64,000 nucleotides of DNA, from positions 1 to 64,000 of the forward strand of contig LXYH01000034.1 of NCBI GenBank assembly GCA_001650895.1. Reading direction: 5' to 3'. Origin of the DNA: Rhodobacteraceae bacterium EhC02. GTDB taxonomy: Bacteria; Pseudomonadota; Alphaproteobacteria; Rhodobacterales; Rhodobacteraceae. Positions 1 through 64,000 of this stretch are shown piece by piece. A program made the translations under genes and the position numbers. The notes beneath the pieces were generated by a model. It made no database searches. It was given only the letters and a program-made list of their open reading frames with translations, and was not told the origin of the DNA. The number at the start of each line of letters is the position of its first letter. Positions within the stretch are counted from its first letter, which is position 1.

Positions 1-3
1 AAA

Positions 4-426
4 TTAGGACGCTAACCGGGTCAGTTCTCGGTGGAAATCAACACGAAAGTCCCAGACCCGGCCATATGCGCGAATGCGGCCCTTGCCGGCCTGCGCGATC
101 GTAATGTCCGGGCCCATCCAGTATCCGGTGTTTGACACGACGAGATTCTGGTCATGATCCGGGCCGGGAATCGGGGTGACTTCGCCTTGGAACTTCTTGC
201 CCACCATCAAGCGGCGTGTCTTGCCTTCGGTGGTGTACTCAACCGGAGCCCGTTCGGCGCACAGGAACTCTGACACCATGATCGATAACAACTCGGCCGT
301 GCCCCGGACCTTACCGGAATAGATCTGGATCAGCCCGTCGTAGGCAGCTTCCTAGGCACGCTCATCGATATAGTCAGCAGCCTTCCAGCGTGTTGGCCTG
401 TGTGTGCCGTCGGTTTGAATTGCCCC
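4..426 (-). pseudogene. DUF1326-like protein, broken gene
   Basis: The minus strand reads continuously as protein from about 426 down to the stop at 4-6, interrupted by a TAG at 352-354. The text on either side joins sensibly: ...YIDERA, stop, EAAYDGLIQIYSG. That IDERA...IxSG pattern, followed by a late WD near the C-terminus, resembles the DUF1326 family of small proteins of unknown function. Further upstream the frame has no usable start, and an ATG at 473 lies in another frame, so there is probably a frameshift too. The intact C-terminal part could be expressed only from an internal ATG at 291. The family call rests on pattern memory and is moderate; the nonsense codon is seen directly. 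Confidence 0.5.
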
Positions 427-482
427 CAAGGGAAATGGTCGTAGCTTCCACCAACTTCGACAGTGTTACTCATTTGTAGCAA

Positions 483-1400
483 CTAACTGTGTACCCTGAG
501 GTTTTCCAGAGAAAGCCGCCATTCCCCCGGTCGGGCTTCATACGAGACGAGAGGGCCATCGAGACCAGCAGAGTAGTCGAGGCAAAGAGCATTTTCAGCC
601 TGCAGCAATGGTGAGCCCGACATCCAGTAGTGCCCGAAGAATACAGGGGCAGCATCAATAGGATAGGCTGAAGCAAGAACACTTTCAGGCAGCTTTTTAT
701 CAGGCAGCTGAGACAGGTCAGGAACCGAAACGGCGATATCGCGCCATGAAACCGCACGCCCGTCCCACCACTTCCGACGGACTTCTCTCCTCGTGTGACC
801 ACCCTTATCGACAAAAGAGAGCCCGTCAGGCAACGCTAGCTCTGGTCCCTTGAGGGCGGTTTCAACGAGCTCGAACAGACTATCCTTCTCGTTGGCAGCT
901 TTGATCAGTTGCTCCTCGGACATCACGCCGTTCCTTGTAAGGCTCTTTATTTTCTGGATATCGTTTTCGTTCCAGCAAGCATGTACCGCACGGAAACCAG
1001 AGAATTCCAGAAACAGCGGGAGCGTGCGCATCCAGGCAATCGCTTCTTTCGTCTCAGCTGAATCCAAGGGGAATTCCTTCAGAAAAGATGCGTGCTGAGA
1101 AATGTTCTTGTCGCAGTGTGGTCTGAGCGGACCTTGCTTGTCTGTGGTATGGAAGTGGATGGCATTCAACTCATGGTTTCCCATGACGGCCGACGCCGTT
1201 CCTGCCTCAATCATTTCACGAACGATCCGAATGACTTCGCGGTTGTCGGGTCCGCGGTCAATAAAGTCCCCAAGAAAAACCACATGACGCCTTGGGTCAC
1301 TGTGATACCAGGCCCCGTTTCTCTCTGCATAGCCCAGGTTAACCAAGGCAGCTCTCAGCTTTCCTGCCTGCCCGTGAATGTCGGGAATTATGTCGTACAT
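483..1400 (-). CDS. Metallophosphoesterase (PPP-like calcineurin fold)
   Basis: 305-residue predicted phosphoesterase. The metal-binding signature of the calcineurin-like superfamily is present in order: PDIHG near residue 6, GDFIDRGPDN near 45, GNHE near 75, and a C-terminal GHYW near 260. The GDxxDRG plus GNHE combination is that of PPP-type protein phosphatases and diadenosine tetraphosphatases, so the substrate could be a phosphoprotein or a dinucleotide. I chose ATG 1400 because AAAGG lies 8 bases upstream; a GTG at 1409 is possible but overlaps that site. It follows the gene at 1413-1994 by only 12 bases on the same strand, so the two are probably co-transcribed. It does not belong to the core synteny of the right half. 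Confidence 0.8.
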   Translation of the reverse strand: MYDIIPDIHGQAGKLRAALVNLGYAERNGAWYHSDPRRHVVFLGDFIDRGPDNREVIRIVREMIEAGTASAVMGNHELNAIHFHTTDKQGPLRPHCDKNISQHASFLKEFPLDSAETKEAIAWMRTLPLFLEFSGFRAVHACWNENDIQKIKSLTRNGVMSEEQLIKAANEKDSLFELVETALKGPELALPDGLSFVDKGGHTRREVRRKWWDGRAVSWRDIAVSVPDLSQLPDKKLPESVLASAYPIDAAPVFFGHYWMSGSPLLQAENALCLDYSAGLDGPLVSYEARPGEWRLSLENLRVHS

Positions 1401-1412
1401 GCGAAACACCTT

Positions 1413-1994
1413 TCAAATGACTGCTTTGTTGATGAAAATCCAATTCGTCCGCGTCGACACTTCGGCTGCAAGTCTCGCGAGGCACCAGTCGCCATCAAGT
1501 GTCGCGGTCGCATAGCGCGGCGTCGAAGGGTGTTGCGCAAGCTCCAAGCCAAGGTGTGGAATGCGGGCACCGAAGGGGCCAGCCACCTGATCATGGAATA
1601 GATCATGAAGGAGATCATGCGCTTCCGTTTCGGGCCTGTAGTTTGCGCACCAGACACAAAAAGCCGGGTCGTCAATGCCACAGGGCTCGTAGAGATCCTC
1701 TTCGGTGAACCAGCCTTCGTCGATCATTCGCCAGTGATCGGGTTGCTGCAAAAGCAGTTCCGTGCCCACACCAAAAGCGCGCTCCAGTGCGGCCGTCTTG
1801 ATCAATTTTCGTGGGGTTTCCGGGCCATCTGTGAAGAGTAGCAATCGACCGTCATCTGTTGGTTTTGAGAACAGAGTCCTTACTTTAGGCAACGACTTCA
1901 AAGGAAGCCTGACATTTGGCCCCTCTGCCTGAAAGGCGACTGGACTGGAAGCCCTAACGGCGGTTGTAAAGATGAAATCACGACGCGTGATCAT
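1413..1994 (-). CDS. Uncharacterised protein with twin-arginine-like N-terminus
   Basis: 193-residue protein not assigned to a family. The start at 1994 is supported by AGGAG six bases upstream. The N-terminus TRRDFIF matches the twin-arginine export consensus, but the hydrophobic stretch after it is short, so export is uncertain. The middle contains several Trp and Cys residues (PCGIDDPAFCVWCANY near 105-120) and a His/Asp-rich stretch (HDLLHDLFHD) that could bind metal; this is only suggestive. It lies immediately upstream of the phosphoesterase on the same strand, which suggests a shared transcript. Confidence 0.55.
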   Translation of the reverse strand: MITRRDFIFTTAVRASSPVAFQAEGPNVRLPLKSLPKVRTLFSKPTDDGRLLLFTDGPETPRKLIKTAALERAFGVGTELLLQQPDHWRMIDEGWFTEEDLYEPCGIDDPAFCVWCANYRPETEAHDLLHDLFHDQVAGPFGARIPHLGLELAQHPSTPRYATATLDGDWCLARLAAEVSTRTNWIFINKAVI

Positions 1995-2389
1995 GTCGGT
2001 CTCCTATTATGAAACCGGCGGGAAGATCGCGTTTGGATGAGGCCTACCCTTGTTTGCCGATCTGGCCACATCCCCTTTCAGGCGACCACCTTGCCGGGTT
2101 GGGCAGGTTGGCGGAGGCAAGGCCTCGCTCTTGATGCAACTCTGAGAATAGATGCTAGCTTGACGTCCTTCAAGGCAGAAATATTGCGATGAGCAATCGA
2201 GGCGTTGTTTGGCCCGCTCTCCTCTCATTTATCTTCGCGCAAAGGCGACCAGCAGCGGGCAAATAACTTACGATGTCGAACCTCTAAACTTAAGGATGTC
2301 CCAGGCACCTTTGCGGAGTACATAACTAGGAGAGTTGTGTGCTGTCATGTTCATGTGTGCTACTTCGCTCGGATAATCAGGAGAATACC
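1995..2389. other. Intergenic region between divergent genes
   Basis: About 395 bases between two genes transcribed away from each other. Short open frames exist but none has a ribosome-binding site or protein-like composition. The promoters of both neighbours must lie here; I could not identify convincing -35/-10 pairs. Confidence 0.5.
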
Positions 2390-3928
2390 ATGCGCCACTT
2401 AGCCTTGATAATTTGCTTGATCGGCTCTCCAGCAGCGGCCAATGGACCAGTCACGTGGAGCGAGTTGCTGGCACCGGATCGCCTGATGCAAAGCCTGGCG
2501 CAATCAGTGACACTTACAATCCGTTCATTCTTGGACGTTACCTACACTGCGCTTGACGTCGACATCCGACGTGGCGCGGTCACTGTGAGAAACATAAAGG
2601 CTTACCCAAGGATCGCAGCGACAGATTTTGCGGATTGCCGGGTCGAGATAAGGCGCCTTGAAATCAATGGTGCAGGCCTGGCCAGCCCGGAAAGCATCAA
2701 GCTTGACCTGCGCGCAGACGACTTGCGCATGTCAAACACCTGCTTGATGCCACCGGTCAGCGAAAAGCTGGCGGAGGCTGGGTTGCCGACCTTGCGAATG
2801 CCCCGAGCAGTTTTGCAGCTAAACTACCATGTACCGAGCGCGAAGACACAGATCACCGGCTTTGCCGTGGCAGACGACTTGGCAGAGCTGTCATTTGACG
2901 TGGACCTCGACTACTTCTGGATTGACGCAAGCGTACCTGACCCCTACCCGGTGATACTCTTGGAACGCGCTGAGGTGACTCTTCGCAATCTCGGCATCTG
3001 GGAACTGCTCAACGAGGCAATGCCCGATGAAGCGCTCAACCCAGAGGTTGCACCAGCAATCTTGCAACTTGGCGCGGCGCAATCCCTTGTAGAAGCTGGT
3101 GCAAACGAGCCTTTCGCCGTAGCCCTATCGGCCCAGATAGCCCAAGCTTGGTCAGCATTCCTTTTGGAGCCAAAGATGTTGGCTGCAGCCTTCGAGCCTA
3201 AGGCACCAGTTTTTGTTGACTTGGTTGTTTTTGAGGACAGACCCGGCGAAATGCTGTCACAGTTGGCGCCGACTATCTCAGCCACCCCTATCACACGTGT
3301 CAGCCCTCTATCCGTAGATCTTCTGCGTAGCGCGCTCAGCGGATCGACCAACCTCTCTGCGGAAGACCGGTTGAAAGCCGGTCGCCAGTTGGCGACAGGC
3401 ATTGGCGCCCCAAGAAACATTGAGGCTGGCATCAAACTGCTGCTGCCACTGGCAGTGAGGGGCGACGAAGATGCATTGGAGGCCATTGCCGCGCTCCGTG
3501 CCGACGCCTTTCGAGCAGAAGACTATGCGAAAATGACCGAGGTCGCCGTTGGCAAACCAGACGTCGTCGCGCTTCTAGATGATCTGGAAGCGCGCATCGG
3601 ACTGGCCACGGCGATTACATTTCAAGCAGACTTCGAATTAAATCCATCATTTGATGGCATCGCGACTGTGCAAGACCTCAGATCTCGCGCGCTTGATCAT
3701 CTCGAAGGCAGTAGGGTCCCCCGCTCCTTCGCCAGGGCTGCTTACTGGGCGTATCTTGCTGCCGCTGCAGGAGATTTTGTCGGCCAAGACGTTCTTGCAG
3801 ACATCGAAGGACGCACAGTTAACGAACAAGACAAAGTGGCTTGGGAAGCCGTAGACCGCGCAGCGGCCTCCCGCGCCTTGAAAGATTGGATCGCAGCCGA
3901 TCTTCCCGCGCGCCTGAAATCACAGTAG
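2390..3928 (+). CDS. Exported protein of unknown function, Sel1-like C-terminal half
   Basis: 512-residue protein. A good Shine-Dalgarno (CAGGAG) precedes ATG 2390, so I prefer it to the upstream ATG at 2339. The N-terminus MRHLALIICLIGSPAAANG is a typical Sec signal peptide with cleavage after AAA, placing the protein in the periplasm. Residues about 40-200 are beta-rich with regular hydrophobic alternation. Residues about 330-400 contain helical text with Ala/Gly spacing (KAGRQLATGIGAPRNIEAG) like Sel1/TPR repeats. No enzyme motif is visible. It stands alone on the plus strand. The repeat reading is tentative; the coding call is firm. Confidence 0.65.
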   Translation: MRHLALIICLIGSPAAANGPVTWSELLAPDRLMQSLAQSVTLTIRSFLDVTYTALDVDIRRGAVTVRNIKAYPRIAATDFADCRVEIRRLEINGAGLASPESIKLDLRADDLRMSNTCLMPPVSEKLAEAGLPTLRMPRAVLQLNYHVPSAKTQITGFAVADDLAELSFDVDLDYFWIDASVPDPYPVILLERAEVTLRNLGIWELLNEAMPDEALNPEVAPAILQLGAAQSLVEAGANEPFAVALSAQIAQAWSAFLLEPKMLAAAFEPKAPVFVDLVVFEDRPGEMLSQLAPTISATPITRVSPLSVDLLRSALSGSTNLSAEDRLKAGRQLATGIGAPRNIEAGIKLLLPLAVRGDEDALEAIAALRADAFRAEDYAKMTEVAVGKPDVVALLDDLEARIGLATAITFQADFELNPSFDGIATVQDLRSRALDHLEGSRVPRSFARAAYWAYLAAAAGDFVGQDVLADIEGRTVNEQDKVAWEAVDRAAASRALKDWIAADLPARLKSQ

Positions 3929-4053
3929 CGGCCTTGTAGTTTTATCGATCGTGAACGGGTACCGGAAAGTAGCTCAAGGCCCCAGCTGCCTTTGTCAGTC
4001 AGCGCGGGGTCTGGCTCAAGCTTCCATCCACTCCAAGCTGCGCCGCCAGCGGA

Positions 4054-4407
4054 TCACAACGGCACATCATCATAGCCGCGGGAATGATCGGTTCGCGCGC
4101 CTTTGATTGTCTCTTCCGTAGCCGAGGTCATCGTCTCTTTAAGACGCATGGCATATTCCGTGTATTGCTCTATGGCTGTCTTGAAGAACGCTGACTGAAC
4201 CTGCAGCAACTCCATCGGTGTCTTGCACGCCAGAATGGCCTTTTGGGTCTCCAGGTCCTGTTGCAATCGATCCGCCATGAAATGGGCACTACTTGACATC
4301 ATCTCCAGCCAAGCCTTGGTCATCGCCGGGTTCAACGCCATCATGGCTTCCGCCATCGCTGATGACTCCTTCACCGTGTCAGCTTGTTTTTGGGTCGATT
4401 TTGCCAT
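4054..4407 (-). CDS. Phasin family protein
   Basis: 117-residue, almost wholly helical protein with the composition of phasins: no Cys-based sites other than one residue, many Ala/Met/Gln, and the typical core of an aromatic-rich helix (QSAFFKTAIEQYTEYAMRL near 75-92) preceded by a long amphipathic helix. Phasins coat polyhydroxybutyrate granules and control their size and number. No PHB synthase or depolymerase gene lies nearby, so the gene stands apart from the usual pha cluster. AAGGA lies eight bases before the start. Small phasin-like proteins in this order are numerous, and the exact partner granule is inferred. Confidence 0.75.
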   Translation of the reverse strand: MAKSTQKQADTVKESSAMAEAMMALNPAMTKAWLEMMSSSAHFMADRLQQDLETQKAILACKTPMELLQVQSAFFKTAIEQYTEYAMRLKETMTSATEETIKGARTDHSRGYDDVPL

Positions 4408-4732
4408 GTCAGATGATCCTTGACCGGTTTCAATGATAGGCTCCTGCCACGCTGGGTAGCGCGAGAATGAATAATTTGACGGTATTCCTTGTCATTGAAC
4501 CCGATATTGAACCAGGTCATGACGCAAACAGGGGACAGGCCCAAGAGGATACTGCCGAGATCTAACGATACTCGACCTTGCCTCCGATCGGGCAAGTTTT
4601 TGCAACCAGGCAGTCAAGGAGACGATCTACAGTGCATTACCCGGAATGATACAGCGTCGAAAGCACGATCCTTCATCACCTTGCGAACCGCATCTACTGG
4701 CGCGGGCTCAAACCCTGTGCCACCTTGTCTGG
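4408..4732. other. Intergenic region, no supported gene
   Basis: About 325 bases between the phasin gene and the next plus-strand gene. Open frames on both strands here lack protein-like composition and ribosome-binding sites. The phasin promoter should lie in the left part; no confident elements were found. Confidence 0.45.
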
Positions 4733-5458
4733 ATGATCAAATTCCGCAAGCTCCCAGACACCCATCCCGATTTGATCCACTCGCCCCTGTTGCGAGCTGC
4801 CACATTGACGCTGCGCTATGTTCAGGACCACGGGCCGATCGGCCTGACCAAGACCAGAGCGTTCAAACGGGTTTTCGTGCAATGGGCGGTGGAGAATTTT
4901 GACTGGCCGGGCAGAAGCCGCGAAGACCTGCTGCGCAATAGAAAGGTGCTCAACGAATATGATTTTCCCCCACTGGAACTGCTGCATTTCCTGTTGATCC
5001 ACCTCAGATTGGGCCGTCACTTCAAGGGAGAGTTCCAACTCACCAAACGAGGTGCAGCGCTGGCGCTAACCCCTGGCAAGCTGTTCGATGAACTGATCCC
5101 CTTCTATGTCTTCCAAATGGATCATGCAGCCTATTCGCGCTTCAACGAGAGACCTTTGGGCTCATGGGACGTGTGGCTGAATGTGATCAATGTGGAAGCG
5201 GATCAAGGCAGCACGGAGCGCGATCTCTACACCGCCTTCTACGTCGATGGTGCTGATCAAGGACATGCAGGATGGCGCCAACTCGCTGCGTTCTCAGCAT
5301 GCGTTCTTCGGCCCTTGGAATGGTCAGGCCTGATCATGGAAACACGTGAAGCCACCCCCGACAGCCGGAATGTGCATCACGTCTTCAAGACGCCCCTATG
5401 GCGCAGTGCACTCAAGCTGGACACAGACGACATGCTGGAACCAGTGCAGATGCATTGA
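4733..5458 (+). CDS. Uncharacterised protein, possible winged-helix domain
   Basis: 241 residues from ATG 4733 (the frame is open further upstream to an ATG at 4646, but that segment is Cys/His/Pro-rich and reads like non-coding translation). Residues about 10-60 (HSPLLRAATLTLRYVQDHG then TKTRAFKRVFVQWAVE) and 80-115 (LHFLLIHLRLGRHFKGEFQLT) have the helix-strand rhythm of a winged-helix-like domain, ending in the sequence LTKRGAAL that is common in such folds. No catalytic motif is recognised and I cannot name the family. It is flanked by long non-coding stretches, typical of accessory DNA. Confidence 0.55.
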   Translation: MIKFRKLPDTHPDLIHSPLLRAATLTLRYVQDHGPIGLTKTRAFKRVFVQWAVENFDWPGRSREDLLRNRKVLNEYDFPPLELLHFLLIHLRLGRHFKGEFQLTKRGAALALTPGKLFDELIPFYVFQMDHAAYSRFNERPLGSWDVWLNVINVEADQGSTERDLYTAFYVDGADQGHAGWRQLAAFSACVLRPLEWSGLIMETREATPDSRNVHHVFKTPLWRSALKLDTDDMLEPVQMH

Positions 5459-6310
5459 CGCTCTCCGTCTTTACCCTCTTGGCCATCAGGTCTGTTCATT
5501 TCCTGGCTCAAGCAAAGTGGGAAAACACGAGAGCCAGACGGAAGCTGCGAAGGTCACCTGCCACCTGCGCGCGTTCAGCAAGCGGTTGCCCCCGAGCAGG
5601 CCCATCCCAATCAGCTTCGAAGAGGTAGCCTACATCCCGGATTTATTCGGCGAATGTAGCCCCACTGGCAAAGGCTCGATCGCCCTCTCCTGCCGTGAGC
5701 TTGCTCGAAAGGACTAGCCCCCCCCAAAAAATCGCGCACGAGCTATCAGCCCCCAGTGGGGGCAAGCCCCATTATGCACCTGTTTTCAGATACGTCAACG
5801 AATAAAATGAACGTTAGTTGATTATTTCCCTTTAGATGCCACATGCTCTTTCACGCCCCAGATACCTTCCATTCTTCTTCGTGATGCCATGACGGCCTGG
5901 AGACCAATGTCTCCCTTCAGTCTCGACCTAAAACCCAAGTCAGAAGTTCGGAAGATGGATCAACCAAATAGGGTGTGATCTCTTCAGAAAATCTGCGGAT
6001 TACTCGACCGGTTGCGAACCCACAAAGCAACTTGGCTAAAACCCAAGTTGAACTTACTGAACCGCTTGGTACAGTTCAGGAGGTTAGCTTATAGCAAAGC
6101 GCCCAATTTCGAGCCTTAGCCTTTAGGCGCCCCTAGCCGATTTCGACCAAATATGACGTTTTGTGTTTTAGGTTTGAACCCAAGGGCAAATCGGACTTAG
6201 CTTGCTTCGGGTTCATCAAGTTTCTTGTGAAAACAAAGACCTGAATATGAAAGCACTTGGTGAAGGTAAATCGGAAAACGCCTGATAGGATGTAGGGTAT
6301 GTTTAGGTGA
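5459..6310. other. Long non-coding stretch with 13-bp direct repeat and hairpin
   Basis: About 850 bases without a supported gene. A 13-base direct repeat (CTAAAACCCAAGT) occurs at 5928-5940 and 6036-6048. The second copy also forms a hairpin with ACTTGG just upstream (stems 6030-6035 and 6043-6048). A run of C followed by A occurs near 5717-5730. The base composition is visibly more AT-rich than the core. This may be decayed mobile DNA; nothing more can be supported. Confidence 0.4.
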
Positions 6311-7035
6311 GGGGGCCATTCGGTCTTCCATCAGGGGATCATGCAGACGGTTCACAGCACCTCGATGGGTGTGGATGCCTTCACCGGACGGAACCTGACC
6401 GGGGTCAGCGCCGGGAAGATACAGGATGCGGATGTGGGCCTGATCGAGCATAAGATCATGAAGGGCCTGGTTCCCAAGGGAAAGGAAGCCCTGATGCCGG
6501 TTTATGACACGGCTGGCATGGTCATCGGATATGAGCGGTCGATCGATCCGGAAATGATCCGCAAGATGAACAAGAACGACCATCTCGGCGAGATGATCGG
6601 GGCCTGGGCTGGCCGTCATGTGGAAGAAGCCGTGGCCCAGGAGTTCAACAACAAGCTGGTTCGGGAACTGAAGAAGATGTGGAACCGGGACAAGGGTTCC
6701 CACAGCAGTGAATACATCGACCTGTCCGATCCCAAACAGACGAACCAGATTGAGCAGGACGCCTGGAAACTGATCCCGAAACAGACCAAGGAAGAGATCA
6801 AGCGGGTCTTCGGGGACGAGGGTTTCATGGTCCGCAAGAGCGAGTTGGACAATGCTGTCGGCTACCGTGGGTTCTCGATCGGGGAAGCCTGGGCTGGACC
6901 CAGCAAGATCAAGCCAACAATTTCCTTGTCGATCTCGATCAGGATGAGAGTTTCCACAAGAAGCCCAGTGTCATCTACAAACATGGTATAATCAGGACTA
7001 GAGTAACGTGCAGGTCATCGCCAATTTTTCAATGA
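6311..7035 (+). pseudogene. Phage-like virion protein fragment, frameshifted
   Basis: From 6311 the frame reads as protein through ATG 6341 to about residue 185 (GYRGFSIGEAWAG). The in-frame text then becomes low-quality, while the +2 frame from about 6895 reads well (NNFLVDLDQDESFHKKPSV...) and ends at TGA 7033-7035. That shift of coding quality between frames is the evidence for a frameshift near 6890. The text (DAWKLIPKQTKEEIKR, then GYRxxSIGEAWAG) recalls parts of the very large virion proteins, including the virion RNA polymerase, of N4-like phages. I hold that family link only weakly. No other phage gene is adjacent, so this is an isolated fragment. Confidence 0.4.
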
Positions 7036-7362
7036 TGTCCCAAGCCCATACATCCCCACCCCACCAACACGTCCACGTTGCGAGATTTTTAAGCCCTTCG
7101 TCTTCACCTTGAGCGCATCTTTTCGGAGCCAAGCCGCGGCACTGGACGCCGCAACTTTCGGATCAAAACCAAGGTTGGATATCTTCGTCTTCAAGACTTC
7201 AATTTCCCGAACAAGGTCTAATGCCTTGATCCTGTCGGTTTCAGACAATGTCTCTTTGCTTTTCAACTTTTTTAGCGCGTCTCTTTTTTTCAATAACGCT
7301 ATCGCGGCGTCCCGGGCGAGTGTGACCCTATCCTTTCCCTTTAATCCCTTCAGCTTAGCCAT
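7015..7362 (-). CDS. Small basic protein, unknown function
   Basis: 115-residue Lys/Arg-rich protein starting at ATG 7362; GGAGG lies upstream with a somewhat long spacer of 11 bases. Residues about 10-65 form a predicted long charged helix (LKKRDALKKLKSKETLSETD), possibly a coiled coil, followed by a Gly-rich tail (RGRVGGVGMYGLG). No family is recognised. Its 3' end overlaps the decayed phage-like fragment on the other strand. The coding call rests on the start signal and on regular helix-like composition. Confidence 0.45.
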   Translation of the reverse strand: MAKLKGLKGKDRVTLARDAAIALLKKRDALKKLKSKETLSETDRIKALDLVREIEVLKTKISNLGFDPKVAASSAAAWLRKDALKVKTKGLKISQRGRVGGVGMYGLGTSLKNWR

Positions 7363-7657
7363 GCACAAACCCGCCTCCCAAGATTGTCCCGTCCGCAACA
7401 CCTTCATGAACAGCACTAGGTTTGCTGGAAACCAATTCCCTACTCTACTCGACCGCACCGAGCACTGCACGGATCACATCATATCTGCATCAGTCTCAAA
7501 TCGGTTGGAGGTTCCCGATGAGCTCGAGCATTCGCAGCGGCGCAAGGTTGCGTAAGGTCCATCCTTCGCGCCGTCGCAAATGCATCAATCATGTTTGGCA
7601 CCCAAATGCCAGCGAGGTCCGCAGCGCATGCTCGCCTCCTGCCCCGACCGAACAACA

Positions 7658-8980
7658 TCAATCACCCCGTCTCATTCGGGTGCTCCACGCAGCCTTCTCG
7701 AGGCCCCTGCGGTCCATCCTGCTCTCCATGGCAAGGGATGCCTGGATCACCATTTCCTTATGCATTCGCGGCGAGAACCGTTGACCCACGCGTTGTGCCA
7801 GCATCTCCAGTTCATCGATCATGTCACCAGCCTTTGCCAGGCCTTCCACATAGGGCTTGAAGAAACGCAGTTCTTCCTCGAGATACCTGCCCGCCTCCTC
7901 ATAGGCTGAATCCCTGTTCATTTTGGCCGCGGTCGCTACTATGTGCGCACTCCAAGTTCTCGCGACGATTTCGGCAATCTGTGCATCACGGCGCTGTGCC
8001 TTGTTCGTGCTGCCAAGGACGGCAACAAGCTTGGCTGCCTTGGCGTTGGCTTGGATCCAGGATCGGTTGTTGACAGTTCGCGCTTCTGCTTTCAGATGAA
8101 ATTCCAACTCCTCGCCTGGGCGAGCCTTCGGACAGGTCACCTTAAACACGGCAACGCGCTCGATCCCATTCTGAATTGGTCCCATCTGCACAACTAGATT
8201 GCCGCCGTGGAGTTCTGCCAGCCCCCGTCCCACCACTTCGACATGTACGCCTGCTGGCATCTCCAGGGCAATCCGGGCATCCTCGACGAGCGTATCGAAG
8301 ATGTCATCAAGTTCGCCCAGCAGAACAGAGGAGATCTCGCTCGTCAGTTCGGCGTCGTGGAGACGACCCCCACCATTCTCTGCAATACCCCGCAGCAATT
8401 GTTCGTCATACCCGTCACCAATACCCAACGTGGAGGTCAGGACGCCACGCATCCTGAGTTCTCCAGCGTGCTCGCGCAGTTCCTCCGGGTCGGTGATGCC
8501 TTCATTGGCGTGACCATCACTGAGAATGATGACCCTTGGAGTCATCCTCTCATCGGTTTCCGCGATCCGGGCGGCACATTCCACACCGGCAAACCACCCA
8601 CCTGAAAGACAGGTCATACCACGCGTTTCCAATCGCGAAATCTCGGCACGGATCTGGATGGCATTTTCCGGGGTAACGGGAACAGCATCGAGATGCACCT
8701 GGACGTCGGAGGCGAAAGAAACAACCGTGAGGCGGTCACGCTCTGTCAGGCGTGCGGCCAGCCCCATCGCGGCCTCCTTGGCCGCTTCGAGCTTGCCCCC
8801 CGCCATTGAACCACTCGCATCGATCACAAGAGCAATATTCAAAGGGGACGGCGCGGCGAGATTTTTCTCTTTTGCATGGTCAGCTTTCAGTCGGGCGACG
8901 AGGTAGCGGACCGAGTTTCCCCCTTCCCAGAAGAATTCCCGATCGAAAGTGGCGGTCGTGTTGAAATGAACTTCAGTCAT
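7658..8980 (-). CDS. von Willebrand factor A domain protein
   Basis: 440-residue protein with a complete MIDAS metal site: DASGS at 54-58, Thr123 in GMTCLSGG, and Asp155 in ILSDGHANEG. The VWA domain covers about residues 47-225. A beta-rich region (about 230-310) follows, then a helical C-terminus from about 320. No signal peptide is seen, so it is probably cytoplasmic, where VWA proteins usually act as metal-dependent assembly or chaperone-partner modules. The start overlaps the end of the MerR-like gene by 8 bases, with GAGGAA inside the upstream gene, indicating translational coupling. What the pair does is unknown. Confidence 0.85.
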   Translation of the reverse strand: MTEVHFNTTATFDREFFWEGGNSVRYLVARLKADHAKEKNLAAPSPLNIALVIDASGSMAGGKLEAAKEAAMGLAARLTERDRLTVVSFASDVQVHLDAVPVTPENAIQIRAEISRLETRGMTCLSGGWFAGVECAARIAETDERMTPRVIILSDGHANEGITDPEELREHAGELRMRGVLTSTLGIGDGYDEQLLRGIAENGGGRLHDAELTSEISSVLLGELDDIFDTLVEDARIALEMPAGVHVEVVGRGLAELHGGNLVVQMGPIQNGIERVAVFKVTCPKARPGEELEFHLKAEARTVNNRSWIQANAKAAKLVAVLGSTNKAQRRDAQIAEIVARTWSAHIVATAAKMNRDSAYEEAGRYLEEELRFFKPYVEGLAKAGDMIDELEMLAQRVGQRFSPRMHKEMVIQASLAMESRMDRRGLEKAAWSTRMRRGD

Positions 8981-9662
8981 TCTTGGTTCCTCCCGTCAGG
9001 ATAGCGCGGAAATGGTCCGCGAGTTGCTCAAAGAGAATGCGTTCACGTGGCTCAAGGTCTCCGCGGAGAGACAGTTCAAGATCCGGCGTGACGGAAATAC
9101 GCGTCCAGACGGCCCCTCTCGCGCGCCGAGGTGCAGGGGCCTCAAGGACCTCTTGCAGTTGAAGGATCAGCCGTTCAATGCTTGCAAGGTCAGCCTGTTT
9201 CTTCTCGAAGTCATAGGCGCGGAAAAAACCACTCGGCTCGCTGCTCATGCTCATTTGTGCAGAAGGTTCCTGTTCCGAGGTGGAAACAGACTTCGTGACC
9301 TTGCGAAGCACGTAGGCTTTTACAGGCTCCGGCTTGTTCACCCGGGCGCGGATCTTGCTCAAGTACTCGCGCGCAGCACCTTTGGGCGTTGTGGTCGGTC
9401 CCGCCTCCAGCGCCCATTCCCTGATCTGTTCCTCGGTCGCCATCATGAAACGCCGACCGATTTCAGAGAGAGACAACCCGTGTGCATCCTTCAGCGCTCT
9501 AATCGCCAAAGCACGGTCCGCGTTGCTGGCCGGGTAGCGGGCGCCTCGTCCAGGCTTGAAGGGAGGCGAAAGAAGTCCTTCCGCAACCCAGGAGCGCAGC
9601 GTGCGGGCTTCTACGCCGGTGCGCTCGCTTAGTTCTTCGAGTGTGAGTTCATGTTCTGTCAT
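8973..9662 (-). CDS. MerR-family transcriptional regulator
   Basis: 229-residue regulator. Residues 5-70 form a MerR-type winged helix-turn-helix: LTLEELSERTGVEARTLRSW, a wing containing the RGARYP turn, then the helices ALKDAHGLSLSEIGRRF. The C-terminal half (about 100-229) is not a known metal or drug sensor; it carries a helical stretch and a beta-rich end. I chose ATG 9662 because a well-formed promoter places transcription initiation almost on that codon, whereas the ATG at 9698 lies inside the promoter. The gene is transcribed with the VWA gene and probably represses both through the palindrome upstream. Confidence 0.8.
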   Translation of the reverse strand: MTEHELTLEELSERTGVEARTLRSWVAEGLLSPPFKPGRGARYPASNADRALAIRALKDAHGLSLSEIGRRFMMATEEQIREWALEAGPTTTPKGAAREYLSKIRARVNKPEPVKAYVLRKVTKSVSTSEQEPSAQMSMSSEPSGFFRAYDFEKKQADLASIERLILQLQEVLEAPAPRRARGAVWTRISVTPDLELSLRGDLEPRERILFEQLADHFRAILTGGTKND

Positions 9663-9669
9663 GCAAACG

Positions 9670-9707
9670 CATTTAGGAGCAAAATTGCGACATGTCAAGA
9701 TGTCGCA
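9670..9707 (-). promoter_or_regulatory. Promoter and palindromic operator of the MerR-vWA operon
   Basis: On the minus strand TTGACA (9698-9693) and TAAATG (9675-9670) are spaced by 17 bases. A perfect inverted repeat, TGCGACAT and ATGTCGCA with a 6-base spacer, spans 9686-9707 and covers the -35 box. The -10 ends 7 bases before the start codon, so the message is probably leaderless. Binding by the MerR-like product is inferred. Confidence 0.6.
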
Positions 9708-9795
9708 TTCATGGTGAGTTTGTTTTCTTGCAACAAGGATGGCGCCCTACCCCGACAAAACTGGCTACTGTGCATGAAGCCTGAGCTCTGAGCGC

Positions 9796-9984
9796 TTAAA
9801 GGCCGACATACTGATCAGCCAGTTCGATGATGTCTTCGGTCAGACGCTCTTCATCGGCCCGCCCTTGTTGCACTTTCCGTTGCGTGGATCGATTCTGGCC
9901 CAACGCGCGGCAGGCCCGGCGCTCTGACACGCCAAGCTCCTGCCGCACTTGCTCGATGCATTTCCGGCGACGCGAAGGGCTCAG
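9796..9984 (-). pseudogene. IS3-type transposase orfB, N-terminal remnant
   Basis: 62 codons read as the N-terminal helix-turn-helix (HTH_21-like) part of an IS3-family orfB: SRRRKCIEQVRQELGVSERR then ACRALGQNRSTQRK. It begins at the end of orfA in the overlapping frame expected for IS3 elements, and stops at TAA 9796-9798. The DDE catalytic core is missing, so the element was cut off on this side. Confidence 0.7.
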
Positions 9985-10259
9985 AAGTTTCCCTTCGCGG
10001 CTTCTGTCAGGATGAGCTTGTCCAGCGTGAGATCAGAGACCGCCCGTCTGAGCCTCTGGCTCTCCTTCTCCAGCTCTTTGAGGCGGACAAGCTGTCATCG
10101 CTGCATCCCGCCATATAGCTTCCGCCATCGGCAAAACGTCTGCTGTGTAACGCCTATCTGGCGCGCCGCCTCGGATATCGTCGCACCTTGGCCTTGCAGC
10201 ACTTCAACTTGCCGAAGCTTCGATACAATCTCTTCGGGCTTTTCTCTCTTCCCAGCCAT
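9981..10259 (-). pseudogene. IS3-type transposase orfA with internal stop
   Basis: 92 codons from ATG 10259 reading MAGKREKPEEIVSKLRQVEV, then the helix-turn-helix ATISEAARQIGVTQQTFCRW and a leucine-zipper-like second half (LRRAVSDLTLDKLILTEAAK). This is the usual orfA of IS3/IS407-type elements. An in-frame TGA at 10095-10097, straight after YGGMQR, breaks it. With the truncated orfB next to it the element is dead. No matching terminal repeats were found on its left side. Confidence 0.75.
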
Positions 10260-10357
10260 CGCTAATCCTCCAATTTCAGGGACAACCTATCCCAGTTGGT
10301 GGACCACTCTCAGGAGGCTATTCCAATTTCTTTCCCAGAAGCAGTAGGAAAGAAATC

Positions 10358-10531
10358 ATGGAACCCACAATTGAAGAGCTGCAGGCTGCTCGGAAAGTAT
10401 TGGTACGCATTATCCAGTCTCGGGACGATAGAGCAAAGTTCGTGCCTTTGGTTCTGGCGCTCGAGAAGTATGTCGCGAACAAGCAGGCGTTGAAGGATGA
10501 TCTGACTCGAATTCTGGCGGAAGTCGCTTGA
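10358..10531 (+). CDS. Small protein of 57 residues, unknown
   Basis: ATG 10358 is preceded by AGGAAAG at a spacing of 6 bases and opens a 57-codon frame to TGA 10529-10531. The product is rich in charged helix formers (TIEELQAARKVLVRIIQSRD, and later KYVANKQALKDDLTRILAEV), consistent with a small two-helix protein. It lies between the dead IS3 remnant and the vsr gene, pointing rightward. No family is recognised. The good ribosome-binding site and balanced amino-acid composition favour a real gene. Confidence 0.5.
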   Translation: MEPTIEELQAARKVLVRIIQSRDDRAKFVPLVLALEKYVANKQALKDDLTRILAEVA

Positions 10532-10593
10532 GGTCAATTTCAGGCGCAGGTTTCAAGTTCGTAAAGGCCCGGCGCAATAGTTGCCTGCGATTG

Positions 10594-11124
10594 TCAAATG
10601 CAATTAGGTTTGTCAGATTTCTTTCTGCTGGTTTCGCCTGTAAACTTCGGCTTATTTTCCGGAGAAATGGGCGCGCCGATTTCCATATACTGGCTATCAG
10701 CATGGTCCGCTGATGTGATGAACGCAGAAACCAACCCGATAAACTCCTGTGAGGCGGCCTTTTCAACGGCGCATTCCCAGATGATGAGAAGTCGCCAGCC
10801 TCGTCGCATCAAGGCCTCGGCGGTTTTTGCATCGCGGGCGACATTGGCGTCAAACTTCTCCCGCCAAAAGCTTGAGTTGTTTGCCGGTGTCGTCGCTTTG
10901 CGACAGCCGTCGTGTCGGTGCCAGAAGCACCCATGAACTTGGATGGCAACACGCCACTTGGGGAGCACGATATCAGGAGTTCCCGGCAGGCGGCGGTCAT
11001 GGATACGGAAGCGAAAACCTCGAGCGTGCAAAGCTTGACGCACAAGGATTTCAGGCGTGGTATTCGCGCCCTTGATCGCCGACATCATGCGTGAGCGCGT
11101 TTTCTTGTCCACCACATCGACCAT
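10594..11124 (-). CDS. vsr: Very short patch repair endonuclease Vsr
   Basis: 176 residues; Vsr nicks DNA 5' of the T in T:G mismatches that arise when 5-methylcytosine deaminates. The active site is intact and falls at the same numbering as I recall for E. coli Vsr: Asp51 (GTPDIVLPKW), His64 and His69 (VHGCFWHRH). The structural zinc ligands are Cys66, His71, Cys74 and Cys118 (IIWECA). The N-terminus with TRSRMMSAIKG is also typical. A C-terminal tail makes it about 20 residues longer than the E. coli protein. It is divergent from the methyltransferase gene across 86 bases, the expected partner, since Vsr protects against the mutagenic cost of cytosine methylation. Confidence 0.95.
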   Translation of the reverse strand: MVDVVDKKTRSRMMSAIKGANTTPEILVRQALHARGFRFRIHDRRLPGTPDIVLPKWRVAIQVHGCFWHRHDGCRKATTPANNSSFWREKFDANVARDAKTAEALMRRGWRLLIIWECAVEKAASQEFIGLVSAFITSADHADSQYMEIGAPISPENKPKFTGETSRKKSDKPNCI

Positions 11125-11210
11125 GATCTTTATCTATGTTCTCCAACTCTTTTTTCCACCTGGCATTGACGACGAAACCTGGTAGAAATGCGCTTCCATG
11201 AAGGATTGCC

Positions 11211-12704
11211 ATGACCCAAGAATTTGCCATCATCGATCTATTTGCGGGGCCCGGTGGCCTCGGTGAGGGTTTTTCGCGGGCTGGTCGTGCTTCCGATGCT
11301 AGGATGAAGATCCATCTGTCCGTCGAGATGGATGACCACGCCATCCAGACGCTGCGATTGCGCGCTTTCCTGCGGTCCTTCGACGAGTTCCCTCAAGAAT
11401 ACTACAATGCCCTGAACAAGGGCGAACCTCTTCCTGACTGGTCGGAACTCTATCCATCGAACTGGAAGTTGGCGGAGCAGGAAGTCAGGCAGCGGATTCT
11501 GGGTGGGGACGGCGTGTTTGAGGAGCTGGCTGTCGAACTCGACCGGGCCCGCGAAGCGCACGCAGGAAACACGATCCTGATCGGGGGGCCGCCCTGCCAA
11601 GCCTACTCCCTCGCGGGCCGTTCACGGAACAAGGGTAAGGCTGATTACGTGCCGGAACAGGATGAACGGCATTACCTGTATCGCGAATACGTGCGCATTC
11701 TGGATCGCCTGAAACCGGCGGCTTTTGTCATGGAGAATGTAAAAGGCATGCTGTCGAGCAAGGTCGATGGCGGGGGCATCTTCAGCAGGGTTCTGGATGA
11801 TCTCGAGGGTTCGGGGGACGGGTATCGGCTGCTCCCTCTGGCTCAACCGACACCCGAAGATGGCAGTCGGGCGGAGGCGCGCAGCTTCCTTGTCCGTGCC
11901 GAAGACCATGGTGTTCCCCAGGCTCGCCACCGGGTCATTATCCTCGGGATACGCAAGGACATAGCTGCAGGCTTGAATCTGAATGGCCCGATCCTGGGGG
12001 AGCCCCAGCCGCCGGTCACGGTCGGAGAGGCCATCACCGGCATGTGGCAATTGAGGAGTCGTTTGAGCAGTCAGGACAGCGTTGACGGTTGGCACCACGC
12101 TGTCCGTGAGCAGGCCCTCGCCATCGCCAATGCCATCGGTATCCCCGATGAAGTGCAGGCAATTGCCCGCGCGATCGCTTCGGCCAACGACTTGCCTCAC
12201 CACCGCAGCAGTGGTTGGAAGGGGGAGAAGGCACCAATGCCCGATCATCTCCAGGCCTGGTTCTCCGACGAACGGTTATGCACAACACTTCAGCACGAGA
12301 CCCGCGGCCATATCCCAGAAGATCTGGGGCGCTACATGTATTCAGCTGCCTACACGCATGTGTTTGAGAAGGCCCCGAAGCTGATGGAGTTCCCGCAGTT
12401 TCTGCAGCCGGAACACAAGAACCGCGGCTCCGGAGACTTTGCCGACCGTTTCCGGACCCAGGCGGCGGGCAGGCCCTCGACGACCGTGACCAGCCATATC
12501 TCAAAGGATGGGCACTACTTCATCCATCCGGATCCAAAGCAATGTCGTGCCCTGACCGTGCGCGAGGCCGCGCGTCTGCAGACCTTCCCGGACAACTACT
12601 GGTTCTGCGGCCCACGCACGAAGCAATATCATCAGGTGGGCAACGCGGTGCCACCTTACCTTGCCTATCAGATTGCATCCGCGGTCAGGCGGTTGCTGTC
12701 GTGA
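11211..12704 (+). CDS. dcm: DNA (cytosine-5) methyltransferase
   Basis: 497-residue C5 methyltransferase. All key motifs are present: motif I LFAGPGGLGEGFS (10-22), motif IV GGPPCQ with catalytic Cys129, motif VI ENV (175-177), motif VIII QARHR (237-241), motif IX VREAARLQTFPDNYWF and motif X GNAVPP (477-482). The target-recognition region between about 250 and 430 is unusually long and defines an unknown recognition sequence. AAGGA lies six bases before the ATG. The gene is divergent from vsr and convergent with the GHKL-Z1-nuclease-AIPR operon, 21 bases apart. I infer that it supplies the self-marking methylation for that operon. Confidence 0.93.
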   Translation: MTQEFAIIDLFAGPGGLGEGFSRAGRASDARMKIHLSVEMDDHAIQTLRLRAFLRSFDEFPQEYYNALNKGEPLPDWSELYPSNWKLAEQEVRQRILGGDGVFEELAVELDRAREAHAGNTILIGGPPCQAYSLAGRSRNKGKADYVPEQDERHYLYREYVRILDRLKPAAFVMENVKGMLSSKVDGGGIFSRVLDDLEGSGDGYRLLPLAQPTPEDGSRAEARSFLVRAEDHGVPQARHRVIILGIRKDIAAGLNLNGPILGEPQPPVTVGEAITGMWQLRSRLSSQDSVDGWHHAVREQALAIANAIGIPDEVQAIARAIASANDLPHHRSSGWKGEKAPMPDHLQAWFSDERLCTTLQHETRGHIPEDLGRYMYSAAYTHVFEKAPKLMEFPQFLQPEHKNRGSGDFADRFRTQAAGRPSTTVTSHISKDGHYFIHPDPKQCRALTVREAARLQTFPDNYWFCGPRTKQYHQVGNAVPPYLAYQIASAVRRLLS

Positions 12705-12725
12705 GAATGGCGCGAAGCGGGCCGG

Positions 12726-14840
12726 TCACTCGGCCGCAGTCGCCTCTTGTTTCCCACCAAAGCCGTTGCTCTCCAATTTCGCGAGCACCTTGATGGCCAC
12801 TGCGGTCTGGTTTTCGGTCGGAATCCGGTTAGGGATCTTCGAGCAGATGTCCAGAACCTGATACTCCATCGGCGACAACTGCTTGTGCATGCGTCCCCAA
12901 TCGCGAGCATTCTGCCAGAACTTTGGACCGAGTTCGAAGACCCGTGCTTGATCCTCGACGCTCTTTGTCAGTTCGGCGTCGTCCTTGATCTCTTCGTCCT
13001 CGCTGCGGGCCTCTTCCGGAGCGATGAGCATGCCCTTGAAGTCTTCCGGGTAGTCCAGCTTCGTTTTCCGGAAGCGCTCCCAGCAGGCCTGCTTCTTGGC
13101 CCATTCGCTCATGTTCCGGATACCTTCCGGGGGGCTGGTGATCAGGCTCTGCGCTTCGGCGGCGGCGACCAACAGAGCTTGCTCGAGAGCAGGCGGCACT
13201 GTCTGCATCCGCCAGACCCGCTGGAGGTCCACTTGTTTCTCGGCGGCCTCGGCGTCATGCGCGACCTTTGCGATGGCATAGGTCACGATGTTCGCGCGGT
13301 ATCCTCCTTCATACCATTCCTGGGCCGAGACCAGTCTTTCCAGCCTGCGGAAGATGATCGCCTTCGCGATCAACTGGCGATACCAGACCTCGTCCACCCG
13401 GGCGCCACTCTTGCCCCAGACCTTCTGGATCAACTTGGCGAACTCGGCGAAGTTCTTCTGGGCGCCCTTGGAGACCTCTTCAGGACGTCCATTCCAGGAG
13501 TTCTCGAACTTGGCCAGGTCGGTTTTGGTGAAGAATTGTGACTTCGGGAATTCGGCATCCCATTTGTCGCGCTGCGCCTGAGTCTTCTTGCTTCGCTCGT
13601 CTGCGAATTGCCCTCTTGCCCGTTCGTAGAACCACTTTGTTTCCCGGTATCCATCGGCACCAGCAGGTGCGAGGATCTTGCGCGACAGTTCCTCGACGCG
13701 GATGTGGAACGGGTGGTTGGCAAAGAAGTCCGCGGCGTTGACCTTGTTCTGACTGTTGGCGAACTCCGAAATCAGCGGAACCACGGTAGGTGCCAATGTC
13801 GGAGGGACGATGTTCAGTTTCATTTGGACGAAGATATCCTTGAGACCTTCGCCTGCCAGCTTTCGGGCTGCATGGATCGAGGCTGTTGTCTGGCCGCCAT
13901 TCACAATCTGAAGGTTGTCAGCACTGGTGATAACCAAACCATCTTCTGTCTTCTGGCAGACTACGTTCTCGGCCGTGGCCGAAAGGCCGTTATTATAGGC
14001 AAAGAACATCTGTGGTTCTTTGGCAATGGTGTCCCTGATACCCCTGTTCACCTTTCCGCGGGCCTGCAGGAAGCTCCTCACGTTGGCTTCCAGCAGGCGG
14101 GCTCCCCAGCGGTCGTAGATCTGGGCGAGTTGCGCACCGGGAATGACCGCAAGATAGCTTTCCAGGGCCGTGTCTGCCCCCGAAGCGCGAAGGACTGGCA
14201 CCGCGCCGCCGAAGTCCTTGACGAAATCGATTGTGAGATCTTCCCGGGCTCTGCCCTGTTCGATATAGCCTTTGAGCCGTTTCAGATCCCATGAACTGTA
14301 AGTCACCGGCTTGCCGTCTATGTTGCCTGCCGACATTGCATCGGCCTTCGCGCGGTTGTCGGCATTGGTGACGAAGATCAGTTTGATCTTTTCGATCGAC
14401 GACCAGCGGGACTGGATCAAATCGACCAACTGTGCGGCATTGCTGGTTTCTTCGAGGTCTTCAAGAAAATCCGGCTTTCGGGAATGCCTTAGAAACTCGA
14501 CAAGCTTCGAAAACTGGGCCTTCAAGTGTCTTGCCTCAGTTGTCCTGACTGTTGGGGTCAACTGGAAATCCGTGAGAATAAGAGCAAGCTCTCCGCCGGT
14601 GTCTCGTGGATCCCCGCCATAACCCGTGACCTCGAGCGATACCTTCCCAGATATCTTTGCTTTCATGACGGTTCGAACGCCTTCGAAATGGCAGTAGTCG
14701 CATTCCTCGATCTCGCCGGCCTCGTTCAGGATCTCTCCAGCCTTCTCGAAAAAGGCTTCGTGAAGGTAGGCCCCCATGGCATCGGCGTTGCCTTGAATAT
14801 CCGCGATCAGACTCTGATGGAATTCCTCAAGCTCCGACAT
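12726..14840 (-). CDS. AIPR family protein (abortive infection phage resistance)
   Basis: 704-residue protein of the AIPR family. The hallmark blocks are present: LLEANVRSFLQARGKVNRGI (249-268), FFAYNNGLSATAENV (279-293) and QIVNGGQTT (311-319). The region before residue 200 looks like a nuclease-type alpha/beta fold (IKLIFVTNADNRAKAD then YSSWDLKRL). Family members are known from phage-exclusion loci, but their biochemistry is poorly defined. It is the last gene of the four-gene minus-strand operon; its start overlaps the PD-(D/E)XK gene by 14 bases, with GGAGA seven bases upstream. Being distal and overlapping, it should be made together with the nuclease and ATPases. Confidence 0.88.
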   Translation of the reverse strand: MSELEEFHQSLIADIQGNADAMGAYLHEAFFEKAGEILNEAGEIEECDYCHFEGVRTVMKAKISGKVSLEVTGYGGDPRDTGGELALILTDFQLTPTVRTTEARHLKAQFSKLVEFLRHSRKPDFLEDLEETSNAAQLVDLIQSRWSSIEKIKLIFVTNADNRAKADAMSAGNIDGKPVTYSSWDLKRLKGYIEQGRAREDLTIDFVKDFGGAVPVLRASGADTALESYLAVIPGAQLAQIYDRWGARLLEANVRSFLQARGKVNRGIRDTIAKEPQMFFAYNNGLSATAENVVCQKTEDGLVITSADNLQIVNGGQTTASIHAARKLAGEGLKDIFVQMKLNIVPPTLAPTVVPLISEFANSQNKVNAADFFANHPFHIRVEELSRKILAPAGADGYRETKWFYERARGQFADERSKKTQAQRDKWDAEFPKSQFFTKTDLAKFENSWNGRPEEVSKGAQKNFAEFAKLIQKVWGKSGARVDEVWYRQLIAKAIIFRRLERLVSAQEWYEGGYRANIVTYAIAKVAHDAEAAEKQVDLQRVWRMQTVPPALEQALLVAAAEAQSLITSPPEGIRNMSEWAKKQACWERFRKTKLDYPEDFKGMLIAPEEARSEDEEIKDDAELTKSVEDQARVFELGPKFWQNARDWGRMHKQLSPMEYQVLDICSKIPNRIPTENQTAVAIKVLAKLESNGFGGKQEATAAE

Positions 14841-15804
14841 CCCGTGTCTCCCCCAATAGCAATGTCTTCAAATCTGTTGTCGTCTCGAAGCCGGTGCAAG
14901 CGTCGAGGCGTATCGAATAGGCCAGTTCTTCGGTCCCTGCTGGCAGGGGCGGGACAATCCTCGGGAAGCCCTCGACGACCTGAAACAGCCGCGCCGCTCC
15001 AAGGTGCCAGCGACGTTCAGGTTCGACGGCGTCTTCGGCATAGGGGCTTTCGGCGATGCGCTGCTCCCACACGTCCAGCGCCGCAATATCATCTTCGAAC
15101 AGCTTCGCCGTTCTGTCCACATGATCCTTCAGGTTGTCACCCTCGGCGTCCAGTGCTGTGTCCACATCCTGAACGCGAAGGAACAGCTGGGCTCCGACGA
15201 TGTCCATCAGTTGGGCCTCGGACGAAATCCGGATCTTCGGATGGGCTGCGCTCCTCCGCGCCTTGACTTCGAAGAACATGCCGGGAAGCTCGAAGTCCTT
15301 CGCGCTGTCATCCGGCCCCTTCCATGCTTCGGCGGCCTTGCTCGGGCCGATGACAGCGACGAGTTCCCGCAGGAATGCGAGTTCGCCGACCAAGCCCCGT
15401 TGGACTTCTAGCGGCATTCCCTGCTTTCCGCCTCGCAAAAGATGGTGCCAGCGCATGGCCCGCCGAACGGCGCGGCCGAGTGCCCCCTGAAGATCGGCGG
15501 CCTCTTCGCCCGCCGAAACCACGTCCCGACACAGTGTTTCGAACAGGTCGATATGGGCAGGCTCAGACAGCGTGATGCAAAGGTGATTGCTGCCCTCGAC
15601 GACCCGGTAAAAGACGCCGACATGCTTCAGTTTCGGCAGCGGTCGAACTTCGTTGATGCCGTCCGAGAGGCGCAGCACCAATCCAGGAGACCCGTCAGGC
15701 ATCCTCACCCAGAAGAAGTCGAACCGACCTTTGCTGTCGACGCGCCGCGCCTCATTCTCGGCGAGGCTGGCCCAAGGTCCCTCAATCATCCTCAAATGCG
15801 CCAT
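14827..15804 (-). CDS. PD-(D/E)XK motif protein (DUF4420-type)
   Basis: 325-residue protein with a restriction-endonuclease-like core: GELAFLREL with Glu141, then KDFELPGMFFEVKA giving Asp170, Glu179 and Lys181. This D-x(n)-E-x-K arrangement is the catalytic signature of PD-(D/E)XK nucleases and matches the family annotated as PD-(D/E)XK motif protein. ATG 15804 is supported by GAGGA five bases upstream; a second ATG at 15789 is possible. It overlaps the end of the Z1 gene by 23 bases and the AIPR gene by 14. It is the likely DNA-cutting subunit of the locus. Confidence 0.85.
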   Translation of the reverse strand: MAHLRMIEGPWASLAENEARRVDSKGRFDFFWVRMPDGSPGLVLRLSDGINEVRPLPKLKHVGVFYRVVEGSNHLCITLSEPAHIDLFETLCRDVVSAGEEAADLQGALGRAVRRAMRWHHLLRGGKQGMPLEVQRGLVGELAFLRELVAVIGPSKAAEAWKGPDDSAKDFELPGMFFEVKARRSAAHPKIRISSEAQLMDIVGAQLFLRVQDVDTALDAEGDNLKDHVDRTAKLFEDDIAALDVWEQRIAESPYAEDAVEPERRWHLGAARLFQVVEGFPRIVPPLPAGTEELAYSIRLDACTGFETTTDLKTLLLGETRDVGA

Positions 15805-18538
15805 CGTCGTCCTCTTCCGTGCCGTAGATTTCGCGGAACTTCTGGGTGTTGATGATATATTCGACCCGATCGTTCGGCTTGCTGGACGGGGGGAGACTAA
15901 TGCTCCATCCGATCACGGGGCGTTCCGGCAGTCTGTCGAGCACGCTCTTGTCGCGCAACTGATCGATGTCCTTTTCCTCTGGCGCACGAACCTTCACGAC
16001 ATGAAGAACGAACAGCGGCTTGTCGCGGACCTGACGATAGATTCTGTCAGGGAAAGACGGGCGTTTGTCCGGGTCCTTGCCATCGAGCTTTTCCGCAGCC
16101 AGATACGCGGCCTCTGCCTGCTTGGCCTTGTTTTCATCGACTCCGATTCGTTCCACGCCTCGTGAGGCGATACGCGCGCGTTTGCCGCTCATGGACAGAA
16201 GATGATCCCCGAGGTCAGCATAGCCGATACGGCGCATCTGCGGACCGACGGCCCATCCGCCGATGTCAAAGCTGCCCGCCTCGCTCTTTACGTCGGTGAC
16301 AAGGACATCCCACAGTTTCAGTTCGTCCGCCTGGCGATCGCGGATGTAATTGCGGACCGGTCCGGGCTGGGTCAGGAATGCCTGTTCATGGTTGCGCCAT
16401 CCCAGCAGGAACTGATCGATCATTTCGACCGGAACGTCATTCACCAGATTGCCGCCATTCACCTTGACGGCGGCGTCTGGCCCCAGTCCACGCGCTGCCA
16501 TGTCCTCAAGCAGGCGAACGGCGGCCTTTTCGTTGGCTTCGAGTTCCTTGGGCTTCGCCGTGATCTTTGCCGTCTCGACCCAGGCATTGGACAGGCCGAT
16601 CAGGATGTGTTTCTGGCCGGAACCCATCTTGTTGCGGGCGGTCACCAGAAGCGACGCAGGGTGGCTCCGCACGGCCAGGCCGAAGTCCGAAGGGGTCGCC
16701 TTGGCCTTCTCCATCTTCTTCAACTCGAAATGCAGCTCCTCACTCGCCTCGGCGATGTGGGCATACCAGTCGATCGCTTCGGAGGGCATCCAGATGCGGC
16801 ATAGATCCTCGTAGCCGCCGCGATAGCCGAACCAGCGGCCCATCTGCATCAGCGTGTCATACATCATGGTGTTGCGGAGGAACCAGGTGACCGTCAGGCC
16901 TTCGAGCGTGAGGCCCCGCGACAACGAAAAGCCGCCGACCGCAATGACCGTCTGACCGAGGTTGGATTCGCCGGAATAGTCGAGACCATTGGCGCTGCTG
17001 TTCACCTCGACCACCTTTGCCGCGGCGACCGCTTCAAGCATGGCCGCAAGCACCTTTGACCAGTCAGGTTCCGCGTCGAAATACTCCCGTTCCCAAGTGT
17101 CATGCAGATCGGCGATCATCGCGTCGCGCAATGCCGCTTCACCGCGCGCACCGTTGACACGCAGCGAGTCCTGAATGGAGCCGACGTATTGGTGCAAACG
17201 GTTCCGCAGCAGCCCTTGCACCTTCGTGAAACGGCTTGCATTCACCAGCATCGAGCAGTGTTTCGAGGCCTGGCCGCGCAGGTTCCGGATCGTCCGTGCG
17301 ATCAGGAATGCACGAACGGCCTCTTTCAGGCTTTCAGGCAATTCATCGACCGTCTGGTCGATGCGGTGCTTGATCGGCAGAACGTCTTCGTTGTCGGTGA
17401 TGTAGCGCAGCCAGATCGGATCTCCGTCATCGGGTATTCCGTCGATGAAGATCTTCTTGGCACCGAAGTAGTTGGATGGCGCATCCAACCCGACGATGAA
17501 GTGCTTCGGAAACAGATCTTCCTTGAGCACTTCGTCATCCTGATCCGGATCGACGAAAATGTTGGCGAAGGGCGTCGCCGTGTAGCCGACGTAGCAGCTG
17601 CGGTGAAACATGTTCAGCAGATCCCGGATCTGCCCGTTGATCTTGGTGATCTCGTCTTTCGAATACTTCGTGTTGATCGAAGCGTTGTCGGCTTCGTCGT
17701 CGATCAGCAGCATCGGCTGGTCGATCATCTGATCGTCGCCCCTGGCGCTGTTCTCGCGCAGCCAGTCCAGCAGGTTGCGGAGCGTGTTGTGGTTCTTTTT
17801 GATGACCAGGACCACCGGAACCTTGTAGGAATCGATCTGGCTGGTGTTGGTGGACGCCGTGTCCTTGCGGAAATCCGCAAGCGTGTTGGTCAGGCTGACC
17901 GGAACATGGCGGTCATCGAAGAGCCCGACACCGATGGCGCGGTTGCCCTTCTTGCCCTGCGTCGCCAACCGCCCGGTGTCGCGACCGATGAAGCCTTCGT
18001 CGATCCTCTCCTGGGTCTGGTTGCGCAGGTTGTTGTGGATGCCTGCGATCACGACGATCAGGCGGTAGCCCGCATCCGCAGCCTTGCAGATCAGGCCGGT
18101 GTAGTTCGCCGTCTTGCCGCTCTGGACGTGACCGACCACCATTCCGCGGCGATCCCACTTCTCCGCCAACCCCGGGTTGCCCAGGCGACCAAGGATGCGG
18201 TCCGTCAGCTCATCGGTGGTGGTGATGACATCGTGGGGCAGACCATTCTTGTGAAGCAGTTTCTTGTATCGGTCCCAGTAGAACGGGTCGATGGACGCCT
18301 TGGCCTCGTCCAGCCACGGACGAAAGCTCTCATCGTCGACCATCGCCCCCAGCCCCATGGTGATGCCGAAACGCTCCTCGATGTCGCGCGCAAGCTGCTC
18401 GAGCGCATCCGGCGCGGCATTCACGTTCAGCGCCACATTCATCGTGGTTATGAAGGACCGCAGCTCGTAACCGCTCTTGCGTTGATGTGCCAGTGATTGC
18501 GAGACGACATCGTCTAGATGCTTGAGCGCTGCGGTCAC
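15782..18538 (-). CDS. Z1-domain helicase-like ATPase
   Basis: 918-residue superfamily 2-like ATPase with the Z1 domain. Walker A is GHVQSGKT (136-143), motif II is DDEADN (280-285), motif III-like is TATP (320-323), and the C-terminal lobe has SRGLTLEGL (540-548) and the arginine-finger-like QMGRWFGYR (565-573). The C-terminal 300 residues carry no recognised domain. It starts with GTG at 18538 inside the GTGA overlap with the GHKL gene, with GGAGA six bases upstream, so it is translationally coupled. In related loci Z1 proteins pair with MutL/MORC-type ATPases; a role in DNA translocation or unwinding ahead of the nuclease is inferred. Confidence 0.92.
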   Translation of the reverse strand: MTAALKHLDDVVSQSLAHQRKSGYELRSFITTMNVALNVNAAPDALEQLARDIEERFGITMGLGAMVDDESFRPWLDEAKASIDPFYWDRYKKLLHKNGLPHDVITTTDELTDRILGRLGNPGLAEKWDRRGMVVGHVQSGKTANYTGLICKAADAGYRLIVVIAGIHNNLRNQTQERIDEGFIGRDTGRLATQGKKGNRAIGVGLFDDRHVPVSLTNTLADFRKDTASTNTSQIDSYKVPVVLVIKKNHNTLRNLLDWLRENSARGDDQMIDQPMLLIDDEADNASINTKYSKDEITKINGQIRDLLNMFHRSCYVGYTATPFANIFVDPDQDDEVLKEDLFPKHFIVGLDAPSNYFGAKKIFIDGIPDDGDPIWLRYITDNEDVLPIKHRIDQTVDELPESLKEAVRAFLIARTIRNLRGQASKHCSMLVNASRFTKVQGLLRNRLHQYVGSIQDSLRVNGARGEAALRDAMIADLHDTWEREYFDAEPDWSKVLAAMLEAVAAAKVVEVNSSANGLDYSGESNLGQTVIAVGGFSLSRGLTLEGLTVTWFLRNTMMYDTLMQMGRWFGYRGGYEDLCRIWMPSEAIDWYAHIAEASEELHFELKKMEKAKATPSDFGLAVRSHPASLLVTARNKMGSGQKHILIGLSNAWVETAKITAKPKELEANEKAAVRLLEDMAARGLGPDAAVKVNGGNLVNDVPVEMIDQFLLGWRNHEQAFLTQPGPVRNYIRDRQADELKLWDVLVTDVKSEAGSFDIGGWAVGPQMRRIGYADLGDHLLSMSGKRARIASRGVERIGVDENKAKQAEAAYLAAEKLDGKDPDKRPSFPDRIYRQVRDKPLFVLHVVKVRAPEEKDIDQLRDKSVLDRLPERPVIGWSISLPPSSKPNDRVEYIINTQKFREIYGTEEDDDGAFEDD

Positions 18539-20025
18539 GAGGTTTCTCCCTGAATTTCTTCAACAAGCTGTCGAATCGCTTCCTTGTGGTGGATGAACGG
18601 CTCCGTCGAGCATAGAGTCCTCACCACGTCATTTCCTGTCATGCTCGAATTCAGCAGCGCCCGGACGGCGATCTCGGCCGAGTCTGCGAGATCGGTGAAA
18701 TCCGCCGCATCCTGCGTCACATCCTCGGCACCGCCCAGCATGTCCGCGTGCAATGCCGCAATGGGCAGGCCGCTTCCCAGGAGGCTGATGCAGGTCTTGA
18801 ACCCATGCCGGAACTCTTCGGGCAGCGCGGCTGCGAAACCGGTGATCGAGGGGTGCTCGACGTTGGGGCGGTAGACGATACCACCATCCTTCTGGATACG
18901 GTTCCAGAGCGGCAGATACTCATCTGACACGAGTTTCCGGCCCCGCCGCTGGTAGGTGCGCTTCGATGTTCCCTGGAGCCGCTCGACGATCTTTCGCAAG
19001 CGTTCGCGAACAACTGGCGGCATCTGAGCCGATGCCTTGCGCACGTCGATCTTCCAGTCCGAGTCCATGGTGTTCGGGATATCGACGCGCACCCTTGCCA
19101 GCTTCGTCAGTTCTGTCTGCCGTGCGAGGCCCAGCCAGCTGCCGGCGATGATAAGGCGGCGTTCGCGATAGATGTAGAAACCTTGGGACCGCAGATGGCC
19201 TTCGGGGCCGCCCAGGTCATCCCATGCGGTCTTTGACATCTTCTTGTGGTGGGGAAGTGTGAAGCACTGGGTGACGACTTCGCCGTTCAGCAGCGGCAGG
19301 GGTTCCTCTGGGCCTGGCTGAGTCGCCGGGTGGTCGGTCGCGAAGGGATCGATCGGCGAGAGCTTGCGCTCGTTGAGCAGTATCCGCAGGTCGGGTCTGC
19401 TCCCTTCCATGTAGCGGTGAAAGCATAGCCGTAGGTGGCGTTCTGCGCCGGAAATGGCCTTGTTGATCTCCGCAGATCGCTTGGCAACATCATGCCTGAA
19501 GTTGGTCGAGAGCCGGTCAAGCTTGCGCCAAAGCACAATGGTCCCCGTATCCGGCAAACTGTCCGCGACGGGTATGTCGGTCAGGTCATCCTCGAGGTCG
19601 ACGCGCCAGTCGTTGGTCTCTACAACCTTGTCGAGATCCCATGTCGCGGCGGACGTCTGACCATCCTTCCTGGAGATCACGGTCAACTGGCGGCATTGCG
19701 AAAAGCTCGCGCTCTTCAGGCCCAACCCGAACCGCCCAAGATCGTGGCCTTCGCGTTCCTGTAGTGGGTTCTTTGTTCCCGGTCGCATGGCTTCGATCAG
19801 TTCGGGCTCGGTCATGCCTGACCCGTTGTCGACGATCGCGATCCAGGGTTCATCCGTCGCCGTTTCCGCGAGTATCTCGACCTTGGATGCCTTGGCGGTC
19901 ACCGAGTTGTCTATGACATCGGCCATGGCCGTCTCTAAAGTATATCCAAAATCCCGCATTCCCTCGATCAAAGAGGCCGCGTGCGGAGTCGCGTCTGCTT
20001 GTCTTTTTGTTGTAAGGGCAACCAT
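18535..20025 (-). CDS. MutL/MORC-like GHKL ATPase
   Basis: 496-residue ATPase of the GHKL (gyrase, Hsp90, histidine kinase, MutL) fold. The N box is ADVIDNS (35-41), the G1 box DNGSGM (66-71), and the G2 box GRFGLGLKS (97-105). The form of the G2 box with GLGLKSAS is that of MutL and MORC proteins, not histidine kinases. The middle carries a second S5-like fold, with a conserved Lys/Arg patch near 315-350. It is the first gene of the four-gene operon. These ATPases dimerise on ATP and act as DNA clamps; I infer that it senses or clamps unmodified DNA for the downstream Z1 and nuclease proteins. Confidence 0.9.
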   Translation of the reverse strand: MVALTTKRQADATPHAASLIEGMRDFGYTLETAMADVIDNSVTAKASKVEILAETATDEPWIAIVDNGSGMTEPELIEAMRPGTKNPLQEREGHDLGRFGLGLKSASFSQCRQLTVISRKDGQTSAATWDLDKVVETNDWRVDLEDDLTDIPVADSLPDTGTIVLWRKLDRLSTNFRHDVAKRSAEINKAISGAERHLRLCFHRYMEGSRPDLRILLNERKLSPIDPFATDHPATQPGPEEPLPLLNGEVVTQCFTLPHHKKMSKTAWDDLGGPEGHLRSQGFYIYRERRLIIAGSWLGLARQTELTKLARVRVDIPNTMDSDWKIDVRKASAQMPPVVRERLRKIVERLQGTSKRTYQRRGRKLVSDEYLPLWNRIQKDGGIVYRPNVEHPSITGFAAALPEEFRHGFKTCISLLGSGLPIAALHADMLGGAEDVTQDAADFTDLADSAEIAVRALLNSSMTGNDVVRTLCSTEPFIHHKEAIRQLVEEIQGETS

Positions 20026-20262
20026 TCGTTATATGCCAAAGATTCAATAAAATTTTCATCCGGGCTCGGCAGCGAGTCACCGGTATAGGTCAATCATGAG
20101 CACAGCTTTGTGGCGAAATGAAGAGAGTTAACGAAAATAAATACACTTTTCAGCGGCATGCGGCTCCGGCTATGTCTGGTGTTCTGGCATAGACCTTGCA
20201 GTCTGTCTCCTGATCCTGTGGACAGGATAATTTCGATGTCGTGCCGCGCGGATACGATGGCT

Positions 20263-20541
20263 CTACTCGCCATTTTTATCGTCTGAAATCGGGTTCAGCC
20301 CGAGGAATTCTCTATCCCGCTTGTTGGTGATCATATTCTCGACCGCAGCTCTTGTGCGATCCGCTTTCTCGATCGACAGGGAGTTCAACAGCGCAAGAAA
20401 AGCGCTGCCGTAAATGATCTTGCGGCGTGTATCGGCCTTTCGTTCTTCGGGCTTTGCTTTCTATGACAGGTCGGACAGAAGCGCCTTCTTCTGCTCTATC
20501 TTCCGCGTGAGCTTCTCGATTTTCATCGTGTTTCTTGACAT
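20263..20541 (-). pseudogene. TraC/TraD-like conjugal transfer protein with amber stop
   Basis: 92 codons from ATG 20541 to TAG 20263-20265, broken by an in-frame TAG at 20461-20463 after codon 26. The text MKIEKLTRKIEQKKALLSDL, stop, KAKPEERKADTRRKIIYGSA resembles the small oriT-binding TraC/TraD proteins of alphaproteobacterial conjugative plasmids, with a basic coiled-coil N-terminus and a TRRKIIxG motif. In those plasmids such genes are transcribed away from oriT, and an oriT-like sequence lies about 120 bases upstream here. The stop probably inactivates it, unless an amber suppressor is present. Confidence 0.55.
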
Positions 20542-20659
20542 CCTGATCGCCCTTTCCTTTTTGATCATGAATAGGATGTCGTGTCTGAATGGTTGGCTCG
20601 CTCCAACTTTTTCGAAGCAATGATCGGACTTGCGTTGCTACGAACCTGACGACCGGGAC

Positions 20660-20700
20660 AGGTCGGAAGGCGCAATTACGCAAACGTCCCGTTTGCAGCG
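20660..20700. other. Candidate oriT (Ti/Q-type) remnant
   Basis: The sequence GGAAGGCGCAATTACG (20665-20680) resembles the nic-region core of Ti-plasmid-type origins of transfer as I remember it (AAGGGCGCAATTA). It is followed by a perfect 7-base inverted repeat, GCAAACG-TCC-CGTTTGC (20680-20696), the usual layout of a relaxase site. Its place upstream of a Tra-like gene fits. The match is from memory, and no relaxase gene lies in the window. Confidence 0.4.
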
Positions 20701-20764
20701 CGCCTGCCTCGGGCTTTTTTGTAGCGTGTTTGACGTCAGCACCCACCGGACAGATTTAGGGGTT

Positions 20765-22195
20765 TGAGCAACGGAGGAATTCTGGTTCATCGAAGCCATT
20801 ATGGAGCGAAGGTGAACAAGAAGTCCGGAACATCGAAAGACGCCGCTGACAAGCTGGTCAGGGGCATCAAGCGGAAGACGCGCAAGAACTACTCGGCCGA
20901 GGAGAAGATTAGGATTGTCCTGGTTGGCCTACGGGGCGAGGAGAGCATTGCCGCGCTGTGCCGCCGGGAGGGGATTGCCGAGAGTCTGTATTATTCCTGG
21001 TCGAAGGAGTTTCTCGAAGCCGGCAAACAGCGTCTCGCTGGCGAAACGGCGAGGCAGGCAACGACTCCGGAGGTGAAGGAACTGCGCTCCGAGGCGGCCG
21101 CGCTGAAGGAGGTGGTCGCCGAACTAACCCTGAACAACCGACTGCTCAAAAAGCATGATCGGGGATGGGGAGGACGGAGAATGAGATACCCTGCCTCTGA
21201 GAAGCTTGAAATCATCCGCACGGTGTAAGCCTCGCATCTGCCGGTCAGGCAGACGCTGGCGATGCTCGGCATTCCCAGCAGCACCTATTACCAATGGTAT
21301 GCTCGCTGGGTCGATGGTGACGTTGACGCGCTTGCCGATCGCTCGCCACGCCCGCGGTCGGTGTGGAACCGCATCCCGGATGACATCCGTCAGGCCTTCC
21401 TCGAGTTCGCGCTGGACCACGAAGACCTGACACCGCGCGAGCTGGCAGTTAAATACACCGATGAGAAGTAGTATTTTATATCGGAATCATCGGCTTACCG
21501 AATTCTCAAGTCTGCCGATCTGATTACGGCGCCAGCCCATGTGGCCATTCGGGCTGCGGACGAGTTCCGGGATAAGACGACACGCTCGAACGAGCTCTGG
21601 CAAACCGATTTCACCTATCCCAAGGTCATCGGCTGGGGCTGATTCTATCTTAGCACGATCCTCGACGATTACAGCCGCCACTTCATCGCTTGGAAGCTGT
21701 GCACCAAGATGAAGGCCGCCGACGTAACCGACACGCTGGAACTGGCGCTGGAGAAATCCGGTTGCGATCACGCTTCAGTGGCTCAGAAGCCAAGGCTGCT
21801 TCGCGACAATGGCGCGTCACACGTCGCCGCTGACCTAGCGGATTATCTCGGAGCCAAGGGCATGGATCACGTCCGCGGTGCGCCGCATCATCCGCAGACC
21901 CAAGGCAAGATCGAGCGCTGGCACCAGACAATGAAGAACCGGGTCTGCTCGAAAACTACTTCCTGCCCGGTGATCTCGAACGCCAGATTGGCGCCTTCGT
22001 CGATTACTACAACAACCGCCGATACCACGAGAGTCTGGGCAATCTGACGCGCGCCGACGTCTATCACGACCGCGCCGCCAGAATCCAGAAAATGAGAGAG
22101 GAGATCAAGAAACAGACCATCCGCAAACGCCGCTTGCAGCACCAATCCGCTGCCGCTTAAACTTAAACAAAAATCGAACCAGAGCCTCCGTTACA
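20765..22195 (+). mobile_element. Decayed IS3-family insertion sequence with terminal repeats
   Basis: About 1.43 kb bounded by imperfect terminal inverted repeats. The left end starts TGAGCAACGGAGGAATTCTG; the right end, read inward, starts TGTAACGGAGGCTCTGGTTC. The termini are therefore TG...CA as in IS3 elements. The transposase inside has several stops. The bases flanking the two ends do not match, so no target-site duplication is visible, which suggests a later rearrangement or deletion at one end. Confidence 0.75.
20812..22160 (+). pseudogene. IS3-family transposase, multiply interrupted
   Basis: The first part (GTG 20812) encodes an orfA-type helix-turn-helix protein: NYSAEEKIRIVLVGLRGEES then ALCRREGIAESLYYSWSKEF. 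It is fused by a small deletion near 21150 to the orfB start (MRYPASEKLEIIR). The orfB text continues through stops at 21226-21228 (TAA), 21469-21471 (TAG) and 21640-21642 (TGA), and a frameshift near 21945. The rve integrase core is readable: LWQTDFTYPKV, ILDDYSRHFIAWKL, LRDNGASH and PHHPQTQGKIERWHQTMKN, holding the DDE residues. The end YYNNRRYHESLGNLTRADVY is typical. It is not functional. Confidence 0.85.
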
Positions 22196-22196
22196 A

Positions 22197-22505
22197 GACG
22201 GCCTGTGCTTTCCGGAAAACTCTGACGACGGACACAGCACGCTGAAGAAGTCCAACCGTGACGGCTTCCAGCTTCAATTGGGCAACATTCTAGATTTATA
22301 TCTTGGAAAAGATGTGATGAAGCTCTGGAAACTCGATTGGCCCCTATATGACGACAAGCAGATCTGCCATGTGCAGGTCACACGGGCGAACAAGCCCGTT
22401 TATGTGACATCCGAGGGCAAGGAAGAATTCTTCGTACGAAAAGAAGGGTCATCCCAGCCATTGAGCCGTGCTGAAGAGCACGAATGGAACAACGGGACAT
22501 TCTGA
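22197..22505 (+). pseudogene. AlbA_2/Schlafen-like DNA-binding protein, C-terminal stump
   Basis: From the first base beyond the IS end the frame reads DGLCFPENSDDGHSTLKKSN, then NRDGFQLQLGNIL, then DKQICHVQVTRANKPVYVTS, and ends FFVRKEGSSQPLSRAEEHEW before TGA 22503-22505. This is the C-terminal part of the AlbA_2 (divergent AAA-4, Schlafen-related) fold, recognised by the pattern KPVYxxxxxxEEFFVRxGxSxxxL. The N-terminal half with the ATP/DNA-binding part is absent, and the sequence to the left of the IS does not supply it. Hence this is a truncated gene. A TTG at 22278 could start a 75-residue peptide, but expression is doubtful. Confidence 0.6.
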
Positions 22506-22608
22506 AACCAGAAGAATGAAATGCTCCAGAGTTCACCCTTTGATCAATTTTCAACCAACTACCTATCAAATAACTTACACGGCTTTACTAGGAGCACCGC
22601 TTACAGGG

Positions 22609-22632
22609 TGGGGGGCCAGATGGGGGACCAGC
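22609..22632. repeat. Tandem 12-bp direct repeat beside tRNA-Leu
   Basis: Two adjacent near-identical 12-mers: TGGGGGGCCAGA (22609-22620) and TGGGGGACCAGC (22621-22632), about 50 bases from the 3' end of tRNA-Leu. Spacing and location would suit arm-type sites of a tyrosine integrase, but no integrase gene is seen. Confidence 0.4.
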
Positions 22633-22682
22633 AAGCCGCTCCTTTATTTTACTCTGAAAATTCAATCCCTTTTAGGGAAAGA

Positions 22683-22766
22683 TGGTGCGGGTGGTCGGAC
22701 TCGAACCGACACACCGTGAGGTAAGGGTGTTTGAGACCCTCGCGTCTACCATTCCGCCACACCCGC
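22683..22766 (-). tRNA. tRNA-Leu (anticodon CAA)
   Basis: 84 bases including an encoded CCA. The acceptor arm is GCGGGTG paired with CACCCGC. The anticodon stem AGGGT/ACCCT encloses the loop CTCAAAC, giving anticodon CAA (reads UUG). A long variable arm (class II tRNA) and the T-loop TTCGAGT are present. Its 3' end points toward the accessory region, the usual integration target of islands. Confidence 0.97.
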
Positions 22767-22950
22767 ACGGGCTGCATTGCGCTTTGCTGATCTATCGCCG
22801 GTCTGCTGCTGCGTCCAGTCGAAAACGCGCCGGACCTGCAGCAACAGGCGCGTTTTCCCTTTCCGGCAGCCAGCCGGACAGGTAAACACCCGGCCAGAAC
22901 AAGTGCGCAGGCCAGGCATCGCGCAGAGGCCGAAAGAACAGGCAGCAAGC

Positions 22951-23529
22951 ATGATACGATCGCTTTACGACTGGACCCTGCGACAGGCGCAGCATCCCCG
23001 CGCGCTCTGGGTCCTGGCCATCGTGTCCTTCATCGAATCCTCGGTCTTTCCTATCCCGCCAGACGTGCTGATGATACCGATGATCCTGGCGCGGCCCAAT
23101 CGGGCCTGGCTGATCGCAGGGGTGGCGCTGGTGACTTCGGTCCTCGGGGGCATCCTTGGCTATGCCATCGGGGCGCTTTTTTATGACACGCTGGGGCAGC
23201 CGATCCTCGAGGCGCTTGGCAAGGGCGACGCGATGGAGGCTTTCAACACCCGCTTCAACGAATTCGGCTTCTGGCCGGTGCTGATCGCGGGGATCACGCC
23301 CTTTCCCTACAAGGTGATCACCATCATGTCGGGCTGGACCGGCATGCCCCTGGGCGTGTTCATCGTCACTTCGATCATCGCGCGGGGCCTGCGTTTCTTC
23401 ATCGTGGCGGGGCTTCTGTGGAAATTCGGCGCACCCATTCGTGATTTCATCGAGAAGCGCCTGGGCTTGCTGTTTACCCTGTTCGTGATCATCCTGCTGG
23501 CCGGGTTCTACGGAGTACGCTTCCTGTGA
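22951..23529 (+). CDS. YqaA/DedA-family membrane protein
   Basis: 192-residue inner-membrane protein of the SNARE-associated/DedA superfamily, YqaA branch. Predicted membrane segments lie at about 20-40, 48-75 and 130-190. The re-entrant-loop signatures ESSVFPIPPDVLM (residues 28-40) and the FPYKVITIMSGW region (near 128) are clear. DedA proteins act in lipid flipping and envelope maintenance. The ATG at 22951 is the first credible start after the tRNA gene; upstream codons read as non-coding. The stop overlaps the dsbB start (GTGA), so both are probably one transcript. Confidence 0.88.
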   Translation: MIRSLYDWTLRQAQHPRALWVLAIVSFIESSVFPIPPDVLMIPMILARPNRAWLIAGVALVTSVLGGILGYAIGALFYDTLGQPILEALGKGDAMEAFNTRFNEFGFWPVLIAGITPFPYKVITIMSGWTGMPLGVFIVTSIIARGLRFFIVAGLLWKFGAPIRDFIEKRLGLLFTLFVIILLAGFYGVRFL

Positions 23530-23999
23530 CACTGACCGCACGCCACTGGATGATGCTGGCCGCTGCCGGATCGCTGGCCCTGATGCTGGGCGCGCTGGCC
23601 TTCCAGCATATCGGCGGCATGGCCCCGTGCAAACTCTGCCTCTGGCAGCGCTGGCCCCATGCCGCGGCGATCGGCATTGGCGGACTTGCCGCGCTGGCGC
23701 TGTTGCCGGCCGTCCTGCTGGCGGGGATGGGGCTTCTGGCGGCACTCGCCACATCGGGGATCGGCGCCTATCACACCGGCGTCGAGCGCGGCTGGTGGGA
23801 AGGCCCGGCCTCCTGCAGCGGGGGCGGCGTGGCGGACCAATCCGCGCAGGATCTTTTCGCGCAGATCATGGCCGCGCCCCTGATCCGCTGCGACGAAGTT
23901 CCGTGGGAGATGTTCGGCCTGTCCATGGCCAGCTGGAATGCGCTGGTGTCGCTGGGGCTTGCGGGTCTCTGGCTGATGGCGCTGCGCGCCGCCCGCTGA
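23526..23999 (+). CDS. dsbB: Disulfide bond formation protein B
   Basis: 157-residue membrane protein that reoxidises DsbA and passes electrons to quinone. The first redox pair is Cys35-x-x-Cys38 (APCKLCLWQRW), placed after the first membrane segment. The second periplasmic pair is the Cys of PASCSGG (near 98) and of IRCDEVPW (near 123). Four hydrophobic segments are visible. It starts with GTG overlapping the yqaA stop by four bases. The WQRW sequence after the first pair is typical of alphaproteobacterial DsbB. Confidence 0.93.
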   Translation: MTLTARHWMMLAAAGSLALMLGALAFQHIGGMAPCKLCLWQRWPHAAAIGIGGLAALALLPAVLLAGMGLLAALATSGIGAYHTGVERGWWEGPASCSGGGVADQSAQDLFAQIMAAPLIRCDEVPWEMFGLSMASWNALVSLGLAGLWLMALRAAR

Positions 24000-24003
24000 G
24001 GCG

Positions 24004-24432
24004 TCAACGCCCCGACTTGCGGGTGCTCAGCAGCAGGTTCGTCTCGGAACTGACGACCCCCTCAAGACGCCGTATCGCGGCCAGGGCGCGGTCCAGATCC
24101 TCCAGCGTGGCCGTCCCGATCTCGATGATCATGTCCCAGCGGCCATTCGTGTTATGGACGGCGCGCACATCCGGCAGGCCGGTCAGCTGGCGCTGGATGC
24201 GGTCCGCGCCGCGCCCTTCCACGGCGATCATCATCAGGCCGCGGACCGGATCCTGCGCGACATCGCCCTTCAGCACCACGCTGAATCCGATGATGTCACC
24301 CTGCCGCTGCAGCCGTTCCATCCGCGCCCGCACCGTCGTGCGCGATACGCCCAGTTGATCCGACAGCGCCGACAACGAGGCGCGGGCATCGTGGCGCAAG
24401 GCGCGGATCAACGCCTGATCGGTATCATCCAT
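24004..24432 (-). CDS. Lrp/AsnC-family transcriptional regulator
   Basis: 142-residue regulator from ATG 24432, preceded by AAGGA; an ATG at 24453 would add seven residues. Residues 3-55 form the AsnC helix-turn-helix (DQALIRALRHDARASLSALS then GVSRTTVRARMERL), followed by the RAM ligand-binding domain from about 65 (GLMMIAVEG). It is divergent from arginase and ornithine cyclodeaminase genes, which strongly suggests that it is their arginine- or ornithine-responsive regulator. It is convergent with dsbB, with four bases between the stops. Confidence 0.88.
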   Translation of the reverse strand: MDDTDQALIRALRHDARASLSALSDQLGVSRTTVRARMERLQRQGDIIGFSVVLKGDVAQDPVRGLMMIAVEGRGADRIQRQLTGLPDVRAVHNTNGRWDMIIEIGTATLEDLDRALAAIRRLEGVVSSETNLLLSTRKSGR

Positions 24433-24511
24433 TTTGGCGTATCCTTCGTCCATTTCGGCAAACCTTGGCCCATATTGATCATTTTGCTGGGTTCATTCCA
24501 TCCCGAAATGG
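24429..24511. promoter_or_regulatory. Candidate operators between asnC-type gene and arginase
   Basis: Three related 9-mers lie in the divergent region: CCATTTTGG (24429-24437), CCATTTCGG (24450-24458), and its exact reverse complement CCGAAATGG (24503-24511). Spaced boxes of this kind suit Lrp/AsnC octamers. The first overlaps the start codon of the regulator gene, which would allow autorepression. Binding is inferred. Confidence 0.45.
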
Positions 24512-24545
24512 CATGATACCCCTGAAAACAACGCAGGAGGCCCCC

Positions 24546-25475
24546 ATGACACCCCAAGAGATCATCCTGATCGGCTGCCCCGTGGACAGTGGCAAGCGCA
24601 GCCGTGGTTGCCTGATGGGCCCGGATGCCTATCGCACCGCCGGGCTGGCCGAGGCGCTGGCCGACCTTGGCCACAGGGTTACCGACCGTGGCAACCTGCA
24701 CCCTGCCCCGGTTTCCGCACCGGCCGATGCCCTGCCGCATCTGCATGCGCTGGCCGAGACCATCGGCTGGACGCAATCACTGTCGGCCGCGGCGCAAGCC
24801 GCGATGGGGCAAGGCCTGCCGATCTTCATGGGGGGCGATCACAGCCTGTCCTTGGGCAGCGTGGCCGGTGTCGCGGCGCATGCGCAGGCACAGGGCCGGC
24901 CGCAATTCGTGCTCTGGCTGGATGCGCATAGCGATTATCACACCCCGCACAGCAGCACTTCGGGGCATCTGCACGGCACACCGCTGGCCTATGTGACGGG
25001 GCGCGACGGGTTTGACGGGTTTCCCCCGCTGGCCGCCCCGATCCCGCAGGAAAACATCTGCATCATCGGGCTGCGCTCGGTCGATCCGGCGGAACGCGCC
25101 GCCCTGCAGGACAGCGCGATCCACCGCCACGACATGCGCGAGATCGACGAGACCGGCATCGCTCGACCGCTGGGCGTCTTCCTTGACCGGGTCGCCGCCG
25201 CCGGTGGCGCGCTGCATGTCTCGCTGGACGTGGATTTCATCGACCCCGCCGCCGCCCCCGGCGTGGTGACCACGGTGCCGGGCGGCGCCACGGTGCGCGA
25301 GGCGCATCTGGTCATGGAAATGCTGCATGACAGCGAACTCATGACGTCGCTGGACCTTGTCGAGCTGAACCCCTTTCTCGACAATCGCGGGCGCACGGCG
25401 CAGCTGATGGTCGACCTGGCGGCCTCGGCCCTTGGTCGGCGCGTCTTTGACCGTCCGACACGGGCTTACGGTTGA
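24546..25475 (+). CDS. rocF: Arginase
   Basis: 309-residue ureohydrolase that splits L-arginine to ornithine and urea. The manganese ligands are in GGDHS (near 96-100), DAHSDYH (near 122-128) and SLDVDFIDP (near 233-241). AGGAGG lies five bases before ATG 24546. The neighbour downstream is ornithine cyclodeaminase, so the pair converts arginine to proline plus ammonia and urea. It is probably controlled by the divergent AsnC-type regulator. Agmatinase or formimidoglutamase is less likely given that neighbour. Confidence 0.92.
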   Translation: MTPQEIILIGCPVDSGKRSRGCLMGPDAYRTAGLAEALADLGHRVTDRGNLHPAPVSAPADALPHLHALAETIGWTQSLSAAAQAAMGQGLPIFMGGDHSLSLGSVAGVAAHAQAQGRPQFVLWLDAHSDYHTPHSSTSGHLHGTPLAYVTGRDGFDGFPPLAAPIPQENICIIGLRSVDPAERAALQDSAIHRHDMREIDETGIARPLGVFLDRVAAAGGALHVSLDVDFIDPAAAPGVVTTVPGGATVREAHLVMEMLHDSELMTSLDLVELNPFLDNRGRTAQLMVDLAASALGRRVFDRPTRAYG

Positions 25476-25523
25476 TCCCGCTGCGTCAGTGTCCTCAGAA
25501 ACTCAACCCTACAGGAGCACCCC

Positions 25524-26582
25524 ATGCAGACCCCATCCGACAAGGCGCTGGTCCCTTTCGTCTCGGTCGATCACATGATGGGCCTTGTGCATCACATCGG
25601 CCTGCCCCGCGTGCTGCGCGAATTGGCAGACTGCATCGAGGATGACTTCCGGCGCTGGCCGCATTTCGACAAGACGCCGCGCGTGGCCAGCCATTCAGAC
25701 GTGGGGGTGATCGAGCTCATGCCCACCTCGGACGGCGATCTTTACGGGTTCAAATACGTGAACGGCCATCCCGGCAACATGCGAACCGGCCTGCAGACCG
25801 TGACCGCCTTCGGGATGCTGGCGCGGGTCGACAACGGCTATCCGGTGCTGGTGTCCGAAATGACGCTGCTGACCGCGATCCGCACCGCCGCCACATCAGC
25901 CATGGCGGCACGGCACCTTGCGCCTGCGGGGGCCAAGACCATGGCGATGATCGGCAATGGCGCACAGTCGGACTTCCAGTGCCTGGCGATGCAGGCGATT
26001 TGCGGCATCACCCATGTGCGGCTTCATGACATCGACCCCGCCGCCACCGCTAAGGCCCTGCGCAATCTGGCGGGATCAGGCCTTCAGGTGACCGCCTGCG
26101 CCACGCCGGAGGCGGCGATAGAGGGTGCGCAGATCATCACGACCTGCACGGCGGACAAGCAATATGCCACGATCCTGACCGACAACATGGTCGGCGCGGG
26201 CGTGCATATCAACGCGATCGGCGGCGACTGCCCCGGCAAGACGGAACTGCATCCAGACATTCTGCACCGTGCGGCGATCTTCGTGGAATATCCCGAACAG
26301 ACGCGGATCGAAGGCGAGATCCAGCAGCTTGCCCCGGACCATCCGGTGACAGAGCTGTGGCAGGTCATCACCGGGCAGGCAGAGGGACGCCGCGACGCGC
26401 GCCAGATCACGCTGTTCGACAGCGTGGGCTTTGCGATCGAGGATTTCAGCGCCCTGCGCTATATCCGCGACCAGATCGACGGCACGCCCTTCTTCCAGCC
26501 GCTCGACCTGCTGGCCGATCCCGACGATCCGCGCGACCTGTTCGGGATGCTGACGCGCGCGGCCCCCGGCAAGGCCGCATGA
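25524..26582 (+). CDS. ocd: Ornithine cyclodeaminase
   Basis: 352-residue member of the ornithine cyclodeaminase/mu-crystallin family; converts ornithine to proline with loss of ammonia, using bound NAD. The dinucleotide-binding turn MIGNGAQSDFQ lies near 147-157, and substrate-binding KYVNGHPGN near 75-83. The long C-terminal part (EDFSALRYIRDQID and beyond) is typical of the bacterial enzyme rather than of alanine dehydrogenase-type relatives. AGGAG precedes the ATG. It follows arginase by 48 bases in the same direction. Confidence 0.93.
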   Translation: MQTPSDKALVPFVSVDHMMGLVHHIGLPRVLRELADCIEDDFRRWPHFDKTPRVASHSDVGVIELMPTSDGDLYGFKYVNGHPGNMRTGLQTVTAFGMLARVDNGYPVLVSEMTLLTAIRTAATSAMAARHLAPAGAKTMAMIGNGAQSDFQCLAMQAICGITHVRLHDIDPAATAKALRNLAGSGLQVTACATPEAAIEGAQIITTCTADKQYATILTDNMVGAGVHINAIGGDCPGKTELHPDILHRAAIFVEYPEQTRIEGEIQQLAPDHPVTELWQVITGQAEGRRDARQITLFDSVGFAIEDFSALRYIRDQIDGTPFFQPLDLLADPDDPRDLFGMLTRAAPGKAA

Positions 26583-26617
26583 GGAACGCCACCCAAGCCC
26601 TTGACTGAAAAGGAAAA

Positions 26618-26639
26618 GGAGGGATGCAAGCATCCCTCC
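26618..26639 (+). terminator. Hairpin terminator after ocd
   Basis: Perfect 10-bp stem GGAGGGATGC / GCATCCCTCC with an AA loop, 35 bases after the ocd stop. There is no long T run after it, so the termination efficiency is uncertain. Confidence 0.55.
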
Positions 26640-26812
26640 AGTCTCACGGATCGAGCTCTCTATGTTAACCGCTCGGAACGTTTCGCCTGCGTCCCGATCC
26701 GCGCGGGGCAAGCGCACCTGCCCCGTGTCTCGCAGGTTTCCAACGGGAAACTGCAAAGCGGGACAGAGCGAAAATCCAAGGGATTTTTGCGCAGTCCCAC
26801 CTCGTTCAAGCA

Positions 26813-26834
26813 ACGGGCGCCCAAGGGCGCCCGT
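26813..26834 (-). terminator. Hairpin terminator after nrdJ
   Basis: Perfect 9-bp GC-rich stem ACGGGCGCC / GGCGCCCGT with a 4-base loop, about 9 bases downstream of the nrdJ stop on the minus strand. No T tract follows, as is common in this order. Confidence 0.55.
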
Positions 26835-26842
26835 CAATCTTC

Positions 26843-29800
26843 TTAGCTACAGCCGCTTGTTGCGCCGCAGGTGTTGCACTTCATGCAGGTGCCGTTGCGC
26901 ACCAGCGTGTAGTTGCCGCAATCGCCGCACGCCTCGCCCTCGTAGCCCTGCATCTTGGCCTTGGTGCGGGCGTCCATGGTGACGGTGCCACTGGCCATGG
27001 CCGTGGTCGTCGTCACGCTGGCCGACGCGCGGATGCTGGTTTCGGGCACCAGGGTCTGCAGCGCCGCCACCGGGTCGGTGCCGGTGCGGGCGAATTCGCC
27101 CTGCCCGCCCTGGAACACCACCAGTTCCTGCGGCAGACGCTTGCGCAGATAGCCGGTCGAGCTGATCTGCTTGAGCACCTCAAGGCTGCGCGAGGCCGCG
27201 GTTTCCGAAATCTCGGACACGTTGGACACGCCCTCTTCCTCGCCACGGCCCAGATCGTCGAAGCTGGCGCCCTGCGGTTTCACATGGGCCAGATCGGTGC
27301 GATCCAGGTAGGACACGGCCAGTTCGCGGAAGATGTAATCCAGGATCGAGGTCGCGTTCTTGATCGAGTCGTTGCCCTGCACCAGACCAGCCGGTTCGAA
27401 CTTGGTGAAGGTGAAGGCATCCACGAATTCCTCCAGCGGCACGCCATACTGAAGACCCACGGACACGGCGATGGCGAAGTTGTTCATCATCGCGCGGAAA
27501 CCCGCACCTTCCTTGTGCATGTCGATGAAGATCTCGCCCAGCTGACCATCGGCATATTCGCCGGTGCGCAGATAGACCTTGTGACCGCCGACAATTGCCT
27601 TCTGGGTGTAACCCTTGCGCCGCTCGGGCAGCTTTTCGCGGCCACGGGCGATTTCCTTGATGATCACCTTCTCGACGATCTTCTCGGCGATGACGGCGGC
27701 CTTTTCCTGGGCCGATCCGGTTTCCAGGATCTCCAGCGCCTCGTCATCATCCTCGACCAGGGCCGATGCCAGCGGCTGGCTGAGCTTGGAGCCGTCACGA
27801 TAGAGCGCGTTGGCCTTCACCCCCAGCTTCCAGCTGAGTTCATAGGCTTTCTGGCAATCCTCGATGGTCGCATCATTGGGCATGTTGATCGTCTTCGAGA
27901 TCGCACCCGAGATGAAGGACTGTGCCGCCGCCATCATGTAGATATGGCTGTTCACGCTCAGGTAACGCTTGCCCTTCTTGCCGCAGGGGTTGGCGCAATC
28001 GAAGACGTGGTAGTGCTTGGGATCAAGATGCGGCGCACCTTCAAGGGTCATGGTGCCGCAGACATGATCGTTCGCCGCCTCGACATCGGCCTTGCTGTAA
28101 CCGAGGTGGCGCAGCAGGTCGAAGGTGGGATCGTTCAGTTTTTCGGCCGGGATGCCCAGCACGTTCTGGCAGAACTCTGTCCCCAGGGTCCACTGGTTGA
28201 AGACGAAGCGGATATCGAAGGCCGATCCCAGCGCAGCTTCCACCTTCTCGATCTCGCGCGGGCCGAAGCCGTGGCCGATCAGGCTGGTGGTGTTGATGCC
28301 GGGTGCGTTGCCGATGCTGCCGTGACCGACGGCATAGGATACGATCTCTTCGATCTGGGCCGAGCCATAACCCAGCTTTTCCAGGGCGGCGGGAACCGAA
28401 TGGTTGATGATCTTGAAGTAACCGCCACCGGCCAGCTTCTTGAACTTCACCAGGGCGAAGTCGGGCTCGATCCCGGTGGTGTCGCAATCCATCACCAGGC
28501 CGATTGTGCCGGTCGGCGCGATCACCGAAGTCTGGGCGTTGCGATAGCCGTGCTGTTCACCCAGGCGCAGCGCCTCGTCCCAGGAGGACATGGCGATATC
28601 GACCAGACGCGGATCGGGGCAGTTGGCGTGATCCAGCGGAACCGGCTTGGTGGCCAGCGCCTCGTAACCATCGGTGGCGCCGTAAGCGGCGTTGCGGTGG
28701 TTGCGGATGACGCGCAGCATGTGCTGCTTGTTGCGGGCGTAGCCGTCGAATGCGCCCAGTTCACCCGCCATTTCAGCCGAGGTCGCATAGGCAACGCCGG
28801 TCATGATGGCGGTCAGGGCAGCGCCCATCGCCCGGCCCTCGTCGCTGTCATAGCCAAGACCCATGTTCATCAGCAGGCCGCCGATGTTGGCATAGCCCAG
28901 ACCCAGCGTGCGGAACTCGTAGGACAGCTGCGCAATTTCCTTGGATGGGAACTGCGCCATCATCACGCTGATTTCCAGGGTCACGGTCCACAGGCGGGTG
29001 GCGTGCATGTAGTCTTCAACCTGGAACTGGCCGTCCTTGTAGAAGGTCAGCAGGTTCATCGACGCAAGGTTGCAGGCCGTGTCGTCCAGGAACATGTATT
29101 CCGAGCAAGGGTTCGAGCCACGGATCTGACCGTCCTCGGGGCAGGTGTGCCAATCGTTGACGGTGTCGTGGTACTGGATGCCCGGATCGGCGCAGGCCCA
29201 TGCGGCGTGCCCGATATCTTCCCACAGATCGCGCGCCTTGATCGTCTTGGCGACCGACCCGTCGGTCCGGCGGATCAGCTCCCAATCGTCATCGTTCTCG
29301 ACCGCCTTCAGGAAGGCATCGGTGACGCGGACCGAGTTGTTCGAGTTCTGGCCAGAGACCGATGCATAGGCTTCCGAATCCCAGTCGGTGTCATAGGTCG
29401 GGAATTCGATCGAGCCATAGCCCTGCTTGGCGTAATCCAGCACGCGCTTGACGTAAGTCTCGGGGATCATCACCTTTTTTGCGCCGCGGATCGCGTCCTT
29501 CAGTTGCGGGTTCTTGGCGGGATCAACCGAATCCTCGGTGCTGCCGTCCCAGGCCTTGATCGCGGCGAAGATCGCGTTCAGCTTCTGCTCGTGCATCTTC
29601 GAGCCGGCGACGATGCTGGCGACCTTCTGTTCCTCTTTCACCTTCCAGTTGATGTATTCCTGGATATCGGGGTGATCGGCGTCGACGATGACCATCTTGG
29701 CCGCGCGGCGCGTGGTGCCGCCCGACTTGATGGCGCCCGCTGCGCGGTCACCGATCTTCAGGAAGCCCATCAGGCCTGAGGATTTGCCGCCGCCCGACAG

Positions 29801-30511
29801 GCGCTCGCCATCGGCGCGCAGGGACGAGAAGTTGGTGCCGGTGCCCGAGCCGTATTTGAACAGGCGCGCCTCGCGGACCCACAGATCCATGATGCCGCCA
29901 TCACCCACCAGGTCATCCTTGACCGACTGGATAAAGCAGGCATGGGGCTGCGGGTGCTCATAGGCGCTGGTCGACTTGGTCAGCTCCTTGGTCTGGTAAT
30001 CGACATAGTAATGCCCCTGGGACGGGCCATCGATGCCGTAGGCCCAATGCAGACCGGTGTTGAACCACTGCGGGCTGTTGGGCGCGGCGCGCTGGGTCGC
30101 CAGCATGAAGCGCATCTCGTCGAAATAGGCGCGCGCGTCTTCCTCGGTCGAGAAATAGCCGCCCTTCCAGCCCCAATAGGCCCAGGCGCCGGCCAGACGG
30201 TCGAACACCTGCTTGGACGAGGTTTCGCCGGTCTTCTCGGTCTTGTCGGTTGCGGGCACCGAACGCCACAGGAATTCCGGCACGCCTTCTTCGGCGACCT
30301 TCTTGAGTTTCACCGGGATGCCGGCCTTGCGGAAATACTTCTGCGCGATGACGTCCGATGCAACCTGCGACCAGCTTTCCGGAACCTCGACCTCGTCCAG
30401 GCGGAAAACGACAGTTCCATCGGGGTTGCGGATTTCCGAAGCCGTCTTGCGGAACTCCAGTTCCGCATAGGCATCCTGTCCGGCTTTGGTGAATTTTCTC
30501 TCGATTTTCAT
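26843..30511 (-). CDS. nrdJ: Vitamin B12-dependent ribonucleoside-diphosphate reductase (class II)
   Basis: 1222 residues, the length usual for the alphaproteobacterial adenosylcobalamin-dependent class II enzyme. Landmarks are the N-terminal fold with [17 protein letters not shown] (near 140-156), the substrate site [20 protein letters not shown] (near 470), and the finger-loop region [20 protein letters not shown] (near 665). The C-terminal Cys-rich motif [18 protein letters not shown] near the end serves redox regeneration. It makes deoxyribonucleotides under both aerobic and anaerobic conditions. It is monocistronic, with a hairpin after the stop. No class Ia nrdAB genes are in the window. 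Confidence 0.96.
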
Positions 30512-31043
30512 GGCTCGCCCCGTATATCAACCTGCATTTTCGATCCCGCGTTCATGCGCGACACCGCGAAACCGACAGAGGTCGAAGGCAAAGCACACCC
30601 AGCGTCCGCACTGCTTCCAGTGCGGCCTACGCTTCGGATCTGTCGGACCCGACCCCCGAAGGATCAAGGCCCCGCCCGATCTGGTTATTGTTTTTGTCCC
30701 TCGCCGTGACCCGCCTTATGCACACAACATCTAGTGGGTTACTCTCTCGGCTCACACAATCTGACGTATATCGAGCTATATCGTCAACGAAGAATTTAGC
30801 TTTGACGGGCACAAAATACGCTTGACCCGCATTTAACCGAGTCGCGCCCGCCGGACCGCGGGACAGGGCCTTGGGACATCACTGGGGACAGCTTTGTGGA
30901 TATGCATCGAAACCCGTTGATTTCGGACCGTTTACCCACCACCTCTCACGCAGAGGGTTCAGTCCGTTCCAGTCCTGCAGGCCACGTGCCGTTGGAACAG
31001 GCAAACCGCCAGATGATGCGCAAAGGACACGGGCAACCACAAC
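30512..31043. other. Intergenic region upstream of nrdJ
   Basis: About 530 bases between divergent nrdJ and a lipoprotein gene. It contains an AT-rich segment near 30750-30800 with a direct repeat of ATATCG around AGCT, a likely promoter area for nrdJ, and a leader hairpin (30606-30625). I looked for a cobalamin riboswitch and for a canonical NrdR box pair and found neither. No ORF here is credible. Confidence 0.45.
30606..30625 (-). promoter_or_regulatory. Leader hairpin of nrdJ
   Basis: Perfect 8-bp stem CCGCACTG / CAGTGCGG with a 4-base loop, about 95 bases before the nrdJ start. It could act in the 5' leader. Its role is unknown and it may be incidental. Confidence 0.3.
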
Positions 31044-31544
31044 ATGAAGCAAAAAGAGCGATTCTTTTTCCTCGGGTCGCGGGCCCTTGCCGCCGCCATA
31101 TGCGCGGGTTGTGTCGCAGGCTGCGCCGCCCCGATGACACCGCCGCGCGCAACCGACAGCCCCCTGCCGACCCTGCGCGCCAGCTTTGCACAACCTCCCA
31201 ACGGTTTTCTCGAGGCGCTTGCCGCGACCTGCGACGGTCCGGCCGAGCGTGTGCTGCGCCCGGCAGCGAACGTCGTGGAATGCCGGATGCTGATGCCGCC
31301 CGAGGCCACGGCAGGCGCGATCCTGCGCTATGGCGGCACGCTCGACCGGTTGCCCGAAAGCGTGATCCGCCTGAGCAGCGCGCCGGTGAACCAGGATGGC
31401 CAGACTCGACATGTCCTGAGCGCAGCGAGTTTCCTCGATGTGCCGCAGGCCAGCGGCGGCACGCTGCACGTGGTCTATCCGGACGCGCGGATGGACGGGA
31501 AGGTCCTGGAACTGATGGAGCGTCTGGGCGGCACCGCGATGTGA
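31044..31544 (+). CDS. Putative lipoprotein of unknown function
   Basis: 166 residues. The N-terminus has two basic residues, a hydrophobic stretch and a lipobox-like CVAGC (near 23-27; ICAGC just before it is an alternative), suggesting lipoprotein export. The mature part is about 140 residues with two Cys (LAATCDGP and VVECRMLM) likely to form a disulfide, and a beta-rich C-terminus (GGTLHVVYPDARMDG). The family is not recognised. It stands alone between nrdJ (divergent) and tRNA-Pro. Confidence 0.7.
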   Translation: MKQKERFFFLGSRALAAAICAGCVAGCAAPMTPPRATDSPLPTLRASFAQPPNGFLEALAATCDGPAERVLRPAANVVECRMLMPPEATAGAILRYGGTLDRLPESVIRLSSAPVNQDGQTRHVLSAASFLDVPQASGGTLHVVYPDARMDGKVLELMERLGGTAM

Positions 31545-31591
31545 CATGACCCGCCCCGGAGGGTGCTGATCACGTGCCGCTTGCGATAATA

Positions 31592-31668
31592 TGGTCGGGG
31601 CGGAGAGATTCGAACTCCCGACCCTCTGTTCCCAAAACAGATGCGCTACCAGACTGCGCTACGCCCCG
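31592..31668 (-). tRNA. tRNA-Pro (anticodon TGG)
   Basis: 77 bases including an encoded CCA. The acceptor stem is CGGGGCG / CGCCCCG, the anticodon stem TCTGT/ACAGA encloses loop TTTGGGA, and the T-loop is TTCGAAT. The anticodon is TGG. Confidence 0.97.
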
Positions 31669-31753
31669 AACCGATCCTGCATCTAAACCGCGCGGCCGGA
31701 TTTGAAAAGCCCCTATCATCCGCAAAATCAAGCCAGGGGCCCGCTACTGCGCC

Positions 31754-32233
31754 TCAGCAGGGCCAGGCGGCCGTGTCGCTGGAAAAGGCCGGGTGCCGCA
31801 TCTGGCTGCCCGGCACGATTCCCATGGCGCGCGCCAGCCCGCCGTTGATCTCCAGCACCGTCAGGATGCCGCGCCCCCCGTCGATGACCGTCTCGTCGCC
31901 CGGGATCGCCTCGTGATGCACATGCTGCACCACACCGCGTTGGTCCGTGAAAATCATGTCGAGGGAAATCAGCGTGTTGCGCATCCAGAATGTCGCGCGC
32001 TGCGGCGTGTCATAAACAAAGAGCATGCCCGCGCTTCTGGGCATGCTTTCGCGGAACATCAGGCCCCGGCTGCGCGTCTCGGGGGTATCGGCGACTTCCA
32101 CGGTAAATCGGGCCTGCCCCCAGTCACCGCGCAGCTGCACGGTATCGGCGCGGCAAGCAGGATCTGCATGGGCCGCCTGCGCCAGGGTCGCGCCACATAT
32201 CAATGTCAGGATACGCAGCGCGCGACGGATCAT
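31754..32233 (-). CDS. DUF192 family exported protein
   Basis: 159-residue protein with an N-terminal Sec signal peptide (MIRRALRILTLICGATLAQA, cleaved near ADP). A single DUF192 domain follows: RSRGLMFRESMPRSAGMLFV, FWMRNTLISLDMIF, and the C-terminal VLEINGGLARAMGI. The function of the family is unknown. It begins in the ATGA overlap with the double cold-shock gene, so the two are one operon, a pairing I recall as common in Rhodobacterales. Confidence 0.9.
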   Translation of the reverse strand: MIRRALRILTLICGATLAQAAHADPACRADTVQLRGDWGQARFTVEVADTPETRSRGLMFRESMPRSAGMLFVYDTPQRATFWMRNTLISLDMIFTDQRGVVQHVHHEAIPGDETVIDGGRGILTVLEINGGLARAMGIVPGSQMRHPAFSSDTAAWPC

Positions 32234-32778
32234 GCCTGACGGGCCTTGACGGCCGCCTCCCAGGCGCAGACCTCGGTGGCCATGCGACCACGCTTGCCTT
32301 CGATCACCCGCAGGCACACGGCCTCGCCGGGCTGCAGATCGGCAAGGCCGGACCTGCGCAGCACCTCGATATGGATGAACACATACTCGTGGCGCCCGAA
32401 CACGTTCGCGAAACCGAAACCCTTGGCCTTGTCGAACCACTTCACGCGGGACGGCTCCAGCGGGGCCGCGCGCATCACTTCGGGGTCGATATCCTCGAAG
32501 TCGGCCAGCATGGCCGCTTCGACCCCGGCAGGCGGTTCGATCTTGAAGACTTCGACGGCTTGTACACCACGTGCGGTGTCCTGCACATCGATTTCGATCC
32601 GCGCCCCATCGGCAACGGAGCTTTGGCCAAAGTTCCGCAGAACATTGGCATGTAGCAGAATGTCGGGGCCACCCCCGTCGGAAATCACAAAACCGAACCC
32701 TTTTACGGGATCAAACCATTTAACCGATCCAACCACTCTGCGGGTCGCTGTCACATCATGTGTCACTTCATCACCCAC
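32230..32778 (-). CDS. Double cold-shock domain protein
   Basis: 182 residues with two cold-shock domains. The first (about 14-80) has SVKWFDPVKGFGFV and ILLHANVLR; the second (about 108-178) has RVKWFDKAKGFGFA and YVFIHIEVLR. Each holds RNP1 (KGFGF) and a slightly divergent RNP2 (ILLH, VFIH), so single-stranded nucleic-acid binding is expected. A short acidic linker joins them. It is co-transcribed with the DUF192 gene through an ATGA overlap. A general RNA-chaperone role is inferred. Confidence 0.92.
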   Translation of the reverse strand: MGDEVTHDVTATRRVVGSVKWFDPVKGFGFVISDGGGPDILLHANVLRNFGQSSVADGARIEIDVQDTARGVQAVEVFKIEPPAGVEAAMLADFEDIDPEVMRAAPLEPSRVKWFDKAKGFGFANVFGRHEYVFIHIEVLRRSGLADLQPGEAVCLRVIEGKRGRMATEVCAWEAAVKARQA

Positions 32779-32883
32779 AATTCATTGTACGGTCTCAGAC
32801 TTGTTCATGGCGTATTCACCGGGACTCATTCAAGACATAAAAACTATTCATCCGATAGACTTGTCATTCACGTCGCGTGAATG

Positions 32884-33492
32884 TCACGGATTTAACCGCT
32901 CGACGGACCAGCCATCCTGCCCCGGAACCCGGCGCCAGACGAACCTGTCGTGCAAGCGGAAATCACCATCGGCCCAGAACTCGATCTCGACCGGGTCGAT
33001 CCGGTAGCCACCCCAGAACGGCGGTCGGTCGGGATTGGTGCCTTTCAGCGCCGTGATCTTGGCGACCTCGGCCATCAGCGCGGTGCGCGAGGACAGCGGG
33101 CGCGACTGTCGCGACGCCCATGCACCAAGGCGGCTCTTGAGAGAGCGCGACTTGTAGTAGGCGTCGGCCTGCGGGCCTTCTTCCTTGCTGACATGGCCGC
33201 GCACGCGGATCTGCCGCCGCAGGGATTTCCAGTGCATGACGAAGGCCGCCTTGCCTGCACTGTCCAGCTCGCGCGCTTTGGCGCTTTCATAGTTGGTGTA
33301 GAACACGAATGCGTTCGCCTCGATCTCCTTGAGCAGGACCATGCGTGCATTGGGCAGGCCCGTGGCATCGACGGTCGACAGGGCGATCGCGTTGGGATCG
33401 TTGATTTCGCTTTGCTCGGCCTCGGCCAGCCAGGACCGCGCGATCGCAAAAGGATCGTCGCCTGCGAAAATACCGGTACGGTCACTCATCAT
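32884..33492 (-). CDS. pdxH: Pyridoxamine 5'-phosphate oxidase
   Basis: 202-residue FMN enzyme producing pyridoxal 5'-phosphate. Diagnostic segments are [20 protein letters not shown] (near 47-66), the FMN-binding [19 protein letters not shown] (near 82-100), and the C-terminal end [18 protein letters not shown], which is characteristic. Two ATGs are adjacent at 33492 and 33489. It is divergent from fabI with about 220 bases between. Confidence 0.95.
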
Positions 33493-33717
33493 GATTCACT
33501 TTCTTTACCATTCGGACAGATTTGTCATGCCGAGGCTCTCCCGTCCAGCAAGGGAAAACGTATCTAAAGAGACAGAAGTTTCACTCGAACGAAAAACAGC
33601 CACGCGCGGGCGTCACCCGCAGACCCGGCTCCACCGGCAACGGCCCGGCTGCACTTGATGCAGCAACGCCAATCCCCTAAAGGAAAGACAATATCAAACA
33701 TGGGCGGAAACAAAGCA

Positions 33718-34542
33718 ATGTCAAATACTCTCATGGCCGGGAAGCGTGGCCTCATCATGGGGCTTGCGAATGACAAGTCCATCGCCTGGGGCATTGCCAA
33801 GGCCTGTGCCGATGCGGGCGCGGAACTGGCCTTCAGCTACATGGGCGAGGCGTTCCGCAAGCGCGTGGCCCCGCTGGCCGAAAGCATCGGGGTGACAACG
33901 CTGATCGATTGCGACGTGTCCGACATGGCATCAGTCGATGCCGCCTTCGCCGAGATCGAAAAGACCTGGGGCAAGCTGGACTTTCTGGTCCATGCCATCG
34001 GTTTTTCCGACAAGAACGAATTGCGCGGACGCTACGTGGATACCAGCCGCGACAATTTCCTGATGACGATGGATGTCAGCTGCTACAGCTTCACCGCCGT
34101 GATGCAGCGCGCGGAAAAGCTGATGTCCGACGGCGGCAGCGCGCTGACGCTGACCTATTACGGCGCCGAACAGGTGATGCCGCATTACAACGTGATGGGC
34201 GTGGCCAAGGCCGCGCTGGAAGCCTCGGTCAAGTACATGGCCGAGGATCTGGGCAAGGACGGCATTCGCGTCAACGCAATCAGCGCCGGTCCGATCAAGA
34301 CGCTGGCCGCCAGCGGCATCGGTGATTTCCGCTACATCCTGAAATGGAACGAGCTGAACTCGCCGCTGCGCCGGAACGTGACGATCGAGGATGTGGGCAA
34401 ATCCGCGCTCTATCTGCTGTCCGACCTGGGATCGGGCGTGACGGGCGAGACATTGCATGTGGATGCAGGTTATCATGTCGTCGGCATGAAGGCCGTTGAC
34501 GCCCCCGATATCGATGCCGTGACAGGCCGCAAGGACGCCTGA
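33718..34542 (+). CDS. fabI: Enoyl-[acyl-carrier-protein] reductase (NADH)
   Basis: 274 residues from ATG 33718 (an ATG at 33700 is also possible and has AAAGGAAAG upstream). FabI reduces trans-2-enoyl-ACP in the last step of fatty-acid elongation. The Rossmann start is GLIMGLANDKSIAWGIA, the catalytic Tyr-x6-Lys is YNVMGVAK near 161-168, and the substrate loop SAGPIKTLAASGI follows. The length is slightly above the E. coli enzyme because of a C-terminal tail. It is followed by gpt after 26 bases. Confidence 0.95.
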   Translation: MSNTLMAGKRGLIMGLANDKSIAWGIAKACADAGAELAFSYMGEAFRKRVAPLAESIGVTTLIDCDVSDMASVDAAFAEIEKTWGKLDFLVHAIGFSDKNELRGRYVDTSRDNFLMTMDVSCYSFTAVMQRAEKLMSDGGSALTLTYYGAEQVMPHYNVMGVAKAALEASVKYMAEDLGKDGIRVNAISAGPIKTLAASGIGDFRYILKWNELNSPLRRNVTIEDVGKSALYLLSDLGSGVTGETLHVDAGYHVVGMKAVDAPDIDAVTGRKDA

Positions 34543-34568
34543 TCCCTGCCGCATGAAGGAGTGATGCG

Positions 34569-35072
34569 ATGACCGACCGCCTGCCCCATGAAAAAGGCTT
34601 CCACATCAGCTGGGACCAGATCCACCGTGACAGCCGCGCGCTGGCCTGGCGCTTGCAGGGCTACGGCCCCGACAATGGCGCATGGCGCGCGGTCGTGGCC
34701 ATCACGCGCGGCGGCATGGCCCCAGCGATGATCGTCAGCCGCGAGCTGGACATTCGTACCGTCGACACGATCTCGATCAAGTCCTACGATCACCAGACCC
34801 AGTCCGAGGCGCGCGTCCTCAAGGCGCCCGATGCCGAGCTGATGGGCGACGGGACCGGGATCCTGATCGTCGATGACCTGGTCGACAGCGGCAAGACGCT
34901 CGAGATTGTGCGCAAGATGTATCCCAACGCGCATTTCGCCACCGTCTATGCCAAGCCCAAGGGCCGGCCGCAGGTCGATACATTCATCACCGAGGTCAGC
35001 CAGGACACCTGGATCTTCTTTCCCTGGGACATGGCGCTGCAATATGTGGAACCTTATCGCGGCCGCGACTGA
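34569..35072 (+). CDS. gpt: Xanthine phosphoribosyltransferase
   Basis: 167-residue type I phosphoribosyltransferase that salvages xanthine and guanine with PRPP. The PRPP motif [13 protein letters not shown] lies near 98-110. The N-terminal [20 protein letters not shown] (near 41-60) and the base-recognition end WIFFPWDM (near 147-154) are as in E. coli Gpt. Spacing from fabI and the shared direction suggest one transcript. ATG is preceded by AAGGAG. Confidence 0.94.
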
Positions 35073-35156
35073 CGCCACCGGCCGCGCCCTGTTTCTTCTT
35101 GCCTCAAATATCCAATTCCGCGCTTGCCATCCGCGCGGCGCCAAAGGAAAAATCCC

Positions 35157-36332
35157 ATGGCCCTGACCCGCACCGCAACCACCTTCGCCCCCCCGGTGAT
35201 GGAGGCGCGGCGCTGGCTGGACGGGGTTGATTTCCCCCCCGCGCGACCGCTGATCAACGTCAGCCAGGCGGCCCCGGTCGATCTGCCCCCGCTGCCCCTG
35301 CGCGAGGCGCTGGCCGAGGCGGCGCTGCACACGGCGCAGGCGCATCTTTATGGCCCCGTCCTGGGCGCGCCCGAATTGCGCGCCGAGGTGGCGGCGCGAA
35401 CGGCGCGGCTTTACGGCGGTGCCGTCACGCCTGCGCAGGTCGCCATCACCTCGGGCTGCAACCAGGCCTTCAACGCGGCAACGATGGCCCTGACCACCGA
35501 AGGGGATGAAGTCATCCTTCCAACGCCTTGGTATTTCAATCATAAAATGTGGCTCGACATGGCCGGGGTGCAGGCTGTGCCATTGCCGACCGGCGCGGGC
35601 ATGCTGCCCGATCCCGACCAGGCGGCGGCCCTGATCACCCCGCGCACCCGCGCGATCACCCTGGTCAGCCCGAACAATCCGGCGGGCGTCGAATATCCCG
35701 CGGATCTGATCCGCGCCTTCGCCGATCTAGCGCGCCGGCACGGCATCGCGCTGATCGTGGACGAGACCTATCGCGATTTCCATTCGATCAGCGGACCTGC
35801 GCATGATCTCTTCACCGATCCCGACTGGGACGACACGCTGATCCAGCTCTATTCCTTCTCCAAGGCTTACCGGCTGACCGGGCACCGGGTCGGTGCGATG
35901 CTGGCAAGCCCTGCCCGGCTGGCCGAGGTCGAGAAATTCCTCGATACCGTCACGATCTGCCCCAATCAGCTGGGCCAGATCGCGGCGCTCTGGGGGATGC
36001 GAAACCTCGATCAATGGCTTGCGGGCGAGCGGGACGAGATCCTGGCGCGCCGTGCCGCGATCGAGGCGGGATTTCCCCGCCTGGCCGCAAAGGGATGGGA
36101 TCTGCGCGGGGTCGGCGCCTATTTCGCCTATGTCGCCCATCCTTTCGACGAACCTTCCGACAGGCTGGCGCAGCGCATGGTCCGCGAGGCGGGCGTTCTG
36201 GCCCTGCCCGGCACGATGTTCATGCCCGAGGGCGACGCGGATGGCGCGCGGCACCTGCGCATCGCCTTTGCCAATGTCGACAGCGCGGGCATCGGGGTTC
36301 TGTTCGACCGTCTGGCCGGGCTTGAGGCCTGA
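35157..36332 (+). CDS. PLP-dependent aminotransferase, class I/II
   Basis: 391 residues of the fold-type I aminotransferase family. The cofactor-binding elements are ITSGCNQAFNAA (near 98-109), the VSPNNPAG loop (near 168-175), VDETYRDF with Asp near 201, and the Schiff-base lysine in YSFSKAYRLTGHRVG (near 232-246). The substrate cannot be told from sequence; aromatic or aspartate-like donors are possible. AAAGGAAAAA precedes the ATG at 35157. It sits between gpt and ppiD on the same strand. Confidence 0.9.
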   Translation: MALTRTATTFAPPVMEARRWLDGVDFPPARPLINVSQAAPVDLPPLPLREALAEAALHTAQAHLYGPVLGAPELRAEVAARTARLYGGAVTPAQVAITSGCNQAFNAATMALTTEGDEVILPTPWYFNHKMWLDMAGVQAVPLPTGAGMLPDPDQAAALITPRTRAITLVSPNNPAGVEYPADLIRAFADLARRHGIALIVDETYRDFHSISGPAHDLFTDPDWDDTLIQLYSFSKAYRLTGHRVGAMLASPARLAEVEKFLDTVTICPNQLGQIAALWGMRNLDQWLAGERDEILARRAAIEAGFPRLAAKGWDLRGVGAYFAYVAHPFDEPSDRLAQRMVREAGVLALPGTMFMPEGDADGARHLRIAFANVDSAGIGVLFDRLAGLEA

Positions 36333-36413
36333 TCGCCCGATCCGGCCTTGCCCCGCAGTCGCGCAGCGCGTAGACAGTTCCAACTTTGAAAAACACCCGG
36401 AAAGAGGCGCTTC

Positions 36414-38270
36414 ATGGCACGCGGCGGTATCTCGAAAACACTGGTCTGGATCCTTCTGGCCCTGCTCATCGTGGGCCTTGCCGGATTTGGCGCGGTCAAC
36501 CTGTCCGGTTCGGTCCGCTCGATCGGATCGGTCGGCGATCAGGACATCGACATCGACGAATACACCCGCGCCTTGCAGCAGGAAATTCGCGCGATCGAGG
36601 CGCAGACACGCCAGCCGCTGGGTTTTGCCGATGCGCAGGCCTTCGGACTGGACCGCAACGTGCTGGCGCAGCTGGTCACGGCGGCCGCGCTTGACAACGA
36701 GGCCGCGCGCCTGGGCCTGTCGGTCGGCGACGCGGTCGTGGCCGAACAGATCTTGGGGATCCCCTCGTTCCAGTCGGTGAACGGCGCCTTCGACCGCGAG
36801 GCCTATCGCTTCACCCTGCAGCAGAACGGCCTGACCGAGGCGCGTTTCGAAGAGCAGCTGCGCCGCGAGACCGCCCGCAGCCTGCTGCAGGGCGCGATGG
36901 TGCAAAGCGCCGTGATGCCCCGGACCTATGTGGACACGCTGATTGCCTATGCAGGCGAGCGGCGGAATTTTTCCTGGGCTGTGGTGGATGCCGCCCAGCT
37001 GGCAGAGCCGGTCGGCCTGCCTGACGATGCACAGCTGACCACCTGGCACGAGGCGAACCCCGCCCTCTTCACCAAGCCTGCGGCCAAGCGCATTACCCTG
37101 GTCGCGCTGACACCCGAGATGATCCTGGACCAGGTCACCGTGGACGAAGAGGCATTGCGCGCCGAATACGCGGCCCGCAGCGCCGAATACAACACCCCCG
37201 AACGCCGCCTGGTCGAACGCCTGGCCTTTGCCAATGACGCCGCGGCCGAAGCGGCCGTGACGGCGCTTGCCGCGGGCGAGACGGATTTCGAAACGCTGGT
37301 GGCGGATCGCGGCCTGACGCTGGCGGATGTCGATCTTGGCGATGTCTCGCAGGCCGATCTGGGGGCCGCCGGCGACGCGGTCTTTACGGCAGAGGTGGGC
37401 GGTATCGCAGGCCCGCTGCCCAGCTCGCTTGGCCCCGCCCTCTTCCGGGTGAACGGCGTTCTGGCCGCGCAAAGCCTGTCCTTCGAGGAGGTGCGCGAAG
37501 ACCTGGCCGCCGAACTGGCCCCCGACCGCGCCCGCCGCGTGATCGAAGCGCAGGCCAGTGGCATCGATGACATGCTGGCAGGTGGCGCCACGCTGGAAGA
37601 GCTGGCCAGCGATACCGATATGGAAATGCAGACCCTTGACTGGTCGCCGCAAGTGGATGCGGGCGTGGCCGCCTATCCGGCCTTCCGCGCGGCGGCGCAG
37701 GCCTTGCAGATCGACAATTATCCCGCCCTGATCGAACTGGATGATGGCGGCATTGTCGCGATGCGCCTGGACGAGGAACTGCCGCCGCGCCTTCAGGCGC
37801 TGGACGAGGTGCGCGATGCCGCGACCGCAGGCTGGCAGCGGGCCGAAACCGCCCGCCTTCTGCGCGCCCGCGCCGAGGCGATGATGATCGACTATGGCGC
37901 CGTCGGTGATCTGGCCGCCCTGGGCCTGACGGTGACGGAAGAGGTCGACATCACGCGCGATCAGTTCATTCCCGGCACGGCCCCCGGTTTCCTGGCACAG
38001 GTCTTCCAGATGGCCCCCGGCGATCTGGCCGTGATCGACGGCCCGGACGAAGGGCGCGGCCCCTCGGTACTGATCGTGCGGCTGGATCAGGTTCTGCCAG
38101 CGGATGAGGCCAATCCCGGTGTCGCGGCCCTGCGCGCGCGCCTGTCGGACAGCGGGCGCAGCGGCCTCGCGCAGGATCTGTTCCAGTCCTATGTCGGGCA
38201 GTTGCAGACCCAGGCCGGCATCAGGCTTGACCAGGCGGCGATCAACGCGGTTCACGCGAATTTCCAGTAA
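36414..38270 (+). CDS. ppiD: PpiD-like peptidyl-prolyl isomerase (SurA N-terminal domain)
   Basis: 618-residue periplasmic chaperone anchored by one N-terminal membrane segment (VWILLALLIVGLAGFGAV, about 11-28). A SurA-type N-terminal domain follows (VGDQDIDIDEYTRALQQEIR), then a parvulin-like rotamase domain about 235-350 and a long helical C-terminus. The whole is about the length of E. coli PpiD (623). PpiD assists proteins leaving the Sec translocon. The parvulin active site is not well conserved, as is usual in PpiD. Only 11 bases separate it from trpE. Confidence 0.88.
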   Translation: MARGGISKTLVWILLALLIVGLAGFGAVNLSGSVRSIGSVGDQDIDIDEYTRALQQEIRAIEAQTRQPLGFADAQAFGLDRNVLAQLVTAAALDNEAARLGLSVGDAVVAEQILGIPSFQSVNGAFDREAYRFTLQQNGLTEARFEEQLRRETARSLLQGAMVQSAVMPRTYVDTLIAYAGERRNFSWAVVDAAQLAEPVGLPDDAQLTTWHEANPALFTKPAAKRITLVALTPEMILDQVTVDEEALRAEYAARSAEYNTPERRLVERLAFANDAAAEAAVTALAAGETDFETLVADRGLTLADVDLGDVSQADLGAAGDAVFTAEVGGIAGPLPSSLGPALFRVNGVLAAQSLSFEEVREDLAAELAPDRARRVIEAQASGIDDMLAGGATLEELASDTDMEMQTLDWSPQVDAGVAAYPAFRAAAQALQIDNYPALIELDDGGIVAMRLDEELPPRLQALDEVRDAATAGWQRAETARLLRARAEAMMIDYGAVGDLAALGLTVTEEVDITRDQFIPGTAPGFLAQVFQMAPGDLAVIDGPDEGRGPSVLIVRLDQVLPADEANPGVAALRARLSDSGRSGLAQDLFQSYVGQLQTQAGIRLDQAAINAVHANFQ

Positions 38271-38281
38271 GGACCTGCCCC

Positions 38282-39790
38282 GTGGAGCTGACCCCCGATT
38301 TCGAGACCTTCGCCCGCGCCTATGAAGCGGGACAGAATCAGGTTGTCTATGCCCGGCTAGCCGCCGATCTCGACACGCCCGTATCATTGATGCTCAAGCT
38401 GTCGGGCGCGGCCAAGGATGCCTTCATGCTGGAATCCGTGACCGGCGGCGAGGTGCGCGGGCGTTATTCGATCATCGGGTTGAAACCGGACCTCGTATGG
38501 CAGTGTCGTGGCGCGCAAAGCCGGCTGAACCGGCACGCCCGCTTCGATCCCGACGCGTTCGAGGATCAGCCGGGTGATCCGCTGGACAACCTGCGGGCGC
38601 TGATCGCGGAAAGCCGGATCAACCTGCCCGAAGACCTGCCCGCCGCAAGCGCCGGGCTTTTCGGCTATCTGGGCTATGACATGATCCGGCTGGTCGAACA
38701 CCTGCCCGACGTGAACCCCGATCCGCTGGGCCTGCCCGATGCGGTAATGCTGCGCCCCACGGTGGTGGCGGTTCTGGACGGGGTCAAGGGCGACGTCACC
38801 GTGGTCTCGCCCGCATGGGTCAGCGAGGGGCAGTCGGCGCGCGCCGCCTATGCCCAGGCCGCCGAGCGGGTGATGGACGCGCTGCGCGATCTGGACCGCG
38901 CCCTGCCGCAGGCCACCCGAGAGATGGGCGAGGCACGCGATGCCGCCCCGCCGCAGTCGAATTTCGCGCATGCCGATTATCTGGCGGCGGTCGAGAAGGC
39001 CAAGGACTATATCCGCGCGGGCGATATCTTTCAGGTCGTGCCCTCGCAGCGCTGGACGCAGGATTTTCCGCTGCCGCCCTTCACGCTCTACCGGTCGCTG
39101 CGGCGGACCAATCCTTCGCCCTTCATGTTCTATTTCAACTTCGGCGGCTTCCAGGTGATCGGCGCCAGCCCCGAGATCCTGGTGCGCGTCTTTGGCCGCG
39201 AGGTCACGATCCGCCCCATCGCCGGGACGCGCCCACGTGGCGCCACGCCCGAACAGGACCGCGCCTACGAGGCCGAGCTGCTGGCCGACAAGAAGGAACT
39301 GGCCGAACATCTGATGCTGCTGGATCTTGGCCGCAACGATGTGGGCCGCGTGGCCAAGATAGGCACCGTCCGCCCGACCGAACAGTTCATCATCGAGCGT
39401 TACAGCCATGTGATGCATATCGTGTCGAACGTGGTGGGCGAACTTGCCGATGATCAGGACGCGCTGAGCGCCTTTTTCGCAGGCATGCCGGCAGGCACGG
39501 TATCGGGCGCTCCCAAGGTTCGCGCCATGCAGATCATCGACGAACTGGAGCCGGAAAAGCGCGGTGTCTACGGGGGCGGCGTCGGCTATTTCAGCGCGGG
39601 CGGCGACATGGACATGTGCATCGCCCTGCGCACCGCGATCGTGCAGGACCGCAAGCTGTACATCCAGGCAGGCGGCGGCGTGGTCTATGACAGCGACCCC
39701 GAGGCCGAATACCAGGAAACCGTGCACAAATCGAACGCGATCCGCCGCGCGGCGGCCGATGCGGCGCGCTTTTCGGGCGGCAACAGCTGA
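38282..39790 (+). CDS. trpE: Anthranilate synthase component I
   Basis: 502 residues, GTG start. Converts chorismate to anthranilate using ammonia from TrpG. The N-terminal LLKLSGAAKDAFMLESVTGG region carries the tryptophan feedback site, and the chorismate-binding core shows YFNFGGFQVIGASPEILVR, RPIAGTRPRG, and the C-terminal PAGTVSGAPKVRAMQIIDEL. The gene is separated from trpG-trpD-trpC by rluE and an opposite-strand deacetylase gene, the split arrangement usual in Rhodobacterales. I saw no leader peptide or attenuator before it; the ppiD stop is 11 bases upstream. Confidence 0.97.
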   Translation: MELTPDFETFARAYEAGQNQVVYARLAADLDTPVSLMLKLSGAAKDAFMLESVTGGEVRGRYSIIGLKPDLVWQCRGAQSRLNRHARFDPDAFEDQPGDPLDNLRALIAESRINLPEDLPAASAGLFGYLGYDMIRLVEHLPDVNPDPLGLPDAVMLRPTVVAVLDGVKGDVTVVSPAWVSEGQSARAAYAQAAERVMDALRDLDRALPQATREMGEARDAAPPQSNFAHADYLAAVEKAKDYIRAGDIFQVVPSQRWTQDFPLPPFTLYRSLRRTNPSPFMFYFNFGGFQVIGASPEILVRVFGREVTIRPIAGTRPRGATPEQDRAYEAELLADKKELAEHLMLLDLGRNDVGRVAKIGTVRPTEQFIIERYSHVMHIVSNVVGELADDQDALSAFFAGMPAGTVSGAPKVRAMQIIDELEPEKRGVYGGGVGYFSAGGDMDMCIALRTAIVQDRKLYIQAGGGVVYDSDPEAEYQETVHKSNAIRRAAADAARFSGGNS

Positions 39791-39811
39791 CATGGCGGTC
39801 TTGCCGCCATG
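39791..39811 (+). promoter_or_regulatory. Hairpin covering the rluE start codon
   Basis: Perfect 8-bp stem CATGGCGG / CCGCCATG with a 5-base loop. The right arm contains the rluE ATG (39809-39811), starting directly after the trpE stop. No Shine-Dalgarno is visible outside it. The hairpin could limit rluE translation or end the trpE message; both are inference. Confidence 0.4.
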
Positions 39812-40366
39812 ACGCGCCTGATCCTGTTCAACAAGCCCTTCGACGTGCTGTCGCAGTTCACCGATCGCGGCAGCGCGGACAGTCCGCGCGCCACCCTGTC
39901 GGATTTCATCGACATCCCGCGCGTCTATCCCGCAGGGCGGCTTGATCGCGACAGCGAGGGGCTGCTTCTGCTGACCGATGACGGCAAGCTGCAGGCAAGG
40001 ATCAGCGATCCGCGTCACAAGCAGGAAAAGACCTATCTCGCACAGGTCGAAGGCATCCCCGACAAGGCGGCGCTTGCGGCGCTGCGGGCCGGTGTCGTTC
40101 TGAATGACGGGCCCACGCGCCCCGCAAAGGTGCGCGCCGTGCCCGAACCCGGCTGGATCTGGCCACGCAACCCGCCGGTGCGGTTTCGCAAATCAGTGCC
40201 TGACAGCTGGATCGAACTGACGATCAGCGAGGGGCGCAACCGCCAGGTCCGGCGCATGACCGCACATGTGGGTCATCCCACGTTGCGCCTGATCCGGGTC
40301 CGTATCGGCCCGTGGCAACTGGGCGATCTGGCCCCTGGCCAATGGCGCGACGCGCCGCTGGCGTAA
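39809..40366 (+). CDS. rluE: Pseudouridine synthase, RluE/RsuA family
   Basis: 185-residue pseudouridine synthase without an S4 domain, as in RluE, which modifies 23S rRNA at U2457 in E. coli. The catalytic motif is [18 protein letters not shown], with the nucleophilic Asp near 50; the later motif [10 protein letters not shown] (near 143-152) is also present. An insertion [14 protein letters not shown] near 115-128 is typical of the RluE group. It lies 18 bases after trpE and is convergent with the deacetylase gene. Confidence 0.92.
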
Positions 40367-40369
40367 GGA

Positions 40370-42073
40370 TCATTCTGCCGCTTGCAGCACCGCCGAGACG
40401 GGGGCCAGCGCCACGCGCTGCGCCCTGTCCTGCAGACCCCACAGCAGCAGGGCCGAGATCGTCTCGGGCCGCAGGCGACCGATCATGATCACGCCAGCCC
40501 CCTCGCCTGCCGCAGGCAGACCCTCGGCCTGTTGACCGGCCTTGAAGGCCCCCTGATCCAGAAAGCGCCGAATCGCGGCGGCGTCCTGCCCCGCACCATC
40601 GAAGTCGCGGAACACCGTGGCCGAGGGTACGCCCGATTTGGCCGCCATCTTCTGGGCCGTATTCAGACCGTTCGGCAGCATGATCAACCCGTAGCCGCGC
40701 TGCCCCAGGATGGCCGAGACCTGATCCGACAGCTCGCGGCTGGATTGCAGCCCGGTTGCATCGCCTTCCAGAACGCCCACGGCCTCGGGGACGGCGGCAA
40801 GCGACGCCTCCATCGCGATTTCGGCATCCTGCGCGGTCGAGCCGGGCATCAGGTCAACCAGGGCCAGCACTTCGAATCCCGCGCGGCGGTACCGGTCCGA
40901 GGCTTCGGGCGCGTCGGGACGCGTGGTGTCGATGGCGATGGTCAGCGGATAGGGAAAACCGGCCAGCGCATCGGGACCAAGCCCGCTGTCGCCCCGGTCG
41001 ATCAGCACGATGGACAGGCGCGGGCGCGTGTCGTTGTCGTCAAAGGGCAAGGCGTTGGCGCGCAGCGGGCTGGCGCTGCCGTCGGCGGGGCCGCGCAGCG
41101 CGATGTCATTCCCGGCGCCTGCCTCGCCCGGTGCGGGGCGATCCACCAGCGAGGTTGCGGGCGTGCCGATCCGGGGGCGGAGCACGGGATTGATATCCTG
41201 GACGGCGACCGGCGCTGTGGGCGCGGTCTGATCGGGTTGGACCGCAGGGGGTGCTGGCTCGATCACCGGCAAGGGTTGGCGACGCGGGCTGTCTTGCGGC
41301 GCCAGCACGGCCGTTCGCGCGGGCGGGGATCCGGCCTCGGCGCGGGGGCTGATATCGACCACCGCATCCTCACGCGGCACGGTCATCTGCGTGGGGCCGG
41401 GATCGGCTGCTGCCTGGGTCTGATCGGGTTGGGCGGGCTGGGTTGCGACCTCGGGGGCCACGGGCATGACTGCGGTGTCGCGACCGGCGGGTTGCTGCGG
41501 CTCGGTCGGGGCGACGGTGCTGCGGGGGGTGGCACCATCGCCCGAGGTCGCGGGCAAGGCCGCGATAACGGGCGTATCGGTGGCCAGGCTGGGCGCGGGC
41601 ATTGCCGTGGCCGCCTGATCCGTCTGCGGTTGCGCCGCCGGATCGCGATCGGCGCGCGGCAAGGGAGGATTGGCCAGTGGCGCGGCAGGCTCAAGCGTCT
41701 GAACAGGCGCCGGGCTGGGGGCCGCATCGGGGGCCGGCAACAAGGCCTGCCTGTCGTCGCGCCCGGCGGTGAAGCCGCTGCCGGCGGGCACAGTCACCTG
41801 CCCCGTTTCCGGCGGTGTTTCGGGCGCGGTGCCAGGCGCAGCGGCAGTGGTGTCGGCGGGTGCCGTCACCGGCGCGGGCGCAGCGGCGGGCGGTTCAACG
41901 GGTGCCGTCACCGGTTCTGTCGCAACCGGTGGCGCCGATGCCACCTGATCGGCCGGGGCTGCCGCGTCCGACATGTCAGCGGGCTGCAGCCCCGAGAGAA
42001 TCGACAGCGCAGAGACACCGACCACCGAAACCGCCGTCCCCGCAAGGACCCCACGAATAAACCCTTTTGCCAT
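40370..42073 (-). CDS. Divergent polysaccharide deacetylase family protein
   Basis: 567 residues from ATG 42073. The N-terminus has a membrane anchor (GVLAGTAVSVVGVSALSIL, about 6-24). A very long Pro/Ala/Thr-rich linker follows (about 30-340) and would be extended and disordered in the periplasm. The C-terminal 220 residues contain the divergent polysaccharide deacetylase fold (RLSIVLIDRGDSGLGPDALA, then FPYLTIAIDTT-like text and VLEGDATG, RGYGLIMLPNG, SGVPSATVFRDFDGAG). Members are thought to act on envelope glycans. The Pro-rich part is much longer than in relatives such as YibQ. The gene is opposite to the trp operon around it. Confidence 0.85.
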   Translation of the reverse strand: MAKGFIRGVLAGTAVSVVGVSALSILSGLQPADMSDAAAPADQVASAPPVATEPVTAPVEPPAAAPAPVTAPADTTAAAPGTAPETPPETGQVTVPAGSGFTAGRDDRQALLPAPDAAPSPAPVQTLEPAAPLANPPLPRADRDPAAQPQTDQAATAMPAPSLATDTPVIAALPATSGDGATPRSTVAPTEPQQPAGRDTAVMPVAPEVATQPAQPDQTQAAADPGPTQMTVPREDAVVDISPRAEAGSPPARTAVLAPQDSPRRQPLPVIEPAPPAVQPDQTAPTAPVAVQDINPVLRPRIGTPATSLVDRPAPGEAGAGNDIALRGPADGSASPLRANALPFDDNDTRPRLSIVLIDRGDSGLGPDALAGFPYPLTIAIDTTRPDAPEASDRYRRAGFEVLALVDLMPGSTAQDAEIAMEASLAAVPEAVGVLEGDATGLQSSRELSDQVSAILGQRGYGLIMLPNGLNTAQKMAAKSGVPSATVFRDFDGAGQDAAAIRRFLDQGAFKAGQQAEGLPAAGEGAGVIMIGRLRPETISALLLWGLQDRAQRVALAPVSAVLQAAE

Positions 42074-42318
42074 CGATCTGCCCCTTCTGCCCGCCGTTCT
42101 TGCCGCGTCCTGCGATCCCTGTCGCGTTCCGGCCTGCCCTTGTACCTGCCCTGCTGCCCGCCATCTTGCCTGCCCGGCCCGGGTCGTGAACACCCAAGGC
42201 GCCGTCCGGTTCGGGACGCAATATGGGCCACGCCCCTTGACGCTCCGGCGCAAGCCTGAACAAGTATACCGCGACCAAGGTGCGGGCCTCCAGCCCCGAA
42301 ACGGAAAAGATAGGCCAG

Positions 42319-42900
42319 ATGCTGCTGCTCATCGATAACTACGACAGTTTCACCTATAATCTGGTGCATTATCTGGGCGACCTGGGCGCGGATATCACGG
42401 TGCGCCGCAATGACGCGCTGGATGTGCAGGCGGCGATGGCGATGAACCCGGCGGGCATCATCCTGTCCCCCGGCCCCTGCGATCCTGATCAGGCGGGGAT
42501 CTGCCTTGCGCTGACCGCCGCCGCCGCCGAGACGCGCACCCCGCTTCTGGGGGTCTGCCTGGGCCATCAGACCATCGGCCAGGCCTTTGGCGGTCGCGTC
42601 GTGCGCTGCCACGAGATCGTGCATGGCAAGATGGGCGTGATGCACCATGCGGGAAAGGGTCTGTTCGCGAGTCTGCCCAACCCGTTCGAGGCCACGCGCT
42701 ATCACTCGCTGGTGGTCGAACGCGAGAGCCTGCCCGACTGCCTCGAGGTGACCGCCTGGCTGGAGGATGGCACGATCATGGGGCTGCAGCACCGCGAGCT
42801 GCCGATCCAGGGCGTGCAGTTTCATCCCGAATCCATCGCCTCGCAGCACGGGCATGACCTGCTGCGCAATTTCCTGGATCTGACGAAAGTGCCGGCATGA
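42319..42900 (+). CDS. trpG: Anthranilate synthase component II (glutamine amidotransferase)
   Basis: 193 residues from ATG 42319 ([14 protein letters not shown]). It hydrolyses glutamine and passes ammonia to TrpE. The catalytic triad is Cys in LLGVCLGHQ (near 80) with His and Glu in VQFHPES (near 168-174). The frame is open upstream to 42280, but that text is not protein-like. The end overlaps trpD by ATGA, giving translational coupling in trpG-trpD-trpC-moaC. Confidence 0.96.
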
Positions 42901-43916
42901 GTGACGCGCTGAAACCGCTGCTGGGCCTTGCCGCCGATCGCCCGCTCTCGCGGGCCGAGGCCGAGGCCGCTTTCACCATCCTTTTCGAGGGCGAAGCCAC
43001 CCCCAGCCAGATCGGCGGTCTGCTGATGGCGCTGCGTACGCGGGGCGAAACGGTCGAGGAATATGCCGCCGCCGCCGCCGTGATGCGTGCCAAATGCCAT
43101 GCGGTGCGCGCGCCGCAAGGGGCCATGGACATCGTGGGCACCGGTGGCGACGGGATGGGCACGCTGAATATCTCGACCGCGACCGCCTTTGTCGTGGCGG
43201 GTGCGGGCGTGCCGGTCGCCAAGCATGGCAATCGCAACCTGAGTTCCAAATCCGGTGCCGCGGATGCGCTGACGCAATTGGGTATCCAGGTGATGGTCGG
43301 CCCGCAAGTCGTTGAAAAGGCTCTGAATGCCTGTGGTATCGCCTTCATGATGGCGCCGATGCATCACCCCGCGATGGCCCATGTGGGCCCCACGCGCACC
43401 GAACTGGGCACGCGGACGATCTTCAACATCCTGGGTCCGCTGACCAACCCCGCCGGGGTCAAGCGCCAGTTGACCGGCGCCTACCGGCGCGACCTGATCC
43501 GCCCCATGGCCGAGGTGCTGGGCCAACTGGGCAGCGAACGCGCGTGGCTGGTGCATGGCTCGGATGGCACGGACGAGATGACGATCACCGGCCTGACCTG
43601 GGTCGCGGCACTTGAGGATGACGGCACGATCCGCGAGGTGGAACTGCACCCCGAGGATTTCGGCCTGCCCGTGCATCCGTTCGAAGACATCATCGGCGGC
43701 ACGCCGCAGGAAAACGCGGCGGCGCTGCGCGCGCTGCTGGCGGGGGCGCCGGGGGCCTATCGCGACGCGGTGCTGCTGAACGCGGCGGCGGCCCTTGCCG
43801 TCGCGGGCAAGGCCGATGATCTGCGCGACGGGGTTGCCCGCGCGCGCGAAAGCATCGATAGCGGGGCTGCGGGCGAAAAACTGGCAACCCTGGCCAGACT
43901 GACATCGGAGACATGA
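42897..43916 (+). CDS. trpD: Anthranilate phosphoribosyltransferase
   Basis: 339 residues. It joins anthranilate to PRPP in the second step of tryptophan synthesis. The PRPP-binding loop [20 protein letters not shown] lies near 77-96, and [15 protein letters not shown] near 110-124. [15 protein letters not shown] and the DE metal site (DGTDEM) follow. It overlaps trpG and trpC by ATGA-type junctions. Confidence 0.97.
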
Positions 43917-44728
43917 TGACCGAAACGATCCTGGATCGCATCAAGGCCTACAAGCTGGCGGAAGTGGCCGCTGACAAGGCCGCCAAACCGCTTGCGGACA
44001 TCGAAGCCGAAGCCCGCGCCGCGGATCCCGTGCGCCCTTTCGCAGAGGCCTTGCATGCCGCGTCGCGCACCGGCTACGGGCTGATTGCCGAGATCAAGAA
44101 GGCCAGCCCCTCCAAGGGGTTGATCCGTCCTGATTTCGATCCGCCCGCCCTGGCGCAGGCCTATGCGGCGGGTGGGGCAAGCTGCCTTTCGGTGCTGACG
44201 GACACGCCCAGTTTCCAGGGCGCGAAAGACTATCTGCGCGCCGCGCGGGCGGCGTGCGATCTGCCGGTGCTGCGCAAGGATTTCATGTATGATCCCTACC
44301 AGGTCGCCGAGGCGCGTGCGCTGGGGGCCGATTGCATCCTGATCATCATGGCCTCGGTCAGTGACGCCCAGGCGCAGGAGCTTGAAGCGGCCGCCCATGA
44401 CTGGGGCATGGATGCGCTGATCGAGGTGCATGACCTGCCCGAACTGGAACGCGCGACGCTGCTGTCATCGCGGATGATCGGGATCAACAACCGCAACCTG
44501 AACACCTTCGAGACGACGCTTGATACCACGCGCATCCTGTCCAAGCGGGTGCCGGCCGACCGCATGCTGGTCTGCGAAAGCGGGCTGTCGACACCGCAGG
44601 ACCTGGCCGACATGGCGATGCATGGCGCGCGCTGCTTCCTGATCGGGGAAAGCCTGATGCGTCAGGATGATGTGGAACTGGCCACGCGCAGCCTGCTGGC
44701 CAACCCGCTGACGCCGGGGGCCATGTGA
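43913..44728 (+). CDS. trpC: Indole-3-glycerol-phosphate synthase
   Basis: 271-residue TIM-barrel enzyme that closes the indole ring. The catalytic residues are in [15 protein letters not shown] (Lys and Glu near 57-60 and 62) and [22 protein letters not shown] and [11 protein letters not shown] near the C-terminus complete the phosphate site. Two consecutive ATGs at 43913 and 43916 both overlap the trpD stop. It is a single-function enzyme, not fused to TrpF as in enteric bacteria. Confidence 0.97.
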
Positions 44729-45210
44729 TGGCCGGCAAGGATCTGACGCATTTCGACGCCCAGGGCCAGGCCCATATGGTCGATGTCTCGGACAAGGCCG
44801 TGACGTCGCGCGTGGCCGTGGCCGAGGGCTGGATCCGGATGGCGCCAGACACTTTCGAGATCATCAGCGCGGGCCGCGCCAGGAAAGGCGATGTGCTGGG
44901 CATTGCCCGCCTTGCAGGGATCATGGGCGCCAAGAAGACGGCCGAGCTGATCCCGCTGTGTCACCCGCTGCCCATCACCAAGGTCGCGGTCGATCTGACG
45001 CTGGACGCGGACCTGCCCGGCGTACGGATCGAGGCCACGGTCAAGACCACCGGCCAGACCGGCGTCGAGATGGAGGCCCTGACCGCCGTCAGCACCGCCG
45101 CCTTGACCGTCTACGACATGACGAAAGCCGTGGACAAGGCGATGGAGATCGGCGGCATCCGCGTGATCCTCAAGGATGGCGGCAAGTCCGGAAGGTACGA
45201 GGCTGAATGA
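44728..45210 (+). CDS. moaC: Cyclic pyranopterin monophosphate synthase
   Basis: 160 residues from ATG 44728, which overlaps the trpC stop by one base. MoaC completes the first step of molybdenum cofactor synthesis after MoaA. The active-site signature [17 protein letters not shown] lies near 71-87, and the [20 protein letters not shown] helix near 113-132. The association of moaC and moeA with the trp operon is regular in this order. Its stop is inside the ATGA shared with the inserted GIY-YIG gene. Confidence 0.97.
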
Positions 45211-45213
45211 TCA
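45207..45213 (+). repeat. 7-bp direct repeat ATGATCA flanking the GIY-YIG gene
   Basis: ATGATCA occurs at 45207-45213 and again at 46115-46121, exactly at both ends of the inserted gene. Removing the DNA from one copy to the other would leave moaC and moeA joined by a normal ATGA overlap with both reading frames intact. Confidence 0.7.
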
Positions 45214-46118
45214 ACCAAGGAAGATCGCTCGAGTTATTCTTCATCGATGGACGACCCGATGGAATGCTCACGGCAGAGGTTTTCAATTGGACAGGGCATG
45301 TTCTGCGGGTTCCTCGCACCCAGATTATTGATGGTCTGGCGCGTCCCGAAGCTGGTCACACGGGTGTTTATGTACTGATCGGTGAGCGTGAAGGTGAAGC
45401 GCTGGCATATATTGGCGAAGCGGAAGACATGCGATCCCGGTTGAAGGAGCATGTTATTCGCAAGGACTGGTGGGAATATGCAGTTCTCGTGACTTCAGCC
45501 TCGAACAATCTTCACAAGGCGCATGTGAAATACCTGGAATCCCGCCTTGTTGAAATCGCGAGGAACGTGTCCGCCACTCCCCTGGAGAATGGGAATACAC
45601 CGCCTCGAAGCAGCCTATCCGAAGCCGCTATATCGAACATGGAAGGCTTTCTCGAAACCCTGATGATGGTGCTGCCTGCCATACGGGTTGACATGTTCCT
45701 CCAGAAGTCGCGAAGCCCCGACATCAAGAATGGTGGTTCTGCTTCCGATCCAGTTGGTCTTGAGTTCGAATTCTCGATGCCCCGCCATGGGTTAAAGGCA
45801 ACTGCCATTCTTTCCTCGGGCGAGTTGATCGTCAAAGCCGGATCCGAGGCAAGAGCCGCTTGGATCGGGGATCGGAAAAACAACACCCACTACTTCAAGC
45901 TGTATGATGAATTGGTTACCAGTGGCGTTCTGATTGACCATGGGCAACACCGGAAGTTTACCAAGGATTACGCATTTTCCAGCCCTTCGGCGGCTGCGGC
46001 CATCGTCGCTGGACGTTCGGCAAACGGTCGTACCTGCTGGCAACTGAAGTCGGACGGTCGCACTTATGCAGAATGGGAAGAAGCTTTGATTGCTGCCGCA
46101 AATGGAACAGAGCCATGA
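45207..46118 (+). CDS. GIY-YIG nuclease family protein with DUF4357
   Basis: 303 residues. The GIY-YIG nuclease core is at about 48-85: [20 protein letters not shown] (GVY for GIY, YIG kept), then Arg77 in DMRSRLKEH, and a late Glu in KYLESRLVE near 108. The C-terminal segment (about 245-295, [20 protein letters not shown]) is the DUF4357 type. The gene starts in the ATGA shared with the moaC stop and ends in the ATGA that starts moeA. Base composition and codon use (many AA, AT and TT third positions) differ sharply from the GC-rich moa/trp genes, a sign of transfer. Relatives occur in restriction-like settings; the substrate is unknown. Confidence 0.85.
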
Positions 46119-47308
46119 TCAGCGTTGCCGAAGCCCAGACCCTTTGCCTGGCGCTGGTGGGTCCGCTTGCGTCTGAAACCGTCCCGCTGAAGGATGCGGC
46201 GGGCCGTGTATTGGCAGAATCTGTCGCGGCGGGGCGCGCGCAGCCCCCGTTTGCAGCCTCTGCCATGGATGGCTATGCGGTGCGGACCGAGGATTGCCAC
46301 CCCGGCGCGGTGCTTGCGGTGGTGGGCGAAGCCGCCGCCGGTCATGGCTGGGGCGGACAGGTCAATCCCGGCGAGGCGGTGCGCATCTTTACCGGTGCCC
46401 CGGTGCCCGCCGGTGCCGCCCGTGTCGTCATCCAGGAGGACGTGACCCGCTCTGGCACCCGCATCACCTTGGGCGACCGGCTGGACACCAGCACGAATAT
46501 CCGCCCGGAAGGTGCTGATTTCGCGTCCGATTTCAAACTTCCGGCACCCCGGCAACTGGGCCATTCGGACCTGGCGTTGCTGGCGGCCATGAATGCGGGC
46601 CACCTTGAGGTGACCCGCAAGCCCGAGGTCGCGATCATCGCCACGGGCGACGAACTGGTCATGCCGGGCGAGACACCGAACCCCGATCAGATCATCGCCT
46701 CGAACCTCTTTGCCCTAAAGGCCATGATCGAGGCGGCCGGCGGCCGCGCGCGCCTGCTGCCCATCGCGCGCGACAACGAGGCCTCGCTCATGACGGTCTA
46801 CGAGATGGCCATGGGCGCGGATCTGATCGTGACGATCGGTGGCGCCTCGGTCGGGGATCATGACCTTGTGGCGCAAGTGGCGACCCGTTTCGGGCTGCGG
46901 CAGAGTTTTTACAAGATCGCGATGCGCCCCGGAAAGCCGCTGATCGCGGGCGCCTTCGGGGATGGAACACCCTATCTGGGCCTGCCGGGCAACCCGGTCT
47001 CGGCGATCGTCTGCGGGCATCTGTTCGTCCTGCCCATGCTGCGCGCGATGCTGGGCCTGCCCGATGCGCTGCCGCCCGTGCTGCGCGCCCGCCTGGCCGC
47101 CCCGCTGGAGGCCAACGGCCCGCGCGCCCATTACATGCGGGCCCGTCTGGCCGAGGACGGAACAGGCCGTACCGTGACGGCCCATGACCGTCAGGACAGC
47201 GCGCTTCTGACGGTGCTGGTCGGCGCGAATGTCCTGCTGATCCGGCCGCCCCATGACGGACCAAGGGCGGCGGGCGATCTGGTCGAGGTTCTGCCCCTCC
47301 TGCCCTGA
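46115..47308 (+). CDS. moeA: Molybdopterin molybdenumtransferase
   Basis: 397 residues from ATG 46115. MoeA inserts molybdate into adenylylated molybdopterin. The signature VAIIATGDELVMPGETPNPD lies near 177-196, followed by IASNLFAL, TIGGASVGDHD (near 245-255) and LPGNPVSAIVCG (near 290-301). The N-terminal SAMDGYAVR is also typical. The start overlaps the stop of the GIY-YIG gene; its usual upstream neighbour would be moaC. It is followed by lexA with its own promoter. Confidence 0.97.
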   Translation: MISVAEAQTLCLALVGPLASETVPLKDAAGRVLAESVAAGRAQPPFAASAMDGYAVRTEDCHPGAVLAVVGEAAAGHGWGGQVNPGEAVRIFTGAPVPAGAARVVIQEDVTRSGTRITLGDRLDTSTNIRPEGADFASDFKLPAPRQLGHSDLALLAAMNAGHLEVTRKPEVAIIATGDELVMPGETPNPDQIIASNLFALKAMIEAAGGRARLLPIARDNEASLMTVYEMAMGADLIVTIGGASVGDHDLVAQVATRFGLRQSFYKIAMRPGKPLIAGAFGDGTPYLGLPGNPVSAIVCGHLFVLPMLRAMLGLPDALPPVLRARLAAPLEANGPRAHYMRARLAEDGTGRTVTAHDRQDSALLTVLVGANVLLIRPPHDGPRAAGDLVEVLPLLP

Positions 47309-47319
47309 ACCCTTGGGTG

Positions 47320-47348
47320 TTGACACAAAACGGGAACAATGGCAGAAC
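47320..47348 (+). promoter_or_regulatory. lexA promoter with alphaproteobacterial SOS box
   Basis: GAAC-N7-GAAC at 47334-47348 is the reverse complement of GTTC-N7-GTTC, the LexA box known in Rhodobacter and other alphaproteobacteria. TTGACA at 47320-47325 lies just upstream, so the box overlaps the spacer and -10 region, the proper place for repression. It precedes lexA by about 75 bases. Confidence 0.8.
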
Positions 47349-47421
47349 AAAAGCGAAATGAAACGTTTCGCACGGCATGGCCATGGCCGATCCCCGTGCC
47401 CGATCCGGAGGGACCGACCCG

Positions 47422-48153
47422 ATGCTGACCCGCAAGCAACTTGATCTGCTGGATTTCATTCAGACCCGTCTGAACCGCGATGGCGTACCGCCCTCCTTCG
47501 ACGAAATGAAAGAGGCGCTGGACCTGCGGTCGAAATCGGGCATTCACCGGCTGATCACCGCGCTGGAAGAGCGTGGGTTCATCCGCCGCCTGGCGCACCG
47601 GGCCCGCGCGATCGAGATCGTGAAACTGCCCGATGCGCTGGCCGACAAACATGCTGCACGCGCCCAGGCCGATACCGCACCAAGCAGCGGCTTTGCGCCC
47701 CGTGTGATCGACGGTGACCGCCCCGACAGCCCGCCCCCCGCCCGCGCCATGCCCATCCAGACGATCGAGGCGATGGAACTGCCGGTGATGGGGCGCATCG
47801 CCGCCGGTGTGCCGATCGAAGCGATCAGCCATGTCTCGCATTCGGTGACGGTGCCCACGACCATGCTCAGCGGGCGCGGCGATCACTACGCGCTGGAAGT
47901 GCGCGGCGATTCCATGATCGAGGCCGGGATCAACGATGGCGATGTGGTGGTGATCCGTGAAACATCCGTGGCGGACAATGGCGATATCGTCGTCGCCCTG
48001 GTCGAGGATCAGGAGGCCACCCTCAAGCGGTTCATGCGGCGCGGCAACACGATCGCGCTGGAAGCCGCGAACCCGGCCTATGAGACCCGCGTCTACCCGG
48101 ATCACATGGTCAAGGTGCAGGGTCGTCTGGTCGGGCTGATCCGCACCTATTGA
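47422..48153 (+). CDS. lexA: LexA repressor (SOS response)
   Basis: 243 residues from ATG 47422 ([13 protein letters not shown]). The winged helix-turn-helix is at about 1-65 ([20 protein letters not shown]). A linker of about 60 residues follows, longer than in E. coli. The cleavage site is Ala-Gly in [11 protein letters not shown] (near 134-135), and the self-cleavage dyad is Ser in [10 protein letters not shown] and Lys in EATLKRFM. It controls SOS genes and, through the box upstream, itself. It is convergent with comEC, with a 7-base overlap of the 3' ends. Confidence 0.97.
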
Positions 48154-50225
48154 TCAGGGTCCGCCCGCCTGCCGGTACGCGGCGCCGTGTTCCACAACCG
48201 CGCACCGGTCCGGTCACGGACCGTCAAGATGCGGTAGCCGTCGCCGCGGGGCATGACGGCCAGCGCACCGGTCCGCCTCAGGCTGCGCAGGTCGAACACC
48301 TTGCACGGCAGTCCCGGCGGGGCCACGCGATCCATCACCAGCCAGTCATCGGGACCGCATTGCGGATCGGCGGCGGCCTTGCCCCACAGATGGATCAATT
48401 GACCGGTTTCGCTGAAGAAAAGGGGCATGGTTTGCGGCCAGCGGGCAGCGGCATCGGCTTGCGGCGCGGTATCGGCGTCATGATCCAGCCAGTTCTGCGC
48501 GACGAAGCCCGCGCCGCTGGCGCGGCTCAGGGCGCGCCCCTGCGCGGTCATCACCCCGACAAGCCCGCCATCGCCGGCAATCAGGATCGCGGGACGCTGG
48601 GCACCTGTCCAGATCAGCAGTGCCGCCAGAACCACCGGCACCCCCATGATCCGCCCCCATCCCTGCCAGAGCATCACCACAAGCGCGCCCAGGGCCATCA
48701 TCGGAAGCACAACGGCCGGTGGCGTCACGATGGTGCCGCGCGCCCCCTCCAGCCCGGTCACGAAATGCGCCACGCCAAGGATCCAGCCCAACCCCTGCCC
48801 CATGATCCACAGGGCCGCCCCCTCAAGCCCGAAGGGCAGAAGGCAGACGGCCAGCACCGCAGCGGGCATCACCAGCGCCCCCATCAGCGGCACGCTCAGC
48901 AGGTTGGCGATCAGCCCGTAATGGGCGAACTGGTTGAAATGCGCAGCCCCCAGCGGTGCGGTCGCCAGCCCCGCCACCCCGGATGACACGACCACTGCCG
49001 CGACCGGCTTCAGCCAGCCTGGCAGGCGCGGAAGGCCAGCCTCGCGGATCCAGGCGAACACCGCCACCAGCGCCGTGGTCGCGGCAAAGGACATCTGGAA
49101 ACCGGGGCCCATCAACGCCTCGGGGCGCAGGGTCAGGATGATCATGGCGGCCACCGCAACGGCGCGCAGCGTCAGGGCGCGGCGGTCGAAGATCACCGCG
49201 ACAAGGACAACCGCCACCATCACGAAGGCCCGTTCGGTCGCCACGTTGCCGCCCGATAGCGCAAGGTATCCCGCCGCCACCACCAAGGCCAGCGCGGCCG
49301 ACAGCTTCTTGGCAGGGACACGCAGCCCCACCACCGGAACCGCGGCCAGGATCAGGCGGAAAAGGCCAAAGACGAATCCTGTCAACAGCCCCATATGCAG
49401 GCCCGAGATGGCCAGAAGATGCGCAAGGTTCGACACGCGCAGCGCCTCGAGCGTGTCCTGCCCCATGCCCGAACGGTCCCCGGCCATGACGGCGGCCGCA
49501 AAGGCGCCCACCTCGCCGGGCAGGCTGTCCTGCACACGCGCCGAAAGCCACATCCGCGCCGTGAAGACCGGCTGCCCGCCATCAGGCGGGCGCAGCAGCA
49601 GAACCGGGCTGCGGACATATCCGACCGCCCCCAGCTTGAGGAACCAGGCATGGCGGCGAAAATCGAAGCTGCCCGGCTCGACCGGCCCGTTCGAAACCGA
49701 CAGATGTCCCGTCGTGATGACCACCTGCCCCGGCCAGGGGCGCAAGTGATCCTGATCCCCATGCAGCGACAGGCGCACACGCAGGGGCGTATCCTGCGGC
49801 GCGATGTCCCTCAGAACGACCCGGTCCAGCACGATCCGCACCGCATCCGAGGCGGATCGGTCGATGCCGACGATCCGCCCCTCGATGGGGCCATAGTAGC
49901 GCCACCCGATCTGGGGACCTGCCACCTGATGCGCCCGCGCGCCGGCCAGCGCGACACCCGCCGCCACCAGGACAAGCGCCCACAGAAAGGGGGCCGACAC
50001 AGGCCCGAGGCGCGATGCGATCCAGCCCCCCGCCAGGGCCAGCCCCCCCAAGGTCGACAGAAGCATGACCGACGGCTCGGTTTGCAGCGAAAAATAGGCC
50101 CCGATCCCGATGGCCAGAAAAACCGGCGCCCATGGCAGAAGGGCGCCGCGCTGCGTCGCGAGGATGCGCGAAAGTGCGGCGGTGATCCGCAACTCTTGCC
50201 CCCCGCTGTGCGCATCGCTAGACAT
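48147..50225 (-). CDS. comEC: ComEC/Rec2-related competence membrane protein
   Basis: 692 residues with about ten predicted membrane segments. The N-terminal DUF4131 region (about 30-200) is followed by the competence domain (about 220-500; [20 protein letters not shown] is its hallmark). ComEC forms the inner-membrane DNA channel in transformation. The C-terminal 180 residues lack the HxHxDH motif of the metallo-beta-lactamase nuclease part found in Bacillus ComEC. It overlaps lexA at the 3' end and is divergent from gltX, a known arrangement in this order. Confidence 0.9.
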
Positions 50226-50272
50226 GCGGCAAGGCTACTCCCGCCTTGGTTACCGAAAGGTTAAGTCCGCTG

Positions 50273-51676
50273 ATGTCCTCCCCCGTCGTGACCCGTTTTG
50301 CGCCCTCTCCTACCGGCTACCTGCATATTGGCGGGGCGCGCACGGCTCTGTTCAGCTGGCTCTATGCGCGGGGGCGCGGCGGAAAATTCCTGCTGAGGAT
50401 CGAGGATACGGATCGCGAACGCTCCACCCCCGAGGCGACGGAGGCGATCCTCAAGGGCCTGTCCTGGCTGGGTCTGGACCATGACGGCGAGGCGATCAGC
50501 CAGTTCGCCCGCGCCAGCCGTCACGCCGATGTGGCGCGGCAACTGCTGGATGAAGGGCGCGCCTACAAGTGCTTTGCCACCCAGGACGAGATCGAAGCCT
50601 TTCGCGAAGAGGCCCGTGCCGCCGGTCGCTCCACCCTGTTCCGCAGCCCCTGGCGCGAGGCCGATCCTGCGACCCATCCCACGGACATGCCATTCGTGAT
50701 CCGCATCAAGGCCCCGCAAGAGGGCGAAACCGTGATCGAGGACCAGGTGCAGGGCCGCGTCGTGATCCGCAATGACCAGCTGGATGACATGGTGCTGCTG
50801 CGGGGCGATGGCACACCTGTCTACATGCTGGCGGTGGTGGTCGATGACCATGACATGGGCGTGACCCATGTGATCCGGGGCGATGACCACCTGAACAATG
50901 CCGCGCGCCAAATGATGATCTATCACGCCATGGGCTGGACCGTGCCGGTCTGGGCGCATATCCCGCTGATCCACGGCCCCGATGGCAAGAAACTGTCCAA
51001 GCGTCACGGTGCGCTGGGGGTCGAGGAATACCAGGCCATGGGCTATCCCGCGTCGGGGATGCGCAACTACCTGGCGCGTCTGGGCTGGAGCCATGGCGAT
51101 GACGAGGTTTTCACGGATGCGCAGGCGCGCGACTGGTTCGACCTGACGGGAATCGGCAAGTCGCCCGCGCGGCTGGACTTCAAGAAACTGGACAATATCT
51201 GCGGCCAGCACATCGCGACCACGGATAATGCCGCACTGCTGCATGAGCTGCTGGATTTCATCGCCGCAACGGACCGGCCCGCCTTGCCGGCCGACAAGAA
51301 AGCGATGCTTTTCGCAGCGATGCCGCAACTCAAGGAACGCGCGAAGACCTACATCGAACTGCTTGACAAGGCTGCCTTTATTCTGGCCGAGCGGCCCATT
51401 GCGCCCGAACCGAAAGCGGCGGAGCACCTTACCGATGTATTCCGTGGTATACTGAAAGAATTGACGCCGCATTTGCAAAATGCTAGCTGGACGCGGGGCG
51501 ATCTTGAACACGTCCTGAACGAATTTGCACAGACTCAGGGGATGACTTTCGGCAAGCTGGCGGGCCCCATGCGGGCGGCGCTGTCGGGGCGTAGCGCCAC
51601 GCCGAGCGTATTCGACATGATGCTGGTGCTCGGGCGCGAGGAAAGCCTTGCCCGCCTGGTAGATGCCGCGGCCTGA
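50273..51676 (+). CDS. gltX: Glutamyl-tRNA synthetase
   Basis: 467 residues from ATG 50273. Class I synthetase: the HIGH equivalent is [11 protein letters not shown] (near 15-25) and the KMSKS loop is KKLSKRHG (near 241-248). Alphaproteobacteria often have two GluRS copies, one discriminating and one able to charge tRNA-Gln for amidation; I cannot assign which this is. It stands next to gltA, the common order in Rhodobacter and Paracoccus. Confidence 0.96.
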
Positions 51677-51757
51677 GATGGTTAACACCTTCTTCAGCCG
51701 TACAGACGAGAAAGGCCTACCCGATCTGCGGGAAGAGCCAGTGAGGAAGGGACTAAA

Positions 51758-53053
51758 ATGACGACATCCAGCAAGACAGCGACGCTCAGCTTCGATGGGA
51801 AGACGATCGAGCTGCCGATGTTCACGCCGACGGCGGGCCCCGACGTGATCGACATCCGCAAGCTTTACGGTCAGGCCGGCGTGTTCACCTACGATCCCGG
51901 ATTCACCTCGACCGCCAGCTGCGACAGCACCATCACCTATATCGACGGGGATGAGGGCATCCTGCTGCATCGCGGCTATCCGATCGACCAGCTGGCGTCG
52001 AAATCGCATTTCCTGGAAGTGTGCTACCTGCTGCTTTACGGCGAACTGCCCTCTTCGGCGGAACTTGAGGATTTCGAGACACGCGTGACGCGTCACACGA
52101 TGATCCACGAGCAGATGCACAACTTCTTCCGTGGCTTCCGCCGCGACGCGCATCCGATGGCCACCATGGTGGGCGTGGTCGGCGCGATGTCGGCCTTCTA
52201 CCACGACTCGCTGGACGTCAACGATCCCTGGCAGCGCGAGGTCGCCTCGATCCGCCTGATCGCCAAGATGCCGACGATTGCGGCGATGGCCTACAAGTAT
52301 TCGATCGGCCAGCCCTTCGTCTATCCGCGCAACGATCTGGATTACGCGGCGAACTTCCTGCACATGTGCTTCTCGGTCCCGGCCGAGACCTATCACGTGA
52401 ACCCGATCGTCAGCCGCGCGATGGACCGTATCCTGACGCTGCATGCCGATCACGAGCAGAACGCCTCGACCTCGACCGTGCGCCTGGCCTCGTCCTCGGG
52501 GGCGAACCCCTTTGCCTGCATCGCGGCGGGGATTGCCTGCCTCTGGGGTCCGGCCCATGGCGGCGCGAACCAGGCCTGCCTGGAAATGCTGCGCGAGATC
52601 GGCAGCGTGGACCGCATCCCCGAATTCATCGAACGCGCGAAGGACAAGAACGATCCCTTCCGTCTGATGGGCTTCGGCCACCGGGTCTACAAGAACACCG
52701 ACCCGCGCGCCAAGGTGCTGAAGCAGTCCGCGGACGAGGTTCTTGAGCTGCTGGGCGTTCATGACAACCCGCTGCTGCAGGTCGCCAAGGAGCTGGAGCA
52801 TGTGGCACTGAACGATCCCTATTTCATCGAGAAGAAGCTGTTCCCGAACGTCGATTTCTATTCGGGCATCATCCTCGAGGCGATGGGCTTCCCGACATCG
52901 ATGTTCACCCCGATCTTCGCGCTGTCGCGCACCGTCGGCTGGGTCAGCCAGTGGAAAGAGATGATCGGCGATCCGCAGATGAAGATCGGCCGCCCGCGTC
53001 AGCTTTACATGGGTGAAACCACCCGCGATTACGTGGATATCGAAAACCGCTAA
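51758..53053 (+). CDS. gltA: Citrate synthase
   Basis: 431 residues, type II hexameric-like. Condenses oxaloacetate and acetyl-CoA. The catalytic residues are His in [10 protein letters not shown] (near 268) and [16 protein letters not shown] (near 310), and Asp in [14 protein letters not shown] (near 366). A purine-rich Shine-Dalgarno (GGAAGGGAC) precedes the ATG, and a strong terminator follows. It is the entry enzyme of the TCA cycle. Confidence 0.97.
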
Positions 53054-53070
53054 GTGGTTTGCAGAATTGG

Positions 53071-53096
53071 AAACGGCGCCCCTTGGGGCGCCGTTT
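53071..53096 (+). terminator. Terminator after gltA
   Basis: Perfect 12-bp inverted repeat AAACGGCGCCCC / GGGGCGCCGTTT with a TT loop, 17 bases after the gltA stop. The stem ends AAA/TTT, so it could serve both strands, including the convergent enoyl-CoA hydratase gene. Confidence 0.85.
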
Positions 53097-53127
53097 CGCG
53101 TTTCGGATCAGGCTGTGGCCGGGCCTC

Positions 53128-53904
53128 TCAGCGCCCTTCGAAACTGGCGGGACGCTTTTCCAGAAAGGCCAGAACGCCTTCCTTGAAATCGCGGGTCTTG
53201 CCGCAGGTCCCCTGAAAGCGGCCTTCCATGGCCAGCTGATCCTCGAGGCTATTGTCCCAGCTGCCGCGGATCGCCTGTTTCACATGGGCAAAGGCCACGG
53301 TCGGCCCTTTCGCCAGATGTGCGGCGCGGGCACGCCATGTGGCCTCGAACGCGTCATCGGCCACGGCCTCCCAGATCAGGCCCCAGTCATCGGCCTGGCT
53401 TGCGCTGATCTTGTCGGCGAACAGCGCGGCCCCCATGGCCTTGGCTGTCCCCATCTGGCGTGTCATCCAATAGGTGCCGCCCGCATCAGGGATCAGGCCG
53501 ATCCGTGTGAAGGCCTGCAGGAAATAGGCGCTTTGCGTGGCGATCACCACATCGGCGGCAAGGGCAAGGTTGGCACCTGCCCCGGCAGCCGCGCCATTCA
53601 CGGCGCTGATCGTCGGGATCGGGCAGTCATAGATCGCCTTGAGCATGGGCAGGTATTCGTCCCGCAGCGTCCGCTCCATGTCCAGGTTGGCCGCATTGGC
53701 CCGATCGCTAAGGTCTTGCCCCGAACAGAAGGCCCGCCCCGCCCCTGTCAGCACCAGCACCCGCGCATCCTTGCCCGCCTGGCGCGCGGCATCGGCGATC
53801 TCGGCCCGCATCTGGGTGTTCAGCGCGTTCATCTTGTCCGCGCGGTTGAGGGTCAGCACCGCAACATCATCGGTGATGTCCAGCGTGATGGTCTGATACT
53901 GCAT
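53128..53904 (-). CDS. Enoyl-CoA hydratase-related protein
   Basis: 258-residue crotonase-fold protein. The oxyanion-hole residues are in AFCSGQDLSDRAN (near 60-72) and NGAAAGAGANLALAADVV (near 103-120). The AAGAG sequence is close to PaaG/PaaB of phenylacetate degradation and to other 2-enoyl-CoA hydratases/isomerases. No other phenylacetate genes are present, so the pathway is open. It lies alone between gltA (convergent) and ccmH. Confidence 0.88.
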   Translation of the reverse strand: MQYQTITLDITDDVAVLTLNRADKMNALNTQMRAEIADAARQAGKDARVLVLTGAGRAFCSGQDLSDRANAANLDMERTLRDEYLPMLKAIYDCPIPTISAVNGAAAGAGANLALAADVVIATQSAYFLQAFTRIGLIPDAGGTYWMTRQMGTAKAMGAALFADKISASQADDWGLIWEAVADDAFEATWRARAAHLAKGPTVAFAHVKQAIRGSWDNSLEDQLAMEGRFQGTCGKTRDFKEGVLAFLEKRPASFEGR

Positions 53905-53982
53905 GGGATCGGCCTTTCCTTGTCTCCGCCTCTTGGCGATACCTTACCGCAGCGGATCACAAGGAAAAGGTCAAACCCCGCG

Positions 53983-54468
53983 TCAGTCCTCGAGAATCTT
54001 GCTGAGCTTGGCCTTTTCCTCGTCGCTGAGGCTGCCCGCCCCAAGCTCGGGCGCGGCCTGGCGGGTGCGCAGATAGCCGATACCGACCCCAAGGCCCAGC
54101 AACAGCATGAGGGGTCCCGCCGCCCAGAGCAGCCAGTTCGCGCCGCCCGTGGTCGGTTTCAGCAGCGCGTATTCGCCGTAGCGGTCCACGATGAATTCGA
54201 CCACTTCCTGATCGCTGTCCCCGGCGGTCAGCCGTTCACGCACAAGGATGCGCATGTCGCGGGCCAGTTCGGCATTCGACTCGTCGATGCTTTCGTTCCG
54301 GCACACCATGCAGCGCAGGCCCCGCGACAGTTCGCGGGCGCGCGCCTCAAGGGCCGGGTCTGCCAGGATTTCGTCCGGCAGCACGGCCAGGGCCTGTGTG
54401 GCGGTGAAGGGGGCCAGCGGCCCCAGCATGGCCAGGGCCAGCCACAGGCTCAGTGCAAGACGTGTCAT
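53983..54468 (-). CDS. ccmH: Cytochrome c maturation protein CcmH
   Basis: 161 residues from ATG 54468. The N-terminal signal/anchor (LALSLWLALAMLGPLAPF) is followed by the LRCxxC motif (RGLRCMVCRNESI, near 49-61) that reduces apocytochrome c thiols for haem attachment. A C-terminal membrane segment (LLWAAGPLMLLLGLGVGIGY, near 113-132) follows. It overlaps ccmF by ATGA. This is the short CcmH/CycL form, without the TPR domain of E. coli CcmH. Confidence 0.95.
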   Translation of the reverse strand: MTRLALSLWLALAMLGPLAPFTATQALAVLPDEILADPALEARARELSRGLRCMVCRNESIDESNAELARDMRILVRERLTAGDSDQEVVEFIVDRYGEYALLKPTTGGANWLLWAAGPLMLLLGLGVGIGYLRTRQAAPELGAGSLSDEEKAKLSKILED

Positions 54469-56441
54469 TCCGCGGGGACCCCGCTGACGGGGGTGCGCTT
54501 TGCGGCCCCTGCGGCCACGCGGAAACGCCTGTCGCTGATGCTGAGCATGCCGCCAAGCGCCATCAGGATCGCCCCGCCCCAGATCCAGTTGGCCAGAGGC
54601 TTGTAATAGGTCCGGACGGCCCAACCGCCGTTGGCCTGCGGATCGCCGATCACCACATAGACATCACGCCAGAAGCCGATGTCGATCGCGGCTTCGGTCG
54701 TGGGCATCTGCGCCACGGGGTAGAACCGTTTCTCGGGGTTCAGCGTGGCGATTGCCTGACCCTCGCGGGCCAGATCCACCCATCCCATGGTCGAGATGAA
54801 GTTCGGCCCCTCGATCCGCTGCACATCAGTCAGCGTCAGGGTGAAACCCGCAACCTCGAATGGTTCGTTGAACTGTACGACGCGGATATCTTCCTGCTGC
54901 CAGGCCAGAAGACCCGAAATTCCCAGCATGGTCACGCCAAGCCCGGAATGGGCCACTGTCTTGCCCCAGTCGGCGCGCGGCAGGCGGGTCATGCGCGACA
55001 GACGGCCTGCAAACGCACCACGTCCGGTGCGCGACCAGATATCGACCATGGCACCGAAGACCAGCCAGGACCCCAGGAACATGCCCACCGGCCCAAGGGC
55101 CGAGCGGCCCGTCTGGATCGCGAAGGCCAGCAACCCGATGGAAACGGCCAGGATGAAGGCCGGGATCAGCGGGCGGAAGGTCCGGCCCATGTCCGCGCGT
55201 TTCCACGGCATCATGGCCCCGATGGGAAGGATCGCCCCCAGCACCACCATGAAGGGGGTAAAGGCCATGTCGAAGAAAGGGGGGCCCACTGACAGTTTGC
55301 GATCGAACAGCATCTCGGCGATCAGCGGCCAGATCGTGCCGATGAAGACCACGAAACAGGACACGGCCAGCAGGATGTTGTTCATCACCAGCGCGCTTTC
55401 GCGGCTGACAAGGCTGAACACGCCCTTGGCTTCCATCGCGCTGGCGCGGGCTGCGAACAGGGTCAGTGCGCCACCCATGAAAAAGCCAAGGATCATCAGG
55501 ATGAAGACGCCACGCTCGGGGTCGTTGGCGAAGGCATGCACACTGGTGATCACGCCGGAGCGTACGATGAAGGTGCCGATCAGCGAAAAGCCGAAGGCCA
55601 TGATCGCCAGCAGGATGGTCCAGCTTTTCAGGCTTTCGCGCTTTTCCACCACGATGGCGGAATGCAGCAGCGCCGCGGCCAGCAGCCAGGGCATGAAGCT
55701 GGCGTTCTCGACCGGGTCCCAGAACCAGAAACCGCCCCAGCCAAGTTCGTAATAGGCCCACCAGCTGCCAAGGCCGATCCCGATGGTCAGGTTGAGCCAG
55801 GCCAGCAAGGTCCAGGGGCGCACCCAGCGGCCCCATGCGGCGTCAACGCGCCCCTCGATCAGTGCCGCGACCGCGAAGGAGAATGTCAGGCTCAGCCCCA
55901 CGTAACCGAGGTAGAGGAAGGGCGGATGAAAGGCGAGGCCCGGATCCTGCAGCAGCGGGTTCAGGTCCTGCCCGTCGAAGGGCGGCACCGACATGCGCAG
56001 GAACGGGTTCGAGGTGAAGATGATGAAGGCGAAAAACGCCACAGCAACCGAGGACTGGACCGCAAGCACCCGCGCTTTCAGCGTGGGCGGCAGGTTGCCC
56101 CCGAACCAAGCAGCCATCGCGCCGAACAATGTCAGGATCAGGACCCACAGCAGCATCGAGCCTTCGTGATTCCCCCAGACACCGCTGATCTTGTAGATCA
56201 TCGGCTTGAGCGAATGGGAGTTCTGCACCACCAGCGCGACCGAGAAATCCGAAGTCACGAAGGCATAGGTCAGTGCCCCGAAGGACACCGCCGTCAGCAT
56301 GAACTGGGCGTTGGCGGCAGGTTCTGCCATGGCCATCCACCCCGGCCAGCGCTTGTGCGCGCCGATCATGGGCACCACCGCCTGCACGCAGGCGACGAGG
56401 AAGGCGAGGATGAGGGCGAAATGTCCGAGCTCTGTAATCAT
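54465..56441 (-). CDS. ccmF: Cytochrome c-type biogenesis protein CcmF (haem lyase)
   Basis: 658 residues from ATG 56441, with about 14 membrane segments. The haem-handling WWD motif is GGFWFWDPVENASFMPW (near 230-246). His residues at SNPFLRMSVPPFDGQDLNPL and the following AFHPPFLYLGY fit the known haem-ligand sites. CcmF with CcmH ligates haem to apocytochrome c in the periplasm. The companion ccmE lies about 1.4 kb upstream on the same strand, separated by the lysis genes. Confidence 0.96.
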   Translation of the reverse strand: MITELGHFALILAFLVACVQAVVPMIGAHKRWPGWMAMAEPAANAQFMLTAVSFGALTYAFVTSDFSVALVVQNSHSLKPMIYKISGVWGNHEGSMLLWVLILTLFGAMAAWFGGNLPPTLKARVLAVQSSVAVAFFAFIIFTSNPFLRMSVPPFDGQDLNPLLQDPGLAFHPPFLYLGYVGLSLTFSFAVAALIEGRVDAAWGRWVRPWTLLAWLNLTIGIGLGSWWAYYELGWGGFWFWDPVENASFMPWLLAAALLHSAIVVEKRESLKSWTILLAIMAFGFSLIGTFIVRSGVITSVHAFANDPERGVFILMILGFFMGGALTLFAARASAMEAKGVFSLVSRESALVMNNILLAVSCFVVFIGTIWPLIAEMLFDRKLSVGPPFFDMAFTPFMVVLGAILPIGAMMPWKRADMGRTFRPLIPAFILAVSIGLLAFAIQTGRSALGPVGMFLGSWLVFGAMVDIWSRTGRGAFAGRLSRMTRLPRADWGKTVAHSGLGVTMLGISGLLAWQQEDIRVVQFNEPFEVAGFTLTLTDVQRIEGPNFISTMGWVDLAREGQAIATLNPEKRFYPVAQMPTTEAAIDIGFWRDVYVVIGDPQANGGWAVRTYYKPLANWIWGGAILMALGGMLSISDRRFRVAAGAAKRTPVSGVPAE

Positions 56442-56556
56442 GCCCCTGTTATAGAACCTTGGCAGGAGCGGGCCAAACGGAATCGGTATTCCACGGTGTT
56501 CACATTGTCGCGGCCCCGCGCCGCAGGCCACGCGGCGTTGCGCGGCCGATGCAGGA

Positions 56557-57177
56557 TCAGCGGCCCCCCAGGGGGTCCGCGTGCACCCCTGTGCTTTGCA
56601 CATCGCGCCAATCCATCAGGGCGGGATTGTCGCCCCCTTCGGACGCATCAAGTCCCTGCGCGATGTTGCGGCCCCCTCTTTGCGTGTCCAGCGCGGCGGC
56701 CTCACCGCGCGTTTCCAGCGCCTGCAACGCCCTGAGGTTTTCGACCACGCGCGGCACCTGCGCCATGCTCTGCGCCACGCGGATCTGGAATTGCTGCCCC
56801 TTGGCCTGATGACGCGCCCCGAAATAGAAGGACACGATCGCCCCCAGCAACCACCAGAGCGGTTCGGGCACCAGCGCGATTCCCTGCATCCTGCTGGCGA
56901 ACCAGACCGGGTCGACCATGGCCGAGACAAAAAGGCCCAGCGTGCCCAAAGCCATCAGCGGGCGCGGCAGCCGGTTGGCCGCATCGACCGCGCGATCATA
57001 CCAGCCCTGACGGGCCAGCGCGAATTCGGCCCCGAACTGCGCCAGGGCCGCCTGCCGCAAGGCAATGTCGCGCCCTGCGCCTTCTTCCGCGTTCTCGCGA
57101 AAGACCTCGGCGGTTTCGCGCAGGACATTGCGCCCGCCGCCGAAGACCGCGCCCAGTACCGTGTCGATCAATGCCAT
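56557..57177 (-). CDS. GTA-type holin (3TM)
   Basis: 206 residues. The N-terminal helix (LRETAEVFRENAEEG) is amphipathic. Two or three membrane segments follow at about 68-85 and 98-118 (LMALGTLGLFVSAMVDPVWF, PLWWLLGAIVSFYFGARHQ). This layout matches the three-transmembrane holin associated with gene-transfer agents. It follows the endolysin gene with a 10-base overlap, the pair expected for GTA lysis release, as described for Rhodobacter capsulatus. The C-terminal 60 residues are polar and not conserved in type. Confidence 0.85.
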   Translation of the reverse strand: MALIDTVLGAVFGGGRNVLRETAEVFRENAEEGAGRDIALRQAALAQFGAEFALARQGWYDRAVDAANRLPRPLMALGTLGLFVSAMVDPVWFASRMQGIALVPEPLWWLLGAIVSFYFGARHQAKGQQFQIRVAQSMAQVPRVVENLRALQALETRGEAAALDTQRGGRNIAQGLDASEGGDNPALMDWRDVQSTGVHADPLGGR

Positions 57178-57779
57178 TGTGCAACCCTCGCTGCGAATTC
57201 CGCCGCACTCAGGTGATAGCGGGGATGAATGAATTCCTCGGCGCGCAGGACCCAGCCGCCCTTGCCGCCGCTGCGGCTGCGGGCGAACTTGCGGCTGGCG
57301 GGGCGCAGATCGGCCAGACGCAGGTAATAGTTGCGCCGCGCGATCCCGTAGGCATCGGCAAGATGGCCGGGGGCTGCCGCATGGGCGGCCTCGGCGGCGG
57401 CGATGGTCTGGGGACCGACCACACCATCGACGGCAACCGGTTGTCCCATCTGGCGCAGCAGGCGTTGCAGGATCTTCACCGCATTGGCGCCCGCGTTCAC
57501 ATACATGTCGAAGACGCTGGCCTGGATGCCGAGGGGCAGCTTGTCCAGACCGGGGCGCTGAAAGTAATGCAGGATGAAGATGTCGGCCGCGCGCGGGCGT
57601 GTCATCGCCTCGACGTCATCGACGGTGATCGCGCCGTCATGGTTCAGGTCCAGCCCCAGCCGGCGCAGGGTGCCGATGGTCACGCCATGCTTGGTGGCGC
57701 CGCCCGGATCGGCGGGGTCGTTCACGAAGCCGCCTTCCCGGGCGACGATCTGTTCTGCAATCTGTCTGACGTTGTGCAT
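57168..57779 (-). CDS. GTA-type endolysin (glycoside hydrolase 108)
   Basis: 203 residues. GH108 N-acetylmuramidase signature at 12-30: AREGGFVNDPADPGGATKHG, with catalytic Glu15. A peptidoglycan-binding domain of the PG_binding_3 type follows at about 95-165 (VDGVVGPQTIAAAEAAHA). No signal peptide is present, so it needs the holin next to it. In this order such pairs release gene-transfer-agent particles and usually lie away from the structural GTA cluster, as here. Confidence 0.92.
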   Translation of the reverse strand: MHNVRQIAEQIVAREGGFVNDPADPGGATKHGVTIGTLRRLGLDLNHDGAITVDDVEAMTRPRAADIFILHYFQRPGLDKLPLGIQASVFDMYVNAGANAVKILQRLLRQMGQPVAVDGVVGPQTIAAAEAAHAAAPGHLADAYGIARRNYYLRLADLRPASRKFARSRSGGKGGWVLRAEEFIHPRYHLSAAEFAARVAQWH

Positions 57780-57865
57780 GCGGCCTTTTCCCCGGTGTGT
57801 TCGGGTCAGGCTGATGCATCGGGGTTAACGGCGGTGAAACACGGCGCGCGGCTGTTGCGCGACGT

Positions 57866-58330
57866 TCAGCTGTCGGCGCCTTCGGCCTTGGGATCCTTGT
57901 AGATACCCTGTTCCTTCAGCGCGTCGATCACTTCGGCCGGCATGTAGGTCTCGTCATGTTTGGCAAGGATTTCAGAGGCTTCAAAGACACCGTCAATGTA
58001 GCGGCCCGTGCCGACCATGCCTTCGTTCTCGCTGAAGAGATCGGGCAGAACGCCAGTATAGACCACGGGAATGCTGGCGCCGCCATCGGTGACGCTGAAG
58101 CGGATCTGTTCGCCCTGCCCGCGCACGATGCTGCCTTCCTCGACCAGGCCACCGATCCGGAACACCTCGTTCGGGCCGGGCGGTTCGGCCATGATCTGGC
58201 TGGGCGCGCGGAAGAAATTGATCCCGTCGCGCATCGCGTAACCGATCAGACCCGTCGAAATCAGCAAGGCCACGGCCGCAAGGGCCACGATCTGGATCCG
58301 GCGCTTCTTCTTCAAGCCACTCATGGCCAT
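57866..58330 (-). CDS. ccmE: Cytochrome c maturation haem chaperone CcmE
   Basis: 154 residues. One N-terminal membrane anchor (IVALAAVALLISTGLIGYA, about 14-32), then a periplasmic OB-fold. The covalent haem-binding His is in AKHDETYMP (near 124-132), with the conserved Tyr after it. AGGAGGAGA precedes the ATG. It receives haem from CcmC and hands it to CcmF/CcmH, encoded nearby on the same strand beyond the two lysis genes. Confidence 0.96.
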   Translation of the reverse strand: MAMSGLKKKRRIQIVALAAVALLISTGLIGYAMRDGINFFRAPSQIMAEPPGPNEVFRIGGLVEEGSIVRGQGEQIRFSVTDGGASIPVVYTGVLPDLFSENEGMVGTGRYIDGVFEASEILAKHDETYMPAEVIDALKEQGIYKDPKAEGADS

Positions 58331-58372
58331 TGTGCGTCTCCTCCTCGGGTCCCGCGGATCAGGACTGACCTG

Positions 58373-59401
58373 TCACGGGAAACACGGGGCCAGCATCAGG
58401 CCCGTGGTCTCATCCTCACCTAACATCAGATTCGCATTTTGCAATGCTTGTCCACTGCTACCTTTTGTCAGGTTATCCAGTGCCGCGATCACGATGGCGC
58501 GCCCCTCGCGCCGGTCGGCCACCACGCCGACATGACAGAAGTTGGACCCACGGATATGCCGGGTACTGGGGTGCTGGCCAAAGGGCAGCACCTGCAGGAA
58601 CGGCTCGGACGCATAGGCGCGGGCCAATACGTCGTGGATGCGCGCCGCGTCGCCCTTGACATAGACCGTGGCCAGAATGCCCCGGTTGGCCGGGATCAGA
58701 TGCGGGGTGAACTGCACCTGCACGGGCCGGCCCGCGATGGCCGAGAATTCCTGATCGAATTCGCCCAGATGGCGATGCACGCCCCCCACGGAATAGGCGT
58801 GATAACCCTCGGAGAGTTCGGCATGCAGCAGATTTTCCTTGAGGCTGCGGCCCGCGCCCGACACGGCGCATTTCAGATCGAGGATGATGTCATCCAGATC
58901 GATCACGCCTTCCGCGATCAGCGGGCGCAGCGCGTATTGGCCGGTTGCGGCGTTGCAGCCCGTGCCCGCCACAAGGCGCGCGGCGCGGATCTCGTCGCGG
59001 TAGAATTCGGTCAGGCCATAGACAGCCTCGGCCTGGCATTCCAGTGCCGCATGGTCATTGCCATACCAGCGCTTGTATTCCGCAGGGTCGCACAGCCGGA
59101 AATCGGCGGACAGGTCCACGATCTTCAGCGTCTTGGGCAGGTCGCGGATCACCTCTTGCGAGGTGGCATGGGGCAGCGCGCAAAAGCACAGATCCACGCC
59201 CGAGAAATCGATCTCCTCGATCTTCTGCAGAACCGGCAGATCAAGGTGGCGCAGATGCGGGAACACATCGGCCATGGCCTGCCCGGCCTTGGAATTCGCC
59301 CCCATCGCGGTAATGCGCATGTTCGGATGCGTGGCGATCAGGCGGACAAGCTCTGCCCCCGTATAGCCAGAGGCCCCCAGAATCGCGATGTTATGCGCCA
59401 T
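58373..59401 (-). CDS. argC: N-acetyl-gamma-glutamyl-phosphate reductase
   Basis: 342 residues from ATG 59401. The NADP-binding turn is [15 protein letters not shown] (residues 6-20). The catalytic Cys is in GTGCNAATG (near 152-160), a variant of the usual PGCYPT motif seen in part of the alphaproteobacterial enzymes, with His in [13 protein letters not shown]. It reduces N-acetylglutamyl phosphate in arginine synthesis. Frame upstream of 59401 reads poorly. Confidence 0.95.
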
Positions 59402-59485
59402 GTCATCCGTCCTTCCTTGCGCCGCCCTGCGGACGGTCGCGTTCAGCATCTTGTCATTCAACTCAAGCGGAAAGCCCGGCCGGGA

Positions 59486-60301
59486 TCAACCGGCGGACCG
59501 AAATGTGATCTGTCGTCGCAGGAACTGCGTGGCACGGTCCGACACACGGCGCGGATCACCTGTGGTCAGGAACAGATCCTCCTGCCCGCTGCCCAGCATG
59601 TCGGGGCGACGCGCCAGGTAGTCGGCCAGGCTTTCGGCCACCAGATTCGCCTGGCTGTAGACCTGGACACCATCCCCCAGCGCGTCCTGAAAGACCTGCT
59701 GCATCAACGGGTAATGGGTGCAGCCCAGAATCGCGGCCTCGGGGCGGGGCATCTTGCGCTTGAGCGCGTCCACATGGCTGCGCACCAGCGCCTCGGCCAG
59801 GATCATGTCGCCATCCTCGATCGCATCGACAACGCCGCCGCAGGCCTGCGCCTCGACATCGACGCCGATGGCGCGGAAGGCCAGTTCGCGCTGAAAGGCG
59901 CGGCTGGCCACGGTGGCGGGGGTGGCGAACAGGGCCACATGTTTCACGGCCACTTCGCGCGGAGGCGAGTTGTCGCCCCATTGCCGTTCGGTCAGCGCCT
60001 CGATCAGCGGCACGAAGACGCCCAGAACCCGCTTGCCGGGCGGCACGCCCGCCTCCTGCATCCGGCGCAGGGCGGCGGCGCTGGCGGTGTTGCAGGCCAG
60101 GATCACCAGATCGCAGCCATGCAGCCACAGGTATTCCACGGCGGCCTTGGTCAGGTTGTAGACATCATCGGCATCGCGTACCCCGTAGGGTGCATGGGCA
60201 TTGTCGCCGTAATAGACAAAATGCACGTCCGGAAGGCGCTTTGTCACCGCATCCAGAACGGTCAACCCGCCAAGACCACTGTCGAAAATCCCTACTGCCA
60301 T
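59486..60301 (-). CDS. murI: Glutamate racemase
   Basis: 271 residues from ATG 60301 ([19 protein letters not shown]). It supplies D-glutamate for peptidoglycan. The two catalytic cysteines are in [12 protein letters not shown] (near 74) and [11 protein letters not shown] (near 184), with the Asp-Ser pair in IFDSGLGG. The fit is complete. It is followed on the same strand by argC, and preceded by the acyltransferase gene after 28 bases. Confidence 0.95.
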
Positions 60302-60329
60302 GCTGCGCCCGGTGCGGGGGCGCGACGGA

Positions 60330-61208
60330 TCACGCCCGATGTTTCTCTTCGAACTCGAACCCGTAGTTTCCGGGTTCAAGCGGTGTCGGAGACAGCTCAT
60401 ACGTCGCTTTGCGCAGGAAATCCATCATTGCTTTGCTGTCGCCCGCGCGCGCCGCGATCTGGTCCGCCGGGATCGGCGCGCCGATGGCGACGCGGACCGG
60501 CGTGTCCACGCGCTTGGCGAATTCCTTGATCAGCAGGCCCATGCGCAGCGTGTAATGCAGGTGGCTGGCGATCTGGAACAGGCGGCTGGTATGCCCGTCG
60601 AAACAGATGGGCACGACCGTCGCGCCCGATTTTGCCACCATCCGCGCCGTAAAGCCGCGCCAGCCGGGGTCCATGGGCTGCGCAAAGGGCGTGACGGCGG
60701 TCGACACCGTGCCGCCGGGGAAGACCCCGATGGCACCGCCCTGCGCCAGATAGTCCAGCGCCGTCTTGCGGGTCGAAAGGTTCAGTTGCACGGCCTCTTT
60801 CGTCTCATCGAAGGAGATGGGCAGGATCACGCGGGCCAGATCCGGCGCCTTGCAAAAGACATGATGGGCCAGGATCCGGAAATCGGGCCGCGTCCGCGCC
60901 AGGATATGGCCCAGCATCAACCCGTCGAGGATTCCGTAGGGATGGTTCGCGATCACGATCAACGGGCCATCGCGCGGGATCAGGTCCAGGCTACCCGCCA
61001 CCACATCAAGGCTGAGGCCGTAGCGGTCGACCATCACCTGCCAGAAGTCGCGGCCTTGCGCGACCTCCTGCTCATAGCCTTGCGCGCGGCGGATCAGGCT
61101 GATGCGGCCGGTGGCGTTTTCCATCAGGCGGATCAGGGCGCGGCCGCTGCGGGTGCTGGCGGAATGGGCATAGCTGATGTCACGGGCGATACTGGATTGG
61201 GTGGTCAC
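60330..61208 (-). CDS. Lysophospholipid acyltransferase family protein
   Basis: 292 residues from GTG 61208, which has GGAG nine bases upstream; a TTG at 61247 is less likely. The acyltransferase block is [17 protein letters not shown] (near 84-100), with His and Asp in an H-x5-D spacing instead of the usual H-x4-D, and the second block is [11 protein letters not shown] (near 162-172), corresponding to the EGTRS-type motif. Such enzymes acylate lysophosphatidate or lyso-ornithine lipid in the inner membrane. The substrate is not certain. Confidence 0.82.
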
Positions 61209-61287
61209 GCTGTCATGCTCCGGGCTGCGCGGGATCTTGGCGCGCAATCTGACGCGGGACTGTGACGGTTGCGTGACGGCAAGACGA

Positions 61288-61313
61288 CAACGCCCGCCAA
61301 GGGGCGGGCGTTG
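61288..61313 (-). terminator. Terminator after the indolepyruvate oxidoreductase gene
   Basis: Perfect 11-bp GC-rich stem CAACGCCCGCC / GGCGGGCGTTG with a 4-base loop, 26 bases after the stop on the minus strand. No clear T run. Confidence 0.7.
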
Positions 61314-61339
61314 CAGGGCAATTCAGGCTTGGGGACCGA

Positions 61340-64000
61340 TCACTCGGCGGCTTGCGCCATGCCCTTGCCGGGGTCGCGGAAGGACGCCAGCAATTCCTCG
61401 CGCCGTTTCGCGGCTTTCACCTCGTTGGCCTGTTTCACCGGGCCGAAACCCCGGATCGACAGCGGCAGTTCTGCCAGCGCCACGGCGGCCTCCATGCGTT
61501 CCGGGGTGACCTTGGCCAGCACCTCGGCCATGTCGGCCTCATACTGCCTGATCAGCGCGCGCTCCATCCGGCGCTCCTCGGTGCGCCCGAAGATGTCCAG
61601 CGGCGTGCCACGCAGGATCTTGAGCTTTGTGAGAACCCGCAAGGGCCGCGCCATCCATGGCCCGAAGGTGCGTTTCATCGGGCGACCATCGGGGCCGGTC
61701 TTCGAGATGATCGGCGGCGCCAGATGGAAGGTCATGCGGAAATCACCGTCAAACTGCTCGGCCGCCTTTTCCTGCGAGGTCAGCAGAAGCCGCGCCACCT
61801 CGTATTCGTCCTTGTAGGCCAGAAGCTTGTGATAGCCCTTGGCGACCGCCTCTTTCAGACGCGGATCGCTGATGCCGTCGACCATCTTGCGATAGCGTTT
61901 CGCCAGCCGCTTGCCCTGATAGGCGACAAGGTGATCCGCGCGGAAGGCGATCCTGTCTTCCAGCGATTTCGGAAGTTCGATCACCTTGGGCTTGAGCATG
62001 CCTGCCGCCTGATCGGGATGAAGCGCGGCCCAGCGACCCAGTTCGAAGGCGCGCTGGTTCTTTTCGACCGCCGCACCGTTCAGCTTGATCGCATGCACGA
62101 TTGCCTCATGGCTCAGCGGGATCAGCCCGCGCTGCCATGCGGCCCCGAACAGCATCATGTTCGAAAAGATCGAGTCGCCCAGCGTCACGCGCGCCAGTTC
62201 TGATGCGTCGAACAGCATCACCCGGTCCTGCAACCGCGCCTCCAGCGCCAGCGCAAGACGGTCGGAAGGCAGCGAGAATTCGGTGTTGCGGGTGAAATCG
62301 CCGGTGATGATCTCGTGGCTGTTGACCACCGCGCCCGTGCGGCCCGTGCGGGTCAGGCCCAGCGTCTTGGCCCCGGCCGACACGACCAGATCGCCACCGA
62401 TCAGGGCATCTGCCTCACCCGTGGCCACGCGCACGGCGCTGATGTCATCGGGCTGTTCCGCGATACGGCAATGGATATGCACCGCGCCACCCTTCTGGGC
62501 GAGGCCGGCCATTTCCATCATGCCCGCCCCCTTGCCGTCGATCTGCGCGGCCTGCGCCAGCACCGCACCGATGGTGACGACACCGGTGCCACCAACCCCG
62601 GTGATCACCACGTTGAAGGTGCCGTTGATGGCGGGCAGCACGGGCAGGGCCATGTCGGGCAGGTCCACCGCCGCGGTTGCCGCTTTCTTGGGCGTGGCCC
62701 CTTCCAGCGTCACGAAGGACGGGCAGAACCCCTTGAGGCAGCTGAAATCCTTGTTGCAGCTGGATTGGTCGATCGCCCGCTTGCGGCCCAGTTCGGTTTC
62801 CACCGGCACGATGGACACGCAGTTCGACTGCACGCCGCAATCGCCGCAGCCTTCGCAGACATCGGTATTGATGAAGACGCGCTTGTCGGGATCGGGGAAC
62901 TTGCCCCGCTTGCGGCGGCGGCGCTTTTCGGCGGCGCAGGTCTGCACATAGACGATGGCGGACACGCCTTTCAGCGTGGCGTATTTCTCCTGCACGGTCT
63001 GCAGATCGGCGCGTTCGTGCTTTTCGACATTGGCCGGGAAGCTGGACAGGTCCACCTCTTCCTTTTCGTCATAGACCACGGCGACATTGGGCACGCCCAT
63101 GGCCTTCAGTTCGGCCACGATCCGCTGCGCGGAGAGGCCCCCCTCGTTGCCCTGCCCGCCCGTCATGGCGACCGCGTCGTTGAACAGGATCTTGTAGGTG
63201 ATGTTCACATCCGAGGCGAGGGCCGCGCGGATCGCCTGGATACCGGAATGGTTATAGGTGCCGTCGCCGAGGTTCTGGAACACGTGATCGCGGGTCGAGA
63301 ATTTCGCCTCGCCGATCCAGTTTGCGCCTTCGCCGCCCATATGGGTCGCGCCGATGGTGGAGCGATCCATCCACTGCACCATGTAGTGACAGCCGATACC
63401 GGCATAGGCGCGGCTGCCTTCGGGCACCTTGGTCGAGGTGTTGTGCGGGCAGCCCGAGCAGAAATAGGGCAGACGCGAGGCCAGTTCCTGCGCGTTGTCA
63501 TTGCGCCGCGCATCGGCCAATGCGGACAGGCCCGCCTTGATGCCGTCAGTGCTGCGCCCTTCGTCGATCAGGATGCCGCCCAGTTTTTCGGCGATCATGA
63601 TCGGGTCCAGCGCGCCGCGCGTCGGGAACAGTTCCTCGCCATGCATGGACCCTGCCCCGCCGCCCTTGTGCCAGCCCCAGACGCGGCGGCCATGGCGGTC
63701 GTCGAAGATAGCTTCCTTGATCTGCACCTCGATCAGCTTGCGCTTTTCCTCGACCACGACGATCAGGTCCAGCCCTTCGGCCCAGTCGTGAAAGCCCTTC
63801 ATGTCCAGCGGGAAGGTCTGGCCGATCTTGTAGGTCGTGATGCCAAGGCGTTCCGCCTCGGCCGCGTCGATGTTCAGCAGGGCCAGCGCATGCACAAGGT
63901 CCAGCCAGTTCTTGCCAGCGGCGACGAAACCGATCTTCGCACCGGGCTTGCCCCAGATGCGCTTGTCCATCTTGTTCGCGTGTGAAAACGCCTCGGCGGC
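61340..64000 (-). CDS. Indolepyruvate ferredoxin oxidoreductase (fused), 3' part
   Basis: The frame runs to the end of the window, so the 5' end of the gene is outside; 886 residues are visible of an enzyme usually about 1,100-1,200 long. The thiamine diphosphate part shows YFCSGCPHNTST and GEGANWIGEA. The two ferredoxin clusters are CEGCGDCGVQSNC and CNKDFSCLKGFCPS. The gamma-subunit part follows (GVGGTGVVTIGAVLAQAAQ). It oxidises aryl-pyruvates to aryl-acyl-CoA; the fused form also acts in aromatic or branched-chain amino-acid catabolism in alphaproteobacteria. Confidence 0.94.
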   Translation of the reverse strand, partial: AAEAFSHANKMDKRIWGKPGAKIGFVAAGKNWLDLVHALALLNIDAAEAERLGITTYKIGQTFPLDMKGFHDWAEGLDLIVVVEEKRKLIEVQIKEAIFDDRHGRRVWGWHKGGGAGSMHGEELFPTRGALDPIMIAEKLGGILIDEGRSTDGIKAGLSALADARRNDNAQELASRLPYFCSGCPHNTSTKVPEGSRAYAGIGCHYMVQWMDRSTIGATHMGGEGANWIGEAKFSTRDHVFQNLGDGTYNHSGIQAIRAALASDVNITYKILFNDAVAMTGGQGNEGGLSAQRIVAELKAMGVPNVAVVYDEKEEVDLSSFPANVEKHERADLQTVQEKYATLKGVSAIVYVQTCAAEKRRRRKRGKFPDPDKRVFINTDVCEGCGDCGVQSNCVSIVPVETELGRKRAIDQSSCNKDFSCLKGFCPSFVTLEGATPKKAATAAVDLPDMALPVLPAINGTFNVVITGVGGTGVVTIGAVLAQAAQIDGKGAGMMEMAGLAQKGGAVHIHCRIAEQPDDISAVRVATGEADALIGGDLVVSAGAKTLGLTRTGRTGAVVNSHEIITGDFTRNTEFSLPSDRLALALEARLQDRVMLFDASELARVTLGDSIFSNMMLFGAAWQRGLIPLSHEAIVHAIKLNGAAVEKNQRAFELGRWAALHPDQAAGMLKPKVIELPKSLEDRIAFRADHLVAYQGKRLAKRYRKMVDGISDPRLKEAVAKGYHKLLAYKDEYEVARLLLTSQEKAAEQFDGDFRMTFHLAPPIISKTGPDGRPMKRTFGPWMARPLRVLTKLKILRGTPLDIFGRTEERRMERALIRQYEADMAEVLAKVTPERMEAAVALAELPLSIRGFGPVKQANEVKAAKRREELLASFRDPGKGMAQAAE

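Follow-up and report, generated by a model that had tools for sequence, protein, structure and literature searches.

A predicted MzaA-less member of the MZA/MORC-Z1 restriction family near a tRNA-Leu gene of Rhodobacteraceae bacterium EhC02

Organization of the locus and family assignments

The window analysed here, by which we mean the whole stretch of 64,000 nucleotides from contig LXYH01000034.1 of Rhodobacteraceae bacterium EhC02, carries six genes at positions 10594-20025, all of them open frames at the positions given in an earlier sequence-only reading of the same DNA. Four of these genes lie on the minus strand with successive overlaps of 4, 23 and 14 nt, and encode a GHKL ATPase of MORC type (18535-20025, 496 aa), a Z1-domain SF2-type ATPase (15782-18538, 918 aa), a DUF4420 protein of PD-(D/E)XK type (14827-15804, 325 aa), and an AIPR protein (12726-14840, 704 aa; AIPR_N at residues 30-189, AIPR at 250-571). 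A C5-cytosine DNA methyltransferase gene on the plus strand (11211-12704, 497 aa) is convergent with the AIPR gene across a gap of 21 nt, and divergent from vsr, the gene for a Vsr mismatch endonuclease on the minus strand (10594-11124, 176 aa). Frames and Pfam agree with the arrangement proposed in the earlier reading, in which four overlapping minus-strand genes face a methyltransferase gene paired with vsr; the profile search that it recommended returned HATPase_c_3 (3e-34), Z1 (2e-80), DUF4420 (1e-59), AIPR (2e-100) together with AIPR_N (3e-31), DNA_methylase (2e-48) and Vsr (2e-28), each above the Pfam cut-off. Scanning the locus for promoters and terminators gave counts close to those of shuffled sequences.

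The GHKL, Z1, DUF4420 and AIPR proteins are homologues, respectively, of MzaB, MzaC, MzaD and MzaE of the MzaABCDE (MZA) system, which was reportedly described as anti-phage by Gao and colleagues in 2020. The PADLOC matches are 2e-90, 6e-142, 2e-10 and 4e-86, and the NCBIfam matches 1e-102, 1e-163, 8e-27 and 2e-110. None of the four core proteins reaches its NCBIfam equivalog cut-off (in the same order, 343.8, 546.3, 94.3 and 370.3 bits against cut-offs of 850, 1500, 420 and 1050), and we therefore regard the set as a diverged relative of MZA with no strict equivalog. The homologues follow the MZA order GHKL-Z1-DUF4420-AIPR; unlike MZA, the locus has no MzaA, an ankyrin-sigma70 protein whose ORF lies upstream of the GHKL gene in loci L027, L201, L202, L203 and L204. 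A profile of five MzaA-like proteins found no match among the window frames of at least 90 aa between positions 1 and 26000, even at an E-value of 10; applied to 100 other Z1 loci, the same profile detects MzaA in no more than 3. Eight stretches had been fetched for MzaE, three of which were too short or had no core, while a fourth had a GHKL fragment only. Among the loci nearer to canonical MZA, C5 methyltransferase and Vsr are present within the fetched DNA of L027, L201, L202 and L204, and absent from that of L203. L027 and L201 to L204 are themselves under the MzaE equivalog cut-off, and none of the 398 genomes in the MzaE scan lies above it. In L027, the MzaA ORF has a GcrA domain attached.

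Assignment of the locus to the loci of Iyer, Abhiman and Aravind, as made by the sequence-only reading, agrees with the presence of the S5, DThhQXuRhFG and E-D-ExK motifs. The MORC/paraMORC loci described in the accessible part of Iyer 2008 (PMC2292703) have, as does the window, a GHKL-S5 ATPase, an SF2 helicase with DThhQXuRhFG, an E-D-ExK protein, Dcm, Vsr and AIPR; the Asp at the GHKL catalytic base of the window's family is unmentioned in that part. The corresponding text of Miller 2022 (PMC9523054) calls MZA a validated anti-phage system and presents a putative defence 'type II' with Z1, PD-(D/E)XK, cytosine methyltransferase, AIPR and associated MORC, a content without clear difference from that of the window; it prints DUF4220, probably for DUF4420, and in those sections names DNA repair endonucleases only with type I. 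A categorically new system is ruled out, because the layout is already published (Iyer 2008; Miller 2022). Judged by its protein families, the locus belongs to the MZA/MORC-Z1 restriction family, as a member that has no sigma factor (MzaA), and its kind has been described before.

Two further systems share components with the locus. CglI/NgoAVII (PMC4267653) has a C5 methyltransferase, a Z1-domain SF2 ATPase and a nuclease, as the window does; the nuclease, however, is a PLD/B3 protein, and GHKL, DUF4420, AIPR and Vsr are unmentioned in the accessible part of that paper. According to the same part (PMC4267653), the N-proteins of these enzymes are dsDNA-dependent ATPases that are required for cleavage, and methylated sites are left uncut. 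None of the six window proteins has a Pfam match to a PLD or B3 domain. With regard to DISARM, the methyltransferase, whose best PADLOC match is DrmMII, is the only one of the six proteins that matches a Drm model; the DISARM partners of DrmMII are DrmA, DrmB and DrmC. A search by title, with most subscription papers and all preprints outside its scope, turned up no paper on the biochemistry of the MZA core.

Motifs of the core proteins, methylase and Vsr

The sequence-only reading had taken all catalytic motifs to be intact, which holds for the Z1, DUF4420, methyltransferase and Vsr proteins and needs qualification at the presumed catalytic base of the GHKL protein. In the latter the N, G1 and G2 boxes are present (D36/D39/N40, DNGSGM, GRFGLGLKS), and the position of the catalytic-base Glu, which we presume from E. 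coli MutL, is occupied by Asp (D36) in every one of the 97 sequences aligned, including that of the window; this Glu-to-Asp change suggests that ATP turnover may be slow. Residues G282-I292 (GFYIYRERRLI) match the MORC S5 motif GhXhhpXXRhl as it is given in the accessible part of Iyer 2008 (PMC2292703), and the G, R287, R290 and L291 of this motif are kept in all 97 sequences. In the Z1 protein the motifs GHVQSGKT, LIDDEAD, YTATPFANI and DTLMQMGRWFG are largely invariant across relatives, and the last of these (D561-G571) is the helicase motif DThhQXuRhFG of the same source (PMC2292703, same part). The Walker lysine of the Z1 protein is K142. The DUF4420 protein has a full E-D-ExK set: an alignment of 53 sequences (A3, 52 of 96 relatives plus the window) shows no variation at E141, D170, E179-x-K181 or Q198. 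The methyltransferase motifs DLFAGPGG, GGPPCQ, ENV and QARHR and the motifs of Vsr are likewise conserved across relatives. Profile searches against solved structures with the AIPR, DUF4420 and Z1 proteins gave zero matches.

Recurrence of the gene set

The earlier reading would have been contradicted by a lack of recurrent co-occurrence of the six families in other genomes; they recur together in several phyla. A family-based search for Z1, covering relatives and class, provided 20 stretches (G332, G203 and G190 were left out). All six families are found in 6 of the 20, and all but Vsr in 2 more, in one of which AIPR is split over two frames; the stretch around Z1 includes a C5 methyltransferase in 19 of 20 cases, and L035, the one without it, is cut by the contig end. 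Simpler cousin loci occur as well: methylase-GHKL-Z1-DUF4420 loci without AIPR (for example L030, L031 and L046), and methylase-Z1-DUF4420 loci with neither GHKL nor AIPR (L038, L041 and L042). The minimum seems to consist of Z1, DUF4420 and a methylase, GHKL and AIPR being additional members; a set of Z1, DUF4420-type protein and methylase is also the core of the systems in the accessible part of Miller 2022 (PMC9523054).

Profiles built from the 20 loci of the Z1 survey were used to count co-occurrence in a scan of named genomes, and also to annotate the stretches fetched for MzaE. The scan gave at least 580 relatives, and keeping the 80 best of them biases the sample to close relatives. Even so selected, the relatives include Proteobacteria, Planctomycetota, Chloroflexi, Nitrospira and Verrucomicrobia. 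The six families are complete in 63 of these best 80 of at least 580, and 9 more are without Vsr only; the remaining 8 consist of four without methylase and Vsr and four without more. Relatives on viral contigs have the complete set in 13 of 20 cases. The gene-neighbourhood survey called for in the sequence-only reading shows the core to be co-directional and fixed in the order GHKL-Z1-NRE-AIPR in every one of the 93 loci that contain the four genes. Among the 64 loci for which at least 2.5 kb is available on both sides, none is without a C5 methyltransferase, and 55 have Vsr. The place of the methylase is more variable. Among the 74 genome loci in which it could be placed, 40 have it upstream of the core and co-directional with it, and 23 have it downstream and pointing towards the core, which is the arrangement of the window.

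Joint divergence of the core and exchange of the methylase and Vsr

Pairwise identity matrices were calculated for the 79 loci with five full-length genes, window included. The rank correlations between core proteins are 0.80-0.87, to be compared with 0.33-0.37 between core and methylase, 0.21-0.32 between core and Vsr, and 0.45 between methylase and Vsr: the four core genes diverge together, and the methylase and Vsr are exchanged largely independently.

The exchange appears to involve a repair enzyme as well as a methylase. The role of the Vsr family is repair of T:G mismatches after deamination of 5-methylcytosine. Two of the Vsr-less loci have a glycosylase instead: in L077 the methylase is fused to a MutY/Nth-type glycosylase (L077:6604-8523), and in L085 a separate relative of that glycosylase is encoded just upstream of the methylase (L085:6628-7482). 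No other Vsr-less locus has a glycosylase match, while L107 has Vsr together with a weak one (1.7e-5). From the glycosylases of the two Vsr-less loci we read Vsr as a probable repair enzyme for deaminated 5-methylcytosine, and the simplest reading of the exchange is that the methylase and its repair enzyme, Vsr or glycosylase, form an exchangeable cassette. We also considered Vsr as a part of the effector core, and rejected this because Vsr identity tracks the methylase better than it tracks the core proteins; the glycosylases of L077 and L085 count against it too. The window's Vsr is only 58-59% identical to its counterparts in L047 and L048, as opposed to 93-94% for the adjoining methylase, which suggests that Vsr may have been replaced separately or may change fast.

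A plain restriction model has its main weakness in the target-recognition region of the methylase, which is not tracked by the core. Among 75 core windows none co-varies with this region (best r = 0.16; mean 0.017, sd 0.073; 12 loci with other methyltransferase subfamilies left out of the search), and the tracking of the methylase as a whole is weak, neither of which would be expected of a core that recognises the methylase's site by means of an interface evolving along with it. The core might instead ignore the mark of its own methylase and sense some other feature of foreign DNA, namely a phage modification, structure or replication state, with the methylase cassette acting as a protector that also serves other purposes. 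Such a core would fit the untracked target-recognition region, and also two further observations: the L070 methylase shares no more than 26% identity with its L068 and L069 counterparts at core identities of 64-80%, and one five-member methylase subfamily is found with four different core clusters (the members scanned, L055 and L070, match NF007772, which we take to be the model for E. coli Dcm, under its cut-off). On the other hand, a C5 methyltransferase in every adequately flanked locus would be puzzling if self-methylation were dispensable, and different methyltransferases may share one target. On balance we consider sensing of another feature unlikely.

The AIPR protein

In the 72 sequences of alignment A2 (71 of 90 relatives plus the window) the invariant polar residues of AIPR include N253, R255, N283, N284, N314, Q317, T318, K341, N362, Q364, N365 and D371, as expected for an enzyme or a ligand-binding site. 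AlphaFold models of the whole protein and of residues 205-450 have pLDDT values of 87.5 and 85, respectively; helices and strands are mixed in the modelled N-terminal part, and the HEPN fold is all-helical. Neither model has a significant Foldseek match among solved structures. For the whole protein the top three matches are N-domains of pNOB8-like ParB (E 0.56-0.84, probability 0.25-0.33, not significant). For residues 205-450, ParB/Noc chains are found at ranks 3, 10, 11, 15 and 17 (best ParB E 0.29) with a probability of 0.44 that is the highest among the 50 matches listed, yet their TM-scores stay under 0.3 and unrelated proteins outrank them by E-value. The pattern strand-[IVNGGQTTASI]-helix-strand-helix-[ANSQNKVN] resembles the DGQHR ... 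N..A.K of DndB. An hhalign comparison of AIPR with 12 proteins carrying a DGQHR-like motif, from 14 loci fetched for DndB, gave P 0.42, which does not improve on the controls (GHKL 0.40, DCM 0.32), and two of four control alignments scored better. The tie between the AIPR core and ParB/DndB is thus weak and statistically unsupported, a lead rather than a result; it fits the link between the DndB and AIPR families asserted in the accessible part of Makarova 2012 (PMC3506569). The accessible text of the 2025 survey of ParB folds and of the Dnd and BREX surveys (PMC12704722, PMC10853773, PMC12839542) does not contain the term AIPR.

A possible reading of this lead, which we put forward as tentative, is that AIPR/MzaE acts as a nucleotide-gated switch, with a core at about residues 205-450 that would be a diverged NTP-binding fold of ParB/DndB type. 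IVNGGQTTASI would then take the place of DndB DGQHR, and ANSQNKVN that of the N..A.K helix; AIPR would link the sensing of foreign DNA, carried out by the MORC-Z1-nuclease machine, with a decision that depends on NTP, and the methylase-Vsr (or methylase-glycosylase) cassette would be a plug-in that is swapped without changing the machine. What goes beyond Makarova 2012 is the proposed fold, the mapping of the motifs and the role as a switch.

AIPR could also be the effector of abortive infection, halting growth once the motor or nuclease meets unmodified or invading DNA. The family is named for this function, and the window protein resembles AbiU (PADLOC, 1e-19) and matches the Abi-alpha-like phage family phrog_1841 (5e-37); its many invariant polar residues, and the N-terminal HEPN toxin domain that AIPR proteins carry according to the accessible part of Makarova 2012 (PMC3506569), point the same way. 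That domain is at odds with the mixed fold predicted for the N-terminus of our AIPR model, and the cousin loci L030, L031 and L046 keep methyltransferase, GHKL, Z1 and DUF4420 with no AIPR at all. We regard abortive infection as rather doubtful, while noting that it is compatible with a restriction-modification function, which is our best explanation. A second gene of the AIPR family is present elsewhere in the same genome (G000:C4:72860-73798, L002; 142.6 bits).

Genomic setting and selection

In all five of the same-genus genomes fetched, homology to the window stops at position 22683, which is the 3' end of a tRNA-Leu (CAA) gene on the minus strand (22683-22766). For this reason positions 1-22682 are most simply read as an island inserted at tRNA-Leu, the outer end of which lies beyond the window, since the window starts where the contig starts. 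A tRNA is present in 13 of 41 loci of at least 22 kb, a raw count that does not establish tRNA linkage of such loci in general. In the first 30 kb of the window, DNA similarity to L047 and L048 is confined to about 10841-20027, which suggests that the locus is transferred as a whole. A search for near-identical plasmid copies of the locus gave a single match, over 8% of the query.

The DNA around the locus had been called decayed by the sequence-only reading. This is correct for a transposase remnant with internal stops (20764-22170, presumably of IS3 type from its domains) between the locus and tRNA-Leu, and incorrect for the left side, where the metallophosphatase, VWA and MerR genes are all open. 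On that side (7658-9698, minus strand) the VWA-domain gene overlaps the gene for the MerR-like regulator, and the regulator weakly matches PADLOC mad1 (5e-7). Further left, a frame of 216 aa (6341-6991, plus strand) matches a late part of the virion RNA polymerase of N4-like phages (phrog_2206, 3.5e-58, profile positions 2879-3081 of 3406; 44.7% to Sinorhizobium phage ort11); no DNA-level match was found for it, and its protein match marks it as a phage gene fragment within the same island. With such a fragment and a broken transposase as neighbours, the locus itself could be decaying island cargo that has lost its function. We consider this very improbable: the six frames are open with conserved motifs, and dN/dS is 0.05-0.08 in five genes relative to L047/L048 (in Vsr the silent changes are saturated), which shows selection for function.

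A model for the function of the locus

Our preferred interpretation, which we hold to be probable, is a mobile, MzaA-less restriction-modification system of MZA (MORC-Z1) type that acts on unmethylated incoming DNA. The families, their motifs and recurrence, the joint divergence of the core, purifying selection and the island setting speak for it; the weak tracking of the methylase by the core, and the absent tracking of its target-recognition region, speak against it. We infer every one of its biochemical steps. Given its motifs and constant linkage, the C5 methylase would mark self DNA, and Vsr would repair the T:G mismatches that arise from deamination of 5-methylcytosine at the methylated sites. 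The four-protein core would work as one machine. In it the Z1 protein would serve as a DNA motor driven by ATP, for which CglI is the precedent, the GHKL protein of MORC type would be a clamp that is gated by ATP, with an expected slow turnover, and the DUF4420 protein would be the nuclease, while AIPR, whose conserved site resembles that of an enzyme, would act as an additional regulator or effector; the roles of Z1, DUF4420 and GHKL are drawn by analogy with CglI/NgoAVII as described in the accessible part of that study (PMC4267653). Such a machine would most likely cut or block incoming DNA that lacks the methyl mark. The class and the general model offered by the sequence-only reading fit this interpretation; the homology to MzaB-E, the 2022 description, the association of Vsr with the methylase, the tRNA-Leu island and the changed GHKL base had escaped it.

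MZA/MORC-Z1 loci are widespread, and the survey gives testable rules for how they are built: the four core genes keep a fixed order, every adequately flanked locus contains a C5 methylase, methylase and repair enzyme seem to form an exchangeable cassette, the GHKL protein has Asp in place of the catalytic Glu, and some cousins do without AIPR or without both GHKL and AIPR. These rules indicate which gene removals would separate motor, clamp, nuclease and AIPR, and they bear on the function of prokaryotic MORC ATPases.
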